64,000 nt of DNA from Lachnospiraceae bacterium (GTDB lineage Bacteria; Bacillota; Clostridia; Lachnospirales; Lachnospiraceae), in the NCBI GenBank assembly GCA_028693165.1, contig JAQUVX010000003.1:1-64000 (forward strand). The letters run 5' to 3'. The notes under the pieces were generated by a model that had not been told where the DNA came from, ran no database searches, and was given only the letters and a program-made list of their open reading frames with translations. Shown one piece after another: positions 1 to 64,000 of the stretch (positions are counted from its first letter, which is position 1; every line of letters begins with the position of its first letter). A program made the translations under genes and the position numbers.

Positions 1-95
1 AATACACTCCTGTTGAGTAGTCAAGCTACAAAAAAACATCAAATGTCCACAGTATCTGAATGTATTGAACCACGATATTAAAAAGAAAGGAAGCT

Positions 96-140
96 ATGGT
101 GTTTTACTTCTATAAACATCATACAAGTAAACATGATTGA
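96..140 (+). CDS. Possible 14-residue upstream ORF overlapping uppP
   Basis: A short frame begins with ATG at 96, eight or so bases after a good ribosome site (AAAGAAAGGA, 81-90), and stops with TGA at 138-140, inside the first codons of uppP (ATG at 133). The uppP start itself has no clear Shine-Dalgarno sequence, so ribosomes finishing this frame could re-initiate on uppP. The peptide ([14 protein letters not shown]) matches nothing I know. It could equally be chance, or the ribosome site could be non-functional. No protein evidence is available. Confidence 0.35.
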
Positions 141-960
141 ATTTTTAAAAGTAATTGTACTTGGTATTGTGGAGGGCTTCACGGAATGGCTGCCGATCAG
201 CAGCACCGGGCATATGATTCTGGTAGACGAGATTATTCACCTGAACGTCACGGAAACCTTTATGTCCATGTTTCGGGTGGTCATCCAGCTTGGAGCGATC
301 CTTGCGGTGGTCGTTCTGTATTTTCGGAAACTGAATCCATTTGATTCGGGCAAGTCGCCGAATCAGAAGCGCGCAACCCTTCATCTGTGGATCAAGATCG
401 CGATCGCATGTGTTCCGGCTGCGATCGTCGGATTTGCTCTGGACGACTGGATGGACGCGCATCTGTACAATGGTTACGTGGTATCTGCCATGCTGATCGT
501 CTACGGTATCCTCTTTATCATGCTGGAGAACCGCAACCAGTATACGGAATTTCCGATCCAGCGGGTCGGCCAGATTACTTATCAGACGGCACTCTACATA
601 GGACTGTTTCAGGTTCTGGCGATGGTGCCGGGGACATCCCGCTCGGGCGCGACGATTCTGGGCGCGATGATTCTGGGCTGTTCCCGTGCATCTGCTGCGG
701 AGTTTTCCTTTTTCCTTGGAATTCCGGTCATGTTTGGCGCCAGCCTGTTAAAGCTCGTTAAGTTTGGCTTCCATTTCAGCGGACTGGAGATCTTCTATCT
801 GCTGGCGGGTATGATCATTGCATTCGTTGTATCGGTGTATTCGATCAAATTCTTGATGGGATATATTAAGAAGAATGATTTCAAGGCATTTGGTTATTAT
901 CGTATTGTACTTGGTGTCATTGTACTTGCTTATTTTACTGTAATGGCACTGTTGGGGTAA
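133..960 (+). CDS. uppP: Undecaprenyl-diphosphatase (UppP/BacA family)
   Basis: A 275-residue polytopic membrane enzyme that dephosphorylates undecaprenyl pyrophosphate, recycling the lipid carrier for peptidoglycan and other wall polymers; overproduction gives bacitracin resistance in other bacteria. Both family signatures are present: [14 protein letters not shown] at residues 14-27 and PGTSRSGAT at 166-174, which carry the acidic and basic active-site residues. Length is normal (260-280). The start is set by the conserved N-terminus rather than by a ribosome site, which is poor; see the small upstream frame at 96-140. The next gene follows in the same direction after 46 bases and may be cotranscribed. 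Confidence 0.95.
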
Positions 961-1006
961 TTCGCTGTCCGGGGAGAGGGCAGTGTGATGAATAGAAAGG
1001 GCATTT

Positions 1007-2287
1007 ATGCTGAAAATACAACGACCAATGACAAGAAACATGCGTTTCTTGTTTCTGGCCATGATTCCAACATATTTTATTATCGCGGGATTTTTTATGC
1101 AGCCGCCGGGAGAAATCTGGGATGGACTGGTGGCAATCGTCCGGGAACCGGACTTCCTGATTACGGATTATTTTGTGATTGGCGGGGTGGGTGCCGCATT
1201 TTTAAATGCAGGCATCCTGACGCTGATTTGTATCTGGATTGTGTATGCACTGGGCATGGAATTCGACGGCCATACGATCACATCCAGTTTTCTGATGTTC
1301 GGATTTTCTCTGTTCGGAAAGAATGTGATGAACATCTGGCTGATCCTGCTGGGTGTATTCCTGTATGCGAGATATCATAAGACGTCGGTATCGCGCTATA
1401 TCTATATTGGATTTTACGGGACAAGCCTGTCACCGATCATCACGCAGGTGATGCACATTGGCGATCTGATACTCCCGCTGCGTCTGCTGCTGTGTATCTT
1501 CACGGGAATTACGATCGGATTTGTACTGCCGCCTCTGAGTACCCACACGCACTTTGCTCATAAAGGCTATTCTCTTTACAATGTGGGTTTCGCAGGTGGA
1601 ATCATCGCGACGGTCATCGTCTCCGTATTCAAATCGTTTGGTATTACGACGATGTCCCGCCTGATCTGGTCTGAGCATGACAATACGCCTTACATCATCC
1701 TGCTGACGATCCTGTTTGGCGGTATGATCTTGTACAGTCTGATCACCGATCGGGATGCTCTGCGGGCTTACCGCTCGATTCTGCGGTCTTACGGTCTTGG
1801 CGGTACGGATTACTACAAGTCGGAGGGCGGTGCACCGACCCTGCTCAATATGGGCGTCAACGGGCTTGCGGTTATGATCTTTCTCGTGATGACCGGCGCG
1901 CATTTGAATGGCCCGACCATCGGCGGAATCTTTACCGTTGTGGGCTTCAGTTCCACCGGAAAGCATCTGCGCAACATCCTGCCGGTTATGGTGGGTGTGT
2001 TGATTGCCAGTGTGGCAAAGAATTGGTCGATCACAAATCCGTCCGCGACGCTGGCTCTGCTGCTTTCCACAACACTGGCGCCGATCGCGGGAGAGTTCGG
2101 CATCATCGCCGGCATCCTTGCCGGGTTCCTGCACTCCTCGGTATCGCTGAATGTCGGCATCGTGTACGGCGGTATGAACCTGTACAACAATGGATTTGCA
2201 GGTGGCCTTGTGGCGATGTTTCTCGTCCCGGTCATCCAGTCGATTCGTGACCGGAGAGCACGGGCGCGCGGCGGATTGTCTCTTTAA
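1007..2287 (+). CDS. DUF1576 family integral membrane protein
   Basis: A 426-residue protein with about ten to twelve hydrophobic segments spread over the whole length and glycine-rich helices, resembling the DUF1576 family of Clostridia and Bacilli. No function is established for the family; a transporter-like role is a guess from topology alone. The start at 1007 has AGAAAGG at 994-1000, six bases upstream. It follows uppP in the same direction with a short gap. Its stop codon overlaps the stop codon of the convergent YcxB-like gene, with no hairpin terminator between the two. Confidence 0.75.
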   Translation: MLKIQRPMTRNMRFLFLAMIPTYFIIAGFFMQPPGEIWDGLVAIVREPDFLITDYFVIGGVGAAFLNAGILTLICIWIVYALGMEFDGHTITSSFLMFGFSLFGKNVMNIWLILLGVFLYARYHKTSVSRYIYIGFYGTSLSPIITQVMHIGDLILPLRLLLCIFTGITIGFVLPPLSTHTHFAHKGYSLYNVGFAGGIIATVIVSVFKSFGITTMSRLIWSEHDNTPYIILLTILFGGMILYSLITDRDALRAYRSILRSYGLGGTDYYKSEGGAPTLLNMGVNGLAVMIFLVMTGAHLNGPTIGGIFTVVGFSSTGKHLRNILPVMVGVLIASVAKNWSITNPSATLALLLSTTLAPIAGEFGIIAGILAGFLHSSVSLNVGIVYGGMNLYNNGFAGGLVAMFLVPVIQSIRDRRARARGGLSL

Positions 2288-2826
2288 ACAAACAGCTTCT
2301 CCGGGGGCATATGGCTCTGCAGGAACGCCCACAATTCATCCGGCGTCGCATTGGCCTGGCCATCGGGAAGAAGGAATGCCCGCTGTGGCGTAACAAACAG
2401 ATAGATGCAGCCCTTGCGGCGATAGGCGGCGAATAAGTCGGACCAGTTCTGACGGAGCGTGCCGCCCTCGCCGGTGGGACTGACGATGGTGATGCCATCC
2501 GCGGCTGAAGTCAGGGAGACGGTGTAGACATGCTTTGGCTTGTCCAGCTTCATCTTCTTCGCCTGCTGACGGATGGAATAGAAGTAATTCCCGAAATAAA
2601 AGACGGGAAGCAGCACGCCGATGCCAAGCAGCACGCCGCCAAGCAGCACGGCCTGATTGGCAGCGTTCTTCATGGCAAAGCAGATGCAGGAGAATACCAG
2701 CATAATTCCGGCAAAGATCAGCGGAGAACGGTAGCGTTTCTGGCGGGTAAAGGTATCAAATAAAGCAAAATCCTGAAACAATTTCGTATCAATTCTGGAC
2801 GATATGGTGATACTGTCTGGTGTCAT
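2284..2826 (-). CDS. YcxB-like membrane protein
   Basis: A 180-residue protein with two adjacent transmembrane segments at about residues 34-52 and 60-82, followed by a soluble C-terminal domain with the run Q-N-W-S-D-L and a later Y-L-F-V-T-P-like strand, typical of the YcxB-like C-terminal domain. The role of this family is unknown. It is convergent with the DUF1576 gene and overlaps it by four bases at the stop codons. A ribosome site (GAAAGGGGATTTG region just upstream of 2826) supports the start. Confidence 0.65.
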   Translation of the reverse strand: MTPDSITISSRIDTKLFQDFALFDTFTRQKRYRSPLIFAGIMLVFSCICFAMKNAANQAVLLGGVLLGIGVLLPVFYFGNYFYSIRQQAKKMKLDKPKHVYTVSLTSAADGITIVSPTGEGGTLRQNWSDLFAAYRRKGCIYLFVTPQRAFLLPDGQANATPDELWAFLQSHMPPEKLFV

Positions 2827-2921
2827 ATCAAATCCCCTTTCCTTAAGTTTATAGCTATTGTTCTATCATATCCCAAAGTGCGGAAAACGGCAAGAATTTC
2901 TATACTTAAAATCTAATATAT

Positions 2922-2953
2922 TAGTTGACCAGATGAAAAAGATCATGTATAAT
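2922..2953 (+). promoter_or_regulatory. uxuA promoter with candidate GntR operator
   Basis: TTGACC (2925-2930) and TATAAT (2948-2953) are separated by exactly 17 bases and lie 45 bases before the uxuA start. The -35 box is embedded in TAGTTGACCA (2922-2931), which fits the TnGT-N-ACnA style recognised by FadR-type GntR regulators; the neighbouring GntR gene at 4147 is the natural candidate. Promoter: read directly. Operator: inference. Confidence 0.6.
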
Positions 2954-2998
2954 GAAGACAACCTGAAAACAAAAAATTCCCATGAGGAGGAAAAACAC

Positions 2999-4081
2999 AT
3001 GAAAATGACATTCCGTTGGTATGGAGAAGACAGCGATCCGATCAAATTAAGCCAGATTAAGCAGATCCCGGGTATGAGCGGGCTGATGGGTCTTCTGGAC
3101 TACAAGGCAGCCGGAGAAGTCTGGACCGAAGAAGAAGTGAAAGCGTACATGGAGCATGTACACGCAGCAGGTCTGGAGTGTGAAGTCATCGAGAGCGTCA
3201 ACGTCCACGAGGACATCAAGATGGGTCTGCCGACCAGAGATGAGTACATTGCAAACTATATTACCTGTATCCGCAACCTGGCAAAGTACGGTGTAAAGGT
3301 GATCATTTACAACTTCATGCCGGTATTTGACTGGCTGCGTACCGATCTGGCACGCGTCATTGATGAGGATGGTTCCAACAGCCTGTACTTCGACGAGAAG
3401 GATTTGGGCGAGATGACACCACTTGAGCTGGTTCGCAAGACGGCGGAGGACAGCAACGGATTCACACTTCCGGGCTGGGAGCCGGAGCGTCTGGCAGAGC
3501 TTGAGAAAACTCTGAAGCAGTACGAGAACATTACCCCGGATGATCTGCGTGCGAACTACAAATATTTCCTGGACGCAGTCATTCCGGTATGTGAGGAAGT
3601 TGGCGTGAAGATGGCCTGCCATCCGGATGATCCGGCATGGCCGATCTTTGGACTGCCGCGTATCGCACACAGCCAGGAGGATTACGATAAGATCTGTGCA
3701 CTGCATGATTCACCGGCGAACACCGTCTGCCTGTGCACCGGTTCTCTGGGCTCCAACCCGGACAACGATATTCCGGCGATCATCCGTCACTTTGGTGAGA
3801 TGGACCGAATCGGCGCTATGCATGTCCGCAACGTGAAGTTCCTTGGACATCATCATTTCCGCGAGGCAGCACATCTGTCTTCCACCGGCGATCTGGACAT
3901 GTTTGCAATTATGAAAGCAATCTATGACACCTGCCCGGATACCTATGTTCGTCCGGATCACGGCAGAATGATCTGGGGTGAGGTTGGCCGTCCTGGTTAT
4001 GGCCTGTATGACCGCGCACTGGGTGCAACCTATCTGAATGGATTGTGGGAAGCGATCGATAAGATGGAGAACGCAAAATAA
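2999..4081 (+). CDS. uxuA: Mannonate dehydratase
   Basis: UxuA dehydrates D-mannonate to 2-keto-3-deoxygluconate in hexuronate (glucuronate) catabolism. The 360-residue product begins MKMTFRWYG and has the family's TIM-barrel sequence features: [10 protein letters not shown] near residue 60, a metal-site region ACHPDDPAW near 203 and late HVRN and DHGRM motifs. The start at 2999 is chosen because AGGAGG (2985-2990) sits eight bases upstream and the protein then begins at the family's normal N-terminus; an in-frame extension to 2858 would run through the promoter. It precedes a GntR regulator and an uxuB-like reductase, which fits a small hexuronate cluster. Confidence 0.93.
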
Positions 4082-4146
4082 ACGTGGCCGCGACAGAATG
4101 ACCATGATTATTTGACAGGGATAATACAGACAGCAGGAGGGATCGT

Positions 4147-4821
4147 ATGGATATTCCAGAGAGAGGTCCGGGAGAGACCGGAAGAGATTATGCCCTGCGT
4201 GTTATCAAGGATAAGATTATTCGGCTGGAACTGGAGCCGGGGGCAGCGATCAGCGATCGGGATCTGGCACTGACCCTTGGCCTGTCCCGCACTCCGGTGC
4301 GGGAGGCGCTTCTGGATCTGGCGAAGGTGCAGATTGTGGAGATTTACCCGCAGCGCGGAAGCGTGGTGGCGCTGATCGACTATGGCATGGTGGAGGAGGC
4401 GCAGTTTGTCCGCAGCGTGCTGGAGGAGGCGATCGTCGGCCTGGTATGCCAGAAGATTACCGAGGAGCAGTATCAGCTTCTTGAGGAGAATTTGCAGTTA
4501 CAGGAATTTTACTGTGAGCGGGGTTCGTCTGAAAAGCTGTTTGAGATGGACAATGAATTTCACCGTCTGCTGTTTCAGGCGGCCGGAAAGATGCAGACTT
4601 ATCGCATGATGAAGAGCCTGACGGTTCATTTTGACCGGGTGCGGAGCCTGGCCTTGAATGCAGTTAAGGAACAGAAGTGGATCAAGGATCACCGCAAGAT
4701 TCTTGAGGCGATCAAGAGCCGGGATGAGGCCGCGGCAAAACAGCTGATGGAGAAACATTTGAGCCGCTATCAGCTCGATGAGTCGGTCGTTCAGAAGGCG
4801 TATCCGGGATATTTCAAATAA
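4147..4821 (+). CDS. GntR-family regulator, FadR/FCD type
   Basis: A 224-residue transcription factor: an N-terminal winged helix-turn-helix (residues about 10-75, including SDRDLALTLGLSRTPVREAL) followed by an all-helical FCD ligand domain (about 90-215) with the expected D-N-E-F-H-R motif near residue 137. It sits between uxuA and the uxuB-like gene in the same direction, so it most likely senses a hexuronate intermediate and controls this cluster. A candidate operator overlaps the uxuA -35 box. The ribosome site is AGCAGGAGG just before the start. Confidence 0.88.
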   Translation: MDIPERGPGETGRDYALRVIKDKIIRLELEPGAAISDRDLALTLGLSRTPVREALLDLAKVQIVEIYPQRGSVVALIDYGMVEEAQFVRSVLEEAIVGLVCQKITEEQYQLLEENLQLQEFYCERGSSEKLFEMDNEFHRLLFQAAGKMQTYRMMKSLTVHFDRVRSLALNAVKEQKWIKDHRKILEAIKSRDEAAAKQLMEKHLSRYQLDESVVQKAYPGYFK

Positions 4822-4857
4822 CATGATGAGAAATCAAAAAAAGGAGCAAGTGATCAT

Positions 4858-6468
4858 ATGAAACTGACATTATCAGGAATCAAAGAAACCGCCGCATGGA
4901 ATGCAGCAGGTATCAAACTGCCGTCCTATGACGTGGAAAAAGTGGTAGAGAACACGAAGAAAGCACCGGTATGGGTACATTTTGGTGCGGGAAACATCTT
5001 CCGTATCTTCGTTGGCGGTCTGGCAGATGAGCTGATCGGCAAGGGTGAGCTGGATAAGGGTATTACCTGTGTGGAGACATTTGATTTTGATGTGGTGGAC
5101 AAGATTTACAAACCATATGACAATCTGGTACTGGCTGTAACCTTGAAGGCGGATGGCTCCACCGACAAGGCTGTGCTGGGTTCTCTGACCGAGGCAATCA
5201 AATCTCAGTCCGATGTCCCGGAAGAGTGGAACCGTCTGAAAGAGATTTTCGTAAATCCGGATCTGCAGATGATTTCCTTCACCATCACGGAGAAGGGCTA
5301 TGCACTGAAGAATGCGGATGGCGCTTATTTCCCATTCATTCAGAATGATATTGACAACGGTCCGGAGAAACCGGGTGCGGCGATGGCGGTTGTGTGTGCA
5401 CTGCTGTATACGCGTTATCAGGCAGGCAAGTATCCGCTGTCCGTTGTGTCCATGGACAACTGCTCTCATAATGGTGAGAAGCTGCAGAGTTCTATCCTGA
5501 CCATGGCAAAAGAGTGGGAGAAGAAAGGCTTTGTGGATGCAGGCTTTGTGGCATATCTGTCTGACGAGAGCCAGGTGGCATTCCCGTGGACCATGATCGA
5601 CAAGATCACCCCAAGACCGGCTGATTCGGTATGCGAGGAGCTGAAGAAGAGCGGTGTTGAGGATATGGATCCGGTCATCACCTCCAAGAGAACCTACATC
5701 GCACCGTTTGTCAATGCAGAGGGACCGCAGTATCTGGTTATCGAGGACAAGTTCCCGAACGGACGCCCGGCTCTGGAGAAGGCTGGGGTTTACATGACCG
5801 ACCGCGACACCGTAAACAAGGTAGAGCGCATGAAGGTTACTACCTGCTTGAATCCGCTGCACACCGCACTGGCTACCTATGGCTGCGTGCTGGGCTACAC
5901 CCTGATCGCAGACGAGATGAAGGATCTGGAGCTGAACAAGCTGGTTCATCAGATCGGACCGGCAGAGGGCATGCCGGTTGTGACCAATCCGGGCATCCTG
6001 TCTCCGGAGGCGTTCGTGGATGAAGTAATCAACGTGAGAATTCCGAATCCATTTATGCCGGATACGCCTCAGCGTATCGCTACCGACACTTCTCAGAAGG
6101 TTGGCATCCGTTACGGCGAGACGATCAAGGCGTATGTTGCCAAATATGGCGATGCAAAGAAACTGACTGCAATCCCGCTGGCCATCGCAGGCTGGTGCAG
6201 ATATCTGCTGGCGGTTCAGGATGACGGTGAGAAGTTTGAGCTGTCCGCAGACCCGATGGTACCGGAGCTGACCAAGGCACTGGAGGGCATCGAGGTTGGA
6301 AAACCGGAGACCTACAAGGGCCAGTTAAAGAGCATTCTGTCCAATGTCAACATCTTTGGTATCGATCTTTACGAAGCTGGAATCGGTGAGAAGATCGAGG
6401 GCCTGTTCCTGGAGGAGATCGCAGGAGTCGGCGCAGTGAGAGCAACGTTGAAGAAGTATTTGGATTGA
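4858..6468 (+). CDS. uxuB: Mannitol dehydrogenase family oxidoreductase, probable fructuronate reductase
   Basis: A 536-residue NAD(P)-dependent polyol/hexuronate dehydrogenase. The N-terminal nucleotide-binding stretch VHFGAGNIFR lies near residue 40, and the catalytic-domain region around KVTTCLNPLHTALA near 325 matches the long-chain mannitol dehydrogenase family. Fructuronate reductase converts D-fructuronate to D-mannonate, the substrate of the uxuA product upstream, so the neighbourhood favours that activity over mannitol or tagaturonate reduction. AAAAAAGGAG lies before the start. A hairpin terminator follows immediately. The exact substrate is inferred from context. Confidence 0.85.
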   Translation: MKLTLSGIKETAAWNAAGIKLPSYDVEKVVENTKKAPVWVHFGAGNIFRIFVGGLADELIGKGELDKGITCVETFDFDVVDKIYKPYDNLVLAVTLKADGSTDKAVLGSLTEAIKSQSDVPEEWNRLKEIFVNPDLQMISFTITEKGYALKNADGAYFPFIQNDIDNGPEKPGAAMAVVCALLYTRYQAGKYPLSVVSMDNCSHNGEKLQSSILTMAKEWEKKGFVDAGFVAYLSDESQVAFPWTMIDKITPRPADSVCEELKKSGVEDMDPVITSKRTYIAPFVNAEGPQYLVIEDKFPNGRPALEKAGVYMTDRDTVNKVERMKVTTCLNPLHTALATYGCVLGYTLIADEMKDLELNKLVHQIGPAEGMPVVTNPGILSPEAFVDEVINVRIPNPFMPDTPQRIATDTSQKVGIRYGETIKAYVAKYGDAKKLTAIPLAIAGWCRYLLAVQDDGEKFELSADPMVPELTKALEGIEVGKPETYKGQLKSILSNVNIFGIDLYEAGIGEKIEGLFLEEIAGVGAVRATLKKYLD

Positions 6469-6485
6469 TTTAGAGAAACTGATCG

Positions 6486-6516
6486 GAGGGAGCGAGTAAA
6501 TCGCTTCCTCTTTTTT
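6486..6516 (+). terminator. Terminator after uxuB
   Basis: A ten-base-pair stem (6486-6495 with 6501-6510, one G-T pair) and a five-base loop run into TTTTTT at 6511-6516, a typical intrinsic terminator closing the hexuronate cluster. Confidence 0.85.
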
Positions 6517-6517
6517 G

Positions 6518-6590
6518 TTGCAATCTGAAAGTAAATGGACTATAATGGTTCATATTAGGAATAAAACAGTCTAAAAAGAAACTGTTTTAT
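6518..6590 (+). promoter_or_regulatory. Promoter and perfect inverted repeat upstream of the AbiE pair
   Basis: TTGCAA (6518-6523) and TATAAT (6541-6546) are 17 bases apart. Downstream of them lies a perfect inverted repeat, ATAAAACAGT (6561-6570) and ACTGTTTTAT (6581-6590), with a ten-base spacer, 20 bases before the antitoxin start. AbiEi antitoxins are known to repress their own promoter through inverted repeats, so this is the likely operator. It could also form a hairpin in the 5' UTR. Confidence 0.75.
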
Positions 6591-6610
6591 ACAAGAAATA
6601 AGGTGATGGC

Positions 6611-7381
6611 ATGAATTTGTATTTTGAATTATTGAAAGAACCAATTTTTACAGCGGAATATGTGAATCAGTATTATGACAATGTGGAAAGTACAAGGTCT
6701 GCTTTAAAGCGCCTTATGAAACAAAATCTGATTGTGAAAATCAGGAACAATCTATATACCTGTATGAGTGGGGAAACAGGTGCGCCAATAGCAAACCGAT
6801 TTCAGATCGCCTGTATGATTACAAAAAGTGCCTACATTTCGCACCATACGGCAATGGAATATCATGGAATGTCGGACCAGGTATATTATGATGTCTATGT
6901 ATCTTCCGAAACACGGTTTCAGGAATTTGAATTTGACGGCTATACTTACAAATATATTCATGCAAAAACGCAGACAGGTGTGGAACGTGTGCAGTATAGT
7001 GGTGGAATTCGCGTGACGGATTTGGAGAAGACCTTGCTGGATAGTGTGAAAGATATGGACAAGATATCAGGTATTGAAGAAGTCATTGCTTTTATACAGG
7101 CGATACGAAAGTTGGATGAAAAAAAGCTCTGTCAGTATTTAAGCGAATATCAGAATCAGTTTTTATATCAAAAAGCGGCATACTTGCTGGAGACATATGG
7201 TCCGGTATCTGGATTGACGGAAAAATTTTATCAAATATGCCAGGATCATATCGGAAAAAGCAAACGGTATCTTTCCAAAGATACGTTCGATGGGGTATAT
7301 AATGCAAAGTGGAAAATGATTGTGGCAGGTACAAATGCATATCTGAAGAACGGAGAACGCGGAGAAGATGATCGAATATAA
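6611..7381 (+). CDS. abiEi: AbiEi-type antitoxin / transcriptional regulator
   Basis: A 256-residue protein with an N-terminal winged-helix region (about 1-75) and the AbiEi core that includes AYISHHTAMEYHGM near residue 77 and the conserved RVTDLEKTLLDSV stretch near 135. AbiEi proteins act as the antitoxin of type IV toxin-antitoxin systems and autoregulate their promoter. The gene overlaps the downstream AbiEii-type toxin gene by 14 bases, the usual organisation. The ribosome site AAGGTGAT lies just before the start. Base composition is lower in GC than the flanking metabolic genes, in keeping with mobile defence genes. Confidence 0.88.
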   Translation: MNLYFELLKEPIFTAEYVNQYYDNVESTRSALKRLMKQNLIVKIRNNLYTCMSGETGAPIANRFQIACMITKSAYISHHTAMEYHGMSDQVYYDVYVSSETRFQEFEFDGYTYKYIHAKTQTGVERVQYSGGIRVTDLEKTLLDSVKDMDKISGIEEVIAFIQAIRKLDEKKLCQYLSEYQNQFLYQKAAYLLETYGPVSGLTEKFYQICQDHIGKSKRYLSKDTFDGVYNAKWKMIVAGTNAYLKNGERGEDDRI

Positions 7382-8312
7382 TAAGGCACAGCTTGGCAAG
7401 ACGGCACAGCAGCAGGGATTTGTCAGGGACACTTTTGAAAAAGTGTTAAGGCTTAAGGAGATATTGAAATATTTTAATGAGGAACCATACTTGAAAGAGC
7501 ATTTGGTGTTGAAGGGCGGGACAGCAATTAATATGGTGATTTTTAATCTTCCCAGGCTGTCTGTCGATATAGACATGGACTATATCCCTAATGTTACAAA
7601 GGATGAAATGGCAGAAGCCAGAGAACAGATTACCGAGATTATCAAAGAGTACATGGAAAACGAAGGCTATCAGTTATCGTCAGCATCCAGATTTAGTTTT
7701 AGTCTGGATGCGTTTCATTACCAATATCGTAATTCGGCTGGAAATATGGATAATATCAAGATAGAATTGAATTATTCGTTGAGAGCACATATATTAAAGC
7801 CTGTCAGGGCAATGATACGAACGGATGTTTTTGAAGATATGTTTGAGATACACATCCTTGCACCCATGGAGATCTTTGCAGCAAAGGCCAATGCATTGAT
7901 GAGCAGAGCGGCGGCCAGAGACTTGTATGATTTCAATAGTATGGTCTATTATGGATTGTTTGACTCTTCGGAAGAGGATATGTTTAGAAAATGTATTATT
8001 TTCTATAACACAATTTCGCAGGAAACGGTGAATAAAACTTTTGATACAGCAGCGGTCGACAGATTGACATTTCAGAAGATCAGACGTGATTTGTTTCCGG
8101 TGCTTCGTAAAAAGGATCATTTTGATTTGGAAGAACGAAAGATAAATGCGAAAAAGTATATTTCTGCTTTGATGCAGGTAACGCCCGAAGAAATGGAATA
8201 CATGGAGGCATTTGAACATAACAAATATAAACCAGAACTTCTGTTTGAAAATGCGGCTGTTTTAGAGAACCTCAAAGAGCACCCAATGGCATTATGGAAA
8301 TGCAGACAGTAA
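7368..8312 (+). CDS. abiEii: AbiEii-type nucleotidyltransferase toxin
   Basis: A 314-residue nucleotidyltransferase-like toxin. The family pattern LKGGTAIN near residue 46 followed by LSVDIDMDY near 63 supplies the GG-T and D-x-D catalytic elements of the polymerase-beta fold; a later helix carries AAKANALMSRAAARDLYD. AbiEii toxins transfer nucleotides (GTP preference in the characterised example) and cause abortive infection or growth arrest when not countered by AbiEi. It overlaps the antitoxin gene by 14 bases. A hairpin terminator follows at 8351. Both catalytic motifs look intact, so the toxin is probably functional. Confidence 0.88.
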   Translation: MIEYNKAQLGKTAQQQGFVRDTFEKVLRLKEILKYFNEEPYLKEHLVLKGGTAINMVIFNLPRLSVDIDMDYIPNVTKDEMAEAREQITEIIKEYMENEGYQLSSASRFSFSLDAFHYQYRNSAGNMDNIKIELNYSLRAHILKPVRAMIRTDVFEDMFEIHILAPMEIFAAKANALMSRAAARDLYDFNSMVYYGLFDSSEEDMFRKCIIFYNTISQETVNKTFDTAAVDRLTFQKIRRDLFPVLRKKDHFDLEERKINAKKYISALMQVTPEEMEYMEAFEHNKYKPELLFENAAVLENLKEHPMALWKCRQ

Positions 8313-8350
8313 AGAATATATCTGCTAACTTAATAGCAATTTCATTTATA

Positions 8351-8393
8351 AAGGGGCCCGGCAGAAAGCGAACTTTCTATCGACCCCCTTTTT
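8351..8393. terminator. Terminator shared by abiEii and the DAHP synthase gene
   Basis: A hairpin with the inner stem AGAAAG-CGAA-CTTTCT and outer GGGG/CCCC pairing sits between two convergent genes. It is followed by a T-run on the plus strand and preceded by A residues that would be a T-run on the minus strand only weakly. Confidence 0.75.
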
Positions 8394-8404
8394 ATCTTTG
8401 CGTA

Positions 8405-9433
8405 TTACAGCCCTTCTGCGATCTCATAAACCAGGCGCTCGGAATCTTCCCAGCCAAGGCACGGATCGGTGATGGACTTGCCGTAGCAGTGTTCGCCGAT
8501 CTTCTGGCTGCCGGGCTCAATGTAGCTCTCGATCATGACGCCCTTGACAAAGCCTGCAATATCCTCGGAATGTCTGCGGCTGTGCAGCACCTCCTTGACG
8601 ATGCGGATCTGCTCGTGGTACAGCTTGTTGGAGTTGGAATGGTTCGCATCCACGATGCAGGCCGGATTGCCGAGGCCGCGCTCCATGTAAAGCTTATGCA
8701 GCAGAACCAGATCTTCGTAATGGTAGTTCGGCAGGCACTGGCCGTGCTTGTTCACTGCGCCGCGCAGGATGGTGTGTGCCCACGGATTGCCGTCGGTCTT
8801 CACTTCCCAGTCGCGCATGATGAATTCGTGACCGCTCTGAGCAGCCTGTACGGAATTGAGCATGACACTCAAGTCGCCGCTGGTCGGGTTCTTCATGCCG
8901 ACCGGAACATGGCAGCCGCTGGAAACGAGGCGATGCTGCTGGTTCTCCACGGAACGGGCGCCGACTGCGATGTAGGACATGATGTCGTCCAGATAGCTTA
9001 CATTGTCCGGGTAGAGCATCTCGTCTGCGGTGGACAGGCCGGTCTCCTCCAGCACACGCATGTGCAGGTGGCGGATCGCATGCAGGCCGTCGGCCATGCT
9101 CGGACGCTTCTCAGGATCTGGCTGGTGGAGCATACCCTTGTAGCCCTCACCGGTGGTACGCGGCTTGTTGGTGTAGATACGCGGAACGATGATCAGCTTG
9201 TCTTTGGTATCCTCCTGAAGCTTGATCAGACGGCTGGTGTAGTCCAGAACGGAATCCTCGTTGTCTGCGGAGCAGGGTCCGATGATGACCAGAAACTTGT
9301 CGCTCTCACCGCTGATACTATGCTTTACTTCTTCATCCCGCTGTGCCTTTGCAGCTATGCATGCAGCCGGAAGCGGAAACTGTTCTTTAATCTCTGCCGG
9401 GGTCGGTAATTTATTGATGAATTCGAATGCCAT
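8405..9433 (-). CDS. 3-deoxy-7-phosphoheptulonate synthase (class I, AroF/G/H type)
   Basis: DAHP synthase joins phosphoenolpyruvate and erythrose 4-phosphate in the first step of the shikimate pathway. The 342-residue protein has IIGPCSADN near residue 50, the PRIYTNKPRTTGEGYKG active-site stretch near 84, GARSVENQQHR near 160 and VDANHSNSNK near 260, all typical of the type I-alpha family. The start at 9433 is chosen for its ribosome site (GAGGAG) and the conserved N-terminus; the open frame continues far upstream but without family sequence. Feedback specificity cannot be told. It is divergent from mgtE with its own promoter. Confidence 0.95.
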   Translation of the reverse strand: MAFEFINKLPTPAEIKEQFPLPAACIAAKAQRDEEVKHSISGESDKFLVIIGPCSADNEDSVLDYTSRLIKLQEDTKDKLIIVPRIYTNKPRTTGEGYKGMLHQPDPEKRPSMADGLHAIRHLHMRVLEETGLSTADEMLYPDNVSYLDDIMSYIAVGARSVENQQHRLVSSGCHVPVGMKNPTSGDLSVMLNSVQAAQSGHEFIMRDWEVKTDGNPWAHTILRGAVNKHGQCLPNYHYEDLVLLHKLYMERGLGNPACIVDANHSNSNKLYHEQIRIVKEVLHSRRHSEDIAGFVKGVMIESYIEPGSQKIGEHCYGKSITDPCLGWEDSERLVYEIAEGL

Positions 9434-9488
9434 GTTAAAATCTCCTCGTCTTTGGAATATCGTAATGCCGAAAATACGATGCCTGTTC

Positions 9489-9517
9489 ATTATAATCTCC
9501 CGAATGAGAAAATGCAA
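9489..9517 (-). promoter_or_regulatory. Promoter of the DAHP synthase gene
   Basis: Read on the minus strand, TTGCAT (9512-9517) and TATAAT (9489-9494) are 17 bases apart, about 55 bases upstream of the start codon. Confidence 0.7.
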
Positions 9518-9547
9518 TAATTTTACGTAAACTTTAACGAACTTCGG

Positions 9548-9576
9548 TTGGCAAATGAAAAGAAAAGAAGTATAAT
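9548..9576 (+). promoter_or_regulatory. Promoter of mgtE
   Basis: TTGGCA (9548-9553) and TATAAT (9571-9576) are separated by 17 bases. The leader is only about 50 bases, too short for an M-box magnesium riboswitch. Confidence 0.75.
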
Positions 9577-9631
9577 ATGGGGATAGAAATTGACGGTGGT
9601 GTATACAGCCGGGAAAGAGAGGTACACATCG

Positions 9632-10975
9632 ATGAATGAGCAACAGGAAAAAGTGCTGGAATTGCTGAAAGCCCGGCAGCTGCGAAAGGTAAAAGAAGAG
9701 CTGGCACAGATGAATGAAGCGGATATTGCGGAGCTGATCGGAGAACTGGATCTGGAGCGGAAAGTGGTTGTGTTCCGCATGCTTTCGAAGGAACAGAGCA
9801 GTGATGTATTTGCCTGCCTGGAACCGGAAGATCAGGAACACATTATCAATAGTATCGGCGATTATGAATTGAAATACATCGTCGAGGATTTGTTTGTGGA
9901 TGATGCGGTTGATATGCTGGAGGAGCTTCCTGCTAATGTGGTCAAACGTGTGCTCAAGATGGCAAAGCCCGAAACGCGCAATTTGATTAATCAGTTTCTG
10001 AATTATCCGGAAAACAGTGCCGGAAGTATCATGACGGCGGAGTATGTAGGGCTGAAGCAGGAGATGACTGTGGAACAGGCATTCGCCTATATCCGTAAGA
10101 ATGGTGTGGATAAAGAGACGATTTATACCTGTTACGTGATGGATGCGAAGCGAACGCTGGAAGGCGTTGTGACGGTCAAGGATCTTTTGATGAATCCTTA
10201 CGAAACGGTGATCGGTGATATCATGGATGCGCACGTGATCAAGGCGGTCACCACGGATGATCAGGAAGATGTCACGGATATGTTCCAGCGTTACGATCTG
10301 CTGTCCCTGCCGGTTGTAGATCACGAGAACCGACTGGTTGGAATCGTAACCGTCGATGACGTTGTCGATGTCATCGAACAGGAGGCAACAGAGGATTTCG
10401 AAAAGATGGCAGCTATGGCACCAAGTGAAAAGCCCTATTTGAAGACGGGGGTATTTCAGCTTGCCAAGAACCGAATCCTGTGGCTGATGATCCTCATGAT
10501 CAGCAGCATGGTGACCGGCGGAATTCTTGCCAAATATGAGAACGCATTTGCGGTCATACCGCTTCTGGTAACCTTTATTCCCATGCTGACGGACACGGGC
10601 GGCAACGCCGGAAGCCAGAGCAGCACCCTGATCATTCGTGGTATGGCAGTCGGCGAGATCGAGCCATCGGATGCACTCAAGGTTGTCTGGAAGGAACTGC
10701 GGGTCGGCATCGTGGTCGGCGTGATCCTTGGCCTGGTAAACTATATTCGGCTTGCATTCATGTATCCGGGCAACGAGCTGATCTGTTTGACGGTAGTATT
10801 GAGCTTATTCGCAACCGTTCTTCTGGCAAAGACCATCGGCTGTATTCTGCCGATCGTGGCAAAGGTACTGAGACTGGACCCGGCTATCATGGCAGCACCG
10901 CTGATTACGACCATCGTGGATGCCTTCAGCCTGGTGATCTATTTCCAGCTGGCCTGCAGGCTGTTGAAGCTGTAG
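9632..10975 (+). CDS. mgtE: Magnesium transporter MgtE
   Basis: A 447-residue Mg2+ channel/transporter. Order of parts: a soluble helical N-domain (about 5-125), a CBS-domain pair (about 130-250) that senses cytoplasmic Mg2+, and five membrane helices from about 285 on. The pore-region signature around PMLTDTGGNAGSQSST near residue 325 is intact. The start at 9632 has AGAGAGG nine bases upstream; an alternative TTG at 9590 would add 14 unconserved residues. It is divergent from the DAHP synthase gene. Confidence 0.95.
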   Translation: MNEQQEKVLELLKARQLRKVKEELAQMNEADIAELIGELDLERKVVVFRMLSKEQSSDVFACLEPEDQEHIINSIGDYELKYIVEDLFVDDAVDMLEELPANVVKRVLKMAKPETRNLINQFLNYPENSAGSIMTAEYVGLKQEMTVEQAFAYIRKNGVDKETIYTCYVMDAKRTLEGVVTVKDLLMNPYETVIGDIMDAHVIKAVTTDDQEDVTDMFQRYDLLSLPVVDHENRLVGIVTVDDVVDVIEQEATEDFEKMAAMAPSEKPYLKTGVFQLAKNRILWLMILMISSMVTGGILAKYENAFAVIPLLVTFIPMLTDTGGNAGSQSSTLIIRGMAVGEIEPSDALKVVWKELRVGIVVGVILGLVNYIRLAFMYPGNELICLTVVLSLFATVLLAKTIGCILPIVAKVLRLDPAIMAAPLITTIVDAFSLVIYFQLACRLLKL

Positions 10976-11018
10976 AGGGTGATGAAATATCAGGAATCAT
11001 GGAAATTCAGATTCCTAC

Positions 11019-11047
11019 TGGACAGATCCATTTTGCAGTGCTATACT
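11019..11047 (+). promoter_or_regulatory. Promoter of the TPP riboswitch-thiW unit
   Basis: TGGACA (11019-11024) and TATACT (11042-11047) with a 17-base spacer, about 25 bases before the aptamer. Confidence 0.6.
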
Positions 11048-11071
11048 TGAAAAAATTGAATATCATGCAGA

Positions 11072-11160
11072 CAGAGGGAGCTCGTGTGACGGGCTGAGAG
11101 GAAGCGCTAAAGCTTCGACCTTTATAACCTGATTTGGGTAATGCCAACGTAGGGATTTAT
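11072..11160 (+). promoter_or_regulatory. TPP (THI-box) riboswitch aptamer
   Basis: The conserved THI elements occur in order: GGGCTGAGAGG (11091-11101), then AACCTGAT (11126-11133), then AATGCCAACGTAGGGA (11140-11155). This aptamer binds thiamine pyrophosphate. It is followed by an intrinsic terminator and then by thiW, so high TPP should stop transcription of the thiamine-precursor transporter component. Confidence 0.93.
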
Positions 11161-11186
11161 GTAGAATGAGACGATCGCAGTATAAC

Positions 11187-11235
11187 TGGCGGCGTCCGAT
11201 GTGAGCGTAAATTCTTGCATCGGATGTCGCTTTTT
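11187..11235 (+). terminator. Riboswitch-controlled terminator
   Basis: A long stem pairs the GGCGTCCGATG arm (ending at 11201) with CATCGGATGTCGC (11218-11230), with two or three G-T pairs, and runs directly into TTTTT at 11231-11235. It is the expression platform of the TPP riboswitch. Confidence 0.85.
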
Positions 11236-11282
11236 GCATGAGAAAAATTTAAAAAAGGAGCAGAAAAAGAGGAGAAATGAAC

Positions 11283-11795
11283 ATGAAAATCAACACAAAA
11301 AAAGTCGTAGTAAGCGGTATGCTGGTGGCACTGGCGGTGTCTTTATCCAGCTTTTCCATCCCGATTGGAGCATCCAAATGCTTCCCGATTCAGCATTTGT
11401 GCAACGTGATTGCAGGCGTATTTTTGGGGCCGGTGTATGGTGTGGGTATGGCTTTTTGCACCTCTCTGATCCGGAATTTGATGGGAACCGGAAGCCTGCT
11501 GGCCTTCCCGGGCAGCATGGTGGGTGCGTATCTGTGTGCGACATTGTATCAGCATACCGGCAAGCTGATCGCAGCTTATATCGGCGAAGTGTTTGGTACC
11601 GGTGTGATCGGCGGCATTCTCTGCTATCCGGTGGCGACCATGCTGATGGGAAAGGAAGCGGCGCTGTTCGCTTATGTGATTCCGTTTTTGATGAGCACTG
11701 CGGGTGGAACGGTGATGGCGATTGTGCTGGTAACGGCGCTGCGCCAGTCCGGGGCATTTGACTATCTGGCCGGAATGCTGGAGGAGCACGCATAA
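11283..11795 (+). CDS. thiW: ThiW, thiazole/thiamine-precursor ECF S component
   Basis: A 170-residue membrane protein with five to six helices. It is the substrate-binding S component of an energy-coupling-factor transporter, predicted for hydroxyethylthiazole uptake. The N-terminal run of hydrophobic and small residues followed by GASKCFPIQHLCNVIAG near residues 26-42 is typical of ThiW. ATG at 11283 is preferred over 11277 because AGGAG (11270-11274) is then eight bases away. The ECF energising module is not in this window and is presumably shared. Control by the upstream TPP riboswitch supports the assignment strongly. Confidence 0.9.
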   Translation: MKINTKKVVVSGMLVALAVSLSSFSIPIGASKCFPIQHLCNVIAGVFLGPVYGVGMAFCTSLIRNLMGTGSLLAFPGSMVGAYLCATLYQHTGKLIAAYIGEVFGTGVIGGILCYPVATMLMGKEAALFAYVIPFLMSTAGGTVMAIVLVTALRQSGAFDYLAGMLEEHA

Positions 11796-11848
11796 GGAAC
11801 ACGCCGGAGGATTGGAAACAGGTTAGAAACAGCTTGATTATTTTTGAA

Positions 11849-11877
11849 TTGATTACCCGCTATAAACGCTGTATACT
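11849..11877 (+). promoter_or_regulatory. Promoter of yedF
   Basis: TTGATT (11849-11854) and TATACT (11872-11877) with a 17-base spacer, 32 bases before the start codon. Confidence 0.6.
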
Positions 11878-11909
11878 GGAAAAAGGAAATGATGCGGAGG
11901 AAAAGTGGG

Positions 11910-12593
11910 ATGAATCCTAAGAAAATAATCGATGCGATCGGAGCGGCCTGTCCGGTTCCGGTCGTCAGGGCAATGAAAGCGCTGGAAGCTGCGAAAACTG
12001 GCGATGTTTTGGAAGTCCTTGTGGACAATGAGATGGCTGTGCAGAATCTGATGAAGATGGCGAAAAATCGCGGCTGCACGTGCCAGGTCCGTGAAGAGGG
12101 AACAAAGCGGTTTGCGGTCACGATTGTGGCGGGAACGACGGTTAAACTGACGGCGAACGAGCCAAAAGAGGAGTACCTGCCGGGCGATGAGCCGGCAATG
12201 GCGGAAGCGGCAGCGCATGACGTAGCAGCGTGCGAAGCGATCGATTCGCTCGTTGAAAAAGGAACGGTTGTCGTGATCGACAGTGCGTTTATGGGGCGGG
12301 GCGATGAGGCACTTGGAACGGTTCTGATGAAGGGATTTATCTATGCTTTGAGCCAGCAGGGGGCACTGCCGGAGACGATGCTTTTCTACAATAGCGGCGT
12401 GAAGCTGACCACGGAAACATCGGAAACGCTGGAGGATTTAAAGGGGATGGAAGCGCTTGGCGTTGGGATCTATTCCTGCGGCACCTGCCTGGATTTTTAT
12501 GGATTAAAGGAACAGCTTCTTGTCGGTGAAGTGACCAATATGTACGATATCGTGGAGCGCATGACACAGGCATTGAAGCTGATTCGACCATAG
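11910..12593 (+). CDS. yedF: YedF: TusA-like/DsrE-like selenium-metabolism sulfurtransferase-like protein
   Basis: A 227-residue two-domain protein. The N-terminal TusA-like domain carries the Cys-Pro motif AACPVPVVRA near residues 12-21; the C-terminal DsrE-like domain has the FYNSGVKL strand and the YSCGTCLDFYGL motif near 188-199. The family occurs with selenium genes and is thought to handle reactive sulfur or selenium, but its reaction is unproven. CGGAGG (11895-11900) fixes the start. No selD, selA or other selenium gene is seen here. A link with the sulfur genes ten kilobases downstream is possible but untested. Confidence 0.85.
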   Translation: MNPKKIIDAIGAACPVPVVRAMKALEAAKTGDVLEVLVDNEMAVQNLMKMAKNRGCTCQVREEGTKRFAVTIVAGTTVKLTANEPKEEYLPGDEPAMAEAAAHDVAACEAIDSLVEKGTVVVIDSAFMGRGDEALGTVLMKGFIYALSQQGALPETMLFYNSGVKLTTETSETLEDLKGMEALGVGIYSCGTCLDFYGLKEQLLVGEVTNMYDIVERMTQALKLIRP

Positions 12594-12658
12594 AAAATGC
12601 ATGGTTTATAGTGATATTTGACATGGATAAATAAACAGGAAATGGCAGGAAAGACGAC

Positions 12659-14074
12659 ATGGACAGATCGGGAAATCAGAATTTGACAGCGCTTGCGGCG
12701 GAGCTTCCGGAGGACATCGCGCGCCTTGTGGCGGCGGGGAATTTCGCCCTGGCGGAGAAGATAATCGAACGAAGACTTGCGAAGGAACTTCCGACTATGC
12801 TGCGGGAACGACTGCTTCTGGAGCAGGAGATTTTGGCGCAGCTTCCACAGCAGTATCCGTATAGATGGGCAGAGGCTGCGGCAGAGATGAGGCAGGTATT
12901 TCGGGATTTCAGGGACGAAGAACTGGATGTGTTTCTGGAGGAAGGCGCGTTTGAATGGATCTATCTGGAGGGACAGATTCGCATCAAGGATGACTTTATA
13001 GCGAACCTGATCAAGACGAGAGAAGAGCTGGCAGATCGGGTGCTGGACAGGGCTTTGATTCAGGGAAAATGGGACAATTTTAAGATGCTGGATCAGATTA
13101 TCGAAACGATGGAGACGGCAGGCAGCGTGCGCTGTCGGTTCCGGATTCGCAGCACGATAGCGCTGCATGAGGATAAGATGAGACCGGCAAAACGCATTCA
13201 GGTACAGCTTCCACTTCCGATTGAATATGCGCAGGTGAAGGCATTTCGGCTCTTGTCCTGCGAGCCGGAAGGGGCAAAACTGGCTCCGGCACAATGTGCG
13301 CAGCGGACGATCTGTTTTGAGACAGCGTATCGGGAAGGGCAGACCTTTTCCGTGGAATATGAGTTTGAAACGGAGGCGCGGTACTGGGACTGGCGTGCGG
13401 CGATGGAGTGTGCAGAGCGTACAGACGGTGCAGCGGCCGCGAGCGGTGCAGGGATGCGTGATTATCTTTCGCAGCAGCTTCCGCACATCCGCTTCACACC
13501 CTATCTGGAAGCTCTGACGGCTGAGATCATCGGCGCGGAGACCGATGCATTAAAGAAAGCAAAGAAAATTTATGATTACATCACGACCCATGTCATGTAT
13601 TCATTCGTGCGTTCTTATTTTACGATTCCGCAGCAGGTGACGTTTACGGCCACGAATTTAAAGGGGGACTGCGGTTTGCAGGCGCTTTTGTTTATCACTC
13701 TGTGTCGTATCGCGCAGGTTCCGGCAAGATGGCAGTCCGGCCTGTACGCGAACCCGCTGACGATCGGCTGCCATGACTGGGCGCAGTTTTATGTGGAACC
13801 ATATGGCTGGCTGTTTGCGGATTGTTCCTTCGGCGGCGCGGCTTACCGGGCCGGCGACATGAAGCGGTGGGACTTTTTCTTCGGCAATCTGGAGCCATAT
13901 CGTCTCCCGGCGGCGTGTGAATATCAGGGGGCATTTTGCTTCCCCAAGCACTACCTGCGCCACGATCCCTACGACAATCAGATGGGGGAAGTGGAGTATG
14001 AGGATATGGGGCTTTTGCATGGCGTGGATTTTAATACGAAGCACGAGGTGCTGGAGCTTCGGGTGACGGTTTAA
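12659..14074 (+). CDS. Transglutaminase-like domain protein
   Basis: A 471-residue cytoplasmic-looking protein without signal peptide. The first 150 residues are helical and charged; a beta-rich middle (about 155-255) precedes a transglutaminase-like domain with Cys338 in KGDCGLQALL, His372 in CHDWAQFYVEP and a following Asp in FADCSFGG, the usual catalytic triad order. Such proteins can be proteases, amidases or crosslinkers; the substrate here is unknown. It follows yedF after 65 bases and may share its transcript. The ribosome site is weak (AGGAAAG). Confidence 0.75.
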   Translation: MDRSGNQNLTALAAELPEDIARLVAAGNFALAEKIIERRLAKELPTMLRERLLLEQEILAQLPQQYPYRWAEAAAEMRQVFRDFRDEELDVFLEEGAFEWIYLEGQIRIKDDFIANLIKTREELADRVLDRALIQGKWDNFKMLDQIIETMETAGSVRCRFRIRSTIALHEDKMRPAKRIQVQLPLPIEYAQVKAFRLLSCEPEGAKLAPAQCAQRTICFETAYREGQTFSVEYEFETEARYWDWRAAMECAERTDGAAAASGAGMRDYLSQQLPHIRFTPYLEALTAEIIGAETDALKKAKKIYDYITTHVMYSFVRSYFTIPQQVTFTATNLKGDCGLQALLFITLCRIAQVPARWQSGLYANPLTIGCHDWAQFYVEPYGWLFADCSFGGAAYRAGDMKRWDFFFGNLEPYRLPAACEYQGAFCFPKHYLRHDPYDNQMGEVEYEDMGLLHGVDFNTKHEVLELRVTV

Positions 14075-14109
14075 GGGCTGAAGAGAGTCTGGGCGGAGTG
14101 GCTGTGACT

Positions 14110-14445
14110 TTACACGATTGAAACTGCCTTTTGATACTCGTTTCCCCAGGTGCAGAGTGATTTTAAGACAGGCTGGATGGTTGTCCCCAACTCGGTCAGG
14201 GAGTATTCCACCTTCAGAACCGGTTCTGCATATACAGTTCGTTTTACAATGCCCTGCTGCTCCAGCTCGCGAAGCTGCTGCGTCAGGGTTTTTGTGGTTA
14301 CAGAGCCCAAAAGCCGCTGCAATTCATTGAAACGAACCGGCCCTTTTGACAGATGCCATAGAATCCGCAGTGTCCATTTCCCGCTTAACAGATTCAGTCC
14401 GATTTCCATCGGACATTGATCGGTGATTGCCATTACTTTTGCCAT
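14110..14445 (-). CDS. HxlR-family transcriptional regulator (first copy)
   Basis: A 111-residue winged-helix regulator of the HxlR/MarR-like group. It has the family's CPMEIGLNLLSGKWTLRILWHL opening and the HTH stretch SVTTKTLTQQLRELEQQGIV. HxlR proteins often use the N-terminal cysteine (here Cys near residue 11) to sense electrophiles or oxidants. The start at 14445 has AAGGAG upstream; an in-frame earlier Met lacks one. It is divergent from the amidohydrolase gene and probably controls it. A second HxlR gene lies 1.2 kb away. Confidence 0.88.
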   Translation of the reverse strand: MAKVMAITDQCPMEIGLNLLSGKWTLRILWHLSKGPVRFNELQRLLGSVTTKTLTQQLRELEQQGIVKRTVYAEPVLKVEYSLTELGTTIQPVLKSLCTWGNEYQKAVSIV

Positions 14446-14464
14446 TGTTGAATCTCCTTTATCG

Positions 14465-14506
14465 GGTATCAAAAAGGATACCACATATCAAAAAAGTGCG
14501 TTCTTG
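14465..14506. promoter_or_regulatory. Candidate HxlR operator region
   Basis: Between the divergent HxlR and amidohydrolase genes lie an inverted repeat GGTATC (14465-14470) / GATACC (14477-14482) and the 13-base string AAGTGCGTTCTTG (14494-14506). A 12/13 match to the second string recurs in front of the other HxlR gene at 15763-15775. Binding is inferred from position. Confidence 0.45.
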
Positions 14507-14570
14507 CTGTCCGGCACGCTGTGTGCTACGCTGATTATAGCACAAAAAATGCTGGAGAGGAAACGGGAAA

Positions 14571-15374
14571 ATGATCATTGACAGTCATGAACATGTGATG
14601 CTGCCTGCTGCGTTGCAAATCAAAAAAATGGATGAGGCGGGCGTGGACCAGGCAATTTTATTTACGACCACTCCGCATGTGGAGCGGTCAAAATCTTCGA
14701 CTTTAGACGAGATTGGACGTGAAATGCAGGCGCTGTACCAGTTGCTGAGTGGAAGCTATACACCGCAGGAGCGCATGGACAATATGAGAGGGAACATTGT
14801 AGATTTGAAGCAGGCAATTTCAGCGGCACCGGAAAGATTTTTGGGGTTTGGTCCAGTGCCGCTGGGGCTGCCTGATGCGGAAACAGAAACCTGGATTGAC
14901 ACGCAGATTACCAGAAATTCTTTCCGGGGAATTGGGGAATTCACACCCGGTTCAGATGTTCAGATGGAGCAGCTGGAAACAATTTTCAGAGCAGTATTGG
15001 GCAGTCAAATTATGCCGATCTGGGTGCATACCTTTCATCCGGTGACAGCAAACGGCATCCGGATTTTGATGAATCTATGCCGGAAATACCCATCCATACC
15101 AGTTATATTTGGCCATATGGGCGGTGCAAACTGGATGGATGTCATTGCGTTTGCAAAAAAGCAGAAGAATAGTTATCTGGATTTATCGGCGGTATTCATC
15201 CCGCTGTCGGTCAGAACCGCACTGACGGAACTGCCGGAGAAATGCCTGTTCAGCTCGGACGCGCCCTTTGGAGAACCAAAGCTGTCACGCGAGCTGATCG
15301 AATTCGTGAGTCCCTCTGCGGAAATTACAGAGATGGCTTTGGGTGGTAATATTGCGAGGCTGTTGGAACTTTAG
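14571..15374 (+). CDS. Amidohydrolase-family metal-dependent hydrolase
   Basis: A 267-residue TIM-barrel hydrolase of the amidohydrolase_2 kind. The N-terminal metal-binding DSHEHV (residues 4-9), the HTFHP stretch near 153, GHMGG near 183 and the late SSDAPFG near 229 match this group. Substrates range from decarboxylated aromatics to lactones, so none can be named. GGAGAGGAAA precedes the start. It is divergent from one HxlR gene and overlaps the stop of a second, convergent HxlR gene by four bases, suggesting control by a reactive small molecule. Confidence 0.75.
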   Translation: MIIDSHEHVMLPAALQIKKMDEAGVDQAILFTTTPHVERSKSSTLDEIGREMQALYQLLSGSYTPQERMDNMRGNIVDLKQAISAAPERFLGFGPVPLGLPDAETETWIDTQITRNSFRGIGEFTPGSDVQMEQLETIFRAVLGSQIMPIWVHTFHPVTANGIRILMNLCRKYPSIPVIFGHMGGANWMDVIAFAKKQKNSYLDLSAVFIPLSVRTALTELPEKCLFSSDAPFGEPKLSRELIEFVSPSAEITEMALGGNIARLLEL

Positions 15375-15697
15375 CCTAAGTGGTTTAAATAGCTGGTTCC
15401 CCAATGATTCATGGCATCCAGGACGGGAACAACGCTTTTTCCGAGCGCGGTTATGGTGTACAGAGTTTTCGGAGGTTTCGCCGGAATCACATCCCGCGTC
15501 AGCATCCCGCAATCTTCCAGATCACGGAGCTGTTGGGAAAGCATCTTGGGCGTGGCTTTGGGGATTTTTCGCTGAAGCTCCATGTAGTGAAGGGGCTGAT
15601 CAAGCAGATGCCATAAAATCAATGGCTTATATTTTCCTCCGATCAGGGACAAGGTTGCATCGATCGGACAGCTAAAGGTTTCATATTTTGAATGCAT
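15371..15697 (-). CDS. HxlR-family transcriptional regulator (second copy)
   Basis: A 108-residue winged-helix regulator with CPIDATLSLIGGKYKPLILWHLL at residues 10-32 and the recognition-helix region ATPKMLSQQLRDLEDCGML. The conserved N-terminal cysteine is residue 10. AAAGGAGG lies before the start. It is clearly paralogous to the HxlR gene at 14110 and is divergent from the nitroreductase gene, whose expression it probably controls. Confidence 0.9.
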   Translation of the reverse strand: MHSKYETFSCPIDATLSLIGGKYKPLILWHLLDQPLHYMELQRKIPKATPKMLSQQLRDLEDCGMLTRDVIPAKPPKTLYTITALGKSVVPVLDAMNHWGTSYLNHLG

Positions 15698-15744
15698 GAG
15701 AAATCCTCCTTTGAATTTTGCTGTTATTTCGCCGCTATCGTTTT

Positions 15745-15775
15745 GGAAAGTATCTTTCCTGAAAGTGCATTCTTG
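15745..15775. promoter_or_regulatory. Candidate HxlR operator before the nitroreductase gene
   Basis: The divergent region carries a perfect inverted repeat GGAAAG-TAT-CTTTCC (15745-15759) followed by AAGTGCATTCTTG (15763-15775), which matches the string at 14494-14506 at 12 of 13 positions. Confidence 0.45.
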
Positions 15776-15861
15776 TGGATTATCGCACAGGTGTTAAAAT
15801 AGAATCAAGGGTTGCATTGACACTCATGACAAAGTATAACAGCAGAAAGGATTTGATACAA

Positions 15862-16380
15862 ATGGATTTTATGAAGATTGCAAAACAGCGTCATTCGGTA
15901 CGCAGTTACACGAAGCAGAAGGTGGAATCAGAAAAACTTGCTTTGATTTTGGAGGCAGCTCATGTGGCACCGACCGCGGCCAATGCACAGCCGGTTCGTC
16001 TGCTTGTCGTTCAGAGCGAGGAAGGGCTGGCGAAGGTCAGCAAGGCCGCGGGTATTTATGGTGCACCGCTGGCGATTGTCGTATGCGCCGATCATGCACG
16101 GGCGTGGGTTTGCCCCTTCGACAAGAAGCAGACCTGCGACATTGACGCGTCTATCCTGACCGATCACATGATGCTTCAGGCCACAGAACTGGGGCTGGGA
16201 AGTGTGTGGGTGTGCTACTTTAAGCCGGATGTCCTGCGAGAAGAATTCGATCTTCCGGACAATCTGGAGCCGATCAACATTCTGGTGCTGGGCTACTCCA
16301 ATGATAAGCCGGGAGACACCAATCGCTTTGATACCCAGCGGATTCCGTTGGAGGAACTGGTTTCTTATGATACGTTTTAA
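15862..16380 (+). CDS. Nitroreductase-family FMN oxidoreductase
   Basis: A 172-residue flavoprotein of the nitroreductase superfamily. The opening RHSVRSYTKQKV near residue 8 provides the FMN-phosphate contacts, and the GLGSVWVCYF stretch near 113 is the second flavin-site motif. These enzymes reduce nitro compounds, quinones or enones with NAD(P)H. The start at 15862 follows AGAAAGGA and begins the conserved sequence; an upstream in-frame ATG at 15775 would overlap the candidate operator. It is divergent from an HxlR regulator, a common electrophile-response pairing. Confidence 0.88.
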   Translation: MDFMKIAKQRHSVRSYTKQKVESEKLALILEAAHVAPTAANAQPVRLLVVQSEEGLAKVSKAAGIYGAPLAIVVCADHARAWVCPFDKKQTCDIDASILTDHMMLQATELGLGSVWVCYFKPDVLREEFDLPDNLEPINILVLGYSNDKPGDTNRFDTQRIPLEELVSYDTF

Positions 16381-16386
16381 TTGAGC

Positions 16387-16429
16387 AGGCGGCGCAGCTC
16401 CCGGAAATGAGATGGGGGCTGCGCCGCCT
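16387..16429 (+). terminator. Strong hairpin after the nitroreductase gene
   Basis: AGGCGGCGCAGCTCCC (16387-16402) pairs almost perfectly with GGGGGCTGCGCCGCCT (16414-16429). The T-run only begins eight bases later (CTTTT), so it may be an imperfect terminator or an RNA-end stabiliser. Confidence 0.5.
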
Positions 16430-16512
16430 CGCACGGCTTTTGCGGTGTGGGGGATAGCTTGTCTGGTTTGGGGATCTTTCGCGTGTCAGGTTTACTGAAT
16501 ACAGTCAATCAT

Positions 16513-16623
16513 GCTTGCTTTTAGCTTACTTTTGGACATTTCGGGAGGAAATACGATGATAGAATCCAATCAGTTGACATAAAACAAGTCGGAGCGTCCG
16601 AAAAAAGCTGGTTTGGACAATTC
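16513..16623 (+). repeat. Diverged direct repeat, copy A
   Basis: Three blocks of this noncoding stretch recur in the same order about 200-260 bases downstream: 16513-16547 (32 of 35 bases identical to 16718-16752), TTGACATAAA at 16574-16583 (exact, at 16779-16788), and GCTGGTTTGGACAATTC at 16607-16623 (exact, at 16863-16879). I do not recognise the element. Short minus-strand frames across both copies share NCPNQ and KCPK residues, which could be a decayed coding repeat. Confidence 0.65.
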
Positions 16624-16717
16624 TTCCCGGAAATTACCCCTGGTTTTCCATGATTTCTGAATTTGGTGGACAATAGTTCAATATTCTGTTCATTATTATC
16701 CAAACGCAGCGAAATGA

Positions 16718-16879
16718 GCTTGTTTTTAGCTTATTTTTGGACATTTCAGGAGAGAACGTAACTGAATTGTACAAATGGTTGACATAAAGTTATACATAAA
16801 GCCAGACAGTGGGACGAATAACCATGAACCCAAGGAATTTGTGAATAAAATCCGCAAAAATGGCTGGTTTGGACAATTC
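16718..16879 (+). repeat. Diverged direct repeat, copy B
   Basis: Second copy of the element at 16513-16623. It is longer by about 50 bases, the extra sequence lying between the TTGACATAAA block and the GCTGGTTTGGACAATTC block. Confidence 0.65.
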
Positions 16880-16885
16880 AACCGG

Positions 16886-16932
16886 CCCGCCCAACCAACC
16901 CGCCCAACCACATCCCAACCACATCCCGCCCC
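16886..16932 (-). other. G-quadruplex-prone tract (G-rich on the minus strand)
   Basis: Seven runs of three or four C on the plus strand (16886-16888, 16890-16892, 16899-16901, 16903-16905, 16914-16916, 16925-16927, 16929-16932) are separated by loops of 1, 6, 1, 8, 8 and 1 bases. The minus strand therefore carries a canonical four-tract G-quadruplex motif and more. The tract is composed of near-repeats of CCCGCCCAACCA and CATCCCAACCA and ends 20 bases before the -35 box of tyrS. Confidence 0.7.
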
Positions 16933-16951
16933 AAGCTCCACAACTCCCATC

Positions 16952-16980
16952 TTGACAAATCCGCGCCCACCCGCTATAAT
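16952..16980 (+). promoter_or_regulatory. Promoter of the tyrS T-box leader
   Basis: A consensus pair, TTGACA (16952-16957) and TATAAT (16975-16980), with a 17-base spacer. Confidence 0.85.
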
Positions 16981-16986
16981 CAGCCA

Positions 16987-17352
16987 TATCGGAATGAACA
17001 ATTCCATAATTGCAGCGATGACAGGAACAAGTATCCGTTCGCAGATTCACACAGAAAGCAGCCGGTTGATGAGAGGCGCGTGGAAAGCAGACGTGAGAAT
17101 ACATCCTTGAGCTTCACACCGAAGGATTGACCGGGGCATGATGACGCGGGAGATCTGGTAGGCTGTGACGGTTACACAGCACCCGTTATCCTGCTGGACA
17201 CTCTGTCACTTGTTGTACTGCCTTGGCAGCGACTTACAGAATGCCCGATAAGGCAGTCGGCGAGAGCCGCTTGCAAACTTAAGGTGGTAACACGAGAACA
17301 CAGCTCGTCCTTTTGAATTTACGAAACAGGAATTCAAAAGGACGAGCTTTTT
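16987..17352 (+). promoter_or_regulatory. T-box leader of tyrS
   Basis: The leader has a long Stem I region with the distal-loop type CCGGTTGATGAGAGG sequence (17062-17076) and a candidate specifier TAC (17100-17102, Tyr) within GAATAC. The antiterminator T-box is AAGGTGGTAACACG (17281-17294). The terminator is a perfect 17-18 base-pair stem (17302-17319 with 17331-17348) followed by T residues. Uncharged tRNA-Tyr should favour readthrough into tyrS. The folding was judged by eye only. Confidence 0.92.
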
Positions 17353-17392
17353 GTTCTCTCACATTCCTCATCAAGAAAAGGAGAATCAACCA

Positions 17393-18619
17393 ATGAACTG
17401 CTACGAAGAACTGGTAGCCCGCGGTTTAATTGCGCAGGTTACAAACGAAGAAGAAATCAAGAAGATGATCAACGAAGGAAAAGCGACCTTCTATATCGGT
17501 TTTGACCCGACGGCGGACAGCCTGCACGTAGGACATTTCATGGCACTGTGCCTGATGAAGCGTTTGCAGATGGCCGGCAATAAGCCGATCGCTCTGATCG
17601 GCGGCGGCACCGGGATGATCGGCGATCCGTCAGGAAGAACCGATATGCGTCAGATGATGACACCGGAGATCATTCAGCACAACTGCGACTGCTTCAAGGT
17701 GCAGATGAGCAAATTCATCGACTTTGGCGAAGACAAGGCCATGATGGTCAACAATGCAGACTGGCTCTTAAAGCTGAACTATATAGAGCTGCTGCGCGAG
17801 GTTGGCTCCTGCTTTTCCGTCAATAACATGCTGCGCGCAGAGTGCTACAAACAGCGTATGGAGAAGGGCTTGAGCTTTTTGGAGTTCAACTACATGATCA
17901 TGCAGAGCTACGACTTCTATGAGCTGTTCCGGCGTTACGGCTGCAATATGCAGTTCGGCGGAGATGACCAGTGGAGCAATATGCTGGGCGGCACCGAGCT
18001 GATCCGCCGCAAACTGGGCAAGGATGCTCACGCCATGACCATTACACTGCTGCTCAATTCCGAGGGCAAGAAGATGGGTAAAACCCAGTCCGGCGCAGTA
18101 TGGCTGGATCCGAACAAGACCACCCCGTTCGAGTTCTACCAGTATTGGAGAAATGTCGGTGATGCCGATGTGTTAAAATGTCTGCGTATGCTGACCTTCC
18201 TGCCGATCGAGCAGATCGACGAGATGGATCACTGGGAGGGCAGCCAGCTCAACACCGCAAAGGAGATTCTCGCTTACGAGCTGACCAAGCTGGTACACGA
18301 TGAAGAAGAGGCAGAGAAGGCCCAGAGCGCAGCCCGCGCACTGTTCAGCGGCCAGGGAAGTCTGGAGAATATGCCGTGTTTTGAACTTTCTGATGAGGAC
18401 TTCGAAGACGGAACCATCGGCCTTTTGAATATTCTGCAGAAATCCGGTCTGTCCGCATCCCGTTCTGAGGCAAGAAGAAATGTAGAGCAGGGCGGCGTCA
18501 GCGTGGACGGCGAGCAGGTGAAGGATTTCAAGGCAGCTTACGGCAAGGATGCATTCGCCGGTGATGGTGTCGTCGTAAAACGCGGCAAGAAGAACTTTGT
18601 GAAGATTACATTAAAATAA
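17393..18619 (+). CDS. tyrS: Tyrosyl-tRNA synthetase
   Basis: A 408-residue class I synthetase that charges tRNA-Tyr. The HIGH-type motif is DSLHVGHF near residue 46, the KMSKS-type motif is KKMGKTQSG near 228, and an S4 RNA-binding domain closes the protein (about 345-408). The start at 17393 has AAAGGAG (17377-17383) nine bases upstream; an earlier in-frame ATG at 17351 lies within the T-box terminator region. Regulation by the T-box leader is evident. A bidirectional terminator follows. Confidence 0.97.
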   Translation: MNCYEELVARGLIAQVTNEEEIKKMINEGKATFYIGFDPTADSLHVGHFMALCLMKRLQMAGNKPIALIGGGTGMIGDPSGRTDMRQMMTPEIIQHNCDCFKVQMSKFIDFGEDKAMMVNNADWLLKLNYIELLREVGSCFSVNNMLRAECYKQRMEKGLSFLEFNYMIMQSYDFYELFRRYGCNMQFGGDDQWSNMLGGTELIRRKLGKDAHAMTITLLLNSEGKKMGKTQSGAVWLDPNKTTPFEFYQYWRNVGDADVLKCLRMLTFLPIEQIDEMDHWEGSQLNTAKEILAYELTKLVHDEEEAEKAQSAARALFSGQGSLENMPCFELSDEDFEDGTIGLLNILQKSGLSASRSEARRNVEQGGVSVDGEQVKDFKAAYGKDAFAGDGVVVKRGKKNFVKITLK

Positions 18620-18642
18620 AGAAGCAAATCAGGAAACAAATC

Positions 18643-18690
18643 AAAAAGCTCCGCCCGGCAGTTGATAGAAACTGCCGGGCGGAGCTTTTT
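18643..18690. terminator. Bidirectional terminator between tyrS and the phosphoribosyltransferase-like gene
   Basis: A perfect stem, AAAAAGCTCCGCCCGGCAGT with its complement, encloses a short loop. The A-run and T-run on its two sides let it work for both convergent genes. Confidence 0.95.
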
Positions 18691-18710
18691 AAAATGTTTT
18701 TTAGATGTTG

Positions 18711-19433
18711 TTAGTCAATCACCGAATACCCATAACTGTTCACAATCGCGTCGATCTTCTTGCCATCCTTGCAGTCTGTGCAATTATCCGGCTCGGAGAG
18801 CTGGAAATCCGGGATGTCGGACATATCAAATACGGAATGAACCGGATGAGAATCGATGTGGTCAACCGCGCCGAAGATTACGGAAACACCTTCCACGATG
18901 CCGCCGTAGGACTCGATGCAGCGGATGCTCTTGGAGATGGTACGGCCGGACATCGCGGTAGCGAGAACCACCAGCACGTGCTTATCCTTGATCATCGGCT
19001 TGATATTGTCACGAACGACCATCTGCCCGCCGTGGTCGAACTCCGGGGTGATGATGTACAGGGTCTTATGGGCGTTGGTGGTAGCGATCTGGGTATCGGA
19101 GAATTCACGGGCAAGATAAGCACCGATCACCTCGCAGCCGTCCATACATACGATCGTGTCAACCGGTTTTACGGAGGCTACGGAACCAGCAAATTCGTTT
19201 ACCGCCTCAGCAGACACACCGAAAGTGCCGACCGGCAGTTCTACCTTCTTAATATAACGCTTTACCATCGCCTTAGCCACGCGGATCGCATTGTCCTCGC
19301 GCATCTTCAGCGTGGTCATGTCAATGTAATAATTAACATGAAAACGGTCGGATGCAAAATGCCCCTTGGTTACCTTCAGCGCCAGATTGGAATCGTCCCG
19401 TGCATAAATCTTTTTCGTCTCACCCATGCTCAT
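18711..19433 (-). CDS. Phosphoribosyltransferase-fold protein, orotate-PRTase-like
   Basis: A 240-residue soluble protein with a phosphoribosyltransferase core. The PRPP-binding loop region is KHVLVVLATAMSGRTISKS near residues 149-167, where the usual two acidic residues before the loop are replaced by V-L-A-T-A, so catalytic status is uncertain. The N-terminal hundred residues form a family-specific extension seen in Clostridia homologues, and four cysteines lie near the C-terminus (C-T-D-C). Its nucleobase, if any, is unknown. It lies between a convergent tyrS and a Crp/Fnr regulator on the same strand. Confidence 0.65.
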   Translation of the reverse strand: MSMGETKKIYARDDSNLALKVTKGHFASDRFHVNYYIDMTTLKMREDNAIRVAKAMVKRYIKKVELPVGTFGVSAEAVNEFAGSVASVKPVDTIVCMDGCEVIGAYLAREFSDTQIATTNAHKTLYIITPEFDHGGQMVVRDNIKPMIKDKHVLVVLATAMSGRTISKSIRCIESYGGIVEGVSVIFGAVDHIDSHPVHSVFDMSDIPDFQLSEPDNCTDCKDGKKIDAIVNSYGYSVID

Positions 19434-19505
19434 TGATAAATACCTCCTTATGTGGAAAAATAGAAAACTGCTTCATTATGAAGATGATTAGTTATATTAT
19501 AGAAG

Positions 19506-19545
19506 AACCCCGGCTAAAACGCTATAGCCGGGGTTAAGTTTTTTG
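19506..19545. terminator. Hairpin terminator between crp-like and phosphoribosyltransferase genes
   Basis: AACCCCGGCTA pairs with TAGCCGGGGTT around a short loop. The better T-run (GTTTTTTG) is on the plus strand, though the minus-strand genes on both sides make it a likely terminator of the Crp/Fnr-like gene. Confidence 0.65.
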
Positions 19546-19552
19546 TTTTCCT

Positions 19553-20209
19553 TTAATAGTCAAAATCGCCCTCTGATTCGATCAGTTCCTTTAAGGCTTC
19601 AACGGACTGGAGAACCAGACCGTCCTTTCCCTTTGCAATGATGCCCTGCTGTTTGAGCCGCGCCATGATCCGGGATACGGTTACGGAATGGCAGCCCAGA
19701 TAGCGGGACAATTCCATGTAGGTGAAGAACTTGGGAATGGTCATAAGACCATTTGTGTCATGGGATAATTCCAGCAGCAGCCTACAGAGCCGAACGCTGA
19801 CGGAATCCTCAATTCGGCTGTGGAAATGACTCAGCACCTCCACGTAATTTTCAGAAAGCGTATCGACCAAAAATAGAGAAAAATCGTGGTTTCCTTCTAA
19901 AAGCGTGCGAAAGGTATCTGGAAAAATCCGCCAGAGCGTACAGGGCGTACGCGTTACAACCGAGATTCCGAGTTCCAGGGTAATTGGCGTGGAAGAACGC
20001 TGCTTCCTCAGAGTAGGACTGAAACCGATGATTTTTTTGGGGTGGAAATACAAATAGACCTGCTCCTCACCTTTTTTGGTAAAGCCGGTCAGGGCACAGA
20101 TCCCATCTTCAAGAAGATAGACTCCCGCATCGGAGCTCAGAGTGACATTCTTGTCTACGTTCTGGCGAATGCCATACTCCGTAAGCATTTTCCAAAATAT
20201 TTCATTCAT
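19553..20209 (-). CDS. Crp/Fnr-family transcriptional regulator
   Basis: A 218-residue protein with an N-terminal cyclic-nucleotide-binding-like beta barrel (about 15-125), a dimerisation helix and a C-terminal HTH_Crp winged helix whose recognition region is YMELSRYLGCHSVTVSRIMARLKQQG (near 165-190). The FNR-type N-terminal cysteine cluster is absent, so it is not an iron-sulfur oxygen sensor; the effector is unknown. It is divergent from the permease-thioredoxin-arylsulfotransferase operon, and three TTTG-N-CAAA palindromes lie in between. It is the obvious candidate regulator of that operon. Confidence 0.88.
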   Translation of the reverse strand: MNEIFWKMLTEYGIRQNVDKNVTLSSDAGVYLLEDGICALTGFTKKGEEQVYLYFHPKKIIGFSPTLRKQRSSTPITLELGISVVTRTPCTLWRIFPDTFRTLLEGNHDFSLFLVDTLSENYVEVLSHFHSRIEDSVSVRLCRLLLELSHDTNGLMTIPKFFTYMELSRYLGCHSVTVSRIMARLKQQGIIAKGKDGLVLQSVEALKELIESEGDFDY

Positions 20210-20325
20210 AAAAATAATGCCTCCGCTGTCCTGAATTTGTAATCAGGGGGTAAGTGTTGTGTTGAGAGCAATTATGTTAATTATATCACAGAAGATGAAA
20301 AAAAACAGTGAATTTTTTTGCATAA

Positions 20326-20460
20326 TTTGACAAAGCCAGTGGAAATTCGAATCTTAAAGTTGAGTTATTGATAAGATTTTGTCAAAAGATAACCCATGTT
20401 ATAGAAAATACGCCCAATAAAATGTTAGATTCATAGATATGAATGACAGTTTTGTCAAAA
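20326..20460 (+). promoter_or_regulatory. Three phased TTTG-N-CAAA palindromes upstream of the permease operon
   Basis: TTTGACAAA (20326-20334), TTTTGTCAAAA (20377-20387) and TTTTGTCAAAA (20450-20460) are odd palindromes with centres at 20330, 20382 and 20455. The spacings of 52 and 73 bases are close to five and seven helical turns, so all three would face the same side of the DNA. They are likely operators for the divergent Crp/Fnr-like regulator (inference). The promoter itself is not obvious. Confidence 0.55.
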
Positions 20461-20499
20461 GCAAGAATGCGAAAAAAATGACAAAGGAGAAACAAAATT

Positions 20500-21993
20500 A
20501 TGCCAAATCCAGCAAACAAAGAAGTGATGGATGCAAAAGAGAGGAAGAACATGATCTATTCCGTGATCGGCGTGGCAATTATGCTGCTGTTCCGGTTTCT
20601 TCCGCTGAACCTTCCAGAAGTAACCCCGGTCGGCATGCAGGTGATCGGAATTTTCCTCGGAACTCTGTTCCTCTGGACCTTTGTTGACCCGCTTTGGGCC
20701 AGCCTGATTGCCATCGGTATGATCGGTCTTTCCGATTATGCTCCGATGCCGCAGCTTTTAAAAGAATGTTTTGGTAATGCGACGGTCGTGCAGGTATTTT
20801 TCCTGCTGATCATGTCCGGCGCCCTTGTTTATTACAAGGTTACGCTCTACATCGGACGCTTCTTCCTGACGAGAAAATTCTCCATCGGCAAACCATGGGT
20901 GCTGATCTGGGTAATCTGCGTGGGAACCTATTTCATGGCTGGATTTATCAATGCATTTACTGCCGTGTTCCTGTTCTGGGCGGTTATGTATGATGTGTTT
21001 GAGGAGGTTGGATACAAGAAGGGCGATGCGGCACCGCGCGTGATCCTGACGCTGATCGTGGTATCCGCACTGTGTGGTTTCCCGATGGCGCCGTATGCAC
21101 AGAATGGTCTGGCACTGTTAAGCAACTTCGCGAAGATTACCGAGACTCTGCCGGGCGGTGCTGTTCATGTGAACAACGGTGCTTATATGGCCGTTGCAAT
21201 CACAACTGGTATGCTGATGATTGCCTGCAACATCCTGATTGCAAAATTCGTATTCCGTCCGGATATGTCCAAGCTGAAGAACCTGGATATTGACAGCATG
21301 AACCGCAATCCGCTGCCTCCGATGAATCAAAGACAGAAGACCATCGTCGGCGGATTTACCGTATTGGTATTGTGCATGATGCTTCCGAGCCTGTTCTCCA
21401 AGATTCCGGGCATGTCGTTCCTGGCTCAGAATCTGAATGGACTTCCTCTGGTAGCCGTAGCTATTTTGGCAGCACTTAGAGCCGACCATGAGCCGGTTTT
21501 GGAAGTACCGAAGGTAATTCAAAATAACTTCAACTGGTCGTCTTACTTCATCATTGTTGCAGCAATCCTGCTCGGTGGTGTACTGACGAACGAGTCGACC
21601 GGCGTATCGGCGTTCCTGAAAGTGATTTTGTCTCCGCTGTTCACCGGACTGTCACCGGTAGCGTTTACCGTGTTCCTGCTGATTGTGGCTATGGTTCTGA
21701 CCAACATGTGCAACAGCCTGGTAATCGGTATGATCCTTCAGCCAGTTATTCTTACCTACTGCGTACAGAGCGGCGCGAACCCGGCTCCGATCGTTACCAT
21801 GCTGATCATCTTCGTACTTTTGTCAGCGGCGGTCACTCCGGCAGCATCTCCGTTTGCAGCGGTACTACACAGCAACAAGGAATGGGTTCCGACCAAATAT
21901 GTATACACTTATACGATTCCGTTTGTATTAGCCGAGCTTGCAATCATCATGCTTGTGGGTATTCCGATGGCAAACCTGCTGATGGCGGTATAA
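20500..21993 (+). CDS. SLC13/DASS-like anion permease
   Basis: A 497-residue membrane protein with about 12-13 hydrophobic helices and the arrangement of sodium-coupled di/tricarboxylate or sulfate permeases: two related halves, each with a helical hairpin region (for example ALCGFPMAPYAQNG near 190 and SAAVTPAASPFAA near 447). AAAGGAG precedes the start. It heads an operon with thioredoxin reductase, thioredoxin and two arylsulfotransferase-like genes, so the cargo is probably a sulfur-containing anion such as a sulfate ester. The substrate is inferred from context only. Confidence 0.75.
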   Translation: MPNPANKEVMDAKERKNMIYSVIGVAIMLLFRFLPLNLPEVTPVGMQVIGIFLGTLFLWTFVDPLWASLIAIGMIGLSDYAPMPQLLKECFGNATVVQVFFLLIMSGALVYYKVTLYIGRFFLTRKFSIGKPWVLIWVICVGTYFMAGFINAFTAVFLFWAVMYDVFEEVGYKKGDAAPRVILTLIVVSALCGFPMAPYAQNGLALLSNFAKITETLPGGAVHVNNGAYMAVAITTGMLMIACNILIAKFVFRPDMSKLKNLDIDSMNRNPLPPMNQRQKTIVGGFTVLVLCMMLPSLFSKIPGMSFLAQNLNGLPLVAVAILAALRADHEPVLEVPKVIQNNFNWSSYFIIVAAILLGGVLTNESTGVSAFLKVILSPLFTGLSPVAFTVFLLIVAMVLTNMCNSLVIGMILQPVILTYCVQSGANPAPIVTMLIIFVLLSAAVTPAASPFAAVLHSNKEWVPTKYVYTYTIPFVLAELAIIMLVGIPMANLLMAV

Positions 21994-22015
21994 GAATAAG
22001 AAAGGGTGAGAAATC

Positions 22016-22939
22016 ATGGAGCAATTTGATGTGGCAATTATCGGAGCCGGCCCGGCCGGCATGACCGCAGCCATCTACGCGGCACGGGCAGACATGAAGG
22101 TCCTGATGCTGGACAAGCTGGCACCAGGCGGACAGATCATCAATACCAATGAGATTCAGAATTATCCGGGTGTGGGAACCATCAACGGCGCGGAGCTTGC
22201 GTATCAGATGTTTGAACATACCCAGCAGTTCGAGAGTATTACCTTTGACTACGGCACGGTTCGAGAGATCCGTGAAGAAGAAGGAAAAAAGATCATCTGC
22301 TGCGAGGAGGATGACCGGGAATTCGCGGCGACGGCAGTGATTCTGGCTACTGGAACCCGCCCGCGCTGCCTGGAGATTCCGGGCGAGGACAACTTCCGCG
22401 GAAACGGCATCAGCTGGTGCGCAATCTGTGATGGCGCGCAGTACCGTGACCGCGACGTGGTGGTCATCGGCGGCGGCAACTCCGCGGTGGAAGAATCGAT
22501 CTTCCTGGCGGGCATCGTCAAATCCCTGACGGTTGTGACGATGTTTGATCTGACGGCAGACCCGATCGCCTGTGACAAGCTGAGAGCGATGCCAAACGTG
22601 AAGGTTTACCCGTATCAGGATATCCTCGATTTCACAGGAGAAGAGAAACTGACCGGAGTTCATTTCAAATCCACGGAGACGGGGGAAGAACATACCGTAT
22701 CCTGCGATGGCGTGTTTGAATACATCGGTCTGATCCCGACGACAGAGTTTATGAAGAGTCTGGGTGTGTTAAACCAGATGGGCTATGTCGAGGTGGATGC
22801 GCGCATGACCACGAAGGTGCCGGGCTTTTTCGGAGCAGGGGACTGTGTGACCAAGAATCTGCGCCAGGTGATTACGGCCTGTGCGGACGGCGCGATCGCT
22901 GCTCAGGAAGCAGCACATTATGTGGAATCGCTGAGATAA
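22016..22939 (+). CDS. trxB: Thioredoxin reductase
   Basis: A 307-residue FAD/NADPH flavoprotein that reduces thioredoxin. FAD-binding GAGPAGMTAAIYAARA is at residues 11-26, the redox-active pair is Cys135/Cys138 (CAIC, a slight variant of the usual CATC) and the NADPH-binding GGGNSAVEE is near 159. It follows the permease after 22 bases and precedes a thioredoxin gene, so this is a dedicated thioredoxin system for the operon rather than merely the housekeeping copy, although no other copy can be checked in this window. Confidence 0.93.
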   Translation: MEQFDVAIIGAGPAGMTAAIYAARADMKVLMLDKLAPGGQIINTNEIQNYPGVGTINGAELAYQMFEHTQQFESITFDYGTVREIREEEGKKIICCEEDDREFAATAVILATGTRPRCLEIPGEDNFRGNGISWCAICDGAQYRDRDVVVIGGGNSAVEESIFLAGIVKSLTVVTMFDLTADPIACDKLRAMPNVKVYPYQDILDFTGEEKLTGVHFKSTETGEEHTVSCDGVFEYIGLIPTTEFMKSLGVLNQMGYVEVDARMTTKVPGFFGAGDCVTKNLRQVITACADGAIAAQEAAHYVESLR

Positions 22940-22999
22940 AATCATTAAGATAAGAAGTATGACAAACAAAATTACAGAAAGAAAGTGAGGACAGTGATT

Positions 23000-23311
23000 A
23001 TGATGAAACAGGTAGAAGCTGCCGAATTTAAAGAACTGGCCGGCAAGGGACTGGTGATGGGAGAATTCTTTTCCACCACCTGTGGTCCGTGCAAGATGCT
23101 GGCATTTGTACTGAAGGATGTTCAGAAAGAGATCGGCGAGGATCTGACGATTTTGCAGGTTGATTTCGACAAGAACAAGGAGCTGACCGCAGAGTACGGC
23201 GTGACCGGTTATCCGACCATGGTGCTGTTGAAGGACGGACAGGAAGTAGGACGTATGCAGGGCCTTCAGCAGAAGCCGGCAATCGTAAAGATGATCAAAG
23301 TGAACCAGTAA
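23000..23311 (+). CDS. trxA: Thioredoxin
   Basis: A 103-residue thioredoxin with active-site CGPC at Cys28-Cys31 and the conserved cis-proline region GYPTMVLL near 74. The usual tryptophan before the active-site cysteine is replaced (STTCGPCK), as in several clostridial thioredoxins. The start is taken at ATG 23000, with GTGAGGA about eight bases upstream. It lies between trxB and the first arylsulfotransferase-like gene and probably receives electrons from the former; its partner in this operon is unproven. Confidence 0.92.
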   Translation: MMKQVEAAEFKELAGKGLVMGEFFSTTCGPCKMLAFVLKDVQKEIGEDLTILQVDFDKNKELTAEYGVTGYPTMVLLKDGQEVGRMQGLQQKPAIVKMIKVNQ

Positions 23312-23335
23312 CTTTTTATAATAGAAGGAGGGCTT

Positions 23336-25204
23336 ATGGAGACAATCAAATACACCTACAAAGAAAACTGGCTGGCTGTGCAGGAGAAAGCGGAGCAGGA
23401 GATGCTTGCGGAACTGGAACAGGGCAATTACACACTGGAGCACCCGCTGGTAAAATACAACTTATACAGCATCAGCCCGCTTACAGCGGTGGTTGCGTTC
23501 AAGACCCCGGAGGAGACGGCGATCACACTGACCGTGAAGGGCAAGACAAAACAGGCAGATATGTACCACACCTTTCCAAAGGCAAAGACCCACATCCTTC
23601 CGGTGCTGGGACTGTACAACAACTATTTGAACACCATTGAGCTTCGCCCGTATCGGGGAACGGCATCGGCCTTTACGATCCAGACACCGGATACCTATGA
23701 AGGCAAAGAGATCAAGGCCGTGATGAAGACTACACCGGAGTATTTGCAGGACAACCTGATTTTTGAGGCTCCGGCGGATGAGAATCTGGCTTCCGCCTTT
23801 GACTATGCAGGCGATACGCGCTGGCATTTGAGTGTGCCGTGTATCTTCGATCTGAAACGGTTAAAGAATGGCCGCTTACTGATCGGAACAGATCGTCTGA
23901 TCAAGCTCCCGTACTATGTGAGCGGTCTGTACGAGATGGATATGGTTGGAAAGATTTACAAAGAATACTGCCTGCCGGGCGGTTATCATCATGACCAGTT
24001 CGAGATGCCGAACGGCGATCTCCTTTCCCTGACGGAGGATTTCCACACGGATACCGTGGAAGATATGCTGGTGCTGATCGACCGTGAGACCGGCGCGATC
24101 AAGAAAACCTGGGATTACAAGAACTTCTTAAAACCGGGATGCAGTAAATCCGGAAGCTGGAGCGACGAGGACTGGTTCCATAACAACGCGGTCTGGTACG
24201 ACGAGAACACGAATTCCCTGACCTTGTCCGGCCGTCATATCGACGCGATGGTAAACATCGATTATGAGACTGGCAAGCTGAACTGGATCATCGGCGATCC
24301 GGAGGGCTGGGATGAAGAATATCTTCCTTATATGTTCAAACCGGAGGGGGATGAATTCGACTGGCAGTATGAGCAGCACGCCTGTGTGATCACTCCGGAC
24401 GGAGATGTGATGTGTTTTGACAACCATCATTATGGCTCCAAGAACAAAGAGACTTACAAGAAAGCGAAAGACAGCTATTCCCGCGGTGTTCGTTTCCGCA
24501 TCAATACGAAGGATAAGACCATTCGTCAGATCTGGCAGTACGGCAAGGAGCAGGGCGCAGAGTTTTTCTCTCCGTATATCTGCAACGTGGAATATTACAA
24601 CGAAGGACATTACATGGTTCATTCCGGCGGTATTTCCTATATGAACGGAGAGCCGGCTGAGTCGCTTGGCGCATTTACCCGCAACATGCCGGGCGGAACC
24701 TTAGAGACCCGCACCGTGGAGGTGTGTGACGGCAAGGTAATGCTGGAGCTTACCCTTCCGGCAAACTACTACCGTGCAGAGAAGCTGAAACTGTACACCG
24801 ATGGCACGAATCTGGATCTGGGAGCTGGAAAACAGCTTGGAACCATGGGCGTGACACCGGAATTTGAGACCGATATTCCGATGGAACCGTGCGGGGAACT
24901 GCTGCCGGCGTCCTGCGAGGCCAGCATCGAGGAGGAGGATGACCGCTTCACCTTCCACTCCAAATTTGAGAAGGGACAGATGGTTATGCTGCTTCTGGAA
25001 GGAAAGAACGGCGAGGAGAGCCATCGTTACTATATCTCGACGACTGCGGTTCCGTACCTGGCTATGTGCTGCGGCACTTTCATGGATTCGGATGAGCGCA
25101 GTACCAGAACCTTCGTAAACAAAGCAGGAATCACCGGCGAGTATGATGTCAGAGTGATCATTGACGACAAGAAATATGAGACCGGAATCTGCATTAAATG
25201 TTAA
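23336..25204 (+). CDS. Arylsulfotransferase (AssT)-family protein, copy 1, no signal peptide
   Basis: A 622-residue beta-propeller protein of the arylsulfotransferase family, which moves the sulfuryl group between phenolic esters without PAPS. Conserved histidines are at 218-219 (GGYHHD), 282 (DWFHNN), 301 (SGRH), 348 (QHAC) and 364-365 (DNHH), with the NWIIGDPEGW strand near 316-325. An N-terminal beta domain (about 35-115) precedes the propeller. Unlike the periplasmic E. coli enzyme it begins with a charged N-terminus and no signal peptide, so it should be cytoplasmic. AGAAGGAGG precedes the start. A paralogue follows after 14 bases. True substrates are unknown. Confidence 0.85.
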   Translation: METIKYTYKENWLAVQEKAEQEMLAELEQGNYTLEHPLVKYNLYSISPLTAVVAFKTPEETAITLTVKGKTKQADMYHTFPKAKTHILPVLGLYNNYLNTIELRPYRGTASAFTIQTPDTYEGKEIKAVMKTTPEYLQDNLIFEAPADENLASAFDYAGDTRWHLSVPCIFDLKRLKNGRLLIGTDRLIKLPYYVSGLYEMDMVGKIYKEYCLPGGYHHDQFEMPNGDLLSLTEDFHTDTVEDMLVLIDRETGAIKKTWDYKNFLKPGCSKSGSWSDEDWFHNNAVWYDENTNSLTLSGRHIDAMVNIDYETGKLNWIIGDPEGWDEEYLPYMFKPEGDEFDWQYEQHACVITPDGDVMCFDNHHYGSKNKETYKKAKDSYSRGVRFRINTKDKTIRQIWQYGKEQGAEFFSPYICNVEYYNEGHYMVHSGGISYMNGEPAESLGAFTRNMPGGTLETRTVEVCDGKVMLELTLPANYYRAEKLKLYTDGTNLDLGAGKQLGTMGVTPEFETDIPMEPCGELLPASCEASIEEEDDRFTFHSKFEKGQMVMLLLEGKNGEESHRYYISTTAVPYLAMCCGTFMDSDERSTRTFVNKAGITGEYDVRVIIDDKKYETGICIKC

Positions 25205-25218
25205 GAGAGGAGATTCGT

Positions 25219-27096
25219 ATGGGCGTTGATTTCAGAGAAGTAGTACACGTGATTGATAAGCAGACTGAGGCGGAAAACGCATTTCTCGCAGAGTATGCTG
25301 CCGGAACCTATACCATTGAACATCCATATGTAAAACTGAATCCGTATCTGATCGCTCCGCTGACCGCGCTGGTAATGTTTGAGACCGCGGCACCCGCATT
25401 TGCCAAGGTTACGGTGAAAGGAAAAGCGGCTGCTGGCGATATGATGTATCGTCCCGTAAGCTGTGCGAAGAAGATGGTGCTTCCGGTATATGGTCTGTAT
25501 GAGGACTATGACAATACCGTCGTGATCGAGCTGAGCACTGGCGAGCGCAAAGAGATCAAAATAAGGACTGAGAAAGCACCGGACAAATTAAAGAAACCGA
25601 CCAAAATCGAGACCACCCCGGAGTATCTGGAGGACAACGTGATTTTAGTTTCCCCGACCTCCCCGGCTTTCACGGCTGCCTATGACTATGCGGGAGATGC
25701 GAGATGGTACAATACCCTGAATCTGGCATTTGATGTGAAACGTCTGCGCAACGGCCGTCTGATCATGGGAACGGACCGTCTGGTTGCACCGCCGTATCAC
25801 ACGACCGGTCTCTACGAGATGGGTATGATCGGCAAGATTTACAAAGAGTACCGGATTCCGGGCGGCTATCATCATGATGAGTGGGAGATGGAGAACGGCG
25901 ATCTGCTGATTCTGACCCAGGAGCTGCCGAGAGGAACTGTCGAGGATATGTGCGTGATGGTGGATCGCCACACCGGCGAGATCTTAAAGAGCTGGGATCA
26001 TCAGGACGTCCTTCCGGTCTATCCGACAGGCGGGTCCGGATCGCAGGATGCGCATGACTGGTTCCACAACAATGCCGTATGGTATGACAAACGCACCAAT
26101 TCCCTGACCTTCTCCGGACGTCATCAGGACGCGATCATCAACCGCGATTTTGAGACCGGAAAGCTGAACTGGATCATCGGTGATCCGGAGGGCTGGCCGG
26201 AGGATATGCAGAAGTATTTCTTCAAACCGGTCGGAGAGCCGTTCGACTGGCAGTATGAGCAGCACGCCTGCATGATCCTGCCAAATGGCAATGTGATGTG
26301 CTTCGACAACGGACATTACCGTTCCAAAGTAAAGGAGAACTACATTCCGGCGAAGGACAACTTCTCCAGAGGCGTGATCTATCACATTGACACCGACAAT
26401 ATGACCATCGAGCAGGTATGGCAGTACGGCAAAGAGCGCGGAGCAGAGTTCTTCTCCTGCTACATCTGCAACTGCGAATACTATGAGCCGGGTCATTATA
26501 TGGTACACTCAGGCGGCATCGGCAAGCTGGACGGCGAGTGGCTGAACTTCCCGGGAGCTGCACTTTCCGATGAGCTCGAGAGCGGCAGAGCCGAACTCAA
26601 TTCCATTACCGTAGAGCTGAAGGATGACAAGGTGATGTACGAGATGCATCTGCCGGCCAACTACTACCGCGCAGAGAAGCTGCATCTGTATGACGCGGGC
26701 GATGTGCTGACCTTCGGCGCGGGCGAGCGTCTGGGCACTCTGGGCCATACCGAGGAATTCCTGACCGAGGCACCGGCGGAGCCGGCCGGCATGATTCCGG
26801 ATGATTATCATGCAAAGATCGCACGGGAAGCCGACCGCCTGGTATTCAAGGCAAGCTTTGAAAAGGGTACGCTGGTGATGTTGAATCTGGAAGGTCAGAA
26901 GGGTACGGAGGACCGCCGCTATTTCGTTCCGACGACCAAGAGACCGTTTTTGGCCATGTGTGTAGGCACGTTCCTGGAGCACGATGCAAGAGCCGTGGAA
27001 TTCCCGGTGAGCACGGAGGCATTGAACGGCACCTACAAGATTACGGTGACCATCGACGACAAGAAGTATGATACCGGAATTCAGCTGACATTCTAG
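25219..27096 (+). CDS. Arylsulfotransferase (AssT)-family protein, copy 2, no signal peptide
   Basis: A 625-residue paralogue of the upstream gene, alike along its whole length (shared GGYHHD, DWFHNNAVWYD, NWIIGDPEGW, QYEQHAC, QYGKE-GAEFFS and MVHSGGI blocks), clearly a tandem duplication that has since diverged. The putative catalytic histidines, including those at about 218-219, 283 and 302, are retained, so both copies may be active, perhaps with different donors or as a hetero-oligomer. No signal peptide. The start at 25219 is set by AGAGAGGAG; an ATG at 25198 overlaps the previous stop and lacks conservation. Confidence 0.85.
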   Translation: MGVDFREVVHVIDKQTEAENAFLAEYAAGTYTIEHPYVKLNPYLIAPLTALVMFETAAPAFAKVTVKGKAAAGDMMYRPVSCAKKMVLPVYGLYEDYDNTVVIELSTGERKEIKIRTEKAPDKLKKPTKIETTPEYLEDNVILVSPTSPAFTAAYDYAGDARWYNTLNLAFDVKRLRNGRLIMGTDRLVAPPYHTTGLYEMGMIGKIYKEYRIPGGYHHDEWEMENGDLLILTQELPRGTVEDMCVMVDRHTGEILKSWDHQDVLPVYPTGGSGSQDAHDWFHNNAVWYDKRTNSLTFSGRHQDAIINRDFETGKLNWIIGDPEGWPEDMQKYFFKPVGEPFDWQYEQHACMILPNGNVMCFDNGHYRSKVKENYIPAKDNFSRGVIYHIDTDNMTIEQVWQYGKERGAEFFSCYICNCEYYEPGHYMVHSGGIGKLDGEWLNFPGAALSDELESGRAELNSITVELKDDKVMYEMHLPANYYRAEKLHLYDAGDVLTFGAGERLGTLGHTEEFLTEAPAEPAGMIPDDYHAKIAREADRLVFKASFEKGTLVMLNLEGQKGTEDRRYFVPTTKRPFLAMCVGTFLEHDARAVEFPVSTEALNGTYKITVTIDDKKYDTGIQLTF

Positions 27097-27108
27097 TTGA
27101 TAAAAATA

Positions 27109-27137
27109 TTTACCTGACATCTCCGGCATGTTATAAT
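27109..27137 (+). promoter_or_regulatory. Promoter of asrABC
   Basis: TTTACC (27109-27114) and TATAAT (27132-27137), 17 bases apart, indicate that asrABC can be transcribed separately from the arylsulfotransferase operon. Confidence 0.65.
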
Positions 27138-27183
27138 GAAAAAGGATGTATAGGGTTCAATTCACAAAAGGAGGATAACAAAC

Positions 27184-28212
27184 ATGGGTCACAAAGTTAG
27201 TTACGAACAGGCAAATGCTGCGTTTGCGAAGCTCAGTGAAGAGTATGAGATCTGGGCACCGAAGCGTTTCCCGAAGAAAGGCCGGTATTCCGATACCGAC
27301 ATGATTCGTTATGACAAGGTAAGCAGCGTGGAGGAGATCGAGTATAAAGAGAAATCCGATATGCCTGCAAAAGAGGTATTAACTCCAATCAGTGAATCTT
27401 TGTTCTATTTCACTGAGGATGAATATATCGAGAGCAAGGCAACCAGCAAGAAGCTTCTGATCTTCATGCGTCCGTGTGATATTCACGCACAGCATCATCA
27501 GGAGAAGATCTACTTAAGCAACGGTAACTTCGAGGACATGTACTACAAGCGCATGAACGAGAAGGTGAAGATCGTCATGATGGAATGTACCGAAGGCTGG
27601 GATACCTGCTTCTGTGTAAGCATGGGAACCAACAAGACAGAGGATTATGCAGCAGCAGTTCGTTTCTGCGACGGCGAGCTTCTGATGGATGTAAAGGATG
27701 CAGAGCTGGCTCCGTATTTCGACGGAACCGCAGCAGACTTCAAGCCGGAGTACATAGAGAAAAACCAGATCTCCCTGACCATTCCGGAGATTCCGAACAA
27801 GGAGGTGCTGACGAAGCTTAAGAACCATCCGATGTGGAATGAGTACAACAGCCGCTGTATTTCCTGCGGTGCATGTACGGTGGCCTGTGCGACCTGTACC
27901 TGCTTTACTACAACCGATCTCATTTACAATGAGAATGCCAATGTCGGCGAGCGCAAACGTACCACCGCATCCTGCCAGGTAAAGGGCTTTGATGACATGG
28001 CCGGCGGCATGAGCTTCAGAAAGACGGCTGCGGATCGTATGCGTTACAAAGTGCTTCACAAATTTCATGATTACAAGGCACGTTTTAAAGATTTTCATAT
28101 GTGCGTAGGCTGCGGACGTTGTGTTGACCGTTGTCCGGAATTTATTTCCATCGTTGCAACCGTGAACAAGATGAGCAAAGCGATCGACGAGATCGTGGCA
28201 GAGCAGAAATAG
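27184..28212 (+). CDS. asrA: Anaerobic sulfite reductase subunit A
   Basis: AsrA is the ferredoxin-like electron-transfer subunit of the NADH-dependent assimilatory/dissimilatory-type sulfite reductase first described in Salmonella. The 342-residue product has the family N-domain and two [4Fe-4S] motifs near the C-terminal half: CISCGACTVAC near residue 224 and CVGCGRCVDRC near 307. AGGAGG lies before the start. Order asrA-asrB-asrC with 18-base gaps is the canonical operon. It gives the cell sulfide from sulfite. Confidence 0.95.
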   Translation: MGHKVSYEQANAAFAKLSEEYEIWAPKRFPKKGRYSDTDMIRYDKVSSVEEIEYKEKSDMPAKEVLTPISESLFYFTEDEYIESKATSKKLLIFMRPCDIHAQHHQEKIYLSNGNFEDMYYKRMNEKVKIVMMECTEGWDTCFCVSMGTNKTEDYAAAVRFCDGELLMDVKDAELAPYFDGTAADFKPEYIEKNQISLTIPEIPNKEVLTKLKNHPMWNEYNSRCISCGACTVACATCTCFTTTDLIYNENANVGERKRTTASCQVKGFDDMAGGMSFRKTAADRMRYKVLHKFHDYKARFKDFHMCVGCGRCVDRCPEFISIVATVNKMSKAIDEIVAEQK

Positions 28213-28230
28213 AGAAAGGGGGAAGATAAC

Positions 28231-29022
28231 ATGAATAATATTGTAAAACCAGTTGCCTGCAAGATCTTAGAGGTAAAGCAGGAAAGCAAACATGAGTATA
28301 CATTTAAAGTAGCAACCGATATCAAGCCAAGTCATGGTCAGTTCCTCCAGTTGTCGATCCCGAAGATCGGTGAGGCTCCAATCTCTGTGAGCTCTTACGG
28401 TGATGGCTGGATGGATTTCACCATCCGTTCCGTCGGTAAGGTTACCGATGAGATTTTCCAGAAGCAGGCGGGCGATACGCTGTTCCTGCGCGGTGCATAC
28501 GGCAAGGGATGGCCGGTTGAGCAGTTCAAGGACAAACACGTCGTAATCATCACTGGCGGTACCGGTCTGGCTCCGGTTAAGAGCATGCTGAATATGTTCT
28601 ACGATCAGCCGGATTACACCAAGAGTGTGACCTTGATCAGCGGCTTCAAGAACGAAGAAGGAATCATTTTCAAACATGATCTGGATCGTTGGAAAGATAA
28701 ATTCAACACCTTTTACACCCTGGACAGAGACCAGAAGGAAGGCTGGAATGTTGGCTTCGTAACGGAGTATGTATCCAAGATTCCGTTTGCATCGTTCGAT
28801 AGTAACTACGTTGTGGTTATCGTAGGACCTCCGCCAATGATGAAGTTCACCGGTCTGGAAGCAGTAAAATGCGGCGTGCCGGAAGAGAACATCTGGGTGT
28901 CCTTCGAGCGTAAGATGTCCTGCGCAGTTGGTAAGTGCGGACACTGCCGTATCGACGAGGTATATGTATGCCTGGACGGTCCGGTATTCAACTATACACA
29001 GGCCAAATATCTGGTAGACTAA
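28231..29022 (+). CDS. asrB: Anaerobic sulfite reductase subunit B
   Basis: AsrB is the FAD/NADH-binding subunit, related to dihydroorotate dehydrogenase electron-transfer proteins. The 263-residue protein has an FAD-domain stretch (ISVSSYGDG near 52), the NAD-binding ITGGTGLAPVKSM near 107 and a C-terminal cysteine cluster, MSCAVGKCGHC followed by a later C, that binds a [2Fe-2S]-type centre. It hands electrons from NADH to AsrA/AsrC. Strong ribosome site (AAGGGGGAAG). Confidence 0.95.
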   Translation: MNNIVKPVACKILEVKQESKHEYTFKVATDIKPSHGQFLQLSIPKIGEAPISVSSYGDGWMDFTIRSVGKVTDEIFQKQAGDTLFLRGAYGKGWPVEQFKDKHVVIITGGTGLAPVKSMLNMFYDQPDYTKSVTLISGFKNEEGIIFKHDLDRWKDKFNTFYTLDRDQKEGWNVGFVTEYVSKIPFASFDSNYVVVIVGPPPMMKFTGLEAVKCGVPEENIWVSFERKMSCAVGKCGHCRIDEVYVCLDGPVFNYTQAKYLVD

Positions 29023-29040
29023 GGAAGGGGGAATTTGATC

Positions 29041-30111
29041 ATGAATCATGATATTAATGTAAAGAAAGTTCGTATAAACTGTTACAGACAGTCAAAAGTA
29101 GCAGGAGAATTCATGCTGCAGCTCCGTGTTCCGGCAGGTCTGGTCAATGCAAAGCATCTGGCACTGGTTCAGGAACTGTGTGAAACTTACGGAGACGGTA
29201 CCTTCCATATCGGTACCAGAATGACCTTCGATATCCCGGGCATCAAGTACGAGAACATTGAAGCATGCAATAAGAAAATCAAAGAGTACATTCAGGATGT
29301 CGATGTTGAAATGTGCGGCGTTGACATGGAGACCATCGCACATCAGCCGGCAGAGTACGATGAGGATGGCGGATATCCGACCATTGGCGCACGTAACATC
29401 ATGGCTTGTATCGGCAACCGCCATTGTATCAAAGGCAATGCGAATACCCAGGAGCTGGCAAACAAGATCGAGAAACTGATCTTCCCGTCCCATTATCATG
29501 TCAAGGTTGCAGTTGCAGGCTGCCCGAACGACTGTGTAAAGGCAAACTTCAACGATTTTGGTATCATGGGTATCTACAAACAGGAGTATGATATCGATCG
29601 CTGTATCGGCTGCGGATGCTGCGTAGATGCATGTCAGCATGCGGCTACCGGGGTTCTGACACTGAACAAAGACGGCAAGATCGATAAGGATGCCTGCTGC
29701 TGCGTAGGCTGTAGTGAGTGTTCCATCGTATGCCCGACCGGCGCATGGAGCAGATCAACCAAGCCTCTGTACCGCGTAACCCTTGGCGGACGTACGGGCA
29801 AGCAGAACCCGCGTGCAGGCAAGCTGTTCTTAAACTGGGTAACCGAGGATGTCATCCTGGGTATGTTCGCAAACTGGCAGAAGTTCTCCGCATGGGCACT
29901 GGATTATCAGCCGATTTACTTGCATGGCGGACATCTGATCGACCGTGTTGGCTACAAAGAGTTCGTGAAGCACATCTTCGAGGGTGTTGAGTTCAATCCG
30001 GAAGCGAAGATGGCAGACGATATCTACTGGGCAGAGAATGAGCAGAGAGGCAATATGCACGTAATGCCGCTGTCTCAGCACAAACATGCCGGCCCACAGG
30101 AGAAGAAATAA
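29041..30111 (+). CDS. asrC: Anaerobic sulfite reductase subunit C (siroheme subunit)
   Basis: AsrC is the catalytic subunit, reducing sulfite to sulfide at a siroheme coupled to a [4Fe-4S] cluster. The siroheme-cluster ligands are in place: C-x5-C at Cys123/Cys129 and C-x3-C at Cys161/Cys165. A ferredoxin domain is inserted after them with CIGCGCCVDAC near 188 and CVGCSECSIVC near 221. Length 356. ATG at 29041 is preferred to an upstream TTG because of the GGAAGGGGG ribosome site. The gene for a siroheme-route enzyme lies just downstream. Confidence 0.95.
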   Translation: MNHDINVKKVRINCYRQSKVAGEFMLQLRVPAGLVNAKHLALVQELCETYGDGTFHIGTRMTFDIPGIKYENIEACNKKIKEYIQDVDVEMCGVDMETIAHQPAEYDEDGGYPTIGARNIMACIGNRHCIKGNANTQELANKIEKLIFPSHYHVKVAVAGCPNDCVKANFNDFGIMGIYKQEYDIDRCIGCGCCVDACQHAATGVLTLNKDGKIDKDACCCVGCSECSIVCPTGAWSRSTKPLYRVTLGGRTGKQNPRAGKLFLNWVTEDVILGMFANWQKFSAWALDYQPIYLHGGHLIDRVGYKEFVKHIFEGVEFNPEAKMADDIYWAENEQRGNMHVMPLSQHKHAGPQEKK

Positions 30112-30113
30112 GA

Positions 30114-30287
30114 TTGACTCGCTGTAAATTTGTGATAAAATGAGTGCTAGTGAGCCACGAGCAAGCTTGCTCATAGCGAACGGCGAATGACGATCATGAT
30201 AGCTGCGAAGCAGCGTCAAGCGCTGAAGGCGCAGATCGTGATATTATAAAAGAAGCCAGGGGTGCCGATTCGGTGTCCCTGGTTTTT
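30114..30287 (+). promoter_or_regulatory. Structured leader or palindromic element with terminator, upstream of the siroheme gene
   Basis: TTGACT (30114-30119) and TAAAAT (30136-30141), 16 bases apart, could start an RNA. It contains a run of palindromes: GAGCAAGCTTGCTC (about 30160-30173), ATCATGAT, GCTGC-GAA-GCAGC and GCGC-TGAAG-GCGC, the last two enclosed by ACGATC/GATCGT to give a three-way junction. A terminator follows (CCAGGG 30256-30261, CCCTGG 30277-30282, TTTTT). It may be a regulatory leader, or a REP-like intergenic repeat next to the asr terminator. I recognise no riboswitch class. Confidence 0.5.
30256..30287 (+). terminator. Terminator after asrABC, before the siroheme gene
   Basis: CCAGGG-GTG-CCG loop CGG-TGT-CCCTGG followed by TTTTT. 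It closes the asr transcript or, if the structured leader is real, attenuates the next gene. Confidence 0.8.
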
Positions 30288-30315
30288 GTAAAATCAGGGA
30301 ATGGGAGAGTGTAAG

Positions 30316-31008
30316 ATGGCGTATTTTCCGTTTTTTATGGATATGGAACAGATGAAGGGGCTGGTGATCGGCGGCGGAGTTGTGGCTTCCCGGAAGATCC
30401 GGCTGCTTCTTCCTTTTGAAGCAGACCTTCACGTGGTGGCGGCGGAGGCTTTGCCGGAGCTGGTGCAGCTGGCGCAGGAAGGCCGGATTCACTTAAGCGT
30501 GCGGAAGTTTGACTGGAACGATCTGGAAGGGATGGATTATGTGGTGGCGGCTTCTTCCGATGAAGCACTGAACCGGAGCGTGTCCGAGCGCTGCAAGGAG
30601 CGGCGGATACCCATCAATGTGGTGGATGTGAAGGAGGAATGCTCCTTTATTTTTCCGTCTCTGGTGCAGGACGGCTGCATCACGGCGGGCATTTCCACCG
30701 GCGGAAACAGTCCCTATCTGGCAAAATATTTAAAGCAGAGGGTGCGGGAGGCGATCCCGGAGGGGATTGGGCAGACCGCGGATATGCTTGGCGCATTCCG
30801 CCCCATGGTCAAGGAACGGATTAAATCCCAGAAGGTGCGGGAGCAGATCTTTACGGAGTTGGCCGAGCTGGTGCTGGGGGGAGTTGCCGGGGTCGATGCT
30901 ATCGAGGCTGCTGCCGGGGTAGATGCCGCAAAGCCGCGGGAGCTGACGGAGGCTGAGGTGGAAGCTGTGATCCAAAAGCATGTAAAAAATAATGCACAAA
31001 TTGGATAA
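30316..31008 (+). CDS. Precorrin-2 dehydrogenase / sirohydrochlorin ferrochelatase-like (siroheme synthesis)
   Basis: A 230-residue protein of the Met8p/CysG-N type, which oxidises precorrin-2 to sirohydrochlorin with NAD+ and in some members inserts iron. The NAD-binding GLVIGGGVVASRKIRLLL is near residues 14-31 and the family's F-P-S-L-V-Q-D-G-C-I-T-A-G-I-S-T-G-G region is near 112-130. ATG at 30316 follows GGGAGA; an ATG at 30301 has no ribosome site. Siroheme is the cofactor of AsrC just upstream, which makes the placement functional. No hem or other siroheme gene is nearby. Confidence 0.88.
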   Translation: MAYFPFFMDMEQMKGLVIGGGVVASRKIRLLLPFEADLHVVAAEALPELVQLAQEGRIHLSVRKFDWNDLEGMDYVVAASSDEALNRSVSERCKERRIPINVVDVKEECSFIFPSLVQDGCITAGISTGGNSPYLAKYLKQRVREAIPEGIGQTADMLGAFRPMVKERIKSQKVREQIFTELAELVLGGVAGVDAIEAAAGVDAAKPRELTEAEVEAVIQKHVKNNAQIG

Positions 31009-31108
31009 ACGTATTGTATTTAGAGCCGGAATAAGGTATGATAAAATACAAAACAAAAAGGAAAGCTGCCGACATGTCCGTGCAGTGATGTGAAGAGGAA
31101 ATGAAACG

Positions 31109-31789
31109 ATGAGTGGAACATTATACGGAGTAGGGGTTGGACCGGGAGACCCGAAGCTGATGACTTATCTTGCGGTGGAGACGATTGAGAAATGTCCGGT
31201 GATTGCGGTACCGGCAGAGGGCAAGGAGTATGCGGTCAGCTACAAGATCGCAAGCGGGTTGATTCAGGATCTGGATCAGAAGGAATGTCTGAATCTCTCG
31301 ACTCCCATGACGAAGGAAAAAGAGGTGCTTGCGGCGAACTATCAGGCAGCAGCGGCACAGATCATAGAGAAATTACAGGAAGGAAAGGACGTGGCGTATC
31401 TGACGCTGGGCGATCCAACGATTTATTCGACCTATATTTACATTCACCGTCTGGTGAAGGAGCAGGGATATGAGGCAGAGATTGTCAGCGGCGTGCCGTC
31501 TTTTTGTTCCGTGGCGGCGGAGCTGGGAGACAGTCTGGTGGATCGTGCCGAGCAGCTCCACGTGATTCCGACCAATTATAATATTGATGAGGCGATCGGG
31601 CTTCCGGGGACGAAGATTCTCATGAAAGCCGCTTCCAAGCTCTCTGTGATGAAGGAGACGCTGCAGAGCCGTGGAATCGACGGCGCTATGGTGGAAAACT
31701 GTGGAATGCCCGACGAGAAAATCTACCACAGTGTAGAGGAGATTCCGGAGAAGGCAAGCTACTACTCGATCGTGGTAATCAAAGAGTGA
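31109..31789 (+). CDS. cbiL: Precorrin-2 / cobalt-factor II C20-methyltransferase
   Basis: A 226-residue SAM-dependent tetrapyrrole methylase. The family's YGVGVGPGDPKLMTYLAVE opening is near residues 5-23, a second SAM motif TLGDPTIYSTY is near 100, and a central G-V-P-S-F stretch is near 133. CbiL/CobI methylates C20 of the corrinoid ring during cobalamin synthesis. Its presence beside the siroheme enzyme puts both branches from precorrin-2 together. No other cobalamin gene is visible in the window, so it is an isolated member. Ribosome site AGAGGAAATG before the start. Confidence 0.9.
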   Translation: MSGTLYGVGVGPGDPKLMTYLAVETIEKCPVIAVPAEGKEYAVSYKIASGLIQDLDQKECLNLSTPMTKEKEVLAANYQAAAAQIIEKLQEGKDVAYLTLGDPTIYSTYIYIHRLVKEQGYEAEIVSGVPSFCSVAAELGDSLVDRAEQLHVIPTNYNIDEAIGLPGTKILMKAASKLSVMKETLQSRGIDGAMVENCGMPDEKIYHSVEEIPEKASYYSIVVIKE

Positions 31790-31813
31790 TAGCAAAGGTG
31801 CAAAGACAAAACT

Positions 31814-32656
31814 ATGATAGAATTAAACAATCTTGAAAAAAAGTTTGACCGCTTTACGGCGGTCGATCATCTGAATTTGCGGATCGAGACCGGAGAATTC
31901 TTCGGACTCCTTGGGCCAAACGGAGCCGGTAAGACGACGACCATCAGTATGATGTCCACGCTTCTGCTGCCGACAGGCGGAGAGATCCGGATCAACGGCA
32001 CCCCGCTGACCAGGAAGAATACGGATCTGAAGCAGAAGATCAGTGTGGTCACCCAGGAGTTTTCCATGCGTCAGGATATGACGATCGACGAGATCATGGA
32101 GTACCAGGGGCGGCTGTATTTCATGCCGGGGAAGCAGATCCGGGAGAAGAGCGAAGAGCTGCTGCGGTTTTGCGATCTGATCGATTACCGGAAGCGGAGT
32201 GTGCGCAAGCTGTCCGGGGGCATGAAACGCAAGCTGATGGTGTGCCGGGCGCTTTTGACGGAACCGGAGATTCTTCTTCTGGACGAACCGACGGCGGGGA
32301 TGGACGCGATGGCAAGACGCCAGATGTGGAACCTTCTGAAAAAGCTGAATCAGAGAAATCTGACCATCCTACTGACGACGCATTACATGGAGGAGGCGGA
32401 GAGTCTCTGCGACCGGGTGGGCCTGATGTACGGCGGAAAGCTGGAAGAAGTGGACACCCCGGCCCGCATGATCGATGCCCTGGGGCATTACGCAGTGGAC
32501 ATGACGGTCGACGGGGAGCTGGTCAGCCGGTTTTTCAGAGAGAAAGAGGAGGCGGTCCGTTTCTTATCCGGCATTGCGCAGGACACGGTGCTGCGAAATT
32601 CAACATTAGAAGATGTGTTCCTGGAACGGGTCGGGAAGCATCTGGAGCGCAGGTGA
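31814..32656 (+). CDS. ABC transporter ATP-binding protein (DrrA/NodI type)
   Basis: A 280-residue ATPase with Walker A GPNGAGKTT near residue 35, signature LSGGMKRKL near 135, Walker B LLLDEPTAGMD near 155 and the switch histidine in LTTHYMEEAE near 193. The C-terminal extension of about 60 residues is typical of the DrrA/CcmA exporter class. It overlaps no gene but ends two bases before its permease partner. Substrate unknown. The ribosome site is weak. Confidence 0.9.
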   Translation: MIELNNLEKKFDRFTAVDHLNLRIETGEFFGLLGPNGAGKTTTISMMSTLLLPTGGEIRINGTPLTRKNTDLKQKISVVTQEFSMRQDMTIDEIMEYQGRLYFMPGKQIREKSEELLRFCDLIDYRKRSVRKLSGGMKRKLMVCRALLTEPEILLLDEPTAGMDAMARRQMWNLLKKLNQRNLTILLTTHYMEEAESLCDRVGLMYGGKLEEVDTPARMIDALGHYAVDMTVDGELVSRFFREKEEAVRFLSGIAQDTVLRNSTLEDVFLERVGKHLERR

Positions 32657-32658
32657 TT

Positions 32659-33390
32659 ATGGGAATTGTAACGGTTTTATGGGAAAAATGGGTCGAGTTT
32701 CGACGAGACTTTATCAAGATTACATTGTCGGCGATGATCGCGCCGCTGCTGTATATTCTGGTATTTGGCATGGGGATTCAGACGGTTTCCCACGGGGAGC
32801 CTTACCTGAATTTTCTGATTCCGGGCGTGGTTGCACTGACGACGATGAACGGGAGCTTCGGCTCCATTGCGCAGAATCTGAATGTGCAGAGGCTGTACGA
32901 GAAGGCCTTTGATCAGGTGATGATCTCTCCGACACCGCTGTGGCAGTTTATCGTGGGTCAGGTGATCGGCGGAAGCCTGCGGGGAATCTATGCGGGAACT
33001 GTGATTATCCTTCTGGTCCTGCCAATCGGCACCAATCTCTGCTTTAACGGCTGGTCCTATCTGATTATGTTTTTAAATGGCGCGGTGTTTTCCACGTTTG
33101 GCGTTGTAGTGTCCTTTTGTGCGAAAAACCACGCTGATGTGCCGCGGTTTTCTAATTATGTGATTATGCCGATGGCGTATCTGTGCAACACCTTTTTTGC
33201 CGCAGACACGCTGCCCCCGGGACTTCGCGAGTTTATCAAGTATCTGCCGCTGTCCCAGACCAGCAGTATGCTGAGAAGCATTGCAGGGCGAGGCGCGTAT
33301 GCTTATACCGGGATTCTGGTGCTGCTGGCCTATCTGACGGTGTTTCTTGGTGTGTCGTTTGTGTTTCTGTATCGAAAGAAGAATTTGTAG
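32659..33390 (+). CDS. ABC-2 type transporter permease
   Basis: A 243-residue membrane protein with six predicted helices, matching the ABC-2 permease family (NodJ/DrrB type): an early FFR-like amphipathic start, P-L-L-Y-I-L-V-F-G helix near 30, and the mid-protein loop with P-T-P-L-W-Q-F near 100. It pairs with the ATPase encoded directly upstream. The true start is ATG 32659, three bases after the upstream stop region; an open frame extending upstream in this phase is antisense-like noise over the ATPase gene. Cargo unknown. Confidence 0.88.
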   Translation: MGIVTVLWEKWVEFRRDFIKITLSAMIAPLLYILVFGMGIQTVSHGEPYLNFLIPGVVALTTMNGSFGSIAQNLNVQRLYEKAFDQVMISPTPLWQFIVGQVIGGSLRGIYAGTVIILLVLPIGTNLCFNGWSYLIMFLNGAVFSTFGVVVSFCAKNHADVPRFSNYVIMPMAYLCNTFFAADTLPPGLREFIKYLPLSQTSSMLRSIAGRGAYAYTGILVLLAYLTVFLGVSFVFLYRKKNL

Positions 33391-33423
33391 GGAAGTATGA
33401 GAACGGATTAAAATGGAGCAGAT

Positions 33424-33660
33424 GTGCGTATGAAGAAACAAGACATACCGATGGGGGATCTCTGGTTTCTTCATACACCTGGCGGCCACGTCACTAATGG
33501 GTGAAAGCCCCCAATCCGCCCTAGTGGGAAGGATACGGCCAAGACCAAGGGTGTCCATCGTGAGGTGGAATCTGAAGGAAGGTGGCGGCAAATCGCTGGT
33601 CTGACGAACAGAAATCACATCAGGCTACAGAACATTTGCTATTAGTTATGTGGCAGCCTA
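33424..33660 (+). mobile_element. Group II intron 5' fragment (domain I), no reverse transcriptase
   Basis: The stretch opens with the group II 5'-boundary-type GTGCG (33424-33428) and contains sequences typical of bacterial intron domain I: GGGTGAAAGCCCC (near 33498), ATACGGCCAAG (near 33532), CATCGTGAGGTGGAATCTG (near 33557) and GGTCTGACGAACAG (near 33597). No reverse transcriptase ORF and no domain V hairpin follow before the next gene, so it is a 5' remnant. The right end is approximate. Recognition rests on remembered consensus sequence. Confidence 0.7.
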
Positions 33661-33848
33661 TTTGTTCTACTTGATTCAGGTTTTCTATTCCGAACGCAGA
33701 AGGACAAAAATTGTGATAATTCAAACAAAGATGAATATGTATAATTGTCTCCACCAATGTAAAATTTTTGTCGAAGGATGGAAAGCGTTAACTGATGAGT
33801 TAAGTGGTGGAGAAGAGATATAAATCGATATGCTTTAGTGATTTGGTC
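33661..33848. other. Intergenic stretch without recognisable gene
   Basis: AT-rich sequence between the intron fragment and the Rpn-type gene. One inverted repeat is visible, TCTCCACCA (33748-33756) with TGGTGGAGA (33807-33815). Nothing else is identified. Confidence 0.4.
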
Positions 33849-33877
33849 TTGCTATTCCAACTCCAATTTACTATAAT
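33849..33877 (+). promoter_or_regulatory. Promoter of the Rpn-type nuclease gene
   Basis: TTGCTA (33849-33854) and TATAAT (33872-33877) with a 17-base spacer. Confidence 0.55.
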
Positions 33878-33932
33878 CAAACTATGAACCAGACGAGATT
33901 TCCATATGTACCATACGTCGGTAAGGAGAACT

Positions 33933-34787
33933 ATGGTACAGAAGAAATTTCAAGAGTTGGATTTGACGGATGCATTTCTTTTCGCGGCAGCACTGGAGGA
34001 TGCAGAGACGTGTCAGTTGGTTGTGGAACTTATTTTGGGAAGACCAGTTGGCCCGGTGATGGTACAGGTTGAGCGAAGTATGTTGTATGCGAAAGACTTT
34101 CGGTATGTTAGGTTTGATGTGTTTGCATCCGATGAGATGAAGGTGTCCTATGATTTGGAGATGCAGAACGGACATAAGGCGGAACTGCCCAAGAGAGCGC
34201 GGTTCCACCAGGCGGAGATGGATGCAACATTTCTGAAACCGGGAGCAAAGTTTCAGGATCTGCCGGAAAGCTTTATTGTATTTATGTGCACATTTGATCC
34301 GTTTCATGCGAAGAAATATCGATACACCTATCGGGAAGTATGCAAGGAAACAGGGGAAGAGCTTGGGGACGGAAGTTGTAAGATCTTTCTGAATACCAAA
34401 GGAACGAACAAGCAGGAAGTTCCACAGGAACTGATCCACTTTCTTAGGTATATTGAAAATTCTACGGAAGCGTGCGCGGAAGAGATGCAGGATGATCGGA
34501 TTCGGAAACTGAATCAGAAGGTAGCGGCATTGAAGAAAAGCCGAAGACTGGAGGAATCGTATATGACGATGCAGGAGATGCTGGATGATCGGGCGGCGGA
34601 GGAGAGAGCGAAGGCTTTAGCCGAAGGCGAGGTAAAAGGCAGAGCTGAAGGTAGTGCGGAAGGCAGTGCCCGTATGCTTGCGCTGGTGAATGCTATGATC
34701 AAAGATGGTTTCACTGCGGATATCGCGAGACTGAATGACGATGTGGAGTTTTGTGAGCAGATGCTTCAGAAGTATCATTTGAACTAA
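33933..34787 (+). CDS. Rpn/PD-(D/E)XK nuclease-family protein
   Basis: A 284-residue protein of the recombination-promoting nuclease (Rpn, YhgA-like) group. The N-terminal region contains the PD-(D/E)XK core, seen as RFDVFASDE near residue 57 followed by the E-x-Q strand YDLEMQNG near 72. The C-terminal third is helical and low in complexity, with A-E-G-x repeats (KALAEGEVKGRAEGSAEGS, near 228-246). Such genes spread horizontally and act as nucleases in defence or recombination. TAAGGAG precedes ATG 33933. It sits between an intron scar and a nuclease pseudogene. Confidence 0.75.
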   Translation: MVQKKFQELDLTDAFLFAAALEDAETCQLVVELILGRPVGPVMVQVERSMLYAKDFRYVRFDVFASDEMKVSYDLEMQNGHKAELPKRARFHQAEMDATFLKPGAKFQDLPESFIVFMCTFDPFHAKKYRYTYREVCKETGEELGDGSCKIFLNTKGTNKQEVPQELIHFLRYIENSTEACAEEMQDDRIRKLNQKVAALKKSRRLEESYMTMQEMLDDRAAEERAKALAEGEVKGRAEGSAEGSARMLALVNAMIKDGFTADIARLNDDVEFCEQMLQKYHLN

Positions 34788-34804
34788 AGGGTTATATCTG
34801 AACG

Positions 34805-34841
34805 GCTGCCTGGTGATCTGACAGGCAGCGATATCTGATTT
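34805..34841 (+). terminator. Hairpin after the Rpn-type gene
   Basis: GCTGCCTG (34805-34812) pairs with CAGGCAGC (34822-34829); a weak T-rich tail (GATTTTC) follows ten bases later. Confidence 0.5.
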
Positions 34842-35135
34842 TCAAATCTGTGAGTAATATCGGGAAATCGTATTGGAGAGTCCAAATATTAAAAGGTAGA
34901 TGCATGGTGTGATGGAGTCTGGTCTGGTTCAGATTTAGCACACAAACCATCCAAACCAGCCAAACAACCATCAGTCAGTCAACATGAACCTTCACACCTC
35001 TGACGGTGTTTTACTTTCGCCCAAGAAGGTGGTTCGTCCGGTTATTCTGCCGGGCAGCAATATTTTATTGTCGAATCTGAAAATAGCATTTTGAGATCGC
35101 ACATTGTCTAATACATTTTTAATGCGTAGATTTCC
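34842..35135. other. Intergenic stretch without recognisable gene
   Basis: About 300 bases with stop codons in all frames and no recognisable RNA. The minus strand carries GGTTGTTTGGCTGGTTTGGA near 34950-34970, which shares the 12-mer GGCTGGTTTGGA with the noncoding repeat copy B at 16862. That is too short to call a family. Confidence 0.3.
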
Positions 35136-35164
35136 TTGCAGTTGACCTTGTAATTGGATATAAT
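35136..35164 (+). promoter_or_regulatory. Promoter before the AAA/nuclease pseudogene
   Basis: TTGCAG (35136-35141) and TATAAT (35159-35164) with a 17-base spacer. It may now serve recQ, which follows the pseudogene without a gap. Confidence 0.55.
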
Positions 35165-35195
35165 GGGATTACTATGAGGAAGGGACGTGAGGCAC

Positions 35196-36479
35196 ATGGG
35201 GATTTATTTGAATCCGGGGAAGGAACGGTTTCAAGAGTCGTTGGCATCGCAGATCTATGTTGACAAAAGCGGTTTAATTGCGTACACGAACCGTGTATTA
35301 GGTACGGAACAGAAGTTTGTATGTGTCAGCAGGCCTCGACGATTTGGAAAATCCATGGCGGCAAATATGCTGGCAGCATATTACGGCAGAACATATGATG
35401 CGAGTGCGTTGTTCGATTCGCTGGAAATTGCCGGGACGGATGATTATCGGAAGCATTTGAATCAGTACGATGTGATATTTCTGAATATACAAAAGTTTTT
35501 GAGCAAAACGCATGATGTTTTGAATATGGAGCAGTTGATCGAAAAATCTATTTTATGGGATTTGCTGGAAAAATATCCGGACTGCCGTTTTTTTGATAAA
35601 GAGGATTTGACTCGGACTTTGATGGATGTATATCATTACACGAAGATTCCATTTGTATTCATTCTGGACGAGTGGGACTGCATCTTTCGTGAAAATCAGA
35701 ATGATCATGAGGCGCAGAAGATCTATCTGGATTTTCTTCGCAATTTGCTGAAGGATGCAGAATATGTCAAATTGGCATATATGACAGGAATTCTTCCGGT
35801 GAAGAAGTATGGATCTCATTCTGCGCTGAATATGTTTTATGAATTTTCAATGACGGAACCACGTTAGCTGGCGGAATATGTCGGATTTACAGAAGTGGAA
35901 GTGGAGAAACTCTGCGCAGATTACCAGATGAGCTTTGAGGAGACGAAACGATGGTATGATGGATATCAGTTTAATGATGCCATTCATATTTATAGTCCGA
36001 GGTCGGTAGTTGCAGCGATGTTGAGTCATCAATTCAACAGTTACTGGACCAAAACGGAAACCTATGAAGCCTTGAAGATTTATATCGAGATGAATTATGA
36101 CGGACTTCGGGACACGATCATTGAATTATTGGCTGGTGGAAGAAAGGTGATCGATACAGGAACGTTCACCAATGATATGACAACCTTTCGGAGTATGGAT
36201 GATGTGTTGACGCTGCTTGTTCATCTCGGATACTTGGCTTACGATGTGATGACCAAGGAGGTATTTATTCCAAATTCAGAGGTGGCAGGAGAATTTGTAA
36301 ACGCTATGAAGGGTGCGGGTTGGAATGAAGTGGTGTCTGCGGTAAAAGCATCCGAAGAATTGCTGCAGGCCACGTGGCGGCAGGATGCCAAAGCGGTGGC
36401 GGAGGGAATTCAGAAGGCACATTTGGAAAATCAGATGAAGACAAACAACAAACGAAAAATGGAGCAGATGTATCAATGA
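35196..36479 (+). pseudogene. AAA-ATPase-like / PD-(D/E)XK family protein, interrupted and truncated
   Basis: One reading frame, broken by TAG at 35865-35867, encodes the AAA-ATPase-like family that normally carries a C-terminal PD-(D/E)XK nuclease domain. Before the stop are the P-loop RPRRFGKSM (near residue 48) and Walker B FVFILDEWD (near 156); after it the same frame resumes with LAEYVGFTEVEV and family sequence up to EGIQKAHLEN. The usual nuclease domain of 100 or more residues is then missing, replaced by an unrelated tail (QMKTNNKRK...) that overlaps the recQ start. Two independent lesions indicate a decaying gene. Confidence 0.8.
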
Positions 36480-38308
36480 CAAAACAGGAAGTGCTAAAAC
36501 AATATTTTGGCTATGAGACATTCCGGCCCGGTCAGGAGGCTTTGATTGACAGCATTCTGGCGGGGAAGGATGTGCTCGGCATCATGCCGACCGGGGCCGG
36601 TAAATCCATGTGTTTCCAGATCCCGGCTCTTTTGATGGAGGGGATCACGCTGGTGATTTCGCCGCTGATCTCACTTATGAAGGATCAGGTGGAGAGTCTG
36701 AACCAGGCAGGTGTTCATGCGGCCTATCTCAACAGCTCACTGACTGCAAATCAGTATTATAAGGCGCTGGACTATGCGCGGGCGGGGCGTTATCCGATCA
36801 TCTATGTGGCACCGGAGCGGCTGATGACGGAAGAATTTCTTGATTTTGCGTTACATACGAAGATCGCTATGGTAGCGGTGGATGAGGCACATTGTGTGTC
36901 TCAGTGGGGACAGGATTTCAGACCGAGCTATTTAAAGATTGTGGAATTTATTGACAAGCTTCCGATCCGTCCGGTGGTCAGTGCGTTTACCGCCACGGCT
37001 ACGGCGACGGTGCGGGAGGATATCGTGGACATTCTGATGCTGCGGGAGCCGACGGTTATGACCACGGGCTTCGACCGCGGCAATCTGTATTTTGGCGTGC
37101 TGGCACCGAAGGATCGCTATGCGGCGGTGCATCATTATCTGGAACTGCATCCGGGGGAGAGCGGGATCATCTACTGCCTGACCCGGAAGGTGGTGGAGGA
37201 TGTCTGCGGGCGCCTGCAGGCGGAGGGCTTTGCGGTGACCCGGTATCACGCGGGACTGAGCGACCGGGAGCGGAAGCAGAATCAGGAGGATTTTATTTAC
37301 GACCGGACACCGATCATGGTGGCGACCAATGCATTCGGCATGGGCATCGATAAATCCAACGTGCGGTTTGTACTGCATTTTGGTATGCCGAAGAATCTGG
37401 AATCCTATTATCAGGAGGCGGGCCGCGCGGGTCGGGACGGAGAACCGGGCGAGTGTATCCTGTATTATAGCGGTCAGGACGTGATCACCAACCAGTTCTT
37501 CATCGATAACAACCACGACAATCAGGAGCTGGATGCCATGTCGCGCGCAATCGTGCAGGAGCGGGATCGGGAGCGTCTGCGGAAGATGACCTTTTACTGC
37601 TTTACAAATGAATGCCTGCGGGATTATATTCTGCGATATTTTGGTGAGTACGGCAGCAATTACTGCGGAAATTGTTTGAACTGTCTGACTCAGTTCGAGA
37701 CGGTGGATGTGACGGAGATCGCAAAGACGCTGATCGGCTGCGTGGAGAGCTGCCGCCAGCGGTATGGGGTCAATGTGATTCTGGATACGGTTCATGGGGC
37801 AAATACGGCGAAGATTCGGAACTACCAGATGAATGAGAATCCATGCTATGCACTGCTTGCCAAGGTGCCGGCCTACCGGCTGCGGCAGGTGTTTCAGCAG
37901 CTTCTGATGCATGATTATCTCGCTGTGACCAACGATGAGTATGCGATTGTGAAATTGACGGAGCAGTCGCGGACACTTCTGGAGAGCGGGGAACCGCTGA
38001 CGATGAAGCTGGCGAAGGAGCAGGAAAAGGAAGCAAAGGCGAAGAAAGAGAAGAAGGCCAAAAGCCGGAGTGCCAGCGGCATCACGCTGTCCGAGCCGGA
38101 GGAGCAGCTTTTCGAGCGCCTGCGGGCGCTGCGCACGGAGATCGCGCGCGAGGAGAATGTGCCGCCGTATATTGTATTTTCAGACAAGACCCTGATCCAT
38201 ATGAGCCGCATGAAACCTCAGAGCAAGTCTGATATGCTGGAAGTATCAGGAGTTGGTGAATATAAGTATGAGAAGTATGGTGAGAGATTTTTGGATGTCT
38301 TGAAATAG
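36476..38308 (+). CDS. recQ: ATP-dependent DNA helicase RecQ
   Basis: A 610-residue 3'-5' helicase. Walker A is MPTGAGKSM near residue 40, the DEAH box is VDEAHCVSQWGQDFRP near 141, motif VI is QEAGRAGRDGE near 310, the zinc-binding RQC cysteines are in CFTNECL...CGNCLNC near 370-400, and an HRDC domain ends the protein (about 535-610). ATG at 36476 overlaps the pseudogene stop as ATGA; GGAG (36461-36464) is the ribosome site. Upstream transcription probably comes from the pseudogene promoter. Long charged linker (KEKKAKSRS) before HRDC. Confidence 0.95.
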   Translation: MTKQEVLKQYFGYETFRPGQEALIDSILAGKDVLGIMPTGAGKSMCFQIPALLMEGITLVISPLISLMKDQVESLNQAGVHAAYLNSSLTANQYYKALDYARAGRYPIIYVAPERLMTEEFLDFALHTKIAMVAVDEAHCVSQWGQDFRPSYLKIVEFIDKLPIRPVVSAFTATATATVREDIVDILMLREPTVMTTGFDRGNLYFGVLAPKDRYAAVHHYLELHPGESGIIYCLTRKVVEDVCGRLQAEGFAVTRYHAGLSDRERKQNQEDFIYDRTPIMVATNAFGMGIDKSNVRFVLHFGMPKNLESYYQEAGRAGRDGEPGECILYYSGQDVITNQFFIDNNHDNQELDAMSRAIVQERDRERLRKMTFYCFTNECLRDYILRYFGEYGSNYCGNCLNCLTQFETVDVTEIAKTLIGCVESCRQRYGVNVILDTVHGANTAKIRNYQMNENPCYALLAKVPAYRLRQVFQQLLMHDYLAVTNDEYAIVKLTEQSRTLLESGEPLTMKLAKEQEKEAKAKKEKKAKSRSASGITLSEPEEQLFERLRALRTEIAREENVPPYIVFSDKTLIHMSRMKPQSKSDMLEVSGVGEYKYEKYGERFLDVLK

Positions 38309-38351
38309 AAAATTTACAAATTTGCAGGTGCGGTACGAAAGGAAGAGTTCC

Positions 38352-39110
38352 ATGAAACTGGATGAGAGAATCAGTAAATATTATGACAGATTGAACCCCA
38401 ATGACGGGATCATCTGGAAATATATCAGTACACACAGGGGGGAATGCTGTAATCTCTCCATAGAGGAGCTGGCAGCATGCTGCAATGTATCGCGCAGTAC
38501 GGTCATGCGGTTTGCCCAGAAGCTGGACATGCATGGCTATGGGGAGCTGAAATCATTTCTCAGGTGGGAATGTGGGGAATTGGAAGGAACGTCCCAGAAT
38601 ATTCTGGAGGATATGTGCAGCGTTGCCATCCAGACCATAGAAAAGTTCCGGGACATGGACTGCGATGCGATCTGCAAAAAGCTGTGCGAGGCAAACCGGA
38701 TCTTCGTGTATGGGACGGGCAGCGTGCAGCGGGCGGCAGCTATGGAATTAAAGCGGATGTTCCTCAATATGAGTATTATAGCAGATAATATCCTGGGGGA
38801 AAGCGAGTTTAAGAAGACAGTCCCCATAATGAGTGAACGGGATGTGGTGATCATATTTTCCAAAAGCGGAGAATCTGCTTTTATCAAGGACATCGTGGTT
38901 GCGTTAAAAGGAGCTCAGATCCCGATTATTTCCCTGACGCACGCAGGAAATAACACGCTGGCCAATATGAGCAATTTCAACCTGTTCCTGGGTTATGAAA
39001 AGTTCCAGGTTGGAGATCACCTGACGGTGGAACATACGGCGGAGATGTTTATGGTCATGCAGATTCTGTGTGTGAAATTCGTAGAATATATGCAGAAGCA
39101 AAATCAGTAA
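38352..39110 (+). CDS. MurR/RpiR-family transcriptional regulator
   Basis: A 252-residue sugar-phosphate-sensing regulator: an N-terminal HTH_6 domain (about 1-75, with CCNVSRSTVMRFAQKL near 43) and a SIS domain (about 105-235) containing VYGTGSVQRAA near 119 and FSKSGESAFI near 170, the sugar-phosphate site. GAAAGGAAG precedes ATG 38352. It is followed by the GH4-PTS operon, and two tandem palindromes lie between them, so it most likely controls uptake and hydrolysis of a phosphorylated disaccharide. Confidence 0.9.
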   Translation: MKLDERISKYYDRLNPNDGIIWKYISTHRGECCNLSIEELAACCNVSRSTVMRFAQKLDMHGYGELKSFLRWECGELEGTSQNILEDMCSVAIQTIEKFRDMDCDAICKKLCEANRIFVYGTGSVQRAAAMELKRMFLNMSIIADNILGESEFKKTVPIMSERDVVIIFSKSGESAFIKDIVVALKGAQIPIISLTHAGNNTLANMSNFNLFLGYEKFQVGDHLTVEHTAEMFMVMQILCVKFVEYMQKQNQ

Positions 39111-39150
39111 GGCAAGGCCAGATCAGTAAATTAAATCCAATATCCAAAAG

Positions 39151-39178
39151 GAAGCGAAAATGACTCGCTTCTTTTTTG
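39151..39178 (+). terminator. Terminator after the RpiR gene
   Basis: GAAGCGA pairs with TCGCTTC around a seven-base loop and is followed by TTTTTT. Confidence 0.85.
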
Positions 39179-39193
39179 TTGTAAGCATTCCTC

Positions 39194-39226
39194 TGTGAAT
39201 TTTCACAATCCTTGTGAGACTTCACA
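39194..39226. promoter_or_regulatory. Two tandem palindromic operators
   Basis: TGTGAATTTTCACA (39194-39207) and TGTGAGACTTCACA (39213-39226) are 14-base palindromes of form TGTGA-N4-TCACA with centres 19 bases apart. They lie 37 bases upstream of the -35 box of the GH4-PTS operon and are probably bound by the RpiR regulator encoded just upstream. Confidence 0.7.
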
Positions 39227-39262
39227 AAACCTGCCACGCACTACCAACATGCACAAAAAACA

Positions 39263-39291
39263 TTGACTGAGATGCATAAATTTTGTAGAAT
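39263..39291 (+). promoter_or_regulatory. Promoter of the GH4-PTS operon
   Basis: TTGACT (39263-39268) and TAGAAT (39286-39291) with a 17-base spacer, about 90 bases before the GH4 start codon. Confidence 0.75.
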
Positions 39292-39383
39292 AACACCAAG
39301 TTCAATGGCCATGAACATCGCGTGAAAGATATGAATTGAAAATCGATAACCAAATCGCATCGAGAAGAAAAAGGAGATTAGAT

Positions 39384-40727
39384 ATGAAAAAATATAGTGT
39401 GACAATCGTTGGCGGCGGAAGTATTCGAAACCCGGAACTGCTGGCTATGCTGGCAAATCATAAAAATGAGTTCCCATTAAAAAGAATTGTACTCTATGAC
39501 AATGTACCGGAGAACAATGAGCTGGTAGGAAAGTACGGCGAGATCCTGATCCGTGAGTATTACCCGGAGCTTGATGAGTTTACTTACACCTCTGACCCGG
39601 ATGTGGCATTTACAGGAATTGACTTTGCACTGTGTCAGATCCGTGCAGGACTTATGGACATGCGTGTCCAGGATGAGCATATTCCGATGAAACACGGCTG
39701 CGTGGGACAGGAAACCTGCGGTGCAGGCGGATTTGCTTATGGCTTAAGGAGTGTACCGGCCATCATCGAGATTGTGAAGATGATCCGTGAGCGTTCCCCG
39801 GAGGCATGGATCTTAAACTACTCGAATCCAGCCGCTATCGTAGCAGAGGCAACAAAGCGCGTGTTCCCGGATGATTTCAGGATCCTGAATATCTGTGATA
39901 TGCCGATCGCGATCATGGACCGCTACGGCGAATTGATGGGGTGCACCAGAAATGACTTTGAACCACGTTACTTTGGCCTGAACCATTTCGGCTGGTTCAC
40001 CCATGTATATGACAAAAAGACCGGAAAAGATCTGGCCCCGGAGATCAAGGAGAAACTGAAAAATGCCAGATTTGGCGAGGGCAATGAGGAGCATACCATG
40101 GAGAAATCCTGGGTTGAGACCTACAACTTCATGGGCAAGATGCTGGAAGATTATCCGGAATACCTGCCAAATACTTATTTAAAATATTATCTGTACCCAC
40201 GTCATGTGGTGGAGACCACGGATCCAAACCACACCAGAGCAGACGAAATCCTGGAATGGAAAGCACCGCACATCAAAAATATGATGAAGGAAGTCGTTGA
40301 ACTCGGCAAGATCAAAGGAACCAAGTATGATCTGGGAGACAACCGCTCTGTACATGCAAGCTACATCGTAGAGCTGGCCATGAGCATCCTGAACAATGAG
40401 AACCGGATCTTCCTGATCATCACCAAGAATAACGGAACGGTTCCAAACCTGGATCCGGATATGATGCTGGAAGTAGCATGCCGCGTGGGAAGCAACGGAG
40501 TGGAGCCTCTCGGGATGGAGCCAGTTTCAACCTTCTATAAAGGTATGATTGAGAACCAGTACGCATATGAGAAACTGACCGTAGACGGCCTTATGGAGCG
40601 TAACAAGACAAAATTATTGCAGGCTCTCGCTTTAAACCGTACCGTCAATGACACGGATTTAGCAAAAGAGCTTCTGGAAGACTTAATTGATGCCAATGAG
40701 CCTTTCTGGGGAAAATATTTTAAATAG
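39384..40727 (+). CDS. GH4 6-phospho-alpha-glucosidase (maltose-6'-phosphate glucosidase-like)
   Basis: A 447-residue NAD+- and Mn2+-dependent glycosidase of family GH4, which hydrolyses phosphorylated disaccharides delivered by the PTS. The dinucleotide-binding VTIVGGGSIRNP is at residues 6-17, NYSNPAA near 145, and the metal ligands are Cys171 (in CDMP) and His201 (in GLNHFGW). CDMP is the form seen in alpha-specific members, beta-specific ones having CN[VI]P, so an alpha-glucoside substrate is favoured. AAGGAG fixes ATG 39384. The adjacent alpha-glucoside-type PTS supports this. Confidence 0.88.
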   Translation: MKKYSVTIVGGGSIRNPELLAMLANHKNEFPLKRIVLYDNVPENNELVGKYGEILIREYYPELDEFTYTSDPDVAFTGIDFALCQIRAGLMDMRVQDEHIPMKHGCVGQETCGAGGFAYGLRSVPAIIEIVKMIRERSPEAWILNYSNPAAIVAEATKRVFPDDFRILNICDMPIAIMDRYGELMGCTRNDFEPRYFGLNHFGWFTHVYDKKTGKDLAPEIKEKLKNARFGEGNEEHTMEKSWVETYNFMGKMLEDYPEYLPNTYLKYYLYPRHVVETTDPNHTRADEILEWKAPHIKNMMKEVVELGKIKGTKYDLGDNRSVHASYIVELAMSILNNENRIFLIITKNNGTVPNLDPDMMLEVACRVGSNGVEPLGMEPVSTFYKGMIENQYAYEKLTVDGLMERNKTKLLQALALNRTVNDTDLAKELLEDLIDANEPFWGKYFK

Positions 40728-40751
40728 AGAAAATAAAATGGGGGTTACCTT

Positions 40752-42842
40752 ATGTTTAATAAAATAATGGAAAAGGTTCAGCGCTTTGGCGGAGCCATGT
40801 ATACTCCAGTTCTGCTTCTGACCTTTGCAGGCATTATGGTTGGTATTTCTACCGTATTCCAGACCACCGTTGTCATGGGTCCTATCGCAGAGGCAGGAAC
40901 GAACTGGCAGCTCTTCTGGGCCACGATCAAACAGGGCACCAACGCCCTGATGTCACAGCTTCCTATGATTTTCCTTCTTGGCCTGCCGATTGGTCTGGCC
41001 AAGAAAGAAAATGCCAGATGTTGTCTGGAAGCATTTGTTACATACATGACATTTAACTACTTTATCTTCGGTATTCTGTCTGGATGGGGACCGGCGCTGG
41101 GCGTTGATTTTACCGCCAATGTAGGCGGAACCAGTGGTCTGGCACTGATCGGCAGTGTAAAGACTCTGGATACGGGTGTACTTGGTGCGCTGACGATCTC
41201 GGGCATCACCATCTGGATCCACAACCGCTATTTTTCAAAATCACTTCCTGACTGGCTCGGCGTATTCCGTGGCTCCAGCCTGGTCTGCGTGATCAGCTTC
41301 TTTATCATGCTGCCAGTGGCATTTGCCTTCTGTATGGTATGGCCAAAATTCCAGCATGCCATCAACGGATTCCAGAACTTTATGAAAGCGGCTGGTACCC
41401 CAGGTGTAGGAATCTACGCATTCCTTGAGGCTGTTCTGATTCCAACCGGACTTCACCACTTCATCTACACGCCATTCCTGTTCGATGCAGCCGGAGTTGA
41501 GGGTGGTATCCGCCCTTACTGGGCAGCTCATCTTTCAGAGTTTGCCAACCTGTCAGTTCCGTTGAAACAGGTGTTCCCAGCAGGTGGTTTCGCCCTGTTT
41601 GGTTTGAAAAAAGTATTTGCGCCAATGGGTATTGCCATGGCATTCTATACCACAGCAAAACCAGAAAAGAAGAAAGCAACCCTGACACGTATGATTCCGG
41701 TAACGTTGACTGCCATTCTCTGTGGTATCACGGAGCCGCTGGAATTTACCTTCCTGTTTGCATCACCCGTATTGTTCGTGGTTCACGCGATGCTGTGCGG
41801 CGTTTTAAATGCCACCGAGTATGCGTTCGGCCTGGTTGGTGAGTTTAGTTCCGGCCTACTGAACTGGATTCCATTAAACTGGATTCCGCTTTGGCATAAC
41901 CAGAGTGCCATGTATATCCGACAGATCCTTATAGGACTGTGCTTTACCGTAGTTTGGTTCGTGGTATTTCGGACCCTGATCTTAAAGTTCAACTTCAAGA
42001 CCCCGGGTCGTGAGGATTCCGATGAGATTAAACTGATTACCAAGAAAGAATATAAAGCATTAAAGAACAGTTCCGGCGCTGTTGCTATGCCGCAGCTTAC
42101 GGTTGAGCAGGAAAAGGCCGCAGCCTTTCTGATTGGTCTTGGCGGTGCCGACAACATCACAGAGGTCAACAACTGCGCTACCCGTCTCCGTGTCAGCGTC
42201 AAGGATAAGAATGTGATCAAAGATGACAATTATTTTAAAGCTCATGGAGCCCATGGTGTTGTAAGGAAAAACACAGCGCTGCAGGTAATCGTTGGTCTGT
42301 CTGTTCCGCAGGTACGTTCCGTATTTGAAGATTATATGAAAGAGGGAATTCCGCCACAGGCCATGAGTGCTGTGGAAGGCCAGGGGGAGACCAGAAAGAT
42401 GGTGGCTGCCCAGACAGGTAAGGCTGTCAAGCTGGAGGAAGTACCAGACCAGGTATTCTCACAGAAAATGCTGGGCGAAGGAATCGCGGTGATCCCTTCT
42501 GACAATGTAGTAAAATCACCTGTTAAAGGCGAGATCATCATGATCCCGGACACACTCCACGCCTATGGAATCCGCACAGAGGACGGGGTAGAGCTGATCG
42601 TGCATATCGGTCTTGATACGGTCAACCTCCAGGGAAAAGGATTTACACCGCAGGTAAAGGTTGGCGATCAGGTAGAAGCGGGCACGCCTCTCTGCATCGT
42701 GGACAAGTCCATGATTTCAGATCCGCAGAAGCCGCTTTACACACCGGTTATCATTACCAATATGAGTATCGTGAAGAATCTGACCATACATACTGGAGAC
42801 GTGAAGGCAGGAGAGACCTGCGTGATAGAATATGAACTTTAA
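40752..42842 (+). CDS. PTS EIICBA, alpha-glucoside type
   Basis: A 696-residue fused phosphotransferase permease. EIIC (about 1-425) has ten or so membrane helices with the conserved GITEPLEFTFLF region near 323; EIIB (about 450-530) carries the phosphorylated Cys475 in NNCATRLRVSV; EIIA (about 565-690) carries His618 in VELIVHIGLDTVNL. EIIC/B resemble maltose/alpha-glucoside permeases (GlvC/AglA group). It imports and phosphorylates the sugar cut by the GH4 enzyme encoded 24 bases upstream. The 3' end overlaps the next gene by 11 bases. Confidence 0.92.
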   Translation: MFNKIMEKVQRFGGAMYTPVLLLTFAGIMVGISTVFQTTVVMGPIAEAGTNWQLFWATIKQGTNALMSQLPMIFLLGLPIGLAKKENARCCLEAFVTYMTFNYFIFGILSGWGPALGVDFTANVGGTSGLALIGSVKTLDTGVLGALTISGITIWIHNRYFSKSLPDWLGVFRGSSLVCVISFFIMLPVAFAFCMVWPKFQHAINGFQNFMKAAGTPGVGIYAFLEAVLIPTGLHHFIYTPFLFDAAGVEGGIRPYWAAHLSEFANLSVPLKQVFPAGGFALFGLKKVFAPMGIAMAFYTTAKPEKKKATLTRMIPVTLTAILCGITEPLEFTFLFASPVLFVVHAMLCGVLNATEYAFGLVGEFSSGLLNWIPLNWIPLWHNQSAMYIRQILIGLCFTVVWFVVFRTLILKFNFKTPGREDSDEIKLITKKEYKALKNSSGAVAMPQLTVEQEKAAAFLIGLGGADNITEVNNCATRLRVSVKDKNVIKDDNYFKAHGAHGVVRKNTALQVIVGLSVPQVRSVFEDYMKEGIPPQAMSAVEGQGETRKMVAAQTGKAVKLEEVPDQVFSQKMLGEGIAVIPSDNVVKSPVKGEIIMIPDTLHAYGIRTEDGVELIVHIGLDTVNLQGKGFTPQVKVGDQVEAGTPLCIVDKSMISDPQKPLYTPVIITNMSIVKNLTIHTGDVKAGETCVIEYEL

Positions 42843-43773
42843 TCCGGTTTTTTACCGTCCCATATCATTTTTCCTGATCATCTGTGCAGGCTATCTTCTG
42901 AAAAAGAAAGGCTTTTTTGGAAAGACGGACTACAAGGTGATCTCGAAGATGGTACTGAATATCACACTTCCGGCAGCGGTCATATGTACCTTTGCAGGAT
43001 TTGAAAGGGATCTGTCCCTGTTTGTCATTGTGTTTTTGGGCTTCCTGTGCAGTCTGATCCCCATGCTTGCGGTGTATATGGTATCGGGAAAGGAAGAAAA
43101 GCACCGCCGCATTTTTTCCATGATCAATACTTCCGGATATGCCATCGGCAGTTTTACATTGCCCCTGGTTCAGGGCTTTTTCGGAGCTTACGGCGGTGTG
43201 ATCACCTGCATGTTTGACACTGGAAATGCGGTCATGATGACCGGCGGTTCCTATGCACTCACCACGACTCTTCTGAAGGTGGACACTGGGGAAAACAACA
43301 GGGGAAAAGGCCAATGGCTGGAGATCTTGAAGAAATTCATCACCTCAGTTCCGTTTGACACCTACATGCTGATGCTGATCCTGTCCGCCTGCAACATTCG
43401 GATTCCGGAGGCGGTTGCCTCGCTGGCGGCCCCAATTTCAGCTTCCAACCCATATCTTGCCATGATGGTGGTTGGCATGATGTATGAGCCGGCCAAGGAT
43501 GCCAGCTACAGAAAGGACACCCTGGTCGTGATTCTCAGAAGACTGGTGTTCGCTTCCATATTTGCGCTGCTTTTATATTATGGAACACCATTTCCGCTGG
43601 AAGTGCGGCGTGTGCTGGCAGTGGTAGTATTCTCACCGGTCAGTACGCTGGCGCCGATTTACACAGAGCGGTGCCACGGAGATGGTTCCCTGAGCAGCTA
43701 TGCCAATGCGATTTCGATTATCTTATCGCTGCTGATCATCTCGGTACTGGTTTATTTCATGGGCGTTTCCTAA
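42832..43773 (+). CDS. AEC-family (auxin-efflux-carrier-like) transporter
   Basis: A 313-residue membrane protein with about ten helices in two five-helix halves, of the AEC/bile-acid-transporter-like fold. Bacterial members export or import organic acids such as malate. The gene starts within the last codons of the PTS gene (11-base overlap, ATGAACTTTAA), so the two are translationally coupled, an unusual pairing with a sugar PTS. A fermentation acid or a by-product of the imported glycoside is a plausible cargo, but this is inference. Confidence 0.82.
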   Translation: MNFNPVFYRPISFFLIICAGYLLKKKGFFGKTDYKVISKMVLNITLPAAVICTFAGFERDLSLFVIVFLGFLCSLIPMLAVYMVSGKEEKHRRIFSMINTSGYAIGSFTLPLVQGFFGAYGGVITCMFDTGNAVMMTGGSYALTTTLLKVDTGENNRGKGQWLEILKKFITSVPFDTYMLMLILSACNIRIPEAVASLAAPISASNPYLAMMVVGMMYEPAKDASYRKDTLVVILRRLVFASIFALLLYYGTPFPLEVRRVLAVVVFSPVSTLAPIYTERCHGDGSLSSYANAISIILSLLIISVLVYFMGVS

Positions 43774-43849
43774 CGTCAGAACAAGGAATACTGCGTTATA
43801 ATGCTAACTGAGGATAGGAAAAATTAATGCAGATCGTATATTTCTATAT

Positions 43850-43890
43850 AAAGACTTTTGCTGTATACTAAGACAGCAGAGGTCTTTTGT
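43850..43890 (+). terminator. Terminator after the GH4-PTS-AEC operon
   Basis: AAAGAC-TTTT-GCTGT loop ACAGC-AGAG-GTCTTT followed by TGTTTTATT: a stem with a symmetric internal loop and a T-rich tail. Confidence 0.65.
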
Positions 43891-43930
43891 TTTATTCAAA
43901 ATGAAAAAGGTATGAGACAGGGAGTGACAT

Positions 43931-44530
43931 ATGGCGCAGTGGGGATTTGTATTTGATCAAAGAAAATGTATCGGCTGCAATGCCTGTCAGATGGCGTGCA
44001 AGGATGCGCACAATCTGGAGGCGGGGCTGTTTTACCGGCGGGTGGATACGCTGGAATATGAGGAGGGCGGACAGACGAGGTTTGCCCATTTTTCCGGTGC
44101 CTGCAATCACTGTGCGGAGGCAGCGTGCGTGAAGCATTGTCCGACCGGCGCGATGCACCATGCGGAAGACGGCACGGTGCATGTGGATCAGGGGCTTTGT
44201 ATCGGCTGCGGAACCTGCGCGTGGGCCTGCCCTTACGGCGCGGTGGGGCTGAGTCATCGGTTCGGGACGGCGGTCAAATGTGATTCCTGCATGGAACTGC
44301 GGCAAAAGGGGCAGAATCCGGTATGTGTGGATGCATGTCTGACGCATTGTCTGGAGTTTCGAGATTTGGACCAGATGCGTGAAGAAGAACGGGCGCATTG
44401 TGTGGCGGACATGACATTCCTGCCAGATGCCTCAGAGACGAGACCATCTTTGCGGATCCGCAGAGAGAAATGCGGTAAATCGTCACGGGGCGCGGGAGAA
44501 AGGAGTGACGGATGTCAGAGCGATTTGTGA
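43931..44530 (+). CDS. DmsB-like four-cluster ferredoxin subunit
   Basis: A 199-residue electron-transfer subunit similar to DmsB. It has four cysteine groups able to hold four [4Fe-4S] clusters: CIGCNACQMAC near residue 13, CNHCAEAACVKHC near 58, CIGCGTCAWAC near 88, and a CDSC...CVDAC...C set near 118-140. It should relay electrons to the molybdoenzyme encoded two genes downstream. No Tat or Sec signal, so it is cytoplasmic. Its 3' end overlaps the FAD-protein gene by 19 bases. The ribosome site is GGGAG. Confidence 0.9.
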   Translation: MAQWGFVFDQRKCIGCNACQMACKDAHNLEAGLFYRRVDTLEYEEGGQTRFAHFSGACNHCAEAACVKHCPTGAMHHAEDGTVHVDQGLCIGCGTCAWACPYGAVGLSHRFGTAVKCDSCMELRQKGQNPVCVDACLTHCLEFRDLDQMREEERAHCVADMTFLPDASETRPSLRIRREKCGKSSRGAGERSDGCQSDL

Positions 44531-45792
44531 TTTTGGGAAATGGAATCGCAGGATTTTCTGCGGCGCAGGCGATTCGGGAACGGTCGGAGACCGATGAGAT
44601 TGTGATGATTTCGGAGGAGCGGGAAATGACGTATTCCAGGCCGCGGCTCAGCAAGACGGGGGTGAAATCGCTGCAGCGGGAGAAGCTTCTCGTGGTGCCG
44701 GAAGGATGGTATGAGGAGCAGCGGATCGAGCTGGTGCTTGGGAAGCGGATTGTCGGGCTGGATGCGGAGCAGCGGAAGGTGACGCTGGAGGACGGTGCAG
44801 AAGTTCTCTATGATACCTGCATCTATGCGCTGGGAGCGCGTCCATTCGTGCCGCCGATTCCGGGGGCGGAGCAGCCACACGTGCTGACGGTGCGCAGTTA
44901 TGAGGATTTTGAACAGATTCGCAGGCGGCTGGCATTGGCGGAACATGCGGTGGTAATCGGGGGAGGCGTGATCGGTCTGGAGCTGGCATGGGAGCTTGCT
45001 CAGACGGGCTGCCCGGTTTCTGTGCTGGAACTGGCCCCGTGGCTGCTGGGACGGCAGTTGGATCGGCAGTCGTCGGAACTGCTGGAACAGGCGGTGCGGG
45101 CGCAGGGAATCGAGGTGCTGACCGGAGTGCAGGTGGAGGCGATTGAGGTGCAGCAGGTAAACTTAAGCGAGGGTGTTGCCCTTCCGGCGGATCTGGTGCT
45201 TTTGTGCTGTGGAATCCGGGCGAATGTAGATCTGGCGCAAAAGGCGGGACTTGCCTGTGATAAGGGAGTGCTGGTGGACGCATCCCTGCGAACCAGCGAC
45301 ACGCATGTGTATGCGGCTGGAGATTGTATCCAGCTTGCGAAAGTGGGGGCGGAGGCAAACCAGAAAACGCACCCGCACCCCATGCAGAATCCGGGCCTGT
45401 GGAATTATGCGCGCAGGTCTGGTGAGATCGCGGGTTGCCATGGCTGTGGAAAACGGTTTGTGCCAAAGACAGAGCCGGTGATTCTGAATGCCTGCGGGAT
45501 CAGCTTGTTTGCCATGGGAAGCGTGGAGGAAGGGCCGGAGGTGGAGACTGTGGTGGCGGCGGCCGGTCGGGCCGGACAGAAGAAGCAGCCGGTGCAGTTT
45601 CTGGTGAATCAGCAGAATGGAACGAAGCTGCATTATGACAAACGATTTTACCGGGATGGACATCTCTGCGGAGCAGTGCTGATCGGAGATCTGTCTGCGA
45701 TGAAGGAGATTAAGAACCTGCTGCAAAGCGCGGAGCGTGATCCGGCAGGAGAAGGGGAGGATGAGCATGACGGACAGACGCTTTACAACTGA
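44512..45792 (+). CDS. FAD/NAD(P)-dependent oxidoreductase (nitrite/rubredoxin reductase-like)
   Basis: A 426-residue flavoprotein of the pyridine-nucleotide-disulfide type. FAD-binding VILGNGIAGFSAAQAIR is at residues 6-22, the NAD(P)-binding VVIGGGVIGLELAWELA near 146-162, and the second FAD motif VYAAGDCIQ near 265. It lacks a CxxC active-site disulfide, as in rubredoxin/ferredoxin reductases. Lying between the DmsB-like and DmsA-like genes and overlapping both (19 and 26 bases), it probably supplies electrons from NAD(P)H, replacing a membrane quinol-oxidising subunit. Confidence 0.87.
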   Translation: MSERFVILGNGIAGFSAAQAIRERSETDEIVMISEEREMTYSRPRLSKTGVKSLQREKLLVVPEGWYEEQRIELVLGKRIVGLDAEQRKVTLEDGAEVLYDTCIYALGARPFVPPIPGAEQPHVLTVRSYEDFEQIRRRLALAEHAVVIGGGVIGLELAWELAQTGCPVSVLELAPWLLGRQLDRQSSELLEQAVRAQGIEVLTGVQVEAIEVQQVNLSEGVALPADLVLLCCGIRANVDLAQKAGLACDKGVLVDASLRTSDTHVYAAGDCIQLAKVGAEANQKTHPHPMQNPGLWNYARRSGEIAGCHGCGKRFVPKTEPVILNACGISLFAMGSVEEGPEVETVVAAAGRAGQKKQPVQFLVNQQNGTKLHYDKRFYRDGHLCGAVLIGDLSAMKEIKNLLQSAERDPAGEGEDEHDGQTLYN

Positions 45793-48676
45793 AGAAGAAC
45801 AGAAGATGGGAAGACTCTGGCAGTCCTTCTCAGAATTCTTTTCCGGGAGAGAGGCGGCGATGGAGCATTGCCGCCGGTTTCCGGACTGGCAGGAGCATAC
45901 CCTGCGGGAATGGCAGCTGGAATATGATTTTCTGTTTCGCGGCACCGATGCCGATTGGCCGATTCCGCTGTGGGCATCCACCTGCAAGGAGGAACCTGTG
46001 CTGTGCAATCAGACGACGCTGGAGCTGATTTCATTTTGCCATCGCTTCGGGTTTGAACCGGAGCGGGTGGAGGGCAATCCGCCGGATTATATAGGAGAGC
46101 AGTTTCGCTTTCTCGCGTACCTGACCGGGGCGATTTGCTGCGGAGTGAGGTTACAGTCTGCGCGGGAGGATTTCATTCAGTATTATGTGATTGACACGAT
46201 CCAGATGATTCGGGATGAAGTGAAAAAGCGTGGAACCTTTGCCGGATTTGAAGGGTATCTGCAGCGGATGCTTGAGAGTGTGGCGGATGCGGAGTTTGCG
46301 CGGGCGGAGACAAAGGCGCAGGCCACAGCAGAGGCAGAAGTACAGGCCGCAGTACAGGCCGCAGTACAGGCCGCAGTACAGGCCGCAGCAGACCAGCCGG
46401 ACACAAGGTTTGCCGCACAGCCGCTTTCGCCGGCCATCCAGGATGCCCCGGCGCAGGTCATCCCGACGGCAGGGATCAACAACTGCGGCGGAATCTGTGT
46501 GATCCGTCCCAGGATGCAGGAGGGCTGTATGCTGGAAATCAGCACGGATCAGCGAGGGGATCGTGCGCCGCAGCTGCGTGCCTGCGTGCGGGGGCGCGGC
46601 TACCGGAAGACATTTTTGCATTCCGGACGGCTGCGCTATCCGATGAAACGGATCGGCGAGCGGGGCAGCGGAAAATTCGAGCGGATCAGCTGGGAGGAAG
46701 CGGTCGGTCTGATCACCGAAAACTGGAAGCGGATTCGTGATACATATGGGCCGGGTTCGCGTTATGTCAACTATGGCTTTGGCGTGACCGGCATTATGCT
46801 GCCGGGGCGTCTGGCGAAGCGTCTGCTGTCTCTGGACGGCGGATTCCTCGACTATTATGGCTCTTATAGCTCGGCCTGTACGCGGTATGTAATGCCTTAT
46901 GTTTTTGGAAGCAATGCATGCGGGAACAGTCCGTCCGATCTGCTGAACACAAAATTGCTGATTTTGTGGGGCGATAATCCGGCGGAGACGATCTTTGGTT
47001 CGGAACGCAATTATTATTTGTCAAAGCTTAAGGATCTGGGGGTGCGCATCATCGTGGTGGACCCGCGCATGAGCCAGACGGCCGTGACCTATGCGGATGA
47101 GTGGATCGGTCTGCGCCCTTCCACGGACAGTGCGCTGGCCGATGCCATGGCCTATGTGATCTGGTCGGAGGGGCTGCAGGATCAGGCGTTTATGGATCAA
47201 TATTGTCTGGGGTTTGACGAGGCGCATATGCCGGAAGGCATTCCCGAAGGGGAGAGCTATCACAGCTATCTCTTTGGGAGTAAGGATGGAATTTGCAGGA
47301 CACCGGAGTGGGCGGAAGCGATCACCGGGGTCGATGCGGAGACGATCCGGCGGCTGGCGCGGGAATACGCGACGACAAAGCCGGCCTGTATCGTGTCCGG
47401 TCTGGGGCCGCAGCGCCACGGCAACGGGGAGCAGACGGCGCGCGGAATCTGCGTGCTGCCCTGCATGACGGGGAATCTTGGTATTGCGGGAGGCGGCTCC
47501 GGCGGGAACGGAACGTTCAGAGAGCATGAGGAAATCAGTCTGTTTACCAATCAGGCCAGGAATCCGTATCCGGGGAAAATCCCGATGTTTCTCTGGACGC
47601 GTGCCATCGAGCACGGCATGGAGATGACAGCGAAGAAGGACCGGCTGGAGGGCGTGGAAACGCTGGATTCCAACATTCGTATGCTGCTTAATCTGGCAGG
47701 CAATACACTGGTGAATCAGCATTCCAATATCAACGATACCATTCGGATTCTGAAGGACGACACTCAATGTGAGTTCATCGTGTGCTCGGATATTTTCATG
47801 ACGCCCAGTGCGCGCTATGCGGACGTGCTGCTTCCGGGAACGTCGGTGTTTGAGGGGAATAATATCGTGCCGTCCTGGCGCGGCGGCAACTACCTGCTTC
47901 GCAATAACAAGGTCATGGAACCCTTGTTTGAAAGCCGGTTTGAGTGGGAATGGCTGAAAGAGATCGCGGAAAAACTGGGCTTGTATGACGCGTATACAGA
48001 CGGAAAACCGGAGGTGGAAGACTGGCTGAGAGAGAATTATCAGATTCTGCGGGAGCGGGAGCCGTCCCTGCCGGAGTATGAGGCGTTCTGCGCGCAAGGC
48101 GGCTGGCAGTATCAGGAACCGGTTTGCCACATCGCATTTGAAAAAGAGATTGCAGATCCGGAGCATTATCCGTTTGCAACTCCGTCCGGGAAAATCGAGA
48201 TTTTCTCGAAGCGGCTCTATGACCTTCAGGAGAAGGATGTTCCGGCGATTCCGCGCTATACGCCCTGCCTGGAGGGGCCGGAGGATGCGCAGACCGGACG
48301 TTATCCGTTACAGCTCATCGGCTGGCACACGCGAAGACGCTGCCATTCCATCCATGACAACAATGCGTGGCAGGAGGAGGTTGAAAGGCCGGGACTCTGG
48401 ATACACCCGGAGGATGCCGCAAAGCGTGGAGTCGAGGAAGGGAAGCTGGTCCGAATCTATAATGACCGTGGCTGTGTGAAGATTCCGGCCATCGTGACGC
48501 GCCGCATCCGTCCGGGCGTGGTGGCAATGTCTCAGGGCGGCTGGTACACGCCGGACGGGGAGGGCACAGACACACGCGGCTCCATCAATGTGCTGACCTC
48601 GACCGCGCATCCGACGCCGCTCGCGAAGGGCAATCCGCAGCACACTAACCTTGTGGAAGTGGAGGCGGTCCGATGA
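45767..48676 (+). CDS. TorD-type chaperone domain fused to a DmsA-like molybdopterin oxidoreductase
   Basis: A 969-residue protein. Residues 1-180 resemble TorD/DmsD-type maturation chaperones (EYDFLFRGTDADWPIPLWAS near 52-71). A low-complexity linker (about 181-235) contains VQAA repeats. From about 236 a DMSO-reductase-family enzyme begins, with FS0-type cysteines 240, 244 and 273, YPMKRIGERG near 291 and the YGSYSSACT region near 364, where a serine would ligate Mo. The first of four FS0 cysteines appears to be Gly. No Tat signal. ATG 45767 follows GGGGAGG. The oxidised substrate (S- or N-oxide) is unknown. Confidence 0.88.
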   Translation: MTDRRFTTEEEQKMGRLWQSFSEFFSGREAAMEHCRRFPDWQEHTLREWQLEYDFLFRGTDADWPIPLWASTCKEEPVLCNQTTLELISFCHRFGFEPERVEGNPPDYIGEQFRFLAYLTGAICCGVRLQSAREDFIQYYVIDTIQMIRDEVKKRGTFAGFEGYLQRMLESVADAEFARAETKAQATAEAEVQAAVQAAVQAAVQAAADQPDTRFAAQPLSPAIQDAPAQVIPTAGINNCGGICVIRPRMQEGCMLEISTDQRGDRAPQLRACVRGRGYRKTFLHSGRLRYPMKRIGERGSGKFERISWEEAVGLITENWKRIRDTYGPGSRYVNYGFGVTGIMLPGRLAKRLLSLDGGFLDYYGSYSSACTRYVMPYVFGSNACGNSPSDLLNTKLLILWGDNPAETIFGSERNYYLSKLKDLGVRIIVVDPRMSQTAVTYADEWIGLRPSTDSALADAMAYVIWSEGLQDQAFMDQYCLGFDEAHMPEGIPEGESYHSYLFGSKDGICRTPEWAEAITGVDAETIRRLAREYATTKPACIVSGLGPQRHGNGEQTARGICVLPCMTGNLGIAGGGSGGNGTFREHEEISLFTNQARNPYPGKIPMFLWTRAIEHGMEMTAKKDRLEGVETLDSNIRMLLNLAGNTLVNQHSNINDTIRILKDDTQCEFIVCSDIFMTPSARYADVLLPGTSVFEGNNIVPSWRGGNYLLRNNKVMEPLFESRFEWEWLKEIAEKLGLYDAYTDGKPEVEDWLRENYQILREREPSLPEYEAFCAQGGWQYQEPVCHIAFEKEIADPEHYPFATPSGKIEIFSKRLYDLQEKDVPAIPRYTPCLEGPEDAQTGRYPLQLIGWHTRRRCHSIHDNNAWQEEVERPGLWIHPEDAAKRGVEEGKLVRIYNDRGCVKIPAIVTRRIRPGVVAMSQGGWYTPDGEGTDTRGSINVLTSTAHPTPLAKGNPQHTNLVEVEAVR
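46340..46387 (+). repeat. Four perfect 12-base tandem repeats in the chaperone-enzyme linker
   Basis: GTACAGGCCGCA is repeated four times without change, encoding V-Q-A-A units in the linker between the TorD-like and molybdoenzyme domains. Gain or loss of a unit keeps the reading frame, so only the linker length would vary. Confidence 0.9.
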
Positions 48677-49284
48677 ACTGTGCGGCGGTAATTCTGGCTG
48701 GCGGAAAGAGCCGGAGAATCGGGACAGATAAGGCACTTTTGACGTTGGAAGATGAGACTTTTTTGGAACGGATTCGAAAAGAGCTTGCCCGGATCCCAGA
48801 TCTGCGGCAGGTTCTATTGTCGGTGGGAAGCGTCAGGCGCTATGCAGAACTGAGCCAAAAGCTGGAGGCGCGCGGGCTGCCGCTGGAGATTGTGCCGGAC
48901 CGCTGGTCAGACTGCGGACCGATCGGCGGGATTGCCTCGGCACTGGAAGTCTGTATATGTGATGCGCTGCTGGTGGTTTCCTGCGATATGCCGCTGTTTT
49001 GCGGCGAGCTGGGGGAGATTTTGAAAGCCGGCATGACAGAGGCTTACGATGCGGCAGTACCTGTGGACAGCGCTGGCCGGCTTCACCCGGTCTGCGCGGT
49101 GTACCGCAAAGGCGTCGGAACGATTCTCCGGGAGCAGATCGAAAGCGGGGAGCTGCGTATGCACAAGCTGATGGAACGGATTCGCGTGAATGATGTGGAC
49201 GTGCGGGATTATGAACGATGTCTGCAAAATGTGAATACGATGGAGGATTATGAGCGGCTTCAGAATGGCGGAAACGCGGTTTGA
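48673..49284 (+). CDS. mobA: Molybdenum cofactor guanylyltransferase
   Basis: A 203-residue nucleotidyltransferase that adds GMP to molybdopterin to make the MGD cofactor of DMSO-reductase-family enzymes. The opening AVILAGGKSRRIGTDKALL (residues 5-23) is the GTP-binding signature; CDMPLF near 104 supplies the metal-binding Asp. ATGA overlap with the molybdoenzyme stop shows tight coupling. It fits the cofactor needs of the fused DmsA-like enzyme. No other moa/moe/mog gene is present in the window. Confidence 0.92.
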   Translation: MNCAAVILAGGKSRRIGTDKALLTLEDETFLERIRKELARIPDLRQVLLSVGSVRRYAELSQKLEARGLPLEIVPDRWSDCGPIGGIASALEVCICDALLVVSCDMPLFCGELGEILKAGMTEAYDAAVPVDSAGRLHPVCAVYRKGVGTILREQIESGELRMHKLMERIRVNDVDVRDYERCLQNVNTMEDYERLQNGGNAV

Positions 49285-49314
49285 CTCCGGGTCACGGGTC
49301 ACGAAGCTCAAAAT

Positions 49315-49354
49315 AAAAGCTCCTTATCCGGTGTTGTCCGGACAGGGGGCTTTT
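49315..49354 (+). terminator. Terminator after mobA
   Basis: AAAAGC-TCC-...-CCGG loop CCGG-...-GG-GGCTTTT, an interrupted stem ending in TTTTG. Confidence 0.7.
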
Positions 49355-49361
49355 GTAACGT

Positions 49362-49450
49362 TTACCGGCAGTCTATCAATGTATATTCCCGGCTGCCAAG
49401 TGGCTGCCCGTCCAGGAAAGTCTGGCATAAAAATCAAAACGATACTAGCC
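49362..49450 (-). pseudogene. Relic 3' end of a second DUF362 gene
   Basis: Bases 49362-49401 match 50239-50278, the 3' end of the DUF362 gene, at 37 of 40 positions. Read on the minus strand the relic encodes LGSREYTLIDCR and a stop, against LGSREYTLVDCR in the intact gene; two of the three changes are silent and one is V to I. That pattern suggests a once-functional paralogue, now lost except for its tail. The in-frame sequence upstream (...FLDGQP) no longer matches, so the left boundary is approximate. Confidence 0.65.
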
Positions 49451-49508
49451 TTATATGATAGAATAAGGTACAATGAAGTTAAAAGAACGGACTTTGGGAG
49501 GAATATTT

Positions 49509-50117
49509 ATGAAGAAGTTTGATATAAAAAGTTTGGTGGCTGGAATTATCATTGGAACGTTGGGAATAACAACAGTAAATGCCGCAACAGGTATTCAGTC
49601 TGCCGTTTTGAACAATACGAAACTTATGCTTAATGGAATTTCTTTGCCGCTTGATAAATCCCTGATTTCAGTCACAATGGATGATGAAAAAGATGTAATC
49701 TTGTATGCACCAGTAAACGAATTGTTTGAAAAACTCGGGTATACCGTCAATTTTAATAATGAGAAAAATATGGTTGATGTAATTCCCGGCGACAATAGCT
49801 CTTATGAAGTTAGTGGTAATATTGTCATGAGTTTAACTAATAATATCGACCAGACAAACATTGCTGAATCCGGTTCATTTCAAGCAGAAAACAATCAAAT
49901 ATTAACTTTAGATATCACTTCGGATATTAAAGGTGGAACCGTAGATTTATTTTTATTTTCCCCAAATGGTAAGGAACAGCGTATTACAATCGGTTCAACG
50001 AACATAACAAAAGATATCGTTTTGGAAAAAGGAATTTGGCAGTATAATTGTTCTGGCGTGTTCAAAGACGGTGGAAATGTAAAGATTGTAGGGGCAATTA
50101 AGGGGAATGTAAAATAA
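49509..50117 (+). CDS. Secreted protein with copper-amine-oxidase-N-like stalk domain
   Basis: A 202-residue AT-rich gene product with an N-terminal signal peptide (K-K then a hydrophobic run ending TTVNAATG near residues 20-27). Residues about 30-95 resemble the copper amine oxidase N-terminal-like stalk domain common on Gram-positive cell surfaces (LMLNGISLPL...EKLGYTVNFNNE). The rest is beta-rich and unassigned. Codon use is noticeably more AT-rich than its neighbours, and it lies between two copies of a 40-base DUF362-derived sequence, so it may be an insertion. GGGAGGA precedes the start. Confidence 0.65.
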   Translation: MKKFDIKSLVAGIIIGTLGITTVNAATGIQSAVLNNTKLMLNGISLPLDKSLISVTMDDEKDVILYAPVNELFEKLGYTVNFNNEKNMVDVIPGDNSSYEVSGNIVMSLTNNIDQTNIAESGSFQAENNQILTLDITSDIKGGTVDLFLFSPNGKEQRITIGSTNITKDIVLEKGIWQYNCSGVFKDGGNVKIVGAIKGNVK

Positions 50118-50129
50118 GTTCCTAATTAG

Positions 50130-50211
50130 AAATCGCCAGTTCCGACAAGTGATATGCCCCCTGTCTACTTGATAGGGGCATATCACTTCACGGCCTGGGC
50201 GATTTTTCTTT
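50130..50211 (+). terminator. Nested hairpin terminator
   Basis: An inner perfect 14-base-pair stem, AAGTGATATGCCCC (50147-50160) with GGGGCATATCACTT (50175-50188), is enclosed by AAATCGCC (50130-50137) and GGCGATTT (50198-50205), then TTTTTCTTTT. It lies between convergent genes and may stop both. Confidence 0.85.
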
Positions 50212-50238
50212 TAGGGGCTTATTTTACAGCCTTGTTGC

Positions 50239-51372
50239 TTACCGGCAGTCTACCAGCGTATATTCCCGGCTGCCAAGTCCGATTTTCTCGGCGTGAGCCA
50301 GGCAGCTCTTCCACTCGGATTCCGGTGAGGAATTGGTGAAGTGGTCGTGATGGTCATGGAAATGCGGGTCAGCCAGATGTGCTGCAAGCTGGCTTCCCGG
50401 AAGCGGGTCAGCGGCGAGACAGGCATCGACGCAGGCCTGATCCAGAGCCAGCGGATCGAAGGAAGCGAACATACCAAGGTTTGGCAGAATCGGCGCATCG
50501 TTCTCTCCGTGACAGTCACAGTTCGGGGATACATCCACGATCAGGGAGATGTGGAAATTCGGGCGGCCGTCCACAACTGCCTTGGTGTATTCCGCCATAC
50601 GGCAGTTCAAAAGTTCATTGGCATCGTCATTGTCGAAGATGATTGCGTCAAAGTTGCAGGCACCCAGACAGCGGCCGCAGCCAACGCAGTTGTCCTGGTT
50701 GACAGACATCTTGCGGGTGCTCTCATCGAATACCAGTCCGCCGTTGGCGCATTCGCGCTGACATTTGCGGCAGCCGCGGCACGCGGACTCCTCGATGTGC
50801 GGTTTTCCGCTGCAATGCTGCTCCTTCTTGCCGGCGCGGGAGCCGCAGCCCATGCCGATGTTCTTGATGGCTCCGCCAAAGCCGGTCATCTCGTGTCCCT
50901 TGAAATGGGTCAGGCTGATAAAGACATCGGCATCCATGACTGCGCGTCCGATCTTGGCGGCATGGACATATTCGCCGCCGGCAACCGGGACATCGACATC
51001 GTCGGTGCCCTTCAAGCCGTCCCCGATGATGATCGGGCAGCCGACGGACAGCGGCGTGAAGCCATTTTCCCAGGCACATTCCAGATGCTCAAGGGCGTTC
51101 TTGCGGCTGCCGGGATACATGGTGTTGCAGTCGGTCAAGAATGGCTTTCCGCCGAATTCCTTGACTACGTCAGCAACGGCCTTCGCATAGTTTGGGCGAA
51201 GGTAGCTGATGTTTCCCAGCTCGCCGAAATGCATTTTGATGGCAACGAACTTGCCGTCCATGTTCAGCTGCTCGATCCCGGCCTTTTTGATCAGCTTTTT
51301 CAGCTTGGTCGGAAGTCCGTCGCCGAAAGCGACGGTGCGAAAATCGGTATAATATACGTTTGGTTTTTCCAT
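50239..51372 (-). CDS. DUF362 family ferredoxin-domain protein
   Basis: A 377-residue protein with an N-terminal and central DUF362 domain (about 5-190, with AIKMHFGELGN near 47 and HFKGHEMTGFGGAIKNIGMG near 155) and two [4Fe-4S] ferredoxin motifs, CRGCRKCQREC near 200 and CVGCGRCLGAC near 228. The family is widespread in anaerobes, and its reaction is not known. ATG at 51372 is chosen for its GAGGAG ribosome site. A relic of a paralogue's 3' end lies 840 bases beyond its stop. Confidence 0.85.
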   Translation of the reverse strand: MEKPNVYYTDFRTVAFGDGLPTKLKKLIKKAGIEQLNMDGKFVAIKMHFGELGNISYLRPNYAKAVADVVKEFGGKPFLTDCNTMYPGSRKNALEHLECAWENGFTPLSVGCPIIIGDGLKGTDDVDVPVAGGEYVHAAKIGRAVMDADVFISLTHFKGHEMTGFGGAIKNIGMGCGSRAGKKEQHCSGKPHIEESACRGCRKCQRECANGGLVFDESTRKMSVNQDNCVGCGRCLGACNFDAIIFDNDDANELLNCRMAEYTKAVVDGRPNFHISLIVDVSPNCDCHGENDAPILPNLGMFASFDPLALDQACVDACLAADPLPGSQLAAHLADPHFHDHHDHFTNSSPESEWKSCLAHAEKIGLGSREYTLVDCR

Positions 51373-51586
51373 GAAATGATTCTCCTCTTTTTCAAAATGT
51401 GATCGTGGTATGTTCATTTTATATCAGATGATAAAAAAAATCAATGAGCAGATGCCGGAGGCAGAGTAATAAATCCGTAAGAGAAAGTTTGGATATTTTC
51501 AATAGTAATTAAGATGGTTATCTGTTATAGTGTCCTTGTAAGGCAAACAGCGTCAAATAAAATGTGAGATGAAAGATGAGGAATGA

Positions 51587-52282
51587 ATGATGAGAATAAA
51601 GAAGCAGGTTGTAGCAGCAGTATGTTGTACCAGTTTATTGACCGCGGCGTGTGCGGGCTTTGCACAGGCGCAGTCTCCGACCGTTGAGGCGGGAAGCTCG
51701 AATCAGGAGACGACCGTGAGCGGACCGGCGGCAGGACAGACGGAAGCGGTAGAAGGGCAGGACAGCCAGGCAATGCAGAACGATCAGATCCGTATCTGGG
51801 GATCGGTGACGAACGTGCAGGACGGACAGATCACCATCGACAACCAGTCCGGCGTGTCTTACGAGGGCGAGATTATCCTGAATATTGACCCGGACAACAG
51901 CCTGGTGCTGGGCGCAGAGAATGGATTTGCGGTACCGCTTACGGACATTGCCGTAGGCGAGACGATATACGCTTACATCGGACAGACCATGACCATGAGC
52001 CTGCCGCCGATGACCAATGCAGGCGTCGTGATCGCTAAAGTTCCGGCAGATTTTAAGGCACCAGAGTACGTGACGGTTCAGTCCATGACAGAGAAGGACG
52101 GCGGAAGCTGGGAGCTGACCGGCACCAATGGTACGACCTACCAGGTTGCGGCGGACTGTGAGATTCTTCCGTACCTCACCCGCAACATCGTGACCCTTCA
52201 GGATGTGAGCGAGTCCCGCAAGGTACTGGTATGGAGCGATGCCGGGAACCAGGCACAGAAGCTGGTTCTGTTCGCAGAATAA
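51587..52282 (+). CDS. Secreted or lipid-anchored hypothetical protein
   Basis: A 231-residue protein that I do not recognise. Residues 1-28 form a signal peptide with a hydrophobic core and an A-Q-A cleavage-like site; a cysteine in SLLTAACAGF resembles a lipobox, so lipoprotein anchoring is possible. A Gln/Ser/Thr-rich linker (about 29-65) precedes a beta-rich domain (about 66-231) beginning IRIWGSVTNVQDGQITIDN. It could be a cell-envelope protein of Lachnospiraceae. Ribosome site GATGAGGA; ATG 51590 is an alternative start. It is followed by its own terminator. Confidence 0.6.
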   Translation: MMRIKKQVVAAVCCTSLLTAACAGFAQAQSPTVEAGSSNQETTVSGPAAGQTEAVEGQDSQAMQNDQIRIWGSVTNVQDGQITIDNQSGVSYEGEIILNIDPDNSLVLGAENGFAVPLTDIAVGETIYAYIGQTMTMSLPPMTNAGVVIAKVPADFKAPEYVTVQSMTEKDGGSWELTGTNGTTYQVAADCEILPYLTRNIVTLQDVSESRKVLVWSDAGNQAQKLVLFAE

Positions 52283-52299
52283 AGATACGTGTTCAGATG

Positions 52300-52333
52300 G
52301 GGACAGCCGATTCGGGTTCGGCTGTCTCTTTCT
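52300..52333 (+). terminator. Terminator after the secreted hypothetical gene
   Basis: GACAGCCGA pairs with TCGGCTGTC around a short loop, then TCTTTCTCT. Confidence 0.75.
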
Positions 52334-52345
52334 CTGTTATACTAC

Positions 52346-52379
52346 TTGACAATACATAGTAGTAGGTATACTATAGTAT
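52346..52379 (+). promoter_or_regulatory. PadR promoter with overlapping palindrome
   Basis: TTGACA (52346-52351) and TACTAT (52369-52374) are 17 bases apart. A perfect 12-base palindrome, ATACTATAGTAT (52368-52379), covers the -10 box, and TACTAC/GTAGTA arms flank the -35 box. PadR regulators usually repress their own promoter, so this is the likely operator. Confidence 0.65.
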
Positions 52380-52416
52380 TATCAAATAAAGAATACCAGG
52401 AAAGGTTCGCACAGGA

Positions 52417-52737
52417 ATGAATGCACAATTCAAAAAAGGGGTGCTGGAGCTGATCGTGCTGGAATCGGTCCGCCAGAAGGATATGTACGGCTATGAACTG
52501 GTCGAGGAAGTATCCAAGGTGGTGGATGTGAATGAGGGGACGATCTATCCGCTGCTGAAGCGTCTGACAAATGAACATTATTTTGAGACCTATTTGCGGG
52601 AATCCACGGAAGGGCCGCCGCGCAAGTATTATCATCTGACGGCAGCAGGCGTACTGTATCGGGACAGTCTGGAAGCGGAGTGGAGTCAGTTGACGGAGCA
52701 GGTTGGAAGATTTTTAAAGGAGTGCAGGAATGGATAA
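52417..52737 (+). CDS. PadR-family transcriptional regulator
   Basis: A 106-residue winged-helix repressor: KKGVLELIVLESVRQKDMYGYELVEEV (near 5-31) and GTIYPLLKRL (near 48-57) are family hallmarks. It heads a three-gene unit with a DUF1700/HAAS protein and a small membrane-anchored protein, overlapping the next gene by eight bases. Such PadR-HAAS clusters usually regulate envelope functions. Its operator appears to overlap its promoter. Confidence 0.92.
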   Translation: MNAQFKKGVLELIVLESVRQKDMYGYELVEEVSKVVDVNEGTIYPLLKRLTNEHYFETYLRESTEGPPRKYYHLTAAGVLYRDSLEAEWSQLTEQVGRFLKECRNG

Positions 52738-53569
52738 GAAAACATTTATCGCAGAGCTGGAGCGGTCGTTGTCGGTGCTTCAGGAAGAAGAGCTGCGCGA
52801 CATTGTCGGAGAATATGAGCAGCACATTGATATGAAGGTTCAGAGTGGTTTGACCGAAGAAGAGGCCATCGCGGATTTTGGAAGCGTGAAGGAGCTGACC
52901 GCGGAGATTTTGGAGGCCTACCATGTGCGGGCGGACTTTGCGTCGGCGGCGGAGGGCAAGGCAGAAAAGAAGTGGGAGCTTCCATTTGCAAAATCCGGGA
53001 AGACGAAAGACGCAGCGGCGCAGCAGACAAAGGAGCGTTTGACAACCATAAAGCAGCGGATCACAGGGTGGCTGAAGCGTGCGGGAGCATGGTTTCTGGG
53101 GGCGATGAAGTTATGGGACACGCAGGAAATGAGGGAAAAAATCTTGCATAGAGACGAGGCGAAGCATACGGATGAATTCAGCTATGAGGGGAAAGCAGGC
53201 AATGTGGCGAGATCAGAAACACATGGCTGCTTCACCTCTGTGCAGCGTGCGGCGGAGCAGTGCACCGCGGTGCTCATGGAGATTTTGAGGTTTTGTTGGC
53301 GGGGAGCGCTCTGGTGTGTACGGATCGGATGGAATCTGTGCTGGATCGGATTTTCCTGCTTCTGCGGGGCCATGGGATTATTTTGTCTCTTTGGTCTGGG
53401 AACGCTGGTGGTGCTTTTGACACAGGGTTATCCGCTTGCAGGCGTAACGATTGGCTGCCTGGGGCTGAATCTTTGCCTGTTTTCGATAGCGGGGCTTGGG
53501 ATGACGCTGCTTTGGAAGAAAAAGAAGAAGGAGATAGAAACCGTGCAGGAGGTAAAAGCAGATGCGTAA
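52730..53569 (+). CDS. DUF1700 (HAAS-type) membrane protein
   Basis: A 279-residue protein. The N-terminal HAAS/DUF1700 motif (MDKKTFIAELERSL... then EYEQHIDMKVQSGLTEEEAIADFGS) spans about 1-55; a charged middle follows; two or three membrane helices lie near 190-265. HAAS proteins accompany PadR regulators and are thought to be membrane partners in their signalling, with no defined reaction. It overlaps padR by eight bases and the next gene by eight bases, so the three are coupled. Confidence 0.85.
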   Translation: MDKKTFIAELERSLSVLQEEELRDIVGEYEQHIDMKVQSGLTEEEAIADFGSVKELTAEILEAYHVRADFASAAEGKAEKKWELPFAKSGKTKDAAAQQTKERLTTIKQRITGWLKRAGAWFLGAMKLWDTQEMREKILHRDEAKHTDEFSYEGKAGNVARSETHGCFTSVQRAAEQCTAVLMEILRFCWRGALWCVRIGWNLCWIGFSCFCGAMGLFCLFGLGTLVVLLTQGYPLAGVTIGCLGLNLCLFSIAGLGMTLLWKKKKKEIETVQEVKADA

Positions 53570-54092
53570 GATACAGAAAATTCTGACAGGTGTATTTCTT
53601 GGAGGAGTCCTGCTTGGTGGAATCGGAACAGGCGTTGCGGTGGTGGAATATTCTTCGATTTCCTATGCGGGAGAAAAGATCATCGGAAACGAAAAGATGG
53701 TGACGGAGAATTTTGATTATACGCTGGATCCGGAGGTGAAGAGGACAAGAGTGGGCGGGGGCTGGTTTGACGGACTTGAGAATACGAGACCGAATCAGAT
53801 TGAGATGGATCAGAGCGTTCCGGAGGGAGTTGTGCGCTACCGCGTGACCTACAATTCAGACCGGATTAAACCATATCTGTCATTCTTTGAAGATTCGGAC
53901 GGCGAAAATATGCTGTGGCTGGACTATGGTTATCAGGATGGGTTTGCACTCTGGATGGAGAACAAAGATGAGGTTTTGCGGGATTTGAAACAGGGACAGA
54001 TCGCAAGCTACCGAACCTCCACAGTCTCGGCTGTGAAGATTCTGGTCAATCCGGCGACGAAGGATTCGGTTGTGCTTGGCAATGGCGGATGA
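53562..54092 (+). CDS. Small membrane-anchored hypothetical protein, third gene of the PadR unit
   Basis: A 176-residue protein with one N-terminal membrane segment or signal peptide (residues about 7-30) and an extracytoplasmic beta-rich remainder with no motif that I recognise. Translation is coupled to the HAAS gene by an eight-base overlap. Genes in this position often encode DUF4097-like adhesin domains, but the sequence lacks an obvious DUF4097 repeat pattern, so no function is given. Confidence 0.6.
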   Translation: MRKIQKILTGVFLGGVLLGGIGTGVAVVEYSSISYAGEKIIGNEKMVTENFDYTLDPEVKRTRVGGGWFDGLENTRPNQIEMDQSVPEGVVRYRVTYNSDRIKPYLSFFEDSDGENMLWLDYGYQDGFALWMENKDEVLRDLKQGQIASYRTSTVSAVKILVNPATKDSVVLGNGG

Positions 54093-54106
54093 TGCTTCGA
54101 AACGTG

Positions 54107-54664
54107 TCAGAAGAACAGATGCGTAATCAAAATCTTGCACCCCATCAGTACCAGGATGGTTCCGCCGGTGAACTCTGCTTTTGACTTATACCGGCATCCG
54201 AATACGGTTCCAACCTTGACACCGAGGATGGAGATCACGAAGGTGGTGACACCGATGAAGCTCACGGCCTGGAGGATTTGCACCTGAAGGAAGGCAAAGG
54301 TGACGCCCACGGCCAGCGCATCGATGCTTGTCGCGACGGCCAGGATGAGCATGTCTTTCATGCGCACGGAGGCGTCGCAGGATTCGGAATCTTTGTCCAG
54401 TGATTCCTTGATCATGTTAAAGCCGATCAGACTCAGCAGGATAAAGGCGACCCAGTGATCATACCTGGCGATCATTCCCTGAAACCCGATTCCGAGCAGG
54501 TATCCGATGAGCGGCATGAGCGCCTGGAAACCGCCGAAATACAGACCAATGATCAGGGCATCTTTCTTTTTTAACGTGCACATGGACAAGCCTTTGCAGA
54601 CGGATACTGCAAAAGCATCCATGGAGAGACCGACCGCAATCAAAAACAATTCTAATAATGACAT
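54107..54664 (-). CDS. mntP: Manganese efflux pump MntP
   Basis: A 185-residue membrane protein with six helices and the duplicated MntP motif: [15 protein letters not shown] near residues 12-26 and [15 protein letters not shown] near 110-124, each containing the acidic residue in the membrane. MntP exports Mn2+. The leader on the minus strand (54731-54905) is a yybP-ykoY manganese riboswitch with its terminator, so expression should rise with Mn2+. Length is normal. Confidence 0.92.
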
Positions 54665-54730
54665 GTGAAAATCCTCCTGCGATTTTGTGATAGGATCTGG
54701 AGCTCAGATTGCCGAACGTTCCCATGATAT

Positions 54731-54778
54731 AAAAAGAGACCTGTCTGCAGCCATTATAAAAGCCGCAGACAAGTCTCA
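54731..54778 (-). terminator. Riboswitch terminator upstream of mntP
   Basis: On the minus strand, AGACTTGTCTGC pairs with GCAGACAGGTCT, and the hairpin runs into CTTTTT. It stands between the Mn2+ aptamer and the mntP start. Confidence 0.88.
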
Positions 54779-54784
54779 TCATTT

Positions 54785-54905
54785 GCAAATCATATTCGCA
54801 TTAAGTAGAACCAGATGCTCGCGCATCAGTATGTTGACCCTACTCCGCCAAATGCTCCGGTACATGAAAACCTGGTCATTTCGCGTCGACTACTCCCTTA
54901 TCTTC
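54785..54905 (-). promoter_or_regulatory. yybP-ykoY (Mn2+) riboswitch
   Basis: Read on the minus strand, AAGGGAGTAG (54890-54899) opens the element and GTCAACATACTGATG (about 54824-54838) closes the second conserved strand, the two loops that form the Mn2+ site in this class. A terminator hairpin and then mntP follow. The fold was not computed; identification rests on the two conserved strings, the terminator and the downstream gene. Confidence 0.8.
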
Positions 54906-54909
54906 CCAT

Positions 54910-54938
54910 ATTCTAGCGGATAGGACGCATCTTGTCAA
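54910..54938 (-). promoter_or_regulatory. Promoter of the Mn2+ riboswitch-mntP unit
   Basis: On the minus strand TTGACA (54933-54938) and TAGAAT (54910-54915) are separated by 17 bases. Confidence 0.8.
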
Positions 54939-54948
54939 TCAAAAATTA

Positions 54949-56322
54949 TCAATAACGATCCAGAACCTTGATCTTCTTGTCATAGATTCGCTTAAACAGA
55001 AGGGTGCTGAGTGCCACGGAGATCAGCTCCGCTGCGGGGAATGCGTACCAGACCGCATGAAGGCCAAGAAATTTTGCAAACAGGTAAGCCAGCGGAAGGA
55101 TGCACAGAAGCTGTCTCGCCACGGAAACCACCAGACTGTAGACACCGTTTCCAAGAGCCTGGAACACGGAGCCGACGATGATGCAGTATCCGGCAAACAA
55201 AAAGCTCAAGCTGATCAGACGTAGCGCAGGCACACCGATTTCAAGCAGGTGATCGGAGGCGTTGAACATCATCAGAAGCTCTTTGGTAAAGATCTGGAAG
55301 ATCGCCAGGCCCACCAGCATGATGCCCACGGCGATGCCGATGCTTAAACGCGTGGTGTCCATGATTCGCTTTTTGTTGCGTGCTCCGTAGTTGTAGGCGA
55401 TGATCGGGATCATGCCGTTATTCAGACCGAAGATCGGCATGAAGATGAAGCTCTGGAGCTTGAAATAGATGCCCAGCACGGTCACTGCGGTGGCGGAGAA
55501 GGTGATCAGGATCAGGTTCAGCCCATAAGTCATGACAGAGGAGATCGCCTGCACGAAGATGGAAGGAATGCCGACTTCGTAGATCACCTTGATGGTGGCA
55601 GCATGAGGCCGAAAACCTCTCATATTGATGCTTACGTCGGAGTTCTTCTTAATATTACAATACAGGGATACAAACATGGCGAGAATCTGACCGATGACGG
55701 TTGCGATCGCCGCGCCGCGGATTCCCAATGCCGGGCAGCCCAGCAGGCCGAAGATCATGATCGGGTCCAGAATGATGTTGGTGATGGCACCGATTCCCTG
55801 AGAATACATATTGTAAATGGTGCGCCCGGTGGACTGCATGATGCGTTCGAGTACGATTTCTCCAAAAATACCAAAGGAGAAGATCGTGCAGACTTGCAGG
55901 TACTGGACACCGTATTCGATGAGTTCCGGATCGGAGGACTGGCTCATAAAATACATCCGGGAGCCGAAGAGTCCGAAGAGAGCAAATGCAAGGAAGCTCA
56001 TGGCGGCAAGGAAGATTCCGTTGACAGCGGCCAGACGTGCCGCTTCCGGCTTCTGCTCACCGAGGGAACGGGACAGCAACGCATTGACACCGACACAGGT
56101 GCCGGTTGAGACGGCGATCATCAGAGTCTGGATCGGAAAGGCCATGGATACGGCAGCCAGTGCATTTTCCCCGATCTGTGCGACGAAGACGCTGTCGATG
56201 ATATTGTAGAGAGCCTGTACCAGCATGGAAATGATCATGGGCAGGGACATGGTAATCAGCAGCCGATTGATGGGCATGGTACCCATTTTGTTCTGCTCGG
56301 TATCGGTAGTAATTCCGGACAT
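54949..56322 (-). CDS. MATE-family multidrug/toxin exporter
   Basis: A 457-residue protein with 12 membrane helices in two six-helix halves, typical of the MATE family (early P-M-I-I-S-M-L-V-Q-A-L-Y-N-I-I-D-S-V-F-V near residues 33-52; GINA-like V-G-V-N-A-L-L-S-R-S-L-G near 82). These antiporters export organic cations with Na+ or H+ coupling. The substrate is unknown. The gene precedes mntP on the same strand but the latter has its own promoter, so cotranscription is doubtful. Confidence 0.92.
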   Translation of the reverse strand: MSGITTDTEQNKMGTMPINRLLITMSLPMIISMLVQALYNIIDSVFVAQIGENALAAVSMAFPIQTLMIAVSTGTCVGVNALLSRSLGEQKPEAARLAAVNGIFLAAMSFLAFALFGLFGSRMYFMSQSSDPELIEYGVQYLQVCTIFSFGIFGEIVLERIMQSTGRTIYNMYSQGIGAITNIILDPIMIFGLLGCPALGIRGAAIATVIGQILAMFVSLYCNIKKNSDVSINMRGFRPHAATIKVIYEVGIPSIFVQAISSVMTYGLNLILITFSATAVTVLGIYFKLQSFIFMPIFGLNNGMIPIIAYNYGARNKKRIMDTTRLSIGIAVGIMLVGLAIFQIFTKELLMMFNASDHLLEIGVPALRLISLSFLFAGYCIIVGSVFQALGNGVYSLVVSVARQLLCILPLAYLFAKFLGLHAVWYAFPAAELISVALSTLLFKRIYDKKIKVLDRY

Positions 56323-56437
56323 AAAAAAAGACCTCCTGTGTTGAATAAATTGTGAGTCATCTAATTATAGTACCTGTCCAGACAAAGATTGTCAATGAAA
56401 AGGCGCGTAAAAAGGAATTGTTTGTGAAAAATAAGTA

Positions 56438-56466
56438 TTGCAATCAAAAAAAACATGTGTTAAGAT
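56438..56466 (+). promoter_or_regulatory. Promoter of the aspS-gatCAB leader
   Basis: TTGCAA (56438-56443) and TAAGAT (56461-56466) with a 17-base spacer, upstream of the T-box. Confidence 0.6.
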
Positions 56467-56472
56467 GAAAAG

Positions 56473-56814
56473 CAATTTAGTGCAGCAGAGCATTGCAATG
56501 GCTATGAAGGAGACTCTTGCCAGCAGGACTTCGACAGGAAGAGGGCGTCACCGACTGAGAGCGCCGTCAGGTTGGACTGGGCATAAGGGAACACTCCGGA
56601 GCTGGTATTTCGAATTGCGGCCGCGCCAGGGAGGATTGAGAGATCGATCCGAAGGGCGGCGCGCATGTAGGGATTCCCGTAGGACGCACGTTACGCGTCA
56701 AGAGTGGAGCATCGGTTTTTGCGCTGGACTGATCTCAATGCGGGTGGTACCGCGGAGCATGAATGTTTGCCCCGTCCCGGAATATGTAACAGTATTCCGG
56801 GACGGGGCTTTTTT
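56473..56814 (+). promoter_or_regulatory. T-box leader of aspS-gatCAB with overlapping Glu/Asn specifier
   Basis: The antiterminator T-box GGGTGGTACCGCG is at 56742-56754, followed by a perfect hairpin of 15 or so base pairs and TTTTTT (56768-56814). On the 3' side of Stem I the specifier region reads GGGAACACTCC: GAAC at 56589-56592 holds GAA (Glu) and AAC (Asn) in overlapping register. The genes downstream make Asn-tRNA and Gln-tRNA by transamidation, which fits tRNA-Asn sensing and possibly tRNA-Glu too. Register was assigned by alignment to the tyrS leader by eye. Confidence 0.88.
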
Positions 56815-56866
56815 GTGCTCCGCACCGGAATATCCAACAACTATTCAGGTAAAGGAGACCGAAGAG

Positions 56867-58198
56867 ATGGAATTTTTGACAGGCTTGAAGGAGAAAGAGG
56901 TAACCGGGATTCAGGAAATTCTGGCAGGAGATTATGTGGGGAAAACCGTGAAAATGAATGGAGCGGTGCATAATGTCCGCGATATGGGCGAGGTTGCATT
57001 TGTGGTACTGCGAAAAGCTGAGGGACTGGTGCAGTGCGTATTTGAGGAAGGTAAGACGAAGTTCAATCTGAAGGATTTAAAAGAGGAGTCCGCGGTGGAG
57101 GTGACCGGCGTGGTTGCGCTGGAAGAACGCGCACCACAGGGATTTGAGATCCGTTTGCAGGATATTCGCATCCTGTCCGAGCCGGCCGAGACGATGCCGA
57201 TCGCGATCAATAAGTGGAAGATGAACACCTCGCTGGAAACCAAGCTGGGTCTTCGCCCGATCTCGCTGCGCAACGTGAGAGAGCGCGCCAAGTTCAAAAT
57301 TCAGGAAGGAATTGTCCGCGGGTTCCGCGAATTTTTGTTCCAGGAGGGATTTACCGAGGTACGCACCCCAAAGATTGTGTCAAGAGGCGCAGAGGGTGGA
57401 GCCAATGTGTTCAAACTGAATTATTTCAACAAAAAGGCGGAGCTGGGACAGAGCCCGCAGTTCTATAAACAGACCATGGTCGGCGTGTATGACCGGGTAT
57501 TCGAGGTGGCACCGGTGTTCCGTGCGGAAAAGCACAACACCACCCGCCACTTAAACGAGTATATCAGCATGGATTTCGAGATGGGCTACATCGACGGCTT
57601 TGAGGACATCATGGCGATGGAGACCGGATTTTTGCAGTACACGGTGGAGCTTCTGAAAAAGGAATATGCGAAGGAGCTGAGGATGCTGGATATCGACCTG
57701 CCTTCAATCGAGAAGATCCCGCAGGTGCGTTTCGATGAGGCAAAGGAACTGGTGTCGGAGAAATACAACCGCAAGATTCGCAACCCGTTTGATCTGGAGC
57801 CGGAGGAGGAAGTGCTGATCGGACGTTACTTTAAGGAAGAATATGACAGTGATTTCGTCTTCGTGACACATTATCCGTCCAAGAAGCGTCCGTTCTATGC
57901 CATGGATGATCCGGCAGACAGCCGTTTCACACTGAGCTTTGACCTGCTGTACAAGGGTCTGGAGATCACCACAGGCGGACAGCGTATCCATGATTATCAG
58001 ATGATTCTGGACAAGATGGAAAAGCGCGGCATGGATCCGGCGGACATCAGCGATTATTTGATGATTTTCAAATACGGGATGCCGCCGCACGGCGGTCTGG
58101 GCATCGGCCTGGAGCGTCTGACCATGCGCCTTCTCGACGAACAGAACGTGCGCGAGACCTCGCTGTTCCCAAGAGACGTTACCCGGTTGGAGCCATAA
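56867..58198 (+). CDS. aspS: Archaeal-type (non-discriminating) aspartyl-tRNA synthetase
   Basis: A 443-residue class II synthetase of the compact archaeal type, without the bacterial GAD insertion. An N-terminal OB-fold (about 15-105) precedes the catalytic core, with FRAEKHNTTRHLNEY (motif 2, near 222-236) and GGLGIGLERLTMRLL (motif 3, near 406-420). Lying directly before gatCAB, it most likely charges both tRNA-Asp and tRNA-Asn with Asp. The start at 56867 follows AAAGGAG; the open frame upstream runs through the T-box and is not coding. Confidence 0.93.
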   Translation: MEFLTGLKEKEVTGIQEILAGDYVGKTVKMNGAVHNVRDMGEVAFVVLRKAEGLVQCVFEEGKTKFNLKDLKEESAVEVTGVVALEERAPQGFEIRLQDIRILSEPAETMPIAINKWKMNTSLETKLGLRPISLRNVRERAKFKIQEGIVRGFREFLFQEGFTEVRTPKIVSRGAEGGANVFKLNYFNKKAELGQSPQFYKQTMVGVYDRVFEVAPVFRAEKHNTTRHLNEYISMDFEMGYIDGFEDIMAMETGFLQYTVELLKKEYAKELRMLDIDLPSIEKIPQVRFDEAKELVSEKYNRKIRNPFDLEPEEEVLIGRYFKEEYDSDFVFVTHYPSKKRPFYAMDDPADSRFTLSFDLLYKGLEITTGGQRIHDYQMILDKMEKRGMDPADISDYLMIFKYGMPPHGGLGIGLERLTMRLLDEQNVRETSLFPRDVTRLEP

Positions 58199-58213
58199 GA
58201 AAGGAGAATCACC

Positions 58214-58507
58214 ATGGCAAATATCATCAGTGATGAGACGATTGAATACGTAGGAATTCTGGCAAAGCTGGAGCTTTCAGCGGCAGAAAAAGAAGAAGCC
58301 AAAAAAGACATGGGAAGAATGCTGGATTATATTGATCAATTGAATGAACTGGACACTACAGGCGTGGAGCCTATGTCCCATGTGTTTCCGGTCAGCAATG
58401 TATTCCGGGAGGATGTGGTAACCAATGGCGATGAGCGGGATGCGACCCTTGCAAATGCACCGGAGAAAAAGGACGGCGCATTCAAGGTTCCGAAGACTGT
58501 GGAATAA
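58214..58507 (+). CDS. gatC: Asp-tRNA(Asn)/Glu-tRNA(Gln) amidotransferase subunit C
   Basis: A 97-residue linker subunit that wraps around GatA and GatB. The family opening ([17 protein letters not shown] near residues 4-20) and the central [14 protein letters not shown] stretch near 56-69 are clear. Normal length. GAAAGGAG before the start. Second gene of the aspS-gatCAB operon. Confidence 0.93.
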
Positions 58508-58528
58508 CCAGGCAGAAAGGAGATAGCC

Positions 58529-60064
58529 GTGAGTATATTAGATTTGACTGCCGTAGCATTAGGCAAAAAGATAAAAGCGGGCGAGGTCACCGTGGTGGAG
58601 GCGACAAAGGCTGCGCTGACACAGATGAAGACGCTGGAGCCGACCCTGAACTGCTACGTGACCATCGATGAGGCGGGTGCGCTGAAACGTGCGGAGGAAG
58701 TTCAGAAGCAGATCGATGATGGAACCCTGAGCGGACCGTTGGCTGGCGTGCCGGTTGCGATCAAGGACAACCTGTGCACCGAGGGACTGCTGACGACCTG
58801 CAGTTCCCGAATCCTGTACAATTTCAAACCGACCTACACCGCCGAGGCGGTAAAGAATCTGGAAGCGGCGGGAGCCGTGATTCTCGGAAAGACCAACATG
58901 GATGAATTCGCCATGGGAAGCACCACGGAGACCTCCGCATATGGTGAGACGAAGAATCCGTGGAATCCGGAGCACGTTCCGGGCGGTTCTTCCGGCGGTT
59001 CCTGTGCGGCTGTGGCTGCTAACGAGTGCTTCTATGCGCTGGGCTCCGACACCGGCGGCTCCATTCGCCAGCCAAGTTCCTTCTGCGGCGTGACCGGTAT
59101 CAAGCCGACCTATGGGACTGTGTCCCGCTATGGTCTGATTGCCTATGGATCATCCCTGGATCAGATCGGGCCGGTGGCAAAGGATGTGACCGACTGTGCC
59201 ACCATTTTGGAGACGATTGCTTCCTATGATAAGAAGGACAGCACCTCTGTGGATCGCCAGGACTGTGATTTCACTTCGGCTCTGGTGGATGACGTGAAAG
59301 GGATGCGGATTGGCATTCCGAAGGATTATTTTGGAGCAGGTTTAAATGCCGAGGTAAAAGAGGCGATTCTTGCAGCGGCGAAGGTTCTGGAAGAAAAAGG
59401 AGCCATCGTTGAGGAATTTGACCTAAGCCTTGTGGAATATGCAATTCCGGCGTACTATGTCATCGCTTCTGCGGAGGCGAGCTCGAACCTGTCCCGCTTC
59501 GATGGTGTGAAGTACGGCTACCGAACCAAAGCGTATGACGGGCTGCACAGCATGTACAAGAAGAGCCGTTCCGAGGGCTTCGGTCCGGAGGTAAAGCGCC
59601 GGATTATGCTGGGTTCCTTTGTCCTGAGCAGTGGTTATTATGATGCCTATTATTTAAAGGCGCTGCGCACCAAGGCATTGATCAAGCAGGCATTTGACAA
59701 GGCATTTAAGAACTATGATGTGATTCTGGGACCGGCGGCACCGACCACGGCGCCAAAACTGGGCGAATCCTTACGTGATCCGCTTCAGATGTATCTGGGT
59801 GATATCTACACGATTTCCGTCAATCTGGCAGGACTGCCGGGCATGACCGTGCCGTGCGGCAGGGACGCGAAGGGACTTCCGATCGGATTACAGCTCATTG
59901 GGGACTGTTTCCAGGAAAAGAAGATTATCCGTGCGGGCTATGCGTATGAATGCAGCAGAACCTATGAGGCACCGATGCTTGCGAAACAGGCAGCAGACGC
60001 AGTACGCATCACGGGTGCAGCACACATCACAGGCGCAGAAGAGGAGGGCAGATCAGATGAGTAA
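58529..60064 (+). CDS. gatA: Asp-tRNA(Asn)/Glu-tRNA(Gln) amidotransferase subunit A
   Basis: A 511-residue amidase-signature enzyme that frees ammonia from glutamine for tRNA amidation. The Ser-cisSer-Lys triad is complete: Lys79 (VAIKDN), Ser154 (GGSSGGS) and the nucleophile Ser178 (GSDTGGSIRQP). The start is GTG at 58529, after AAAGGAG. The last 20 or so residues form a His/Ala/Thr-rich tail with a repeated ITGA. It overlaps gatB by eight bases. Confidence 0.96.
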   Translation: MSILDLTAVALGKKIKAGEVTVVEATKAALTQMKTLEPTLNCYVTIDEAGALKRAEEVQKQIDDGTLSGPLAGVPVAIKDNLCTEGLLTTCSSRILYNFKPTYTAEAVKNLEAAGAVILGKTNMDEFAMGSTTETSAYGETKNPWNPEHVPGGSSGGSCAAVAANECFYALGSDTGGSIRQPSSFCGVTGIKPTYGTVSRYGLIAYGSSLDQIGPVAKDVTDCATILETIASYDKKDSTSVDRQDCDFTSALVDDVKGMRIGIPKDYFGAGLNAEVKEAILAAAKVLEEKGAIVEEFDLSLVEYAIPAYYVIASAEASSNLSRFDGVKYGYRTKAYDGLHSMYKKSRSEGFGPEVKRRIMLGSFVLSSGYYDAYYLKALRTKALIKQAFDKAFKNYDVILGPAAPTTAPKLGESLRDPLQMYLGDIYTISVNLAGLPGMTVPCGRDAKGLPIGLQLIGDCFQEKKIIRAGYAYECSRTYEAPMLAKQAADAVRITGAAHITGAEEEGRSDE

Positions 60065-61493
60065 ACAGTATGAGACCGTCATCGGCCTGGAGGTCCACGT
60101 GGAGCTGGCGACGAAGACCAAGATTTTCTGCGGTTGCTCCACCGAATTTGGCAGTGCGCCGAACACCCACACCTGCCCGGTCTGCACCGGTATGCCGGGT
60201 TCCCTTCCGGTACTGAATAAGCAGGTGGTAGAGTATGCGATGGCAGTCGGCCTTGCCACCAACTGCGGCATCAACCAGTATTGTAAATTTGACCGGAAGA
60301 ATTATTTCTATCCGGATAACCCACAGAACTATCAGATTTCCCAGCTCTATCTGCCGATCTGTCATGACGGATGGGTGGAGATCGAGACGGCGGCAGGGAA
60401 GAAAAAGGTCGGTATTCACGAAATTCATATGGAAGAAGATGCCGGAAAGCTGATTCATGACGAGTGGGAGGACTGCTCCCTGGTCGATTACAACCGAAGC
60501 GGCGTGCCGCTGATCGAGATCGTGTCCGAGCCGGATATGCGAAGTGCGGACGAGGTCATCGCTTATCTGGAAAAGCTGCGGCTGATCATCCAGTATCTGG
60601 GGGCTTCCGACTGCAAGCTCCAGGAGGGCTCCATGCGTGCGGATGTGAACTTATCTGTGCGCGAGGTCGGCGCACCGGAGTTCGGGACACGAACCGAGAT
60701 GAAGAATCTGAATTCCTTCAAGGCGATCGCGCGTGCCATCGAGGGCGAGCGGACCCGCCAGATCGAGCTTTTGGAGGACGGCAGAACCGTTACCCAGGAG
60801 ACCCGCCGCTGGGATGACAACAAGGAATCCTCCCATGCGATGCGTTCCAAGGAGGATGCACAGGATTACCGCTATTTCCCGGATCCGGATCTGGTTCCGG
60901 TGAGGATCAGTGACGAATGGATGGAGCGGGTTCGGGAGCAGCAGCCGGAGCTTCGCACCGAGAAGCTGGCGCGCTACGAGGCCGAGTATGGACTTCCGCA
61001 GTACGACGCGGGGATTTTGACCGGATCCAAGCACCTGGCCGATGTGTTCGAGCAGACAGTTGCGCTGTGCGGCAGACCGAAGGAGGTTTCCAACTGGCTG
61101 ATGACCGAAGCCATGCGTCTTTTAAAGGAAGAAGAGCAGGAGCCGGAGGATATGAAATTTGCTCCGGCACACCTCGCAGCGCTGATCGGCCTTGTGGATA
61201 CCGGCGTGATCAACCGCACCGTGGCGAGAACCGTATTCGAAGCGGTCTTTAAAGAAGATGTGGATCCGGAACGGTACGTGGAGGAAAAGGGACTGCGGGT
61301 AGTCAACGACGAGGGTGCGCTGAAACAGGTGATCGAGGAGCTGCTGGCGGCAAATCCGCAGTCGGTTGCGGACTTTCAGGCAGGCAAGGAAAAGGCCATG
61401 GGCTTCATCGTAGGCCAGACTATGCGGGCCATGAAGGGCAAGGCGGACCCTGCGGCTGTCAATGCGATGGTGCGTGAGCTGATGAGCCGATAA
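60057..61493 (+). CDS. gatB: Asp-tRNA(Asn)/Glu-tRNA(Gln) amidotransferase subunit B
   Basis: A 478-residue kinase-like subunit that activates the Asp or Glu on the misacylated tRNA with ATP. Conserved VIGLEVHVEL is at residues 8-17, the zinc-site cysteines are C-G-C...C-P-V-C (near 24-42) and the substrate region DRKNYFYPDNPQNYQISQ near 78-95. The C-terminal YqeY-like tail domain is present. GAGGAGGG precedes ATG 60057, which overlaps gatA by eight bases. Confidence 0.96.
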   Translation: MSKQYETVIGLEVHVELATKTKIFCGCSTEFGSAPNTHTCPVCTGMPGSLPVLNKQVVEYAMAVGLATNCGINQYCKFDRKNYFYPDNPQNYQISQLYLPICHDGWVEIETAAGKKKVGIHEIHMEEDAGKLIHDEWEDCSLVDYNRSGVPLIEIVSEPDMRSADEVIAYLEKLRLIIQYLGASDCKLQEGSMRADVNLSVREVGAPEFGTRTEMKNLNSFKAIARAIEGERTRQIELLEDGRTVTQETRRWDDNKESSHAMRSKEDAQDYRYFPDPDLVPVRISDEWMERVREQQPELRTEKLARYEAEYGLPQYDAGILTGSKHLADVFEQTVALCGRPKEVSNWLMTEAMRLLKEEEQEPEDMKFAPAHLAALIGLVDTGVINRTVARTVFEAVFKEDVDPERYVEEKGLRVVNDEGALKQVIEELLAANPQSVADFQAGKEKAMGFIVGQTMRAMKGKADPAAVNAMVRELMSR

Positions 61494-61644
61494 AAATAAA
61501 AATAGAAAAAGCACACTTCATGCTTGTAATATGATAAAATATCGTGTAGAATCATCTTTAAAAATGTAACCGAAGATCCATGCAGCAAATTGGAATCATA
61601 AAATCATAGAATGATCGAGGTACCATATGAGGAGGAAGAAAAAG

Positions 61645-62949
61645 ATGCAGCCATATGCAGAGTTGAGCAACGAAGAGTTACAGGAATTGAAAAAACAGTT
61701 GTCTGCGCAGTATAAAGATTTCCAGTCGAAGGATTTGCGGCTCGATATGTCCCGCGGCAAGCCAAGCGTTGAGCAGCTGGATCTCTCCATGGGTATGATG
61801 GACGTGCTGAGCAGTGATGATGACCTGACCTGCGAGGATGGCACAGACTGCCGTAACTATGGTGTCCTGACCGGCATCAAGGAGGCCAAAGAGCTGATCG
61901 GCGATATGATGGAGGTGGCTCCGGACAACATTATCATTTACGGCAACTCCAGCTTAAATGTTATGTTCGATACCGTGTCCCGTTCCATGACGCACGGTGT
62001 GATGGGCTGTACCCCGTGGTGCAAGCTGGACAAGGTGAAATTCCTCTGCCCGGTACCGGGCTATGACCGCCATTTTGGCATCACCGAGTATTTTGGAATT
62101 GAGATGATCAACATTCCGATGACGGAAGAGGGTCCGGACATGGATATGGTAGAGGAACTTGTGGCGAAGGATGACAGCATCAAGGGAATCTGGTGTGTGC
62201 CGAAATATTCCAACCCGATCGGAACCAGCTATTCCGATGAGACGGTACGCCGCTTTGCACGGCTGAAACCGGCTGCCCCGGATTTCAGAATCTACTGGGA
62301 CAATGCTTATGGCGTGCATCATCTGTATGATCACGACCAGGATCATCTGATTGAGATTCTGGCAGAGTGCAAGCGTGCCGGAAATCCGGATCTGGTGTAT
62401 AAGTTCTCATCCACCTCGAAAATCAGCTTCCCGGGTTCTGGTATTGCAGCTATCGCGGCTTCCAACAACAACCTGGAGGACATTCAGAAACAGTTGAAAT
62501 ATCAGACCATCGGTCATGATAAGGTAAACCAGCTTCGTCATGTGCGCTATTTTGGAGATATCCACGGCATGATAGAGCATATGCGGCTTCATGCTGACAT
62601 CATGCGCCCGAAGTTCGAGGCGGTGACCAGTATTCTGGGACGTGAGCTTGACGGTTTGGACATCGGAAGATGGACCAGCCCGAAGGGCGGTTATTTCATC
62701 GCATTTGATTCTATGGACGGCTGCGCGAAGGATATCGTACTGAAATGCAAGAAGGCAGGTCTGGTGATGACCGGTGCAGGTGCAACCTACCCATACGGCA
62801 AGGACCCGCATGACAGCAATATCCGTATTTCACCGTCCTATCCGCCGTTGGGCGATCTGATTCTGGCGATGGAGCTGTTTGCACTGTGTGTAAAGATTGT
62901 CAGCATCAACAAGATCATGGCAAACCGCAAAGCAGAAGGACTGGCATAA
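61645..62949 (+). CDS. Aspartate aminotransferase, subgroup Ic-like
   Basis: A 434-residue PLP-dependent class I aminotransferase of the group that resembles MocR C-terminal domains. RLDMSRGKPS near residue 36, NYGVLTG near 75, YWDNAYGVHH near 219 and the PLP-lysine region SSTSKISFPGSG near 257 (Lys in STSK) are visible. It should interconvert aspartate and oxaloacetate with glutamate. Its place 150 bases after gatB may tie aspartate supply to the tRNA-dependent amidation genes. GGAGGAAG precedes ATG 61645. A strong terminator follows. Confidence 0.87.
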   Translation: MQPYAELSNEELQELKKQLSAQYKDFQSKDLRLDMSRGKPSVEQLDLSMGMMDVLSSDDDLTCEDGTDCRNYGVLTGIKEAKELIGDMMEVAPDNIIIYGNSSLNVMFDTVSRSMTHGVMGCTPWCKLDKVKFLCPVPGYDRHFGITEYFGIEMINIPMTEEGPDMDMVEELVAKDDSIKGIWCVPKYSNPIGTSYSDETVRRFARLKPAAPDFRIYWDNAYGVHHLYDHDQDHLIEILAECKRAGNPDLVYKFSSTSKISFPGSGIAAIAASNNNLEDIQKQLKYQTIGHDKVNQLRHVRYFGDIHGMIEHMRLHADIMRPKFEAVTSILGRELDGLDIGRWTSPKGGYFIAFDSMDGCAKDIVLKCKKAGLVMTGAGATYPYGKDPHDSNIRISPSYPPLGDLILAMELFALCVKIVSINKIMANRKAEGLA

Positions 62950-62977
62950 TCATTTATTATATATAGAAGAAAAAGAG

Positions 62978-63018
62978 ACAGGCATGGAATCCCAAATTGG
63001 GTTCCATGCTTGTTTTTT
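62978..63018 (+). terminator. Terminator after the aminotransferase gene
   Basis: ACAGGCATGGAATCCC pairs with GGGTTCCATGCTTGT around AAATT and ends in TTTTTT. Confidence 0.93.
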
Positions 63019-63030
63019 CCTGTGGATTCC

Positions 63031-63059
63031 TTTACTTTTTGGGGCTTGTGCCCTATAAT
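63031..63059 (+). promoter_or_regulatory. Promoter of gtrA
   Basis: TTTACT (63031-63036) and TATAAT (63054-63059) with a 17-base spacer, 28 bases before the start. Confidence 0.7.
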
Positions 63060-63087
63060 ATCAACAGACTGTATAGGGAGAAAACGG

Positions 63088-63519
63088 ATGATAGAGAAAA
63101 TATGGAAGAAAATTGTGAACCGAGAGACGATTTCCTATCTGATCTTCGGTGTGCTGACGACCCTGGTTGACTGGATCAGCTACTGGTATATGCGTCAGGC
63201 TGGAATTGATTATCGGATGGCGACGGCAGGCTCCTGGGTGGCAGCGGTGCTGTTTGCCTTTGTGACGAACAAGCTGTTTGTGTTTAACAGCTGGGACCTG
63301 CATCCGAAGAAGGTGTGGGGAGAATTTGCCCCCTTTGTGATCTGCCGCGGGGCGACCGGCGTGTTTACCCTGGTCGCGATGATCGTCATGGTGGACGGAC
63401 TTGGGATCAAACAGGATTTTATCTGCAAAGTTGTGGTGTCAGCGATTTCCCTGGTGCTGAATTATTTATTCAGCAAGCTGTTTATCTTTAAGAAAAGCAA
63501 GGAATCAACGATATCGTAA
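63088..63519 (+). CDS. GtrA family membrane protein
   Basis: A 143-residue protein with four membrane helices and the GtrA hallmark LIFGVLTTLVDWISYWYM near residues 16-33 and FVTNKLFVFNSW near 62-73. GtrA-like proteins take part in moving lipid-linked sugars across the membrane for surface polysaccharide or teichoic-acid glycosylation. TAGGGAG precedes ATG 63088; an earlier in-frame start would include the promoter. The next gene, a YfhO-family protein, follows after 17 bases and belongs to the same pathway. Confidence 0.9.
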   Translation: MIEKIWKKIVNRETISYLIFGVLTTLVDWISYWYMRQAGIDYRMATAGSWVAAVLFAFVTNKLFVFNSWDLHPKKVWGEFAPFVICRGATGVFTLVAMIVMVDGLGIKQDFICKVVVSAISLVLNYLFSKLFIFKKSKESTIS

Positions 63520-63536
63520 GCAAGGAGAGACCGGAC

Positions 63537-64000
63537 ATGAAAAACGGAGAAATCGACCGGATAACAGCGGAGCTGGAGGACTTACTTATGACAGAAGGAC
63601 ATACCATACAGGGAGATGCGAAGGAGATGCCGGCGGTGCAGGAGCTGGCGGCAGCACAGGGGCCGTCGGTACCGGCGCAGAAGCAGCCGGCCGAGTCGCC
63701 GATCCCTGAGAAACGAAAGAAAGAACGCGCCCGGCATATGAAAAAAGCCGAGATTCACAAACCCGCGCAGCCTGAGAATGATGACTGCAGCCTGCTCCGT
63801 CCCGGTGACGGCCTGGCGGCGGCCTTTGTGATTCCCATTGTTATTATGCTGATCATCTTTGTGCAGCGCGGGATTTTTCCGTTTGGCGAGGAATCGTTTT
63901 TGCGGACGGATATGTATCATCAATATGCGCCGTTCTTTTCTGAATTCCAGTATAAGCTGACGCATGGCGGCAGCCTGCTCTACAGCTGGGATGTGGGAAT
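63537..64000 (+). CDS. YfhO-family membrane protein, 5' part (runs off the window)
   Basis: An open frame starts at ATG 63537 after AAGGAGAG and has no stop before the window ends. About 75 charged N-terminal residues (Ala/Pro/Lys/Glu-rich, likely cytoplasmic) precede a first membrane helix (AAAFVIPIVIMLIIFVQRG, near residues 97-115), then F-L-R-T-D-M-Y-H-Q-Y-A-P-F-F and Y-K-L-T-H-G-G-S-L-L-Y-S-W, the hallmark first extracellular loop of the YfhO family. YfhO proteins are large polytopic proteins implicated in lipoteichoic-acid glycosylation. The N-terminal tail is longer than usual. Confidence 0.8.
   Translation, partial: MKNGEIDRITAELEDLLMTEGHTIQGDAKEMPAVQELAAAQGPSVPAQKQPAESPIPEKRKKERARHMKKAEIHKPAQPENDDCSLLRPGDGLAAAFVIPIVIMLIIFVQRGIFPFGEESFLRTDMYHQYAPFFSEFQYKLTHGGSLLYSWDVG

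Follow-up and report, generated by a model that had tools for sequence, protein, structure and literature searches.

Does the company kept by two signal-less aryl sulfotransferases in a Lachnospiraceae bacterium reveal what such enzymes do in the cell? The question is raised by one locus of the window (the whole stretch of DNA that was analysed, 64,000 nucleotides in length), in which the genes for both proteins share an operon with a permease, a thioredoxin reductase and a thioredoxin, and are followed by asrABC. The physiological roles of PAPS-independent aryl sulfotransferases are poorly understood; more than 40 years on, the natural substrates and role of most of them have yet to be settled (PMC13426309, in part). 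We consider it rather probable that the proteins of this operon import sulfate esters and desulfurylate them reductively, with thioredoxin as the driving partner; we infer both the sulfite chemistry and the identity of the ester.

A Crp/FNR-type regulator (19553..20209, minus strand; PF13545 and PF00027 over cut-off) is divergent from the operon. Every gene named in the preliminary description was found, on the plus strand: a CitMHS-family anion permease (20500..21993; PF03600 39.6 bits, cut-off 31.9), TrxB with a CAIC motif (22016..22939; PF07992), Trx with a CGPC motif (22985..23311; PF00085 81.7 bits), the AssT-family proteins AST1 (23336..25204; PF05935 344.8 bits, PF17425) and AST2 (25198..27096; PF05935 340.4 bits, PF17425), subunits A (27184..28212; TIGR02910 433.5 bits, cut-off 323) and B (28231..29022; TIGR02911 336.9 bits, cut-off 289) and the catalytic NIR_SIR subunit C (29035..30111; TIGR02912 358 bits, cut-off 324) of an anaerobic sulfite reductase, and a Met8-like precorrin-2 dehydrogenase of the siroheme route (30301..31008; TIGR01470 156.8 bits, cut-off 62). 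The three asr genes are contiguous and each passes its NCBIfam equivalog cut-off, which places all subunits in AsrABC, a family that reduces sulfite to sulfide; what distinguishes them here is their neighbour, the AssT-Trx module. AsrC is the sole PF01077 (NIR_SIR) match of the genome. Judged by sequence, the genes of the locus look catalytically intact. Promoter-like sites, each with 10 of 12 matches, lie 5' of asrA (27109-27137) and of the Met8-like gene (30114-30141); since such matches total 17, not far from the mean of 13.4 (sd 3.7) obtained after shuffling, these sites speak neither for one transcript nor for a break. At one related locus (L044), hemC and a TP_methylase-hemD fusion follow the Met8-like gene.

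The earlier assignment of a thioredoxin pair stands as regards domain families (PF00085, PF07992) and CxxC motifs, but not as regards equivalog status, because TrxB (TIGR01292, 323.3 bits) and Trx (TIGR01068, 80.1 bits) do not reach the NCBIfam cut-offs of 343.45 and 96.8, and we therefore treat both as divergent members rather than housekeeping equivalogs. TrxB shares at most 41% identity with full-length paralogues of its own genome and is apparently a dedicated thioredoxin reductase. The permease likely imports an anionic substrate, and we regard it as a candidate importer of open specificity; phmmer gave no relative of solved structure for it, and among NCBIfam profiles there was no match for it, AST1 or AST2.

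Both sulfotransferases lie far above the PF05935 cut-off of 24.2, share 54% identity and the same active-site motifs, and have no match to the sulfatase domain PF00884. Their description as a signal-less pair is borne out by their N-termini, neither of which has a hydrophobic stretch: over the first 45 residues, the highest Kyte-Doolittle mean of any 15-residue segment is -0.13 in AST1 and 0.49 in AST2. The active-site residues given for the Escherichia coli enzyme, His252, His356, Asn358, Arg374 and His436 (PMC13426309, in part), correspond to H219, H282, N284, R300 and H348 of AST1 and are kept in AST2; the six-bladed propeller fold of 3ELQ, a criterion for AssT, was also found. Thr501 of E. 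coli AssT is replaced by Ile415 in AST1, and this Ile is invariant in all 25 rows of our alignment; as these rows include a locus of Desulfosporosinus sp. HMP52, the source strain of the sulfotransferase DsAST, we do not take Thr501 as defining the whole family, and AssT membership is kept. AST1 and AST2 are thus, by sequence, members of the PF05935 aryl sulfotransferase family, with sulfuryl transfer as the predicted activity. Homologues of both are carried by Hungatella species, and in one genome an AST2 homologue lies directly 5' of asrABC without AST1.

Two sets of known enzymes help to place this pair. The AssT of E. coli (3ELQ, 3ETS) is periplasmic and accompanied by DsbL/DsbI, whereas AST1 and AST2 are signal-less and stand beside TrxB and Trx; they further differ from it by a C-terminal extension (residues 492-622 of AST1), carrying C578, to which E. 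coli AssT does not align. By sequence and motifs, AST1 and AST2 belong to the same subfamily as the Cluster II PAPS-independent enzymes DhAST, DsAST, HefAST and HhAST. Those have been studied as in vitro sulfation tools (PMC13426309, PMC11468790; both in part), with HhAST among five enzymes left aside because activity was negligible or because biomass or specific activity was low (PMC11468790). Comparison by identity with the AST of Desulfosporosinus sp. HMP52 does not single out one H. hathewayi protein as HhAST. The word 'thioredoxin' has no occurrence in the main texts of these two papers, and among the open-licence PMC papers covered we found no link between cytoplasmic AssT and thioredoxin.

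In the mechanism that we propose, AST would move the sulfuryl group of a (probably aryl) sulfate ester to its active-site histidine, H348 in AST1, and from there to a thiol, either a cysteine of Trx or a C-terminal cysteine of AST itself (C578, or the tail cysteine of a distant subfamily described below). The S-sulfo adduct would be resolved by Trx with departure of sulfite, in the manner of PAPS reductase, after which TrxB would recharge Trx with NADPH and AsrABC would convert sulfite to sulfide. The net reaction would be ROSO3- plus two electrons to ROH and sulfite, without ATP, and then sulfide, a route that may serve as a cheap electron sink or as a sulfur source. A published observation counts against this proposal: in vitro, Cluster II enzymes of this kind pass sulfuryl groups on to phenols when no Trx has been added (PMC11468790, PMC13426309; both in part), so that turnover can proceed without a reductant.

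The link between AssT and thioredoxin proved to be present and far broader than had been claimed. At 65 of 100 AST places, AST has a same-strand Trx gene no more than 5.2 kb away (49 of 80 public loci; the remaining 35 places have none within that distance), and Trx matches number 53 in 792 kb near AST versus one in 637 kb of outer flank at the same loci. An AST paralogue of the window's own genome, on contig C42, likewise has no Trx nearby. The linkage spans gut Bacillota and sulfate reducers of two phyla, in the gene orders permease-TrxB-Trx-AST, permease-AST-TrxB-Trx and TrxB-Trx-AST-DASS. Many Trx-linked AST genes have a CitMHS-like permease or DASS symporter near them, the loci of many relatives have an FNR-like gene close to the permease, and a TauE-type protein adjoins AST at one locus (L153). 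At eight loci of the DsAST type another Trx stands beside AST, in five of them with a TrxB-Trx fusion, in one with TrxB and in two alone. In a distant AST subfamily, Trx is fused to AST in 4 of 19 places and adjacent in 11. A class-wide survey of 391 genomes, not chosen on Trx, yielded two new genomes with a close AST (>700 bits), too few for co-occurrence statistics, and both hold a tandem TrxB-Trx-AST.

TrxB proteins of the window's type that adjoin AST elsewhere are 57-86% identical to it. In a quick tree with long branches, AST-linked TrxB seem to fall into three lineages. The main AST-linked group comprises TrxB at least 50% identical to that of the window, together with two others, and its single clade is partly a product of this identity cut; among the TrxB outside it, long branches meet. 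A chance or lineage-bound neighbourhood without function could be suspected from the fact that 15 of the 19 genomes whose AST1 homologue scores above 800 bits (AST1-positive genomes) come from one genus, yet the fusions, the several gene orders, the apparently several TrxB lineages, the two distant AST subfamilies and the two phyla all speak against it. We give this explanation scarcely any credence, as it is already disfavoured by the repeated linkage, and regard the partnership of Trx with AST as well supported by comparative genomics.

Sulfite reduction is the second partner to be accounted for. AsrC is present over cut-off in 19 of 19 AST1-positive genomes versus 16 of 126 others (145 genomes, that of the window included; Fisher, 1.5e-14 overall and 1.2e-5 inside the genus), counts which are not independent given the share of that genus. 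These 19 genomes and two others (G003, G129) have AsrC proteins of 357-376 bits, and the other 14 AsrC-bearing relatives have ones of 472-585 bits. The preliminary description had named, as an outcome that would tell against it, AssT-trx operons usually occurring without asr or any sulfite reductase; in the main the opposite was found, with the qualification that asr adjoins the AST-Trx unit in 8 of the 19 genomes (G018, with AsrC at C2:228099, was counted as adjacent; G014, whose contig breaks off behind the second AST, was not). A NIR_SIR match was found in 22 of 24 genomes of a further set; G156 and G168 have none, and both may be incomplete, the Trx unit of G168 running off its contig. G307, which is 97% complete and has TrxB-Trx-AST, likewise has no NIR_SIR match, and no AsrC passes the cut-off in two (G041, G073) of the five genomes with distant AST that the AsrC survey covered. 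In sulfate reducers, the genomes that carry the AST-TrxB-Trx set encode NIR_SIR proteins that are paired and of DsrAB size. The AST-Trx module is not confined to organisms with Asr. The proposal of an organosulfate-to-sulfide module thus gains from AsrC co-occurrence and from Trx linkage in other families and phyla, and is weakened by G307, by the frequent separation of asr from the module and by the sulfatase-family genes found elsewhere in the genome.

Could sulfite reach Asr from other compounds, with AST in a side role? Trx would then act directly on the real substrates, be they S-sulfo compounds (S-sulfocysteine, thiosulfate) or another anion, in keeping with the open specificity of the permease and the ability of thioredoxin to reduce S-sulfo thiols. 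The intact sulfuryl-transfer motifs of AST argue otherwise; moreover, the AST-Trx fusions and the linkage to Trx where asr is non-adjacent indicate that Trx belongs with AST itself, and we find this explanation quite improbable.

A different role for thioredoxin, namely that it keeps AST cysteines reduced or switches AST through a disulfide while AST shuttles sulfuryl groups among alcohols and phenols and Asr serves other sulfite, draws on the abundance of cysteine in Cluster II AST, in which C578, C245 and C416 are widely conserved, and on the thiol partners DsbL/DsbI that the periplasmic E. coli enzyme also possesses (PMC13426309, in part). DsbL/DsbI, however, oxidises where TrxB/Trx reduces, and the co-occurrence with AsrC would be left unexplained. 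The distant subfamily, Trx-adjacent or -fused in 15 of 19 places, keeps one cysteine, in the C-terminal tail (18 of 19, tails read by eye; invariant in 12 aligned rows), and has no cysteine column common to more than 8 of 19 in the first 470 residues. Three members (L183, L188, L189) have no cysteine at all in that part, L188 and L189 being Trx-adjacent, and the one without a tail cysteine (L197) has no Trx in its flanks. Since no cysteine column is widely shared besides the tail, no conserved intramolecular disulfide is available in this subfamily, and we judge such a purely redox-protective role unlikely.

We also sought a Cluster II cysteine specific to Trx linkage, without success: when eight columns were compared on the AST tree by independent pairs, no median p reached significance. 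C416 is present in 66 of 67 Trx-linked AST versus 27 of 40 without Trx nearby, with on average 2.4 pairs the same way and 0.0 the other way (median p 0.5), pairs so few that 0.05 is out of reach; C350 rather tends in the opposite direction (median p 0.625). C578 occurs in 67 of 67 versus 39 of 40, and in 102 of 102 rows covering its region; it falls where the model has its lowest confidence (residues 571-590, block pLDDT 56 and 69).

In the biosynthetic direction, AST would sulfate or detoxify cytoplasmic phenols, with Trx/TrxB and Asr as mere neighbours in general redox and sulfite detoxification, and the in vitro activity of these enzymes is indeed phenol sulfation by pNPS (PMC13426309, in part). 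This is very unlikely in our view: the assembly (94% complete) has no match to ATP sulfurylase (PF01747) with which to make activated sulfate, and a TrxB-Trx pair of one type accompanies AST in two phyla. The statement that no PAPS reductase is encoded holds assembly-wide, PF01507 (PAPS reductase) having no match there or among the operon proteins; that of no sulfatase holds at the locus but not genome-wide, where PF00884 has 10 matches.

The proposed desulfurylation has a precedent in its logic. In PAPS reductase (CysH), a cysteine accepts the sulfuryl group and Trx releases sulfite, and plant APS reductase has a fused Trx-like domain. Those enzymes act on nucleotide-activated sulfate and belong to a family unrelated to AST, and as PF01507 is unmatched here, the likeness is claimed for working logic only: a similar working, with Trx fusions in both, would be achieved by another fold and without a nucleotide. 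Extended to the class, cytoplasmic AssT might be the component that transfers sulfuryl groups in a widespread organosulfate reductase of gut Clostridia and sulfate reducers, driven by NADPH and thioredoxin. Such a system would take sulfate esters directly to sulfite, as PAPS/APS reductase does with activated sulfate, but without nucleotide or ATP, and in sulfate reducers it would save the ATP spent on activating sulfate; on this generalisation we are evenly divided. The repeated linkage to Trx and the AST-Trx fusions give AssT a concrete, testable role. If it is correct, sulfate reducers would gain an acceptor that needs no ATP for activation, and in the gut, sulfide could be made from host-derived sulfate esters with no need for free sulfate; for this gut bacterium, the gene content points to a possible route of low energy cost by which organic sulfates would be turned into hydrogen sulfide.

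The AssT-family (PF05935) protein AST1 of the window operon has homologues above 800 bits in 19 of the 145 genomes searched, its own genome counted, and in all 19 the AssT-family (AST) gene adjoins genes for thioredoxin (Trx) and thioredoxin reductase (TrxB). Among public loci found with AST1 as the query (the best 80 of 98 confirmed), a same-strand Trx lies within 5.2 kb at 65 of 100 AST places, paired AST sharing one Trx in this count, and in 49 of the 80 loci; these loci hold 53 Trx hits in the 792 kb near AST versus one in the 637 kb farther off. One of the 65 places, locus L139, where TrxB adjoins AST and the contig ends shortly after, is included through a weak Trx hit only (46 bits, 4.6 kb off). 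Trx-linked AST are found in Hungatella, Enterocloster, Lachnoclostridium, Diplocloster and Brotaphodocola, in Longibaculum, Clostridium spiroforme and Solobacterium, and in Desulfosporosinus, Desulfovibrio, Desulfobulbaceae and Desulforhopalus. Gene order varies from group to group, and on a quick AST tree of 108 rows the Trx-linkage label needs 11 changes. As a control, 391 genomes of the class were sampled independently of Trx; two of them besides our own have AST above 700 bits, both with a TrxB-Trx-AST tandem. At L061, TrxB (61%) adjoins AST. Another AST homologue (L060:5444-11150) is clustered with UPF0261, a PEP-hydrolase-like protein and a DASS symporter; similar clusters, at L063, L138 and L143, are without Trx.

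In the DsAST/DhAST group (Cluster II PAPS-independent aryl sulfotransferases), eight loci from Desulfosporosinus show a second type of linkage, with a different Trx next to AST. Five of them (L133, L136, L137, L155, L158) also encode a TrxB-Trx fusion and L135 a TrxB; L144 and L154 have no TrxB close to this Trx. In the DsAST source strain, Desulfosporosinus sp. HMP52, the Trx is 119 residues long, with a CHVC motif; the fusion, downstream of AST (L133:12460-13674), has 404 residues, with both domains found by Pfam. Our own genome has a second AST-Trx site on contig C16 (L006:4686-7777), encoding a distant AST-like protein of 476 residues with a CHVC-type Trx alongside. A TrxB homologue is placed divergently there, and by eye its C-terminal tail resembles Trx but has no CxxC. 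This distant subfamily was compared at 19 places: a search of 397 family genomes gave 16 loci, our own copy included, to which three others were added (one further copy, in G852, lies outside the set). Trx is fused in four, directly adjacent in 11 and absent in four, where the flanks covered extend over about 1.5 kb. The fusions are single open frames of 616, 602, 605 and 604 codons: L179:1078-2925 (minus strand), between an NMT1-like solute-binding protein and an ABC permease, and L184, L185 and L186. PF05935 and PF00085 both exceed the cut-off in the three scanned (L179/L182, L184, L186).

The preliminary description had joined AST and Trx to asrABC, and co-occurrence partly bears this out: AsrC, the PF01077 subunit of anaerobic sulfite reductase, exceeds the cut-off in 35 of 145 genomes, with 19 of 19 AST1-positive genomes against 16 of 126 others (Fisher, 1.5e-14) and, when the genus alone is considered, 15 of 15 versus 1 of 9 (1.2e-5), values that overstate significance because the genomes are related. 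Adjacency is less general, asr adjoining the AST-Trx unit in only 8 of the 19 (our own, G007, G015, G018, G038, G056, G069, G082); in G012, asrABC lies behind an AST2 homologue at a separate place (L066). PF01077 is over the cut-off in 22 of 24 further genomes, three assemblies of which overlap the relatives' set; 21 of the 24 have Trx-linked AST, 19 of these with a PF01077 match (missing in G156 and G168). Another set, in which G000 and G163 overlap earlier-searched genomes, gave 8 of 10. Its misses are G558 (1.3 million bases), with a sub-threshold match only, and G307 (97% complete, Trx-linked AST), where the profile search found no PF01077 match over the cut-off, an exception to the association. 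Sulfate-reducer genomes in both sets have paired, DsrAB-sized PF01077 frames. Five distant-AST genomes fell within the AsrC survey, with AsrC in G000, G015 and G018 and none over the cut-off in G041 or G073. AST is thus accompanied more steadily by Trx than by sulfite reductase, though the latter is often present too. The locus L153:2958-12725, from a gut Clostridia MAG, has AST adjoining AsrA- and AsrB-like proteins and a TauE/SafE-family protein, together with an Fe-S flavoprotein that we read as HdrA-like.

The earlier statement that neither a sulfatase nor a PAPS reductase is encoded stands for the latter genome-wide: neither PF01507 (PAPS reductase) nor PF01747 (ATP sulfurylase) has a match anywhere in our assembly, given as 94% complete, and its sole PF01077 match is AsrC. 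For sulfatases it is true only locally, the genome having ten PF00884 matches. On contig C42 (L005:5662-13784), a PTS gene cluster with no Trx nearby holds another AST paralogue (56% to AST1), and one of the ten sulfatase-family genes lies upstream of it, with three genes in between. In the window, a CobI/CbiL-type precorrin-2 C20-methyltransferase (31109-31789) lies directly 3' of the Met8-like gene, so that a cobalamin-branch enzyme neighbours the siroheme-dependent asr genes.

AST1 residues 492-622 form a C-terminal extension, unaligned to E. coli AssT, in which cysteine C578 belongs to the conserved motif A-[ML]-C-x-G-[TSA]-F...R. This cysteine is kept in all 102 rows having the region (two rows lack it), and the AST1 model is least sure at residues 571-590 (block pLDDT 56 and 69). 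In the distant subfamily a single cysteine is nearly invariant; it sits in the C-terminal tail (18 of 19), and the body has no conserved cysteine at the 19 places compared. PAPS reductase works with Trx through a flexible C-terminal segment that bears a conserved cysteine, and plant APS reductase has a Trx-type domain fused; AST resembles the former in its own such cysteine and Trx partner, and the latter in the AST-Trx fusions. By analogy, the sulfuryl group might be relayed through C578 to Trx, which we offer as a suggestion because C578 is present with Trx nearby (67 of 67) or without (39 of 40); direct attack by Trx would be equally compatible.

We found no report of an AST-Trx link in the open-licence literature. 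According to the review PMC13426309, the natural substrates of most PAPS-independent aryl sulfotransferases have not been identified and their physiological roles are poorly understood. In the one donor study that it cites, aryl sulfates were active and alkyl sulfates were not, which makes an aryl sulfate the probable donor. AST and Trx very probably act together, and reductive release of sulfite is the outcome that we moderately favour; in our own organism, we lean slightly towards Asr then converting that sulfite to sulfide.
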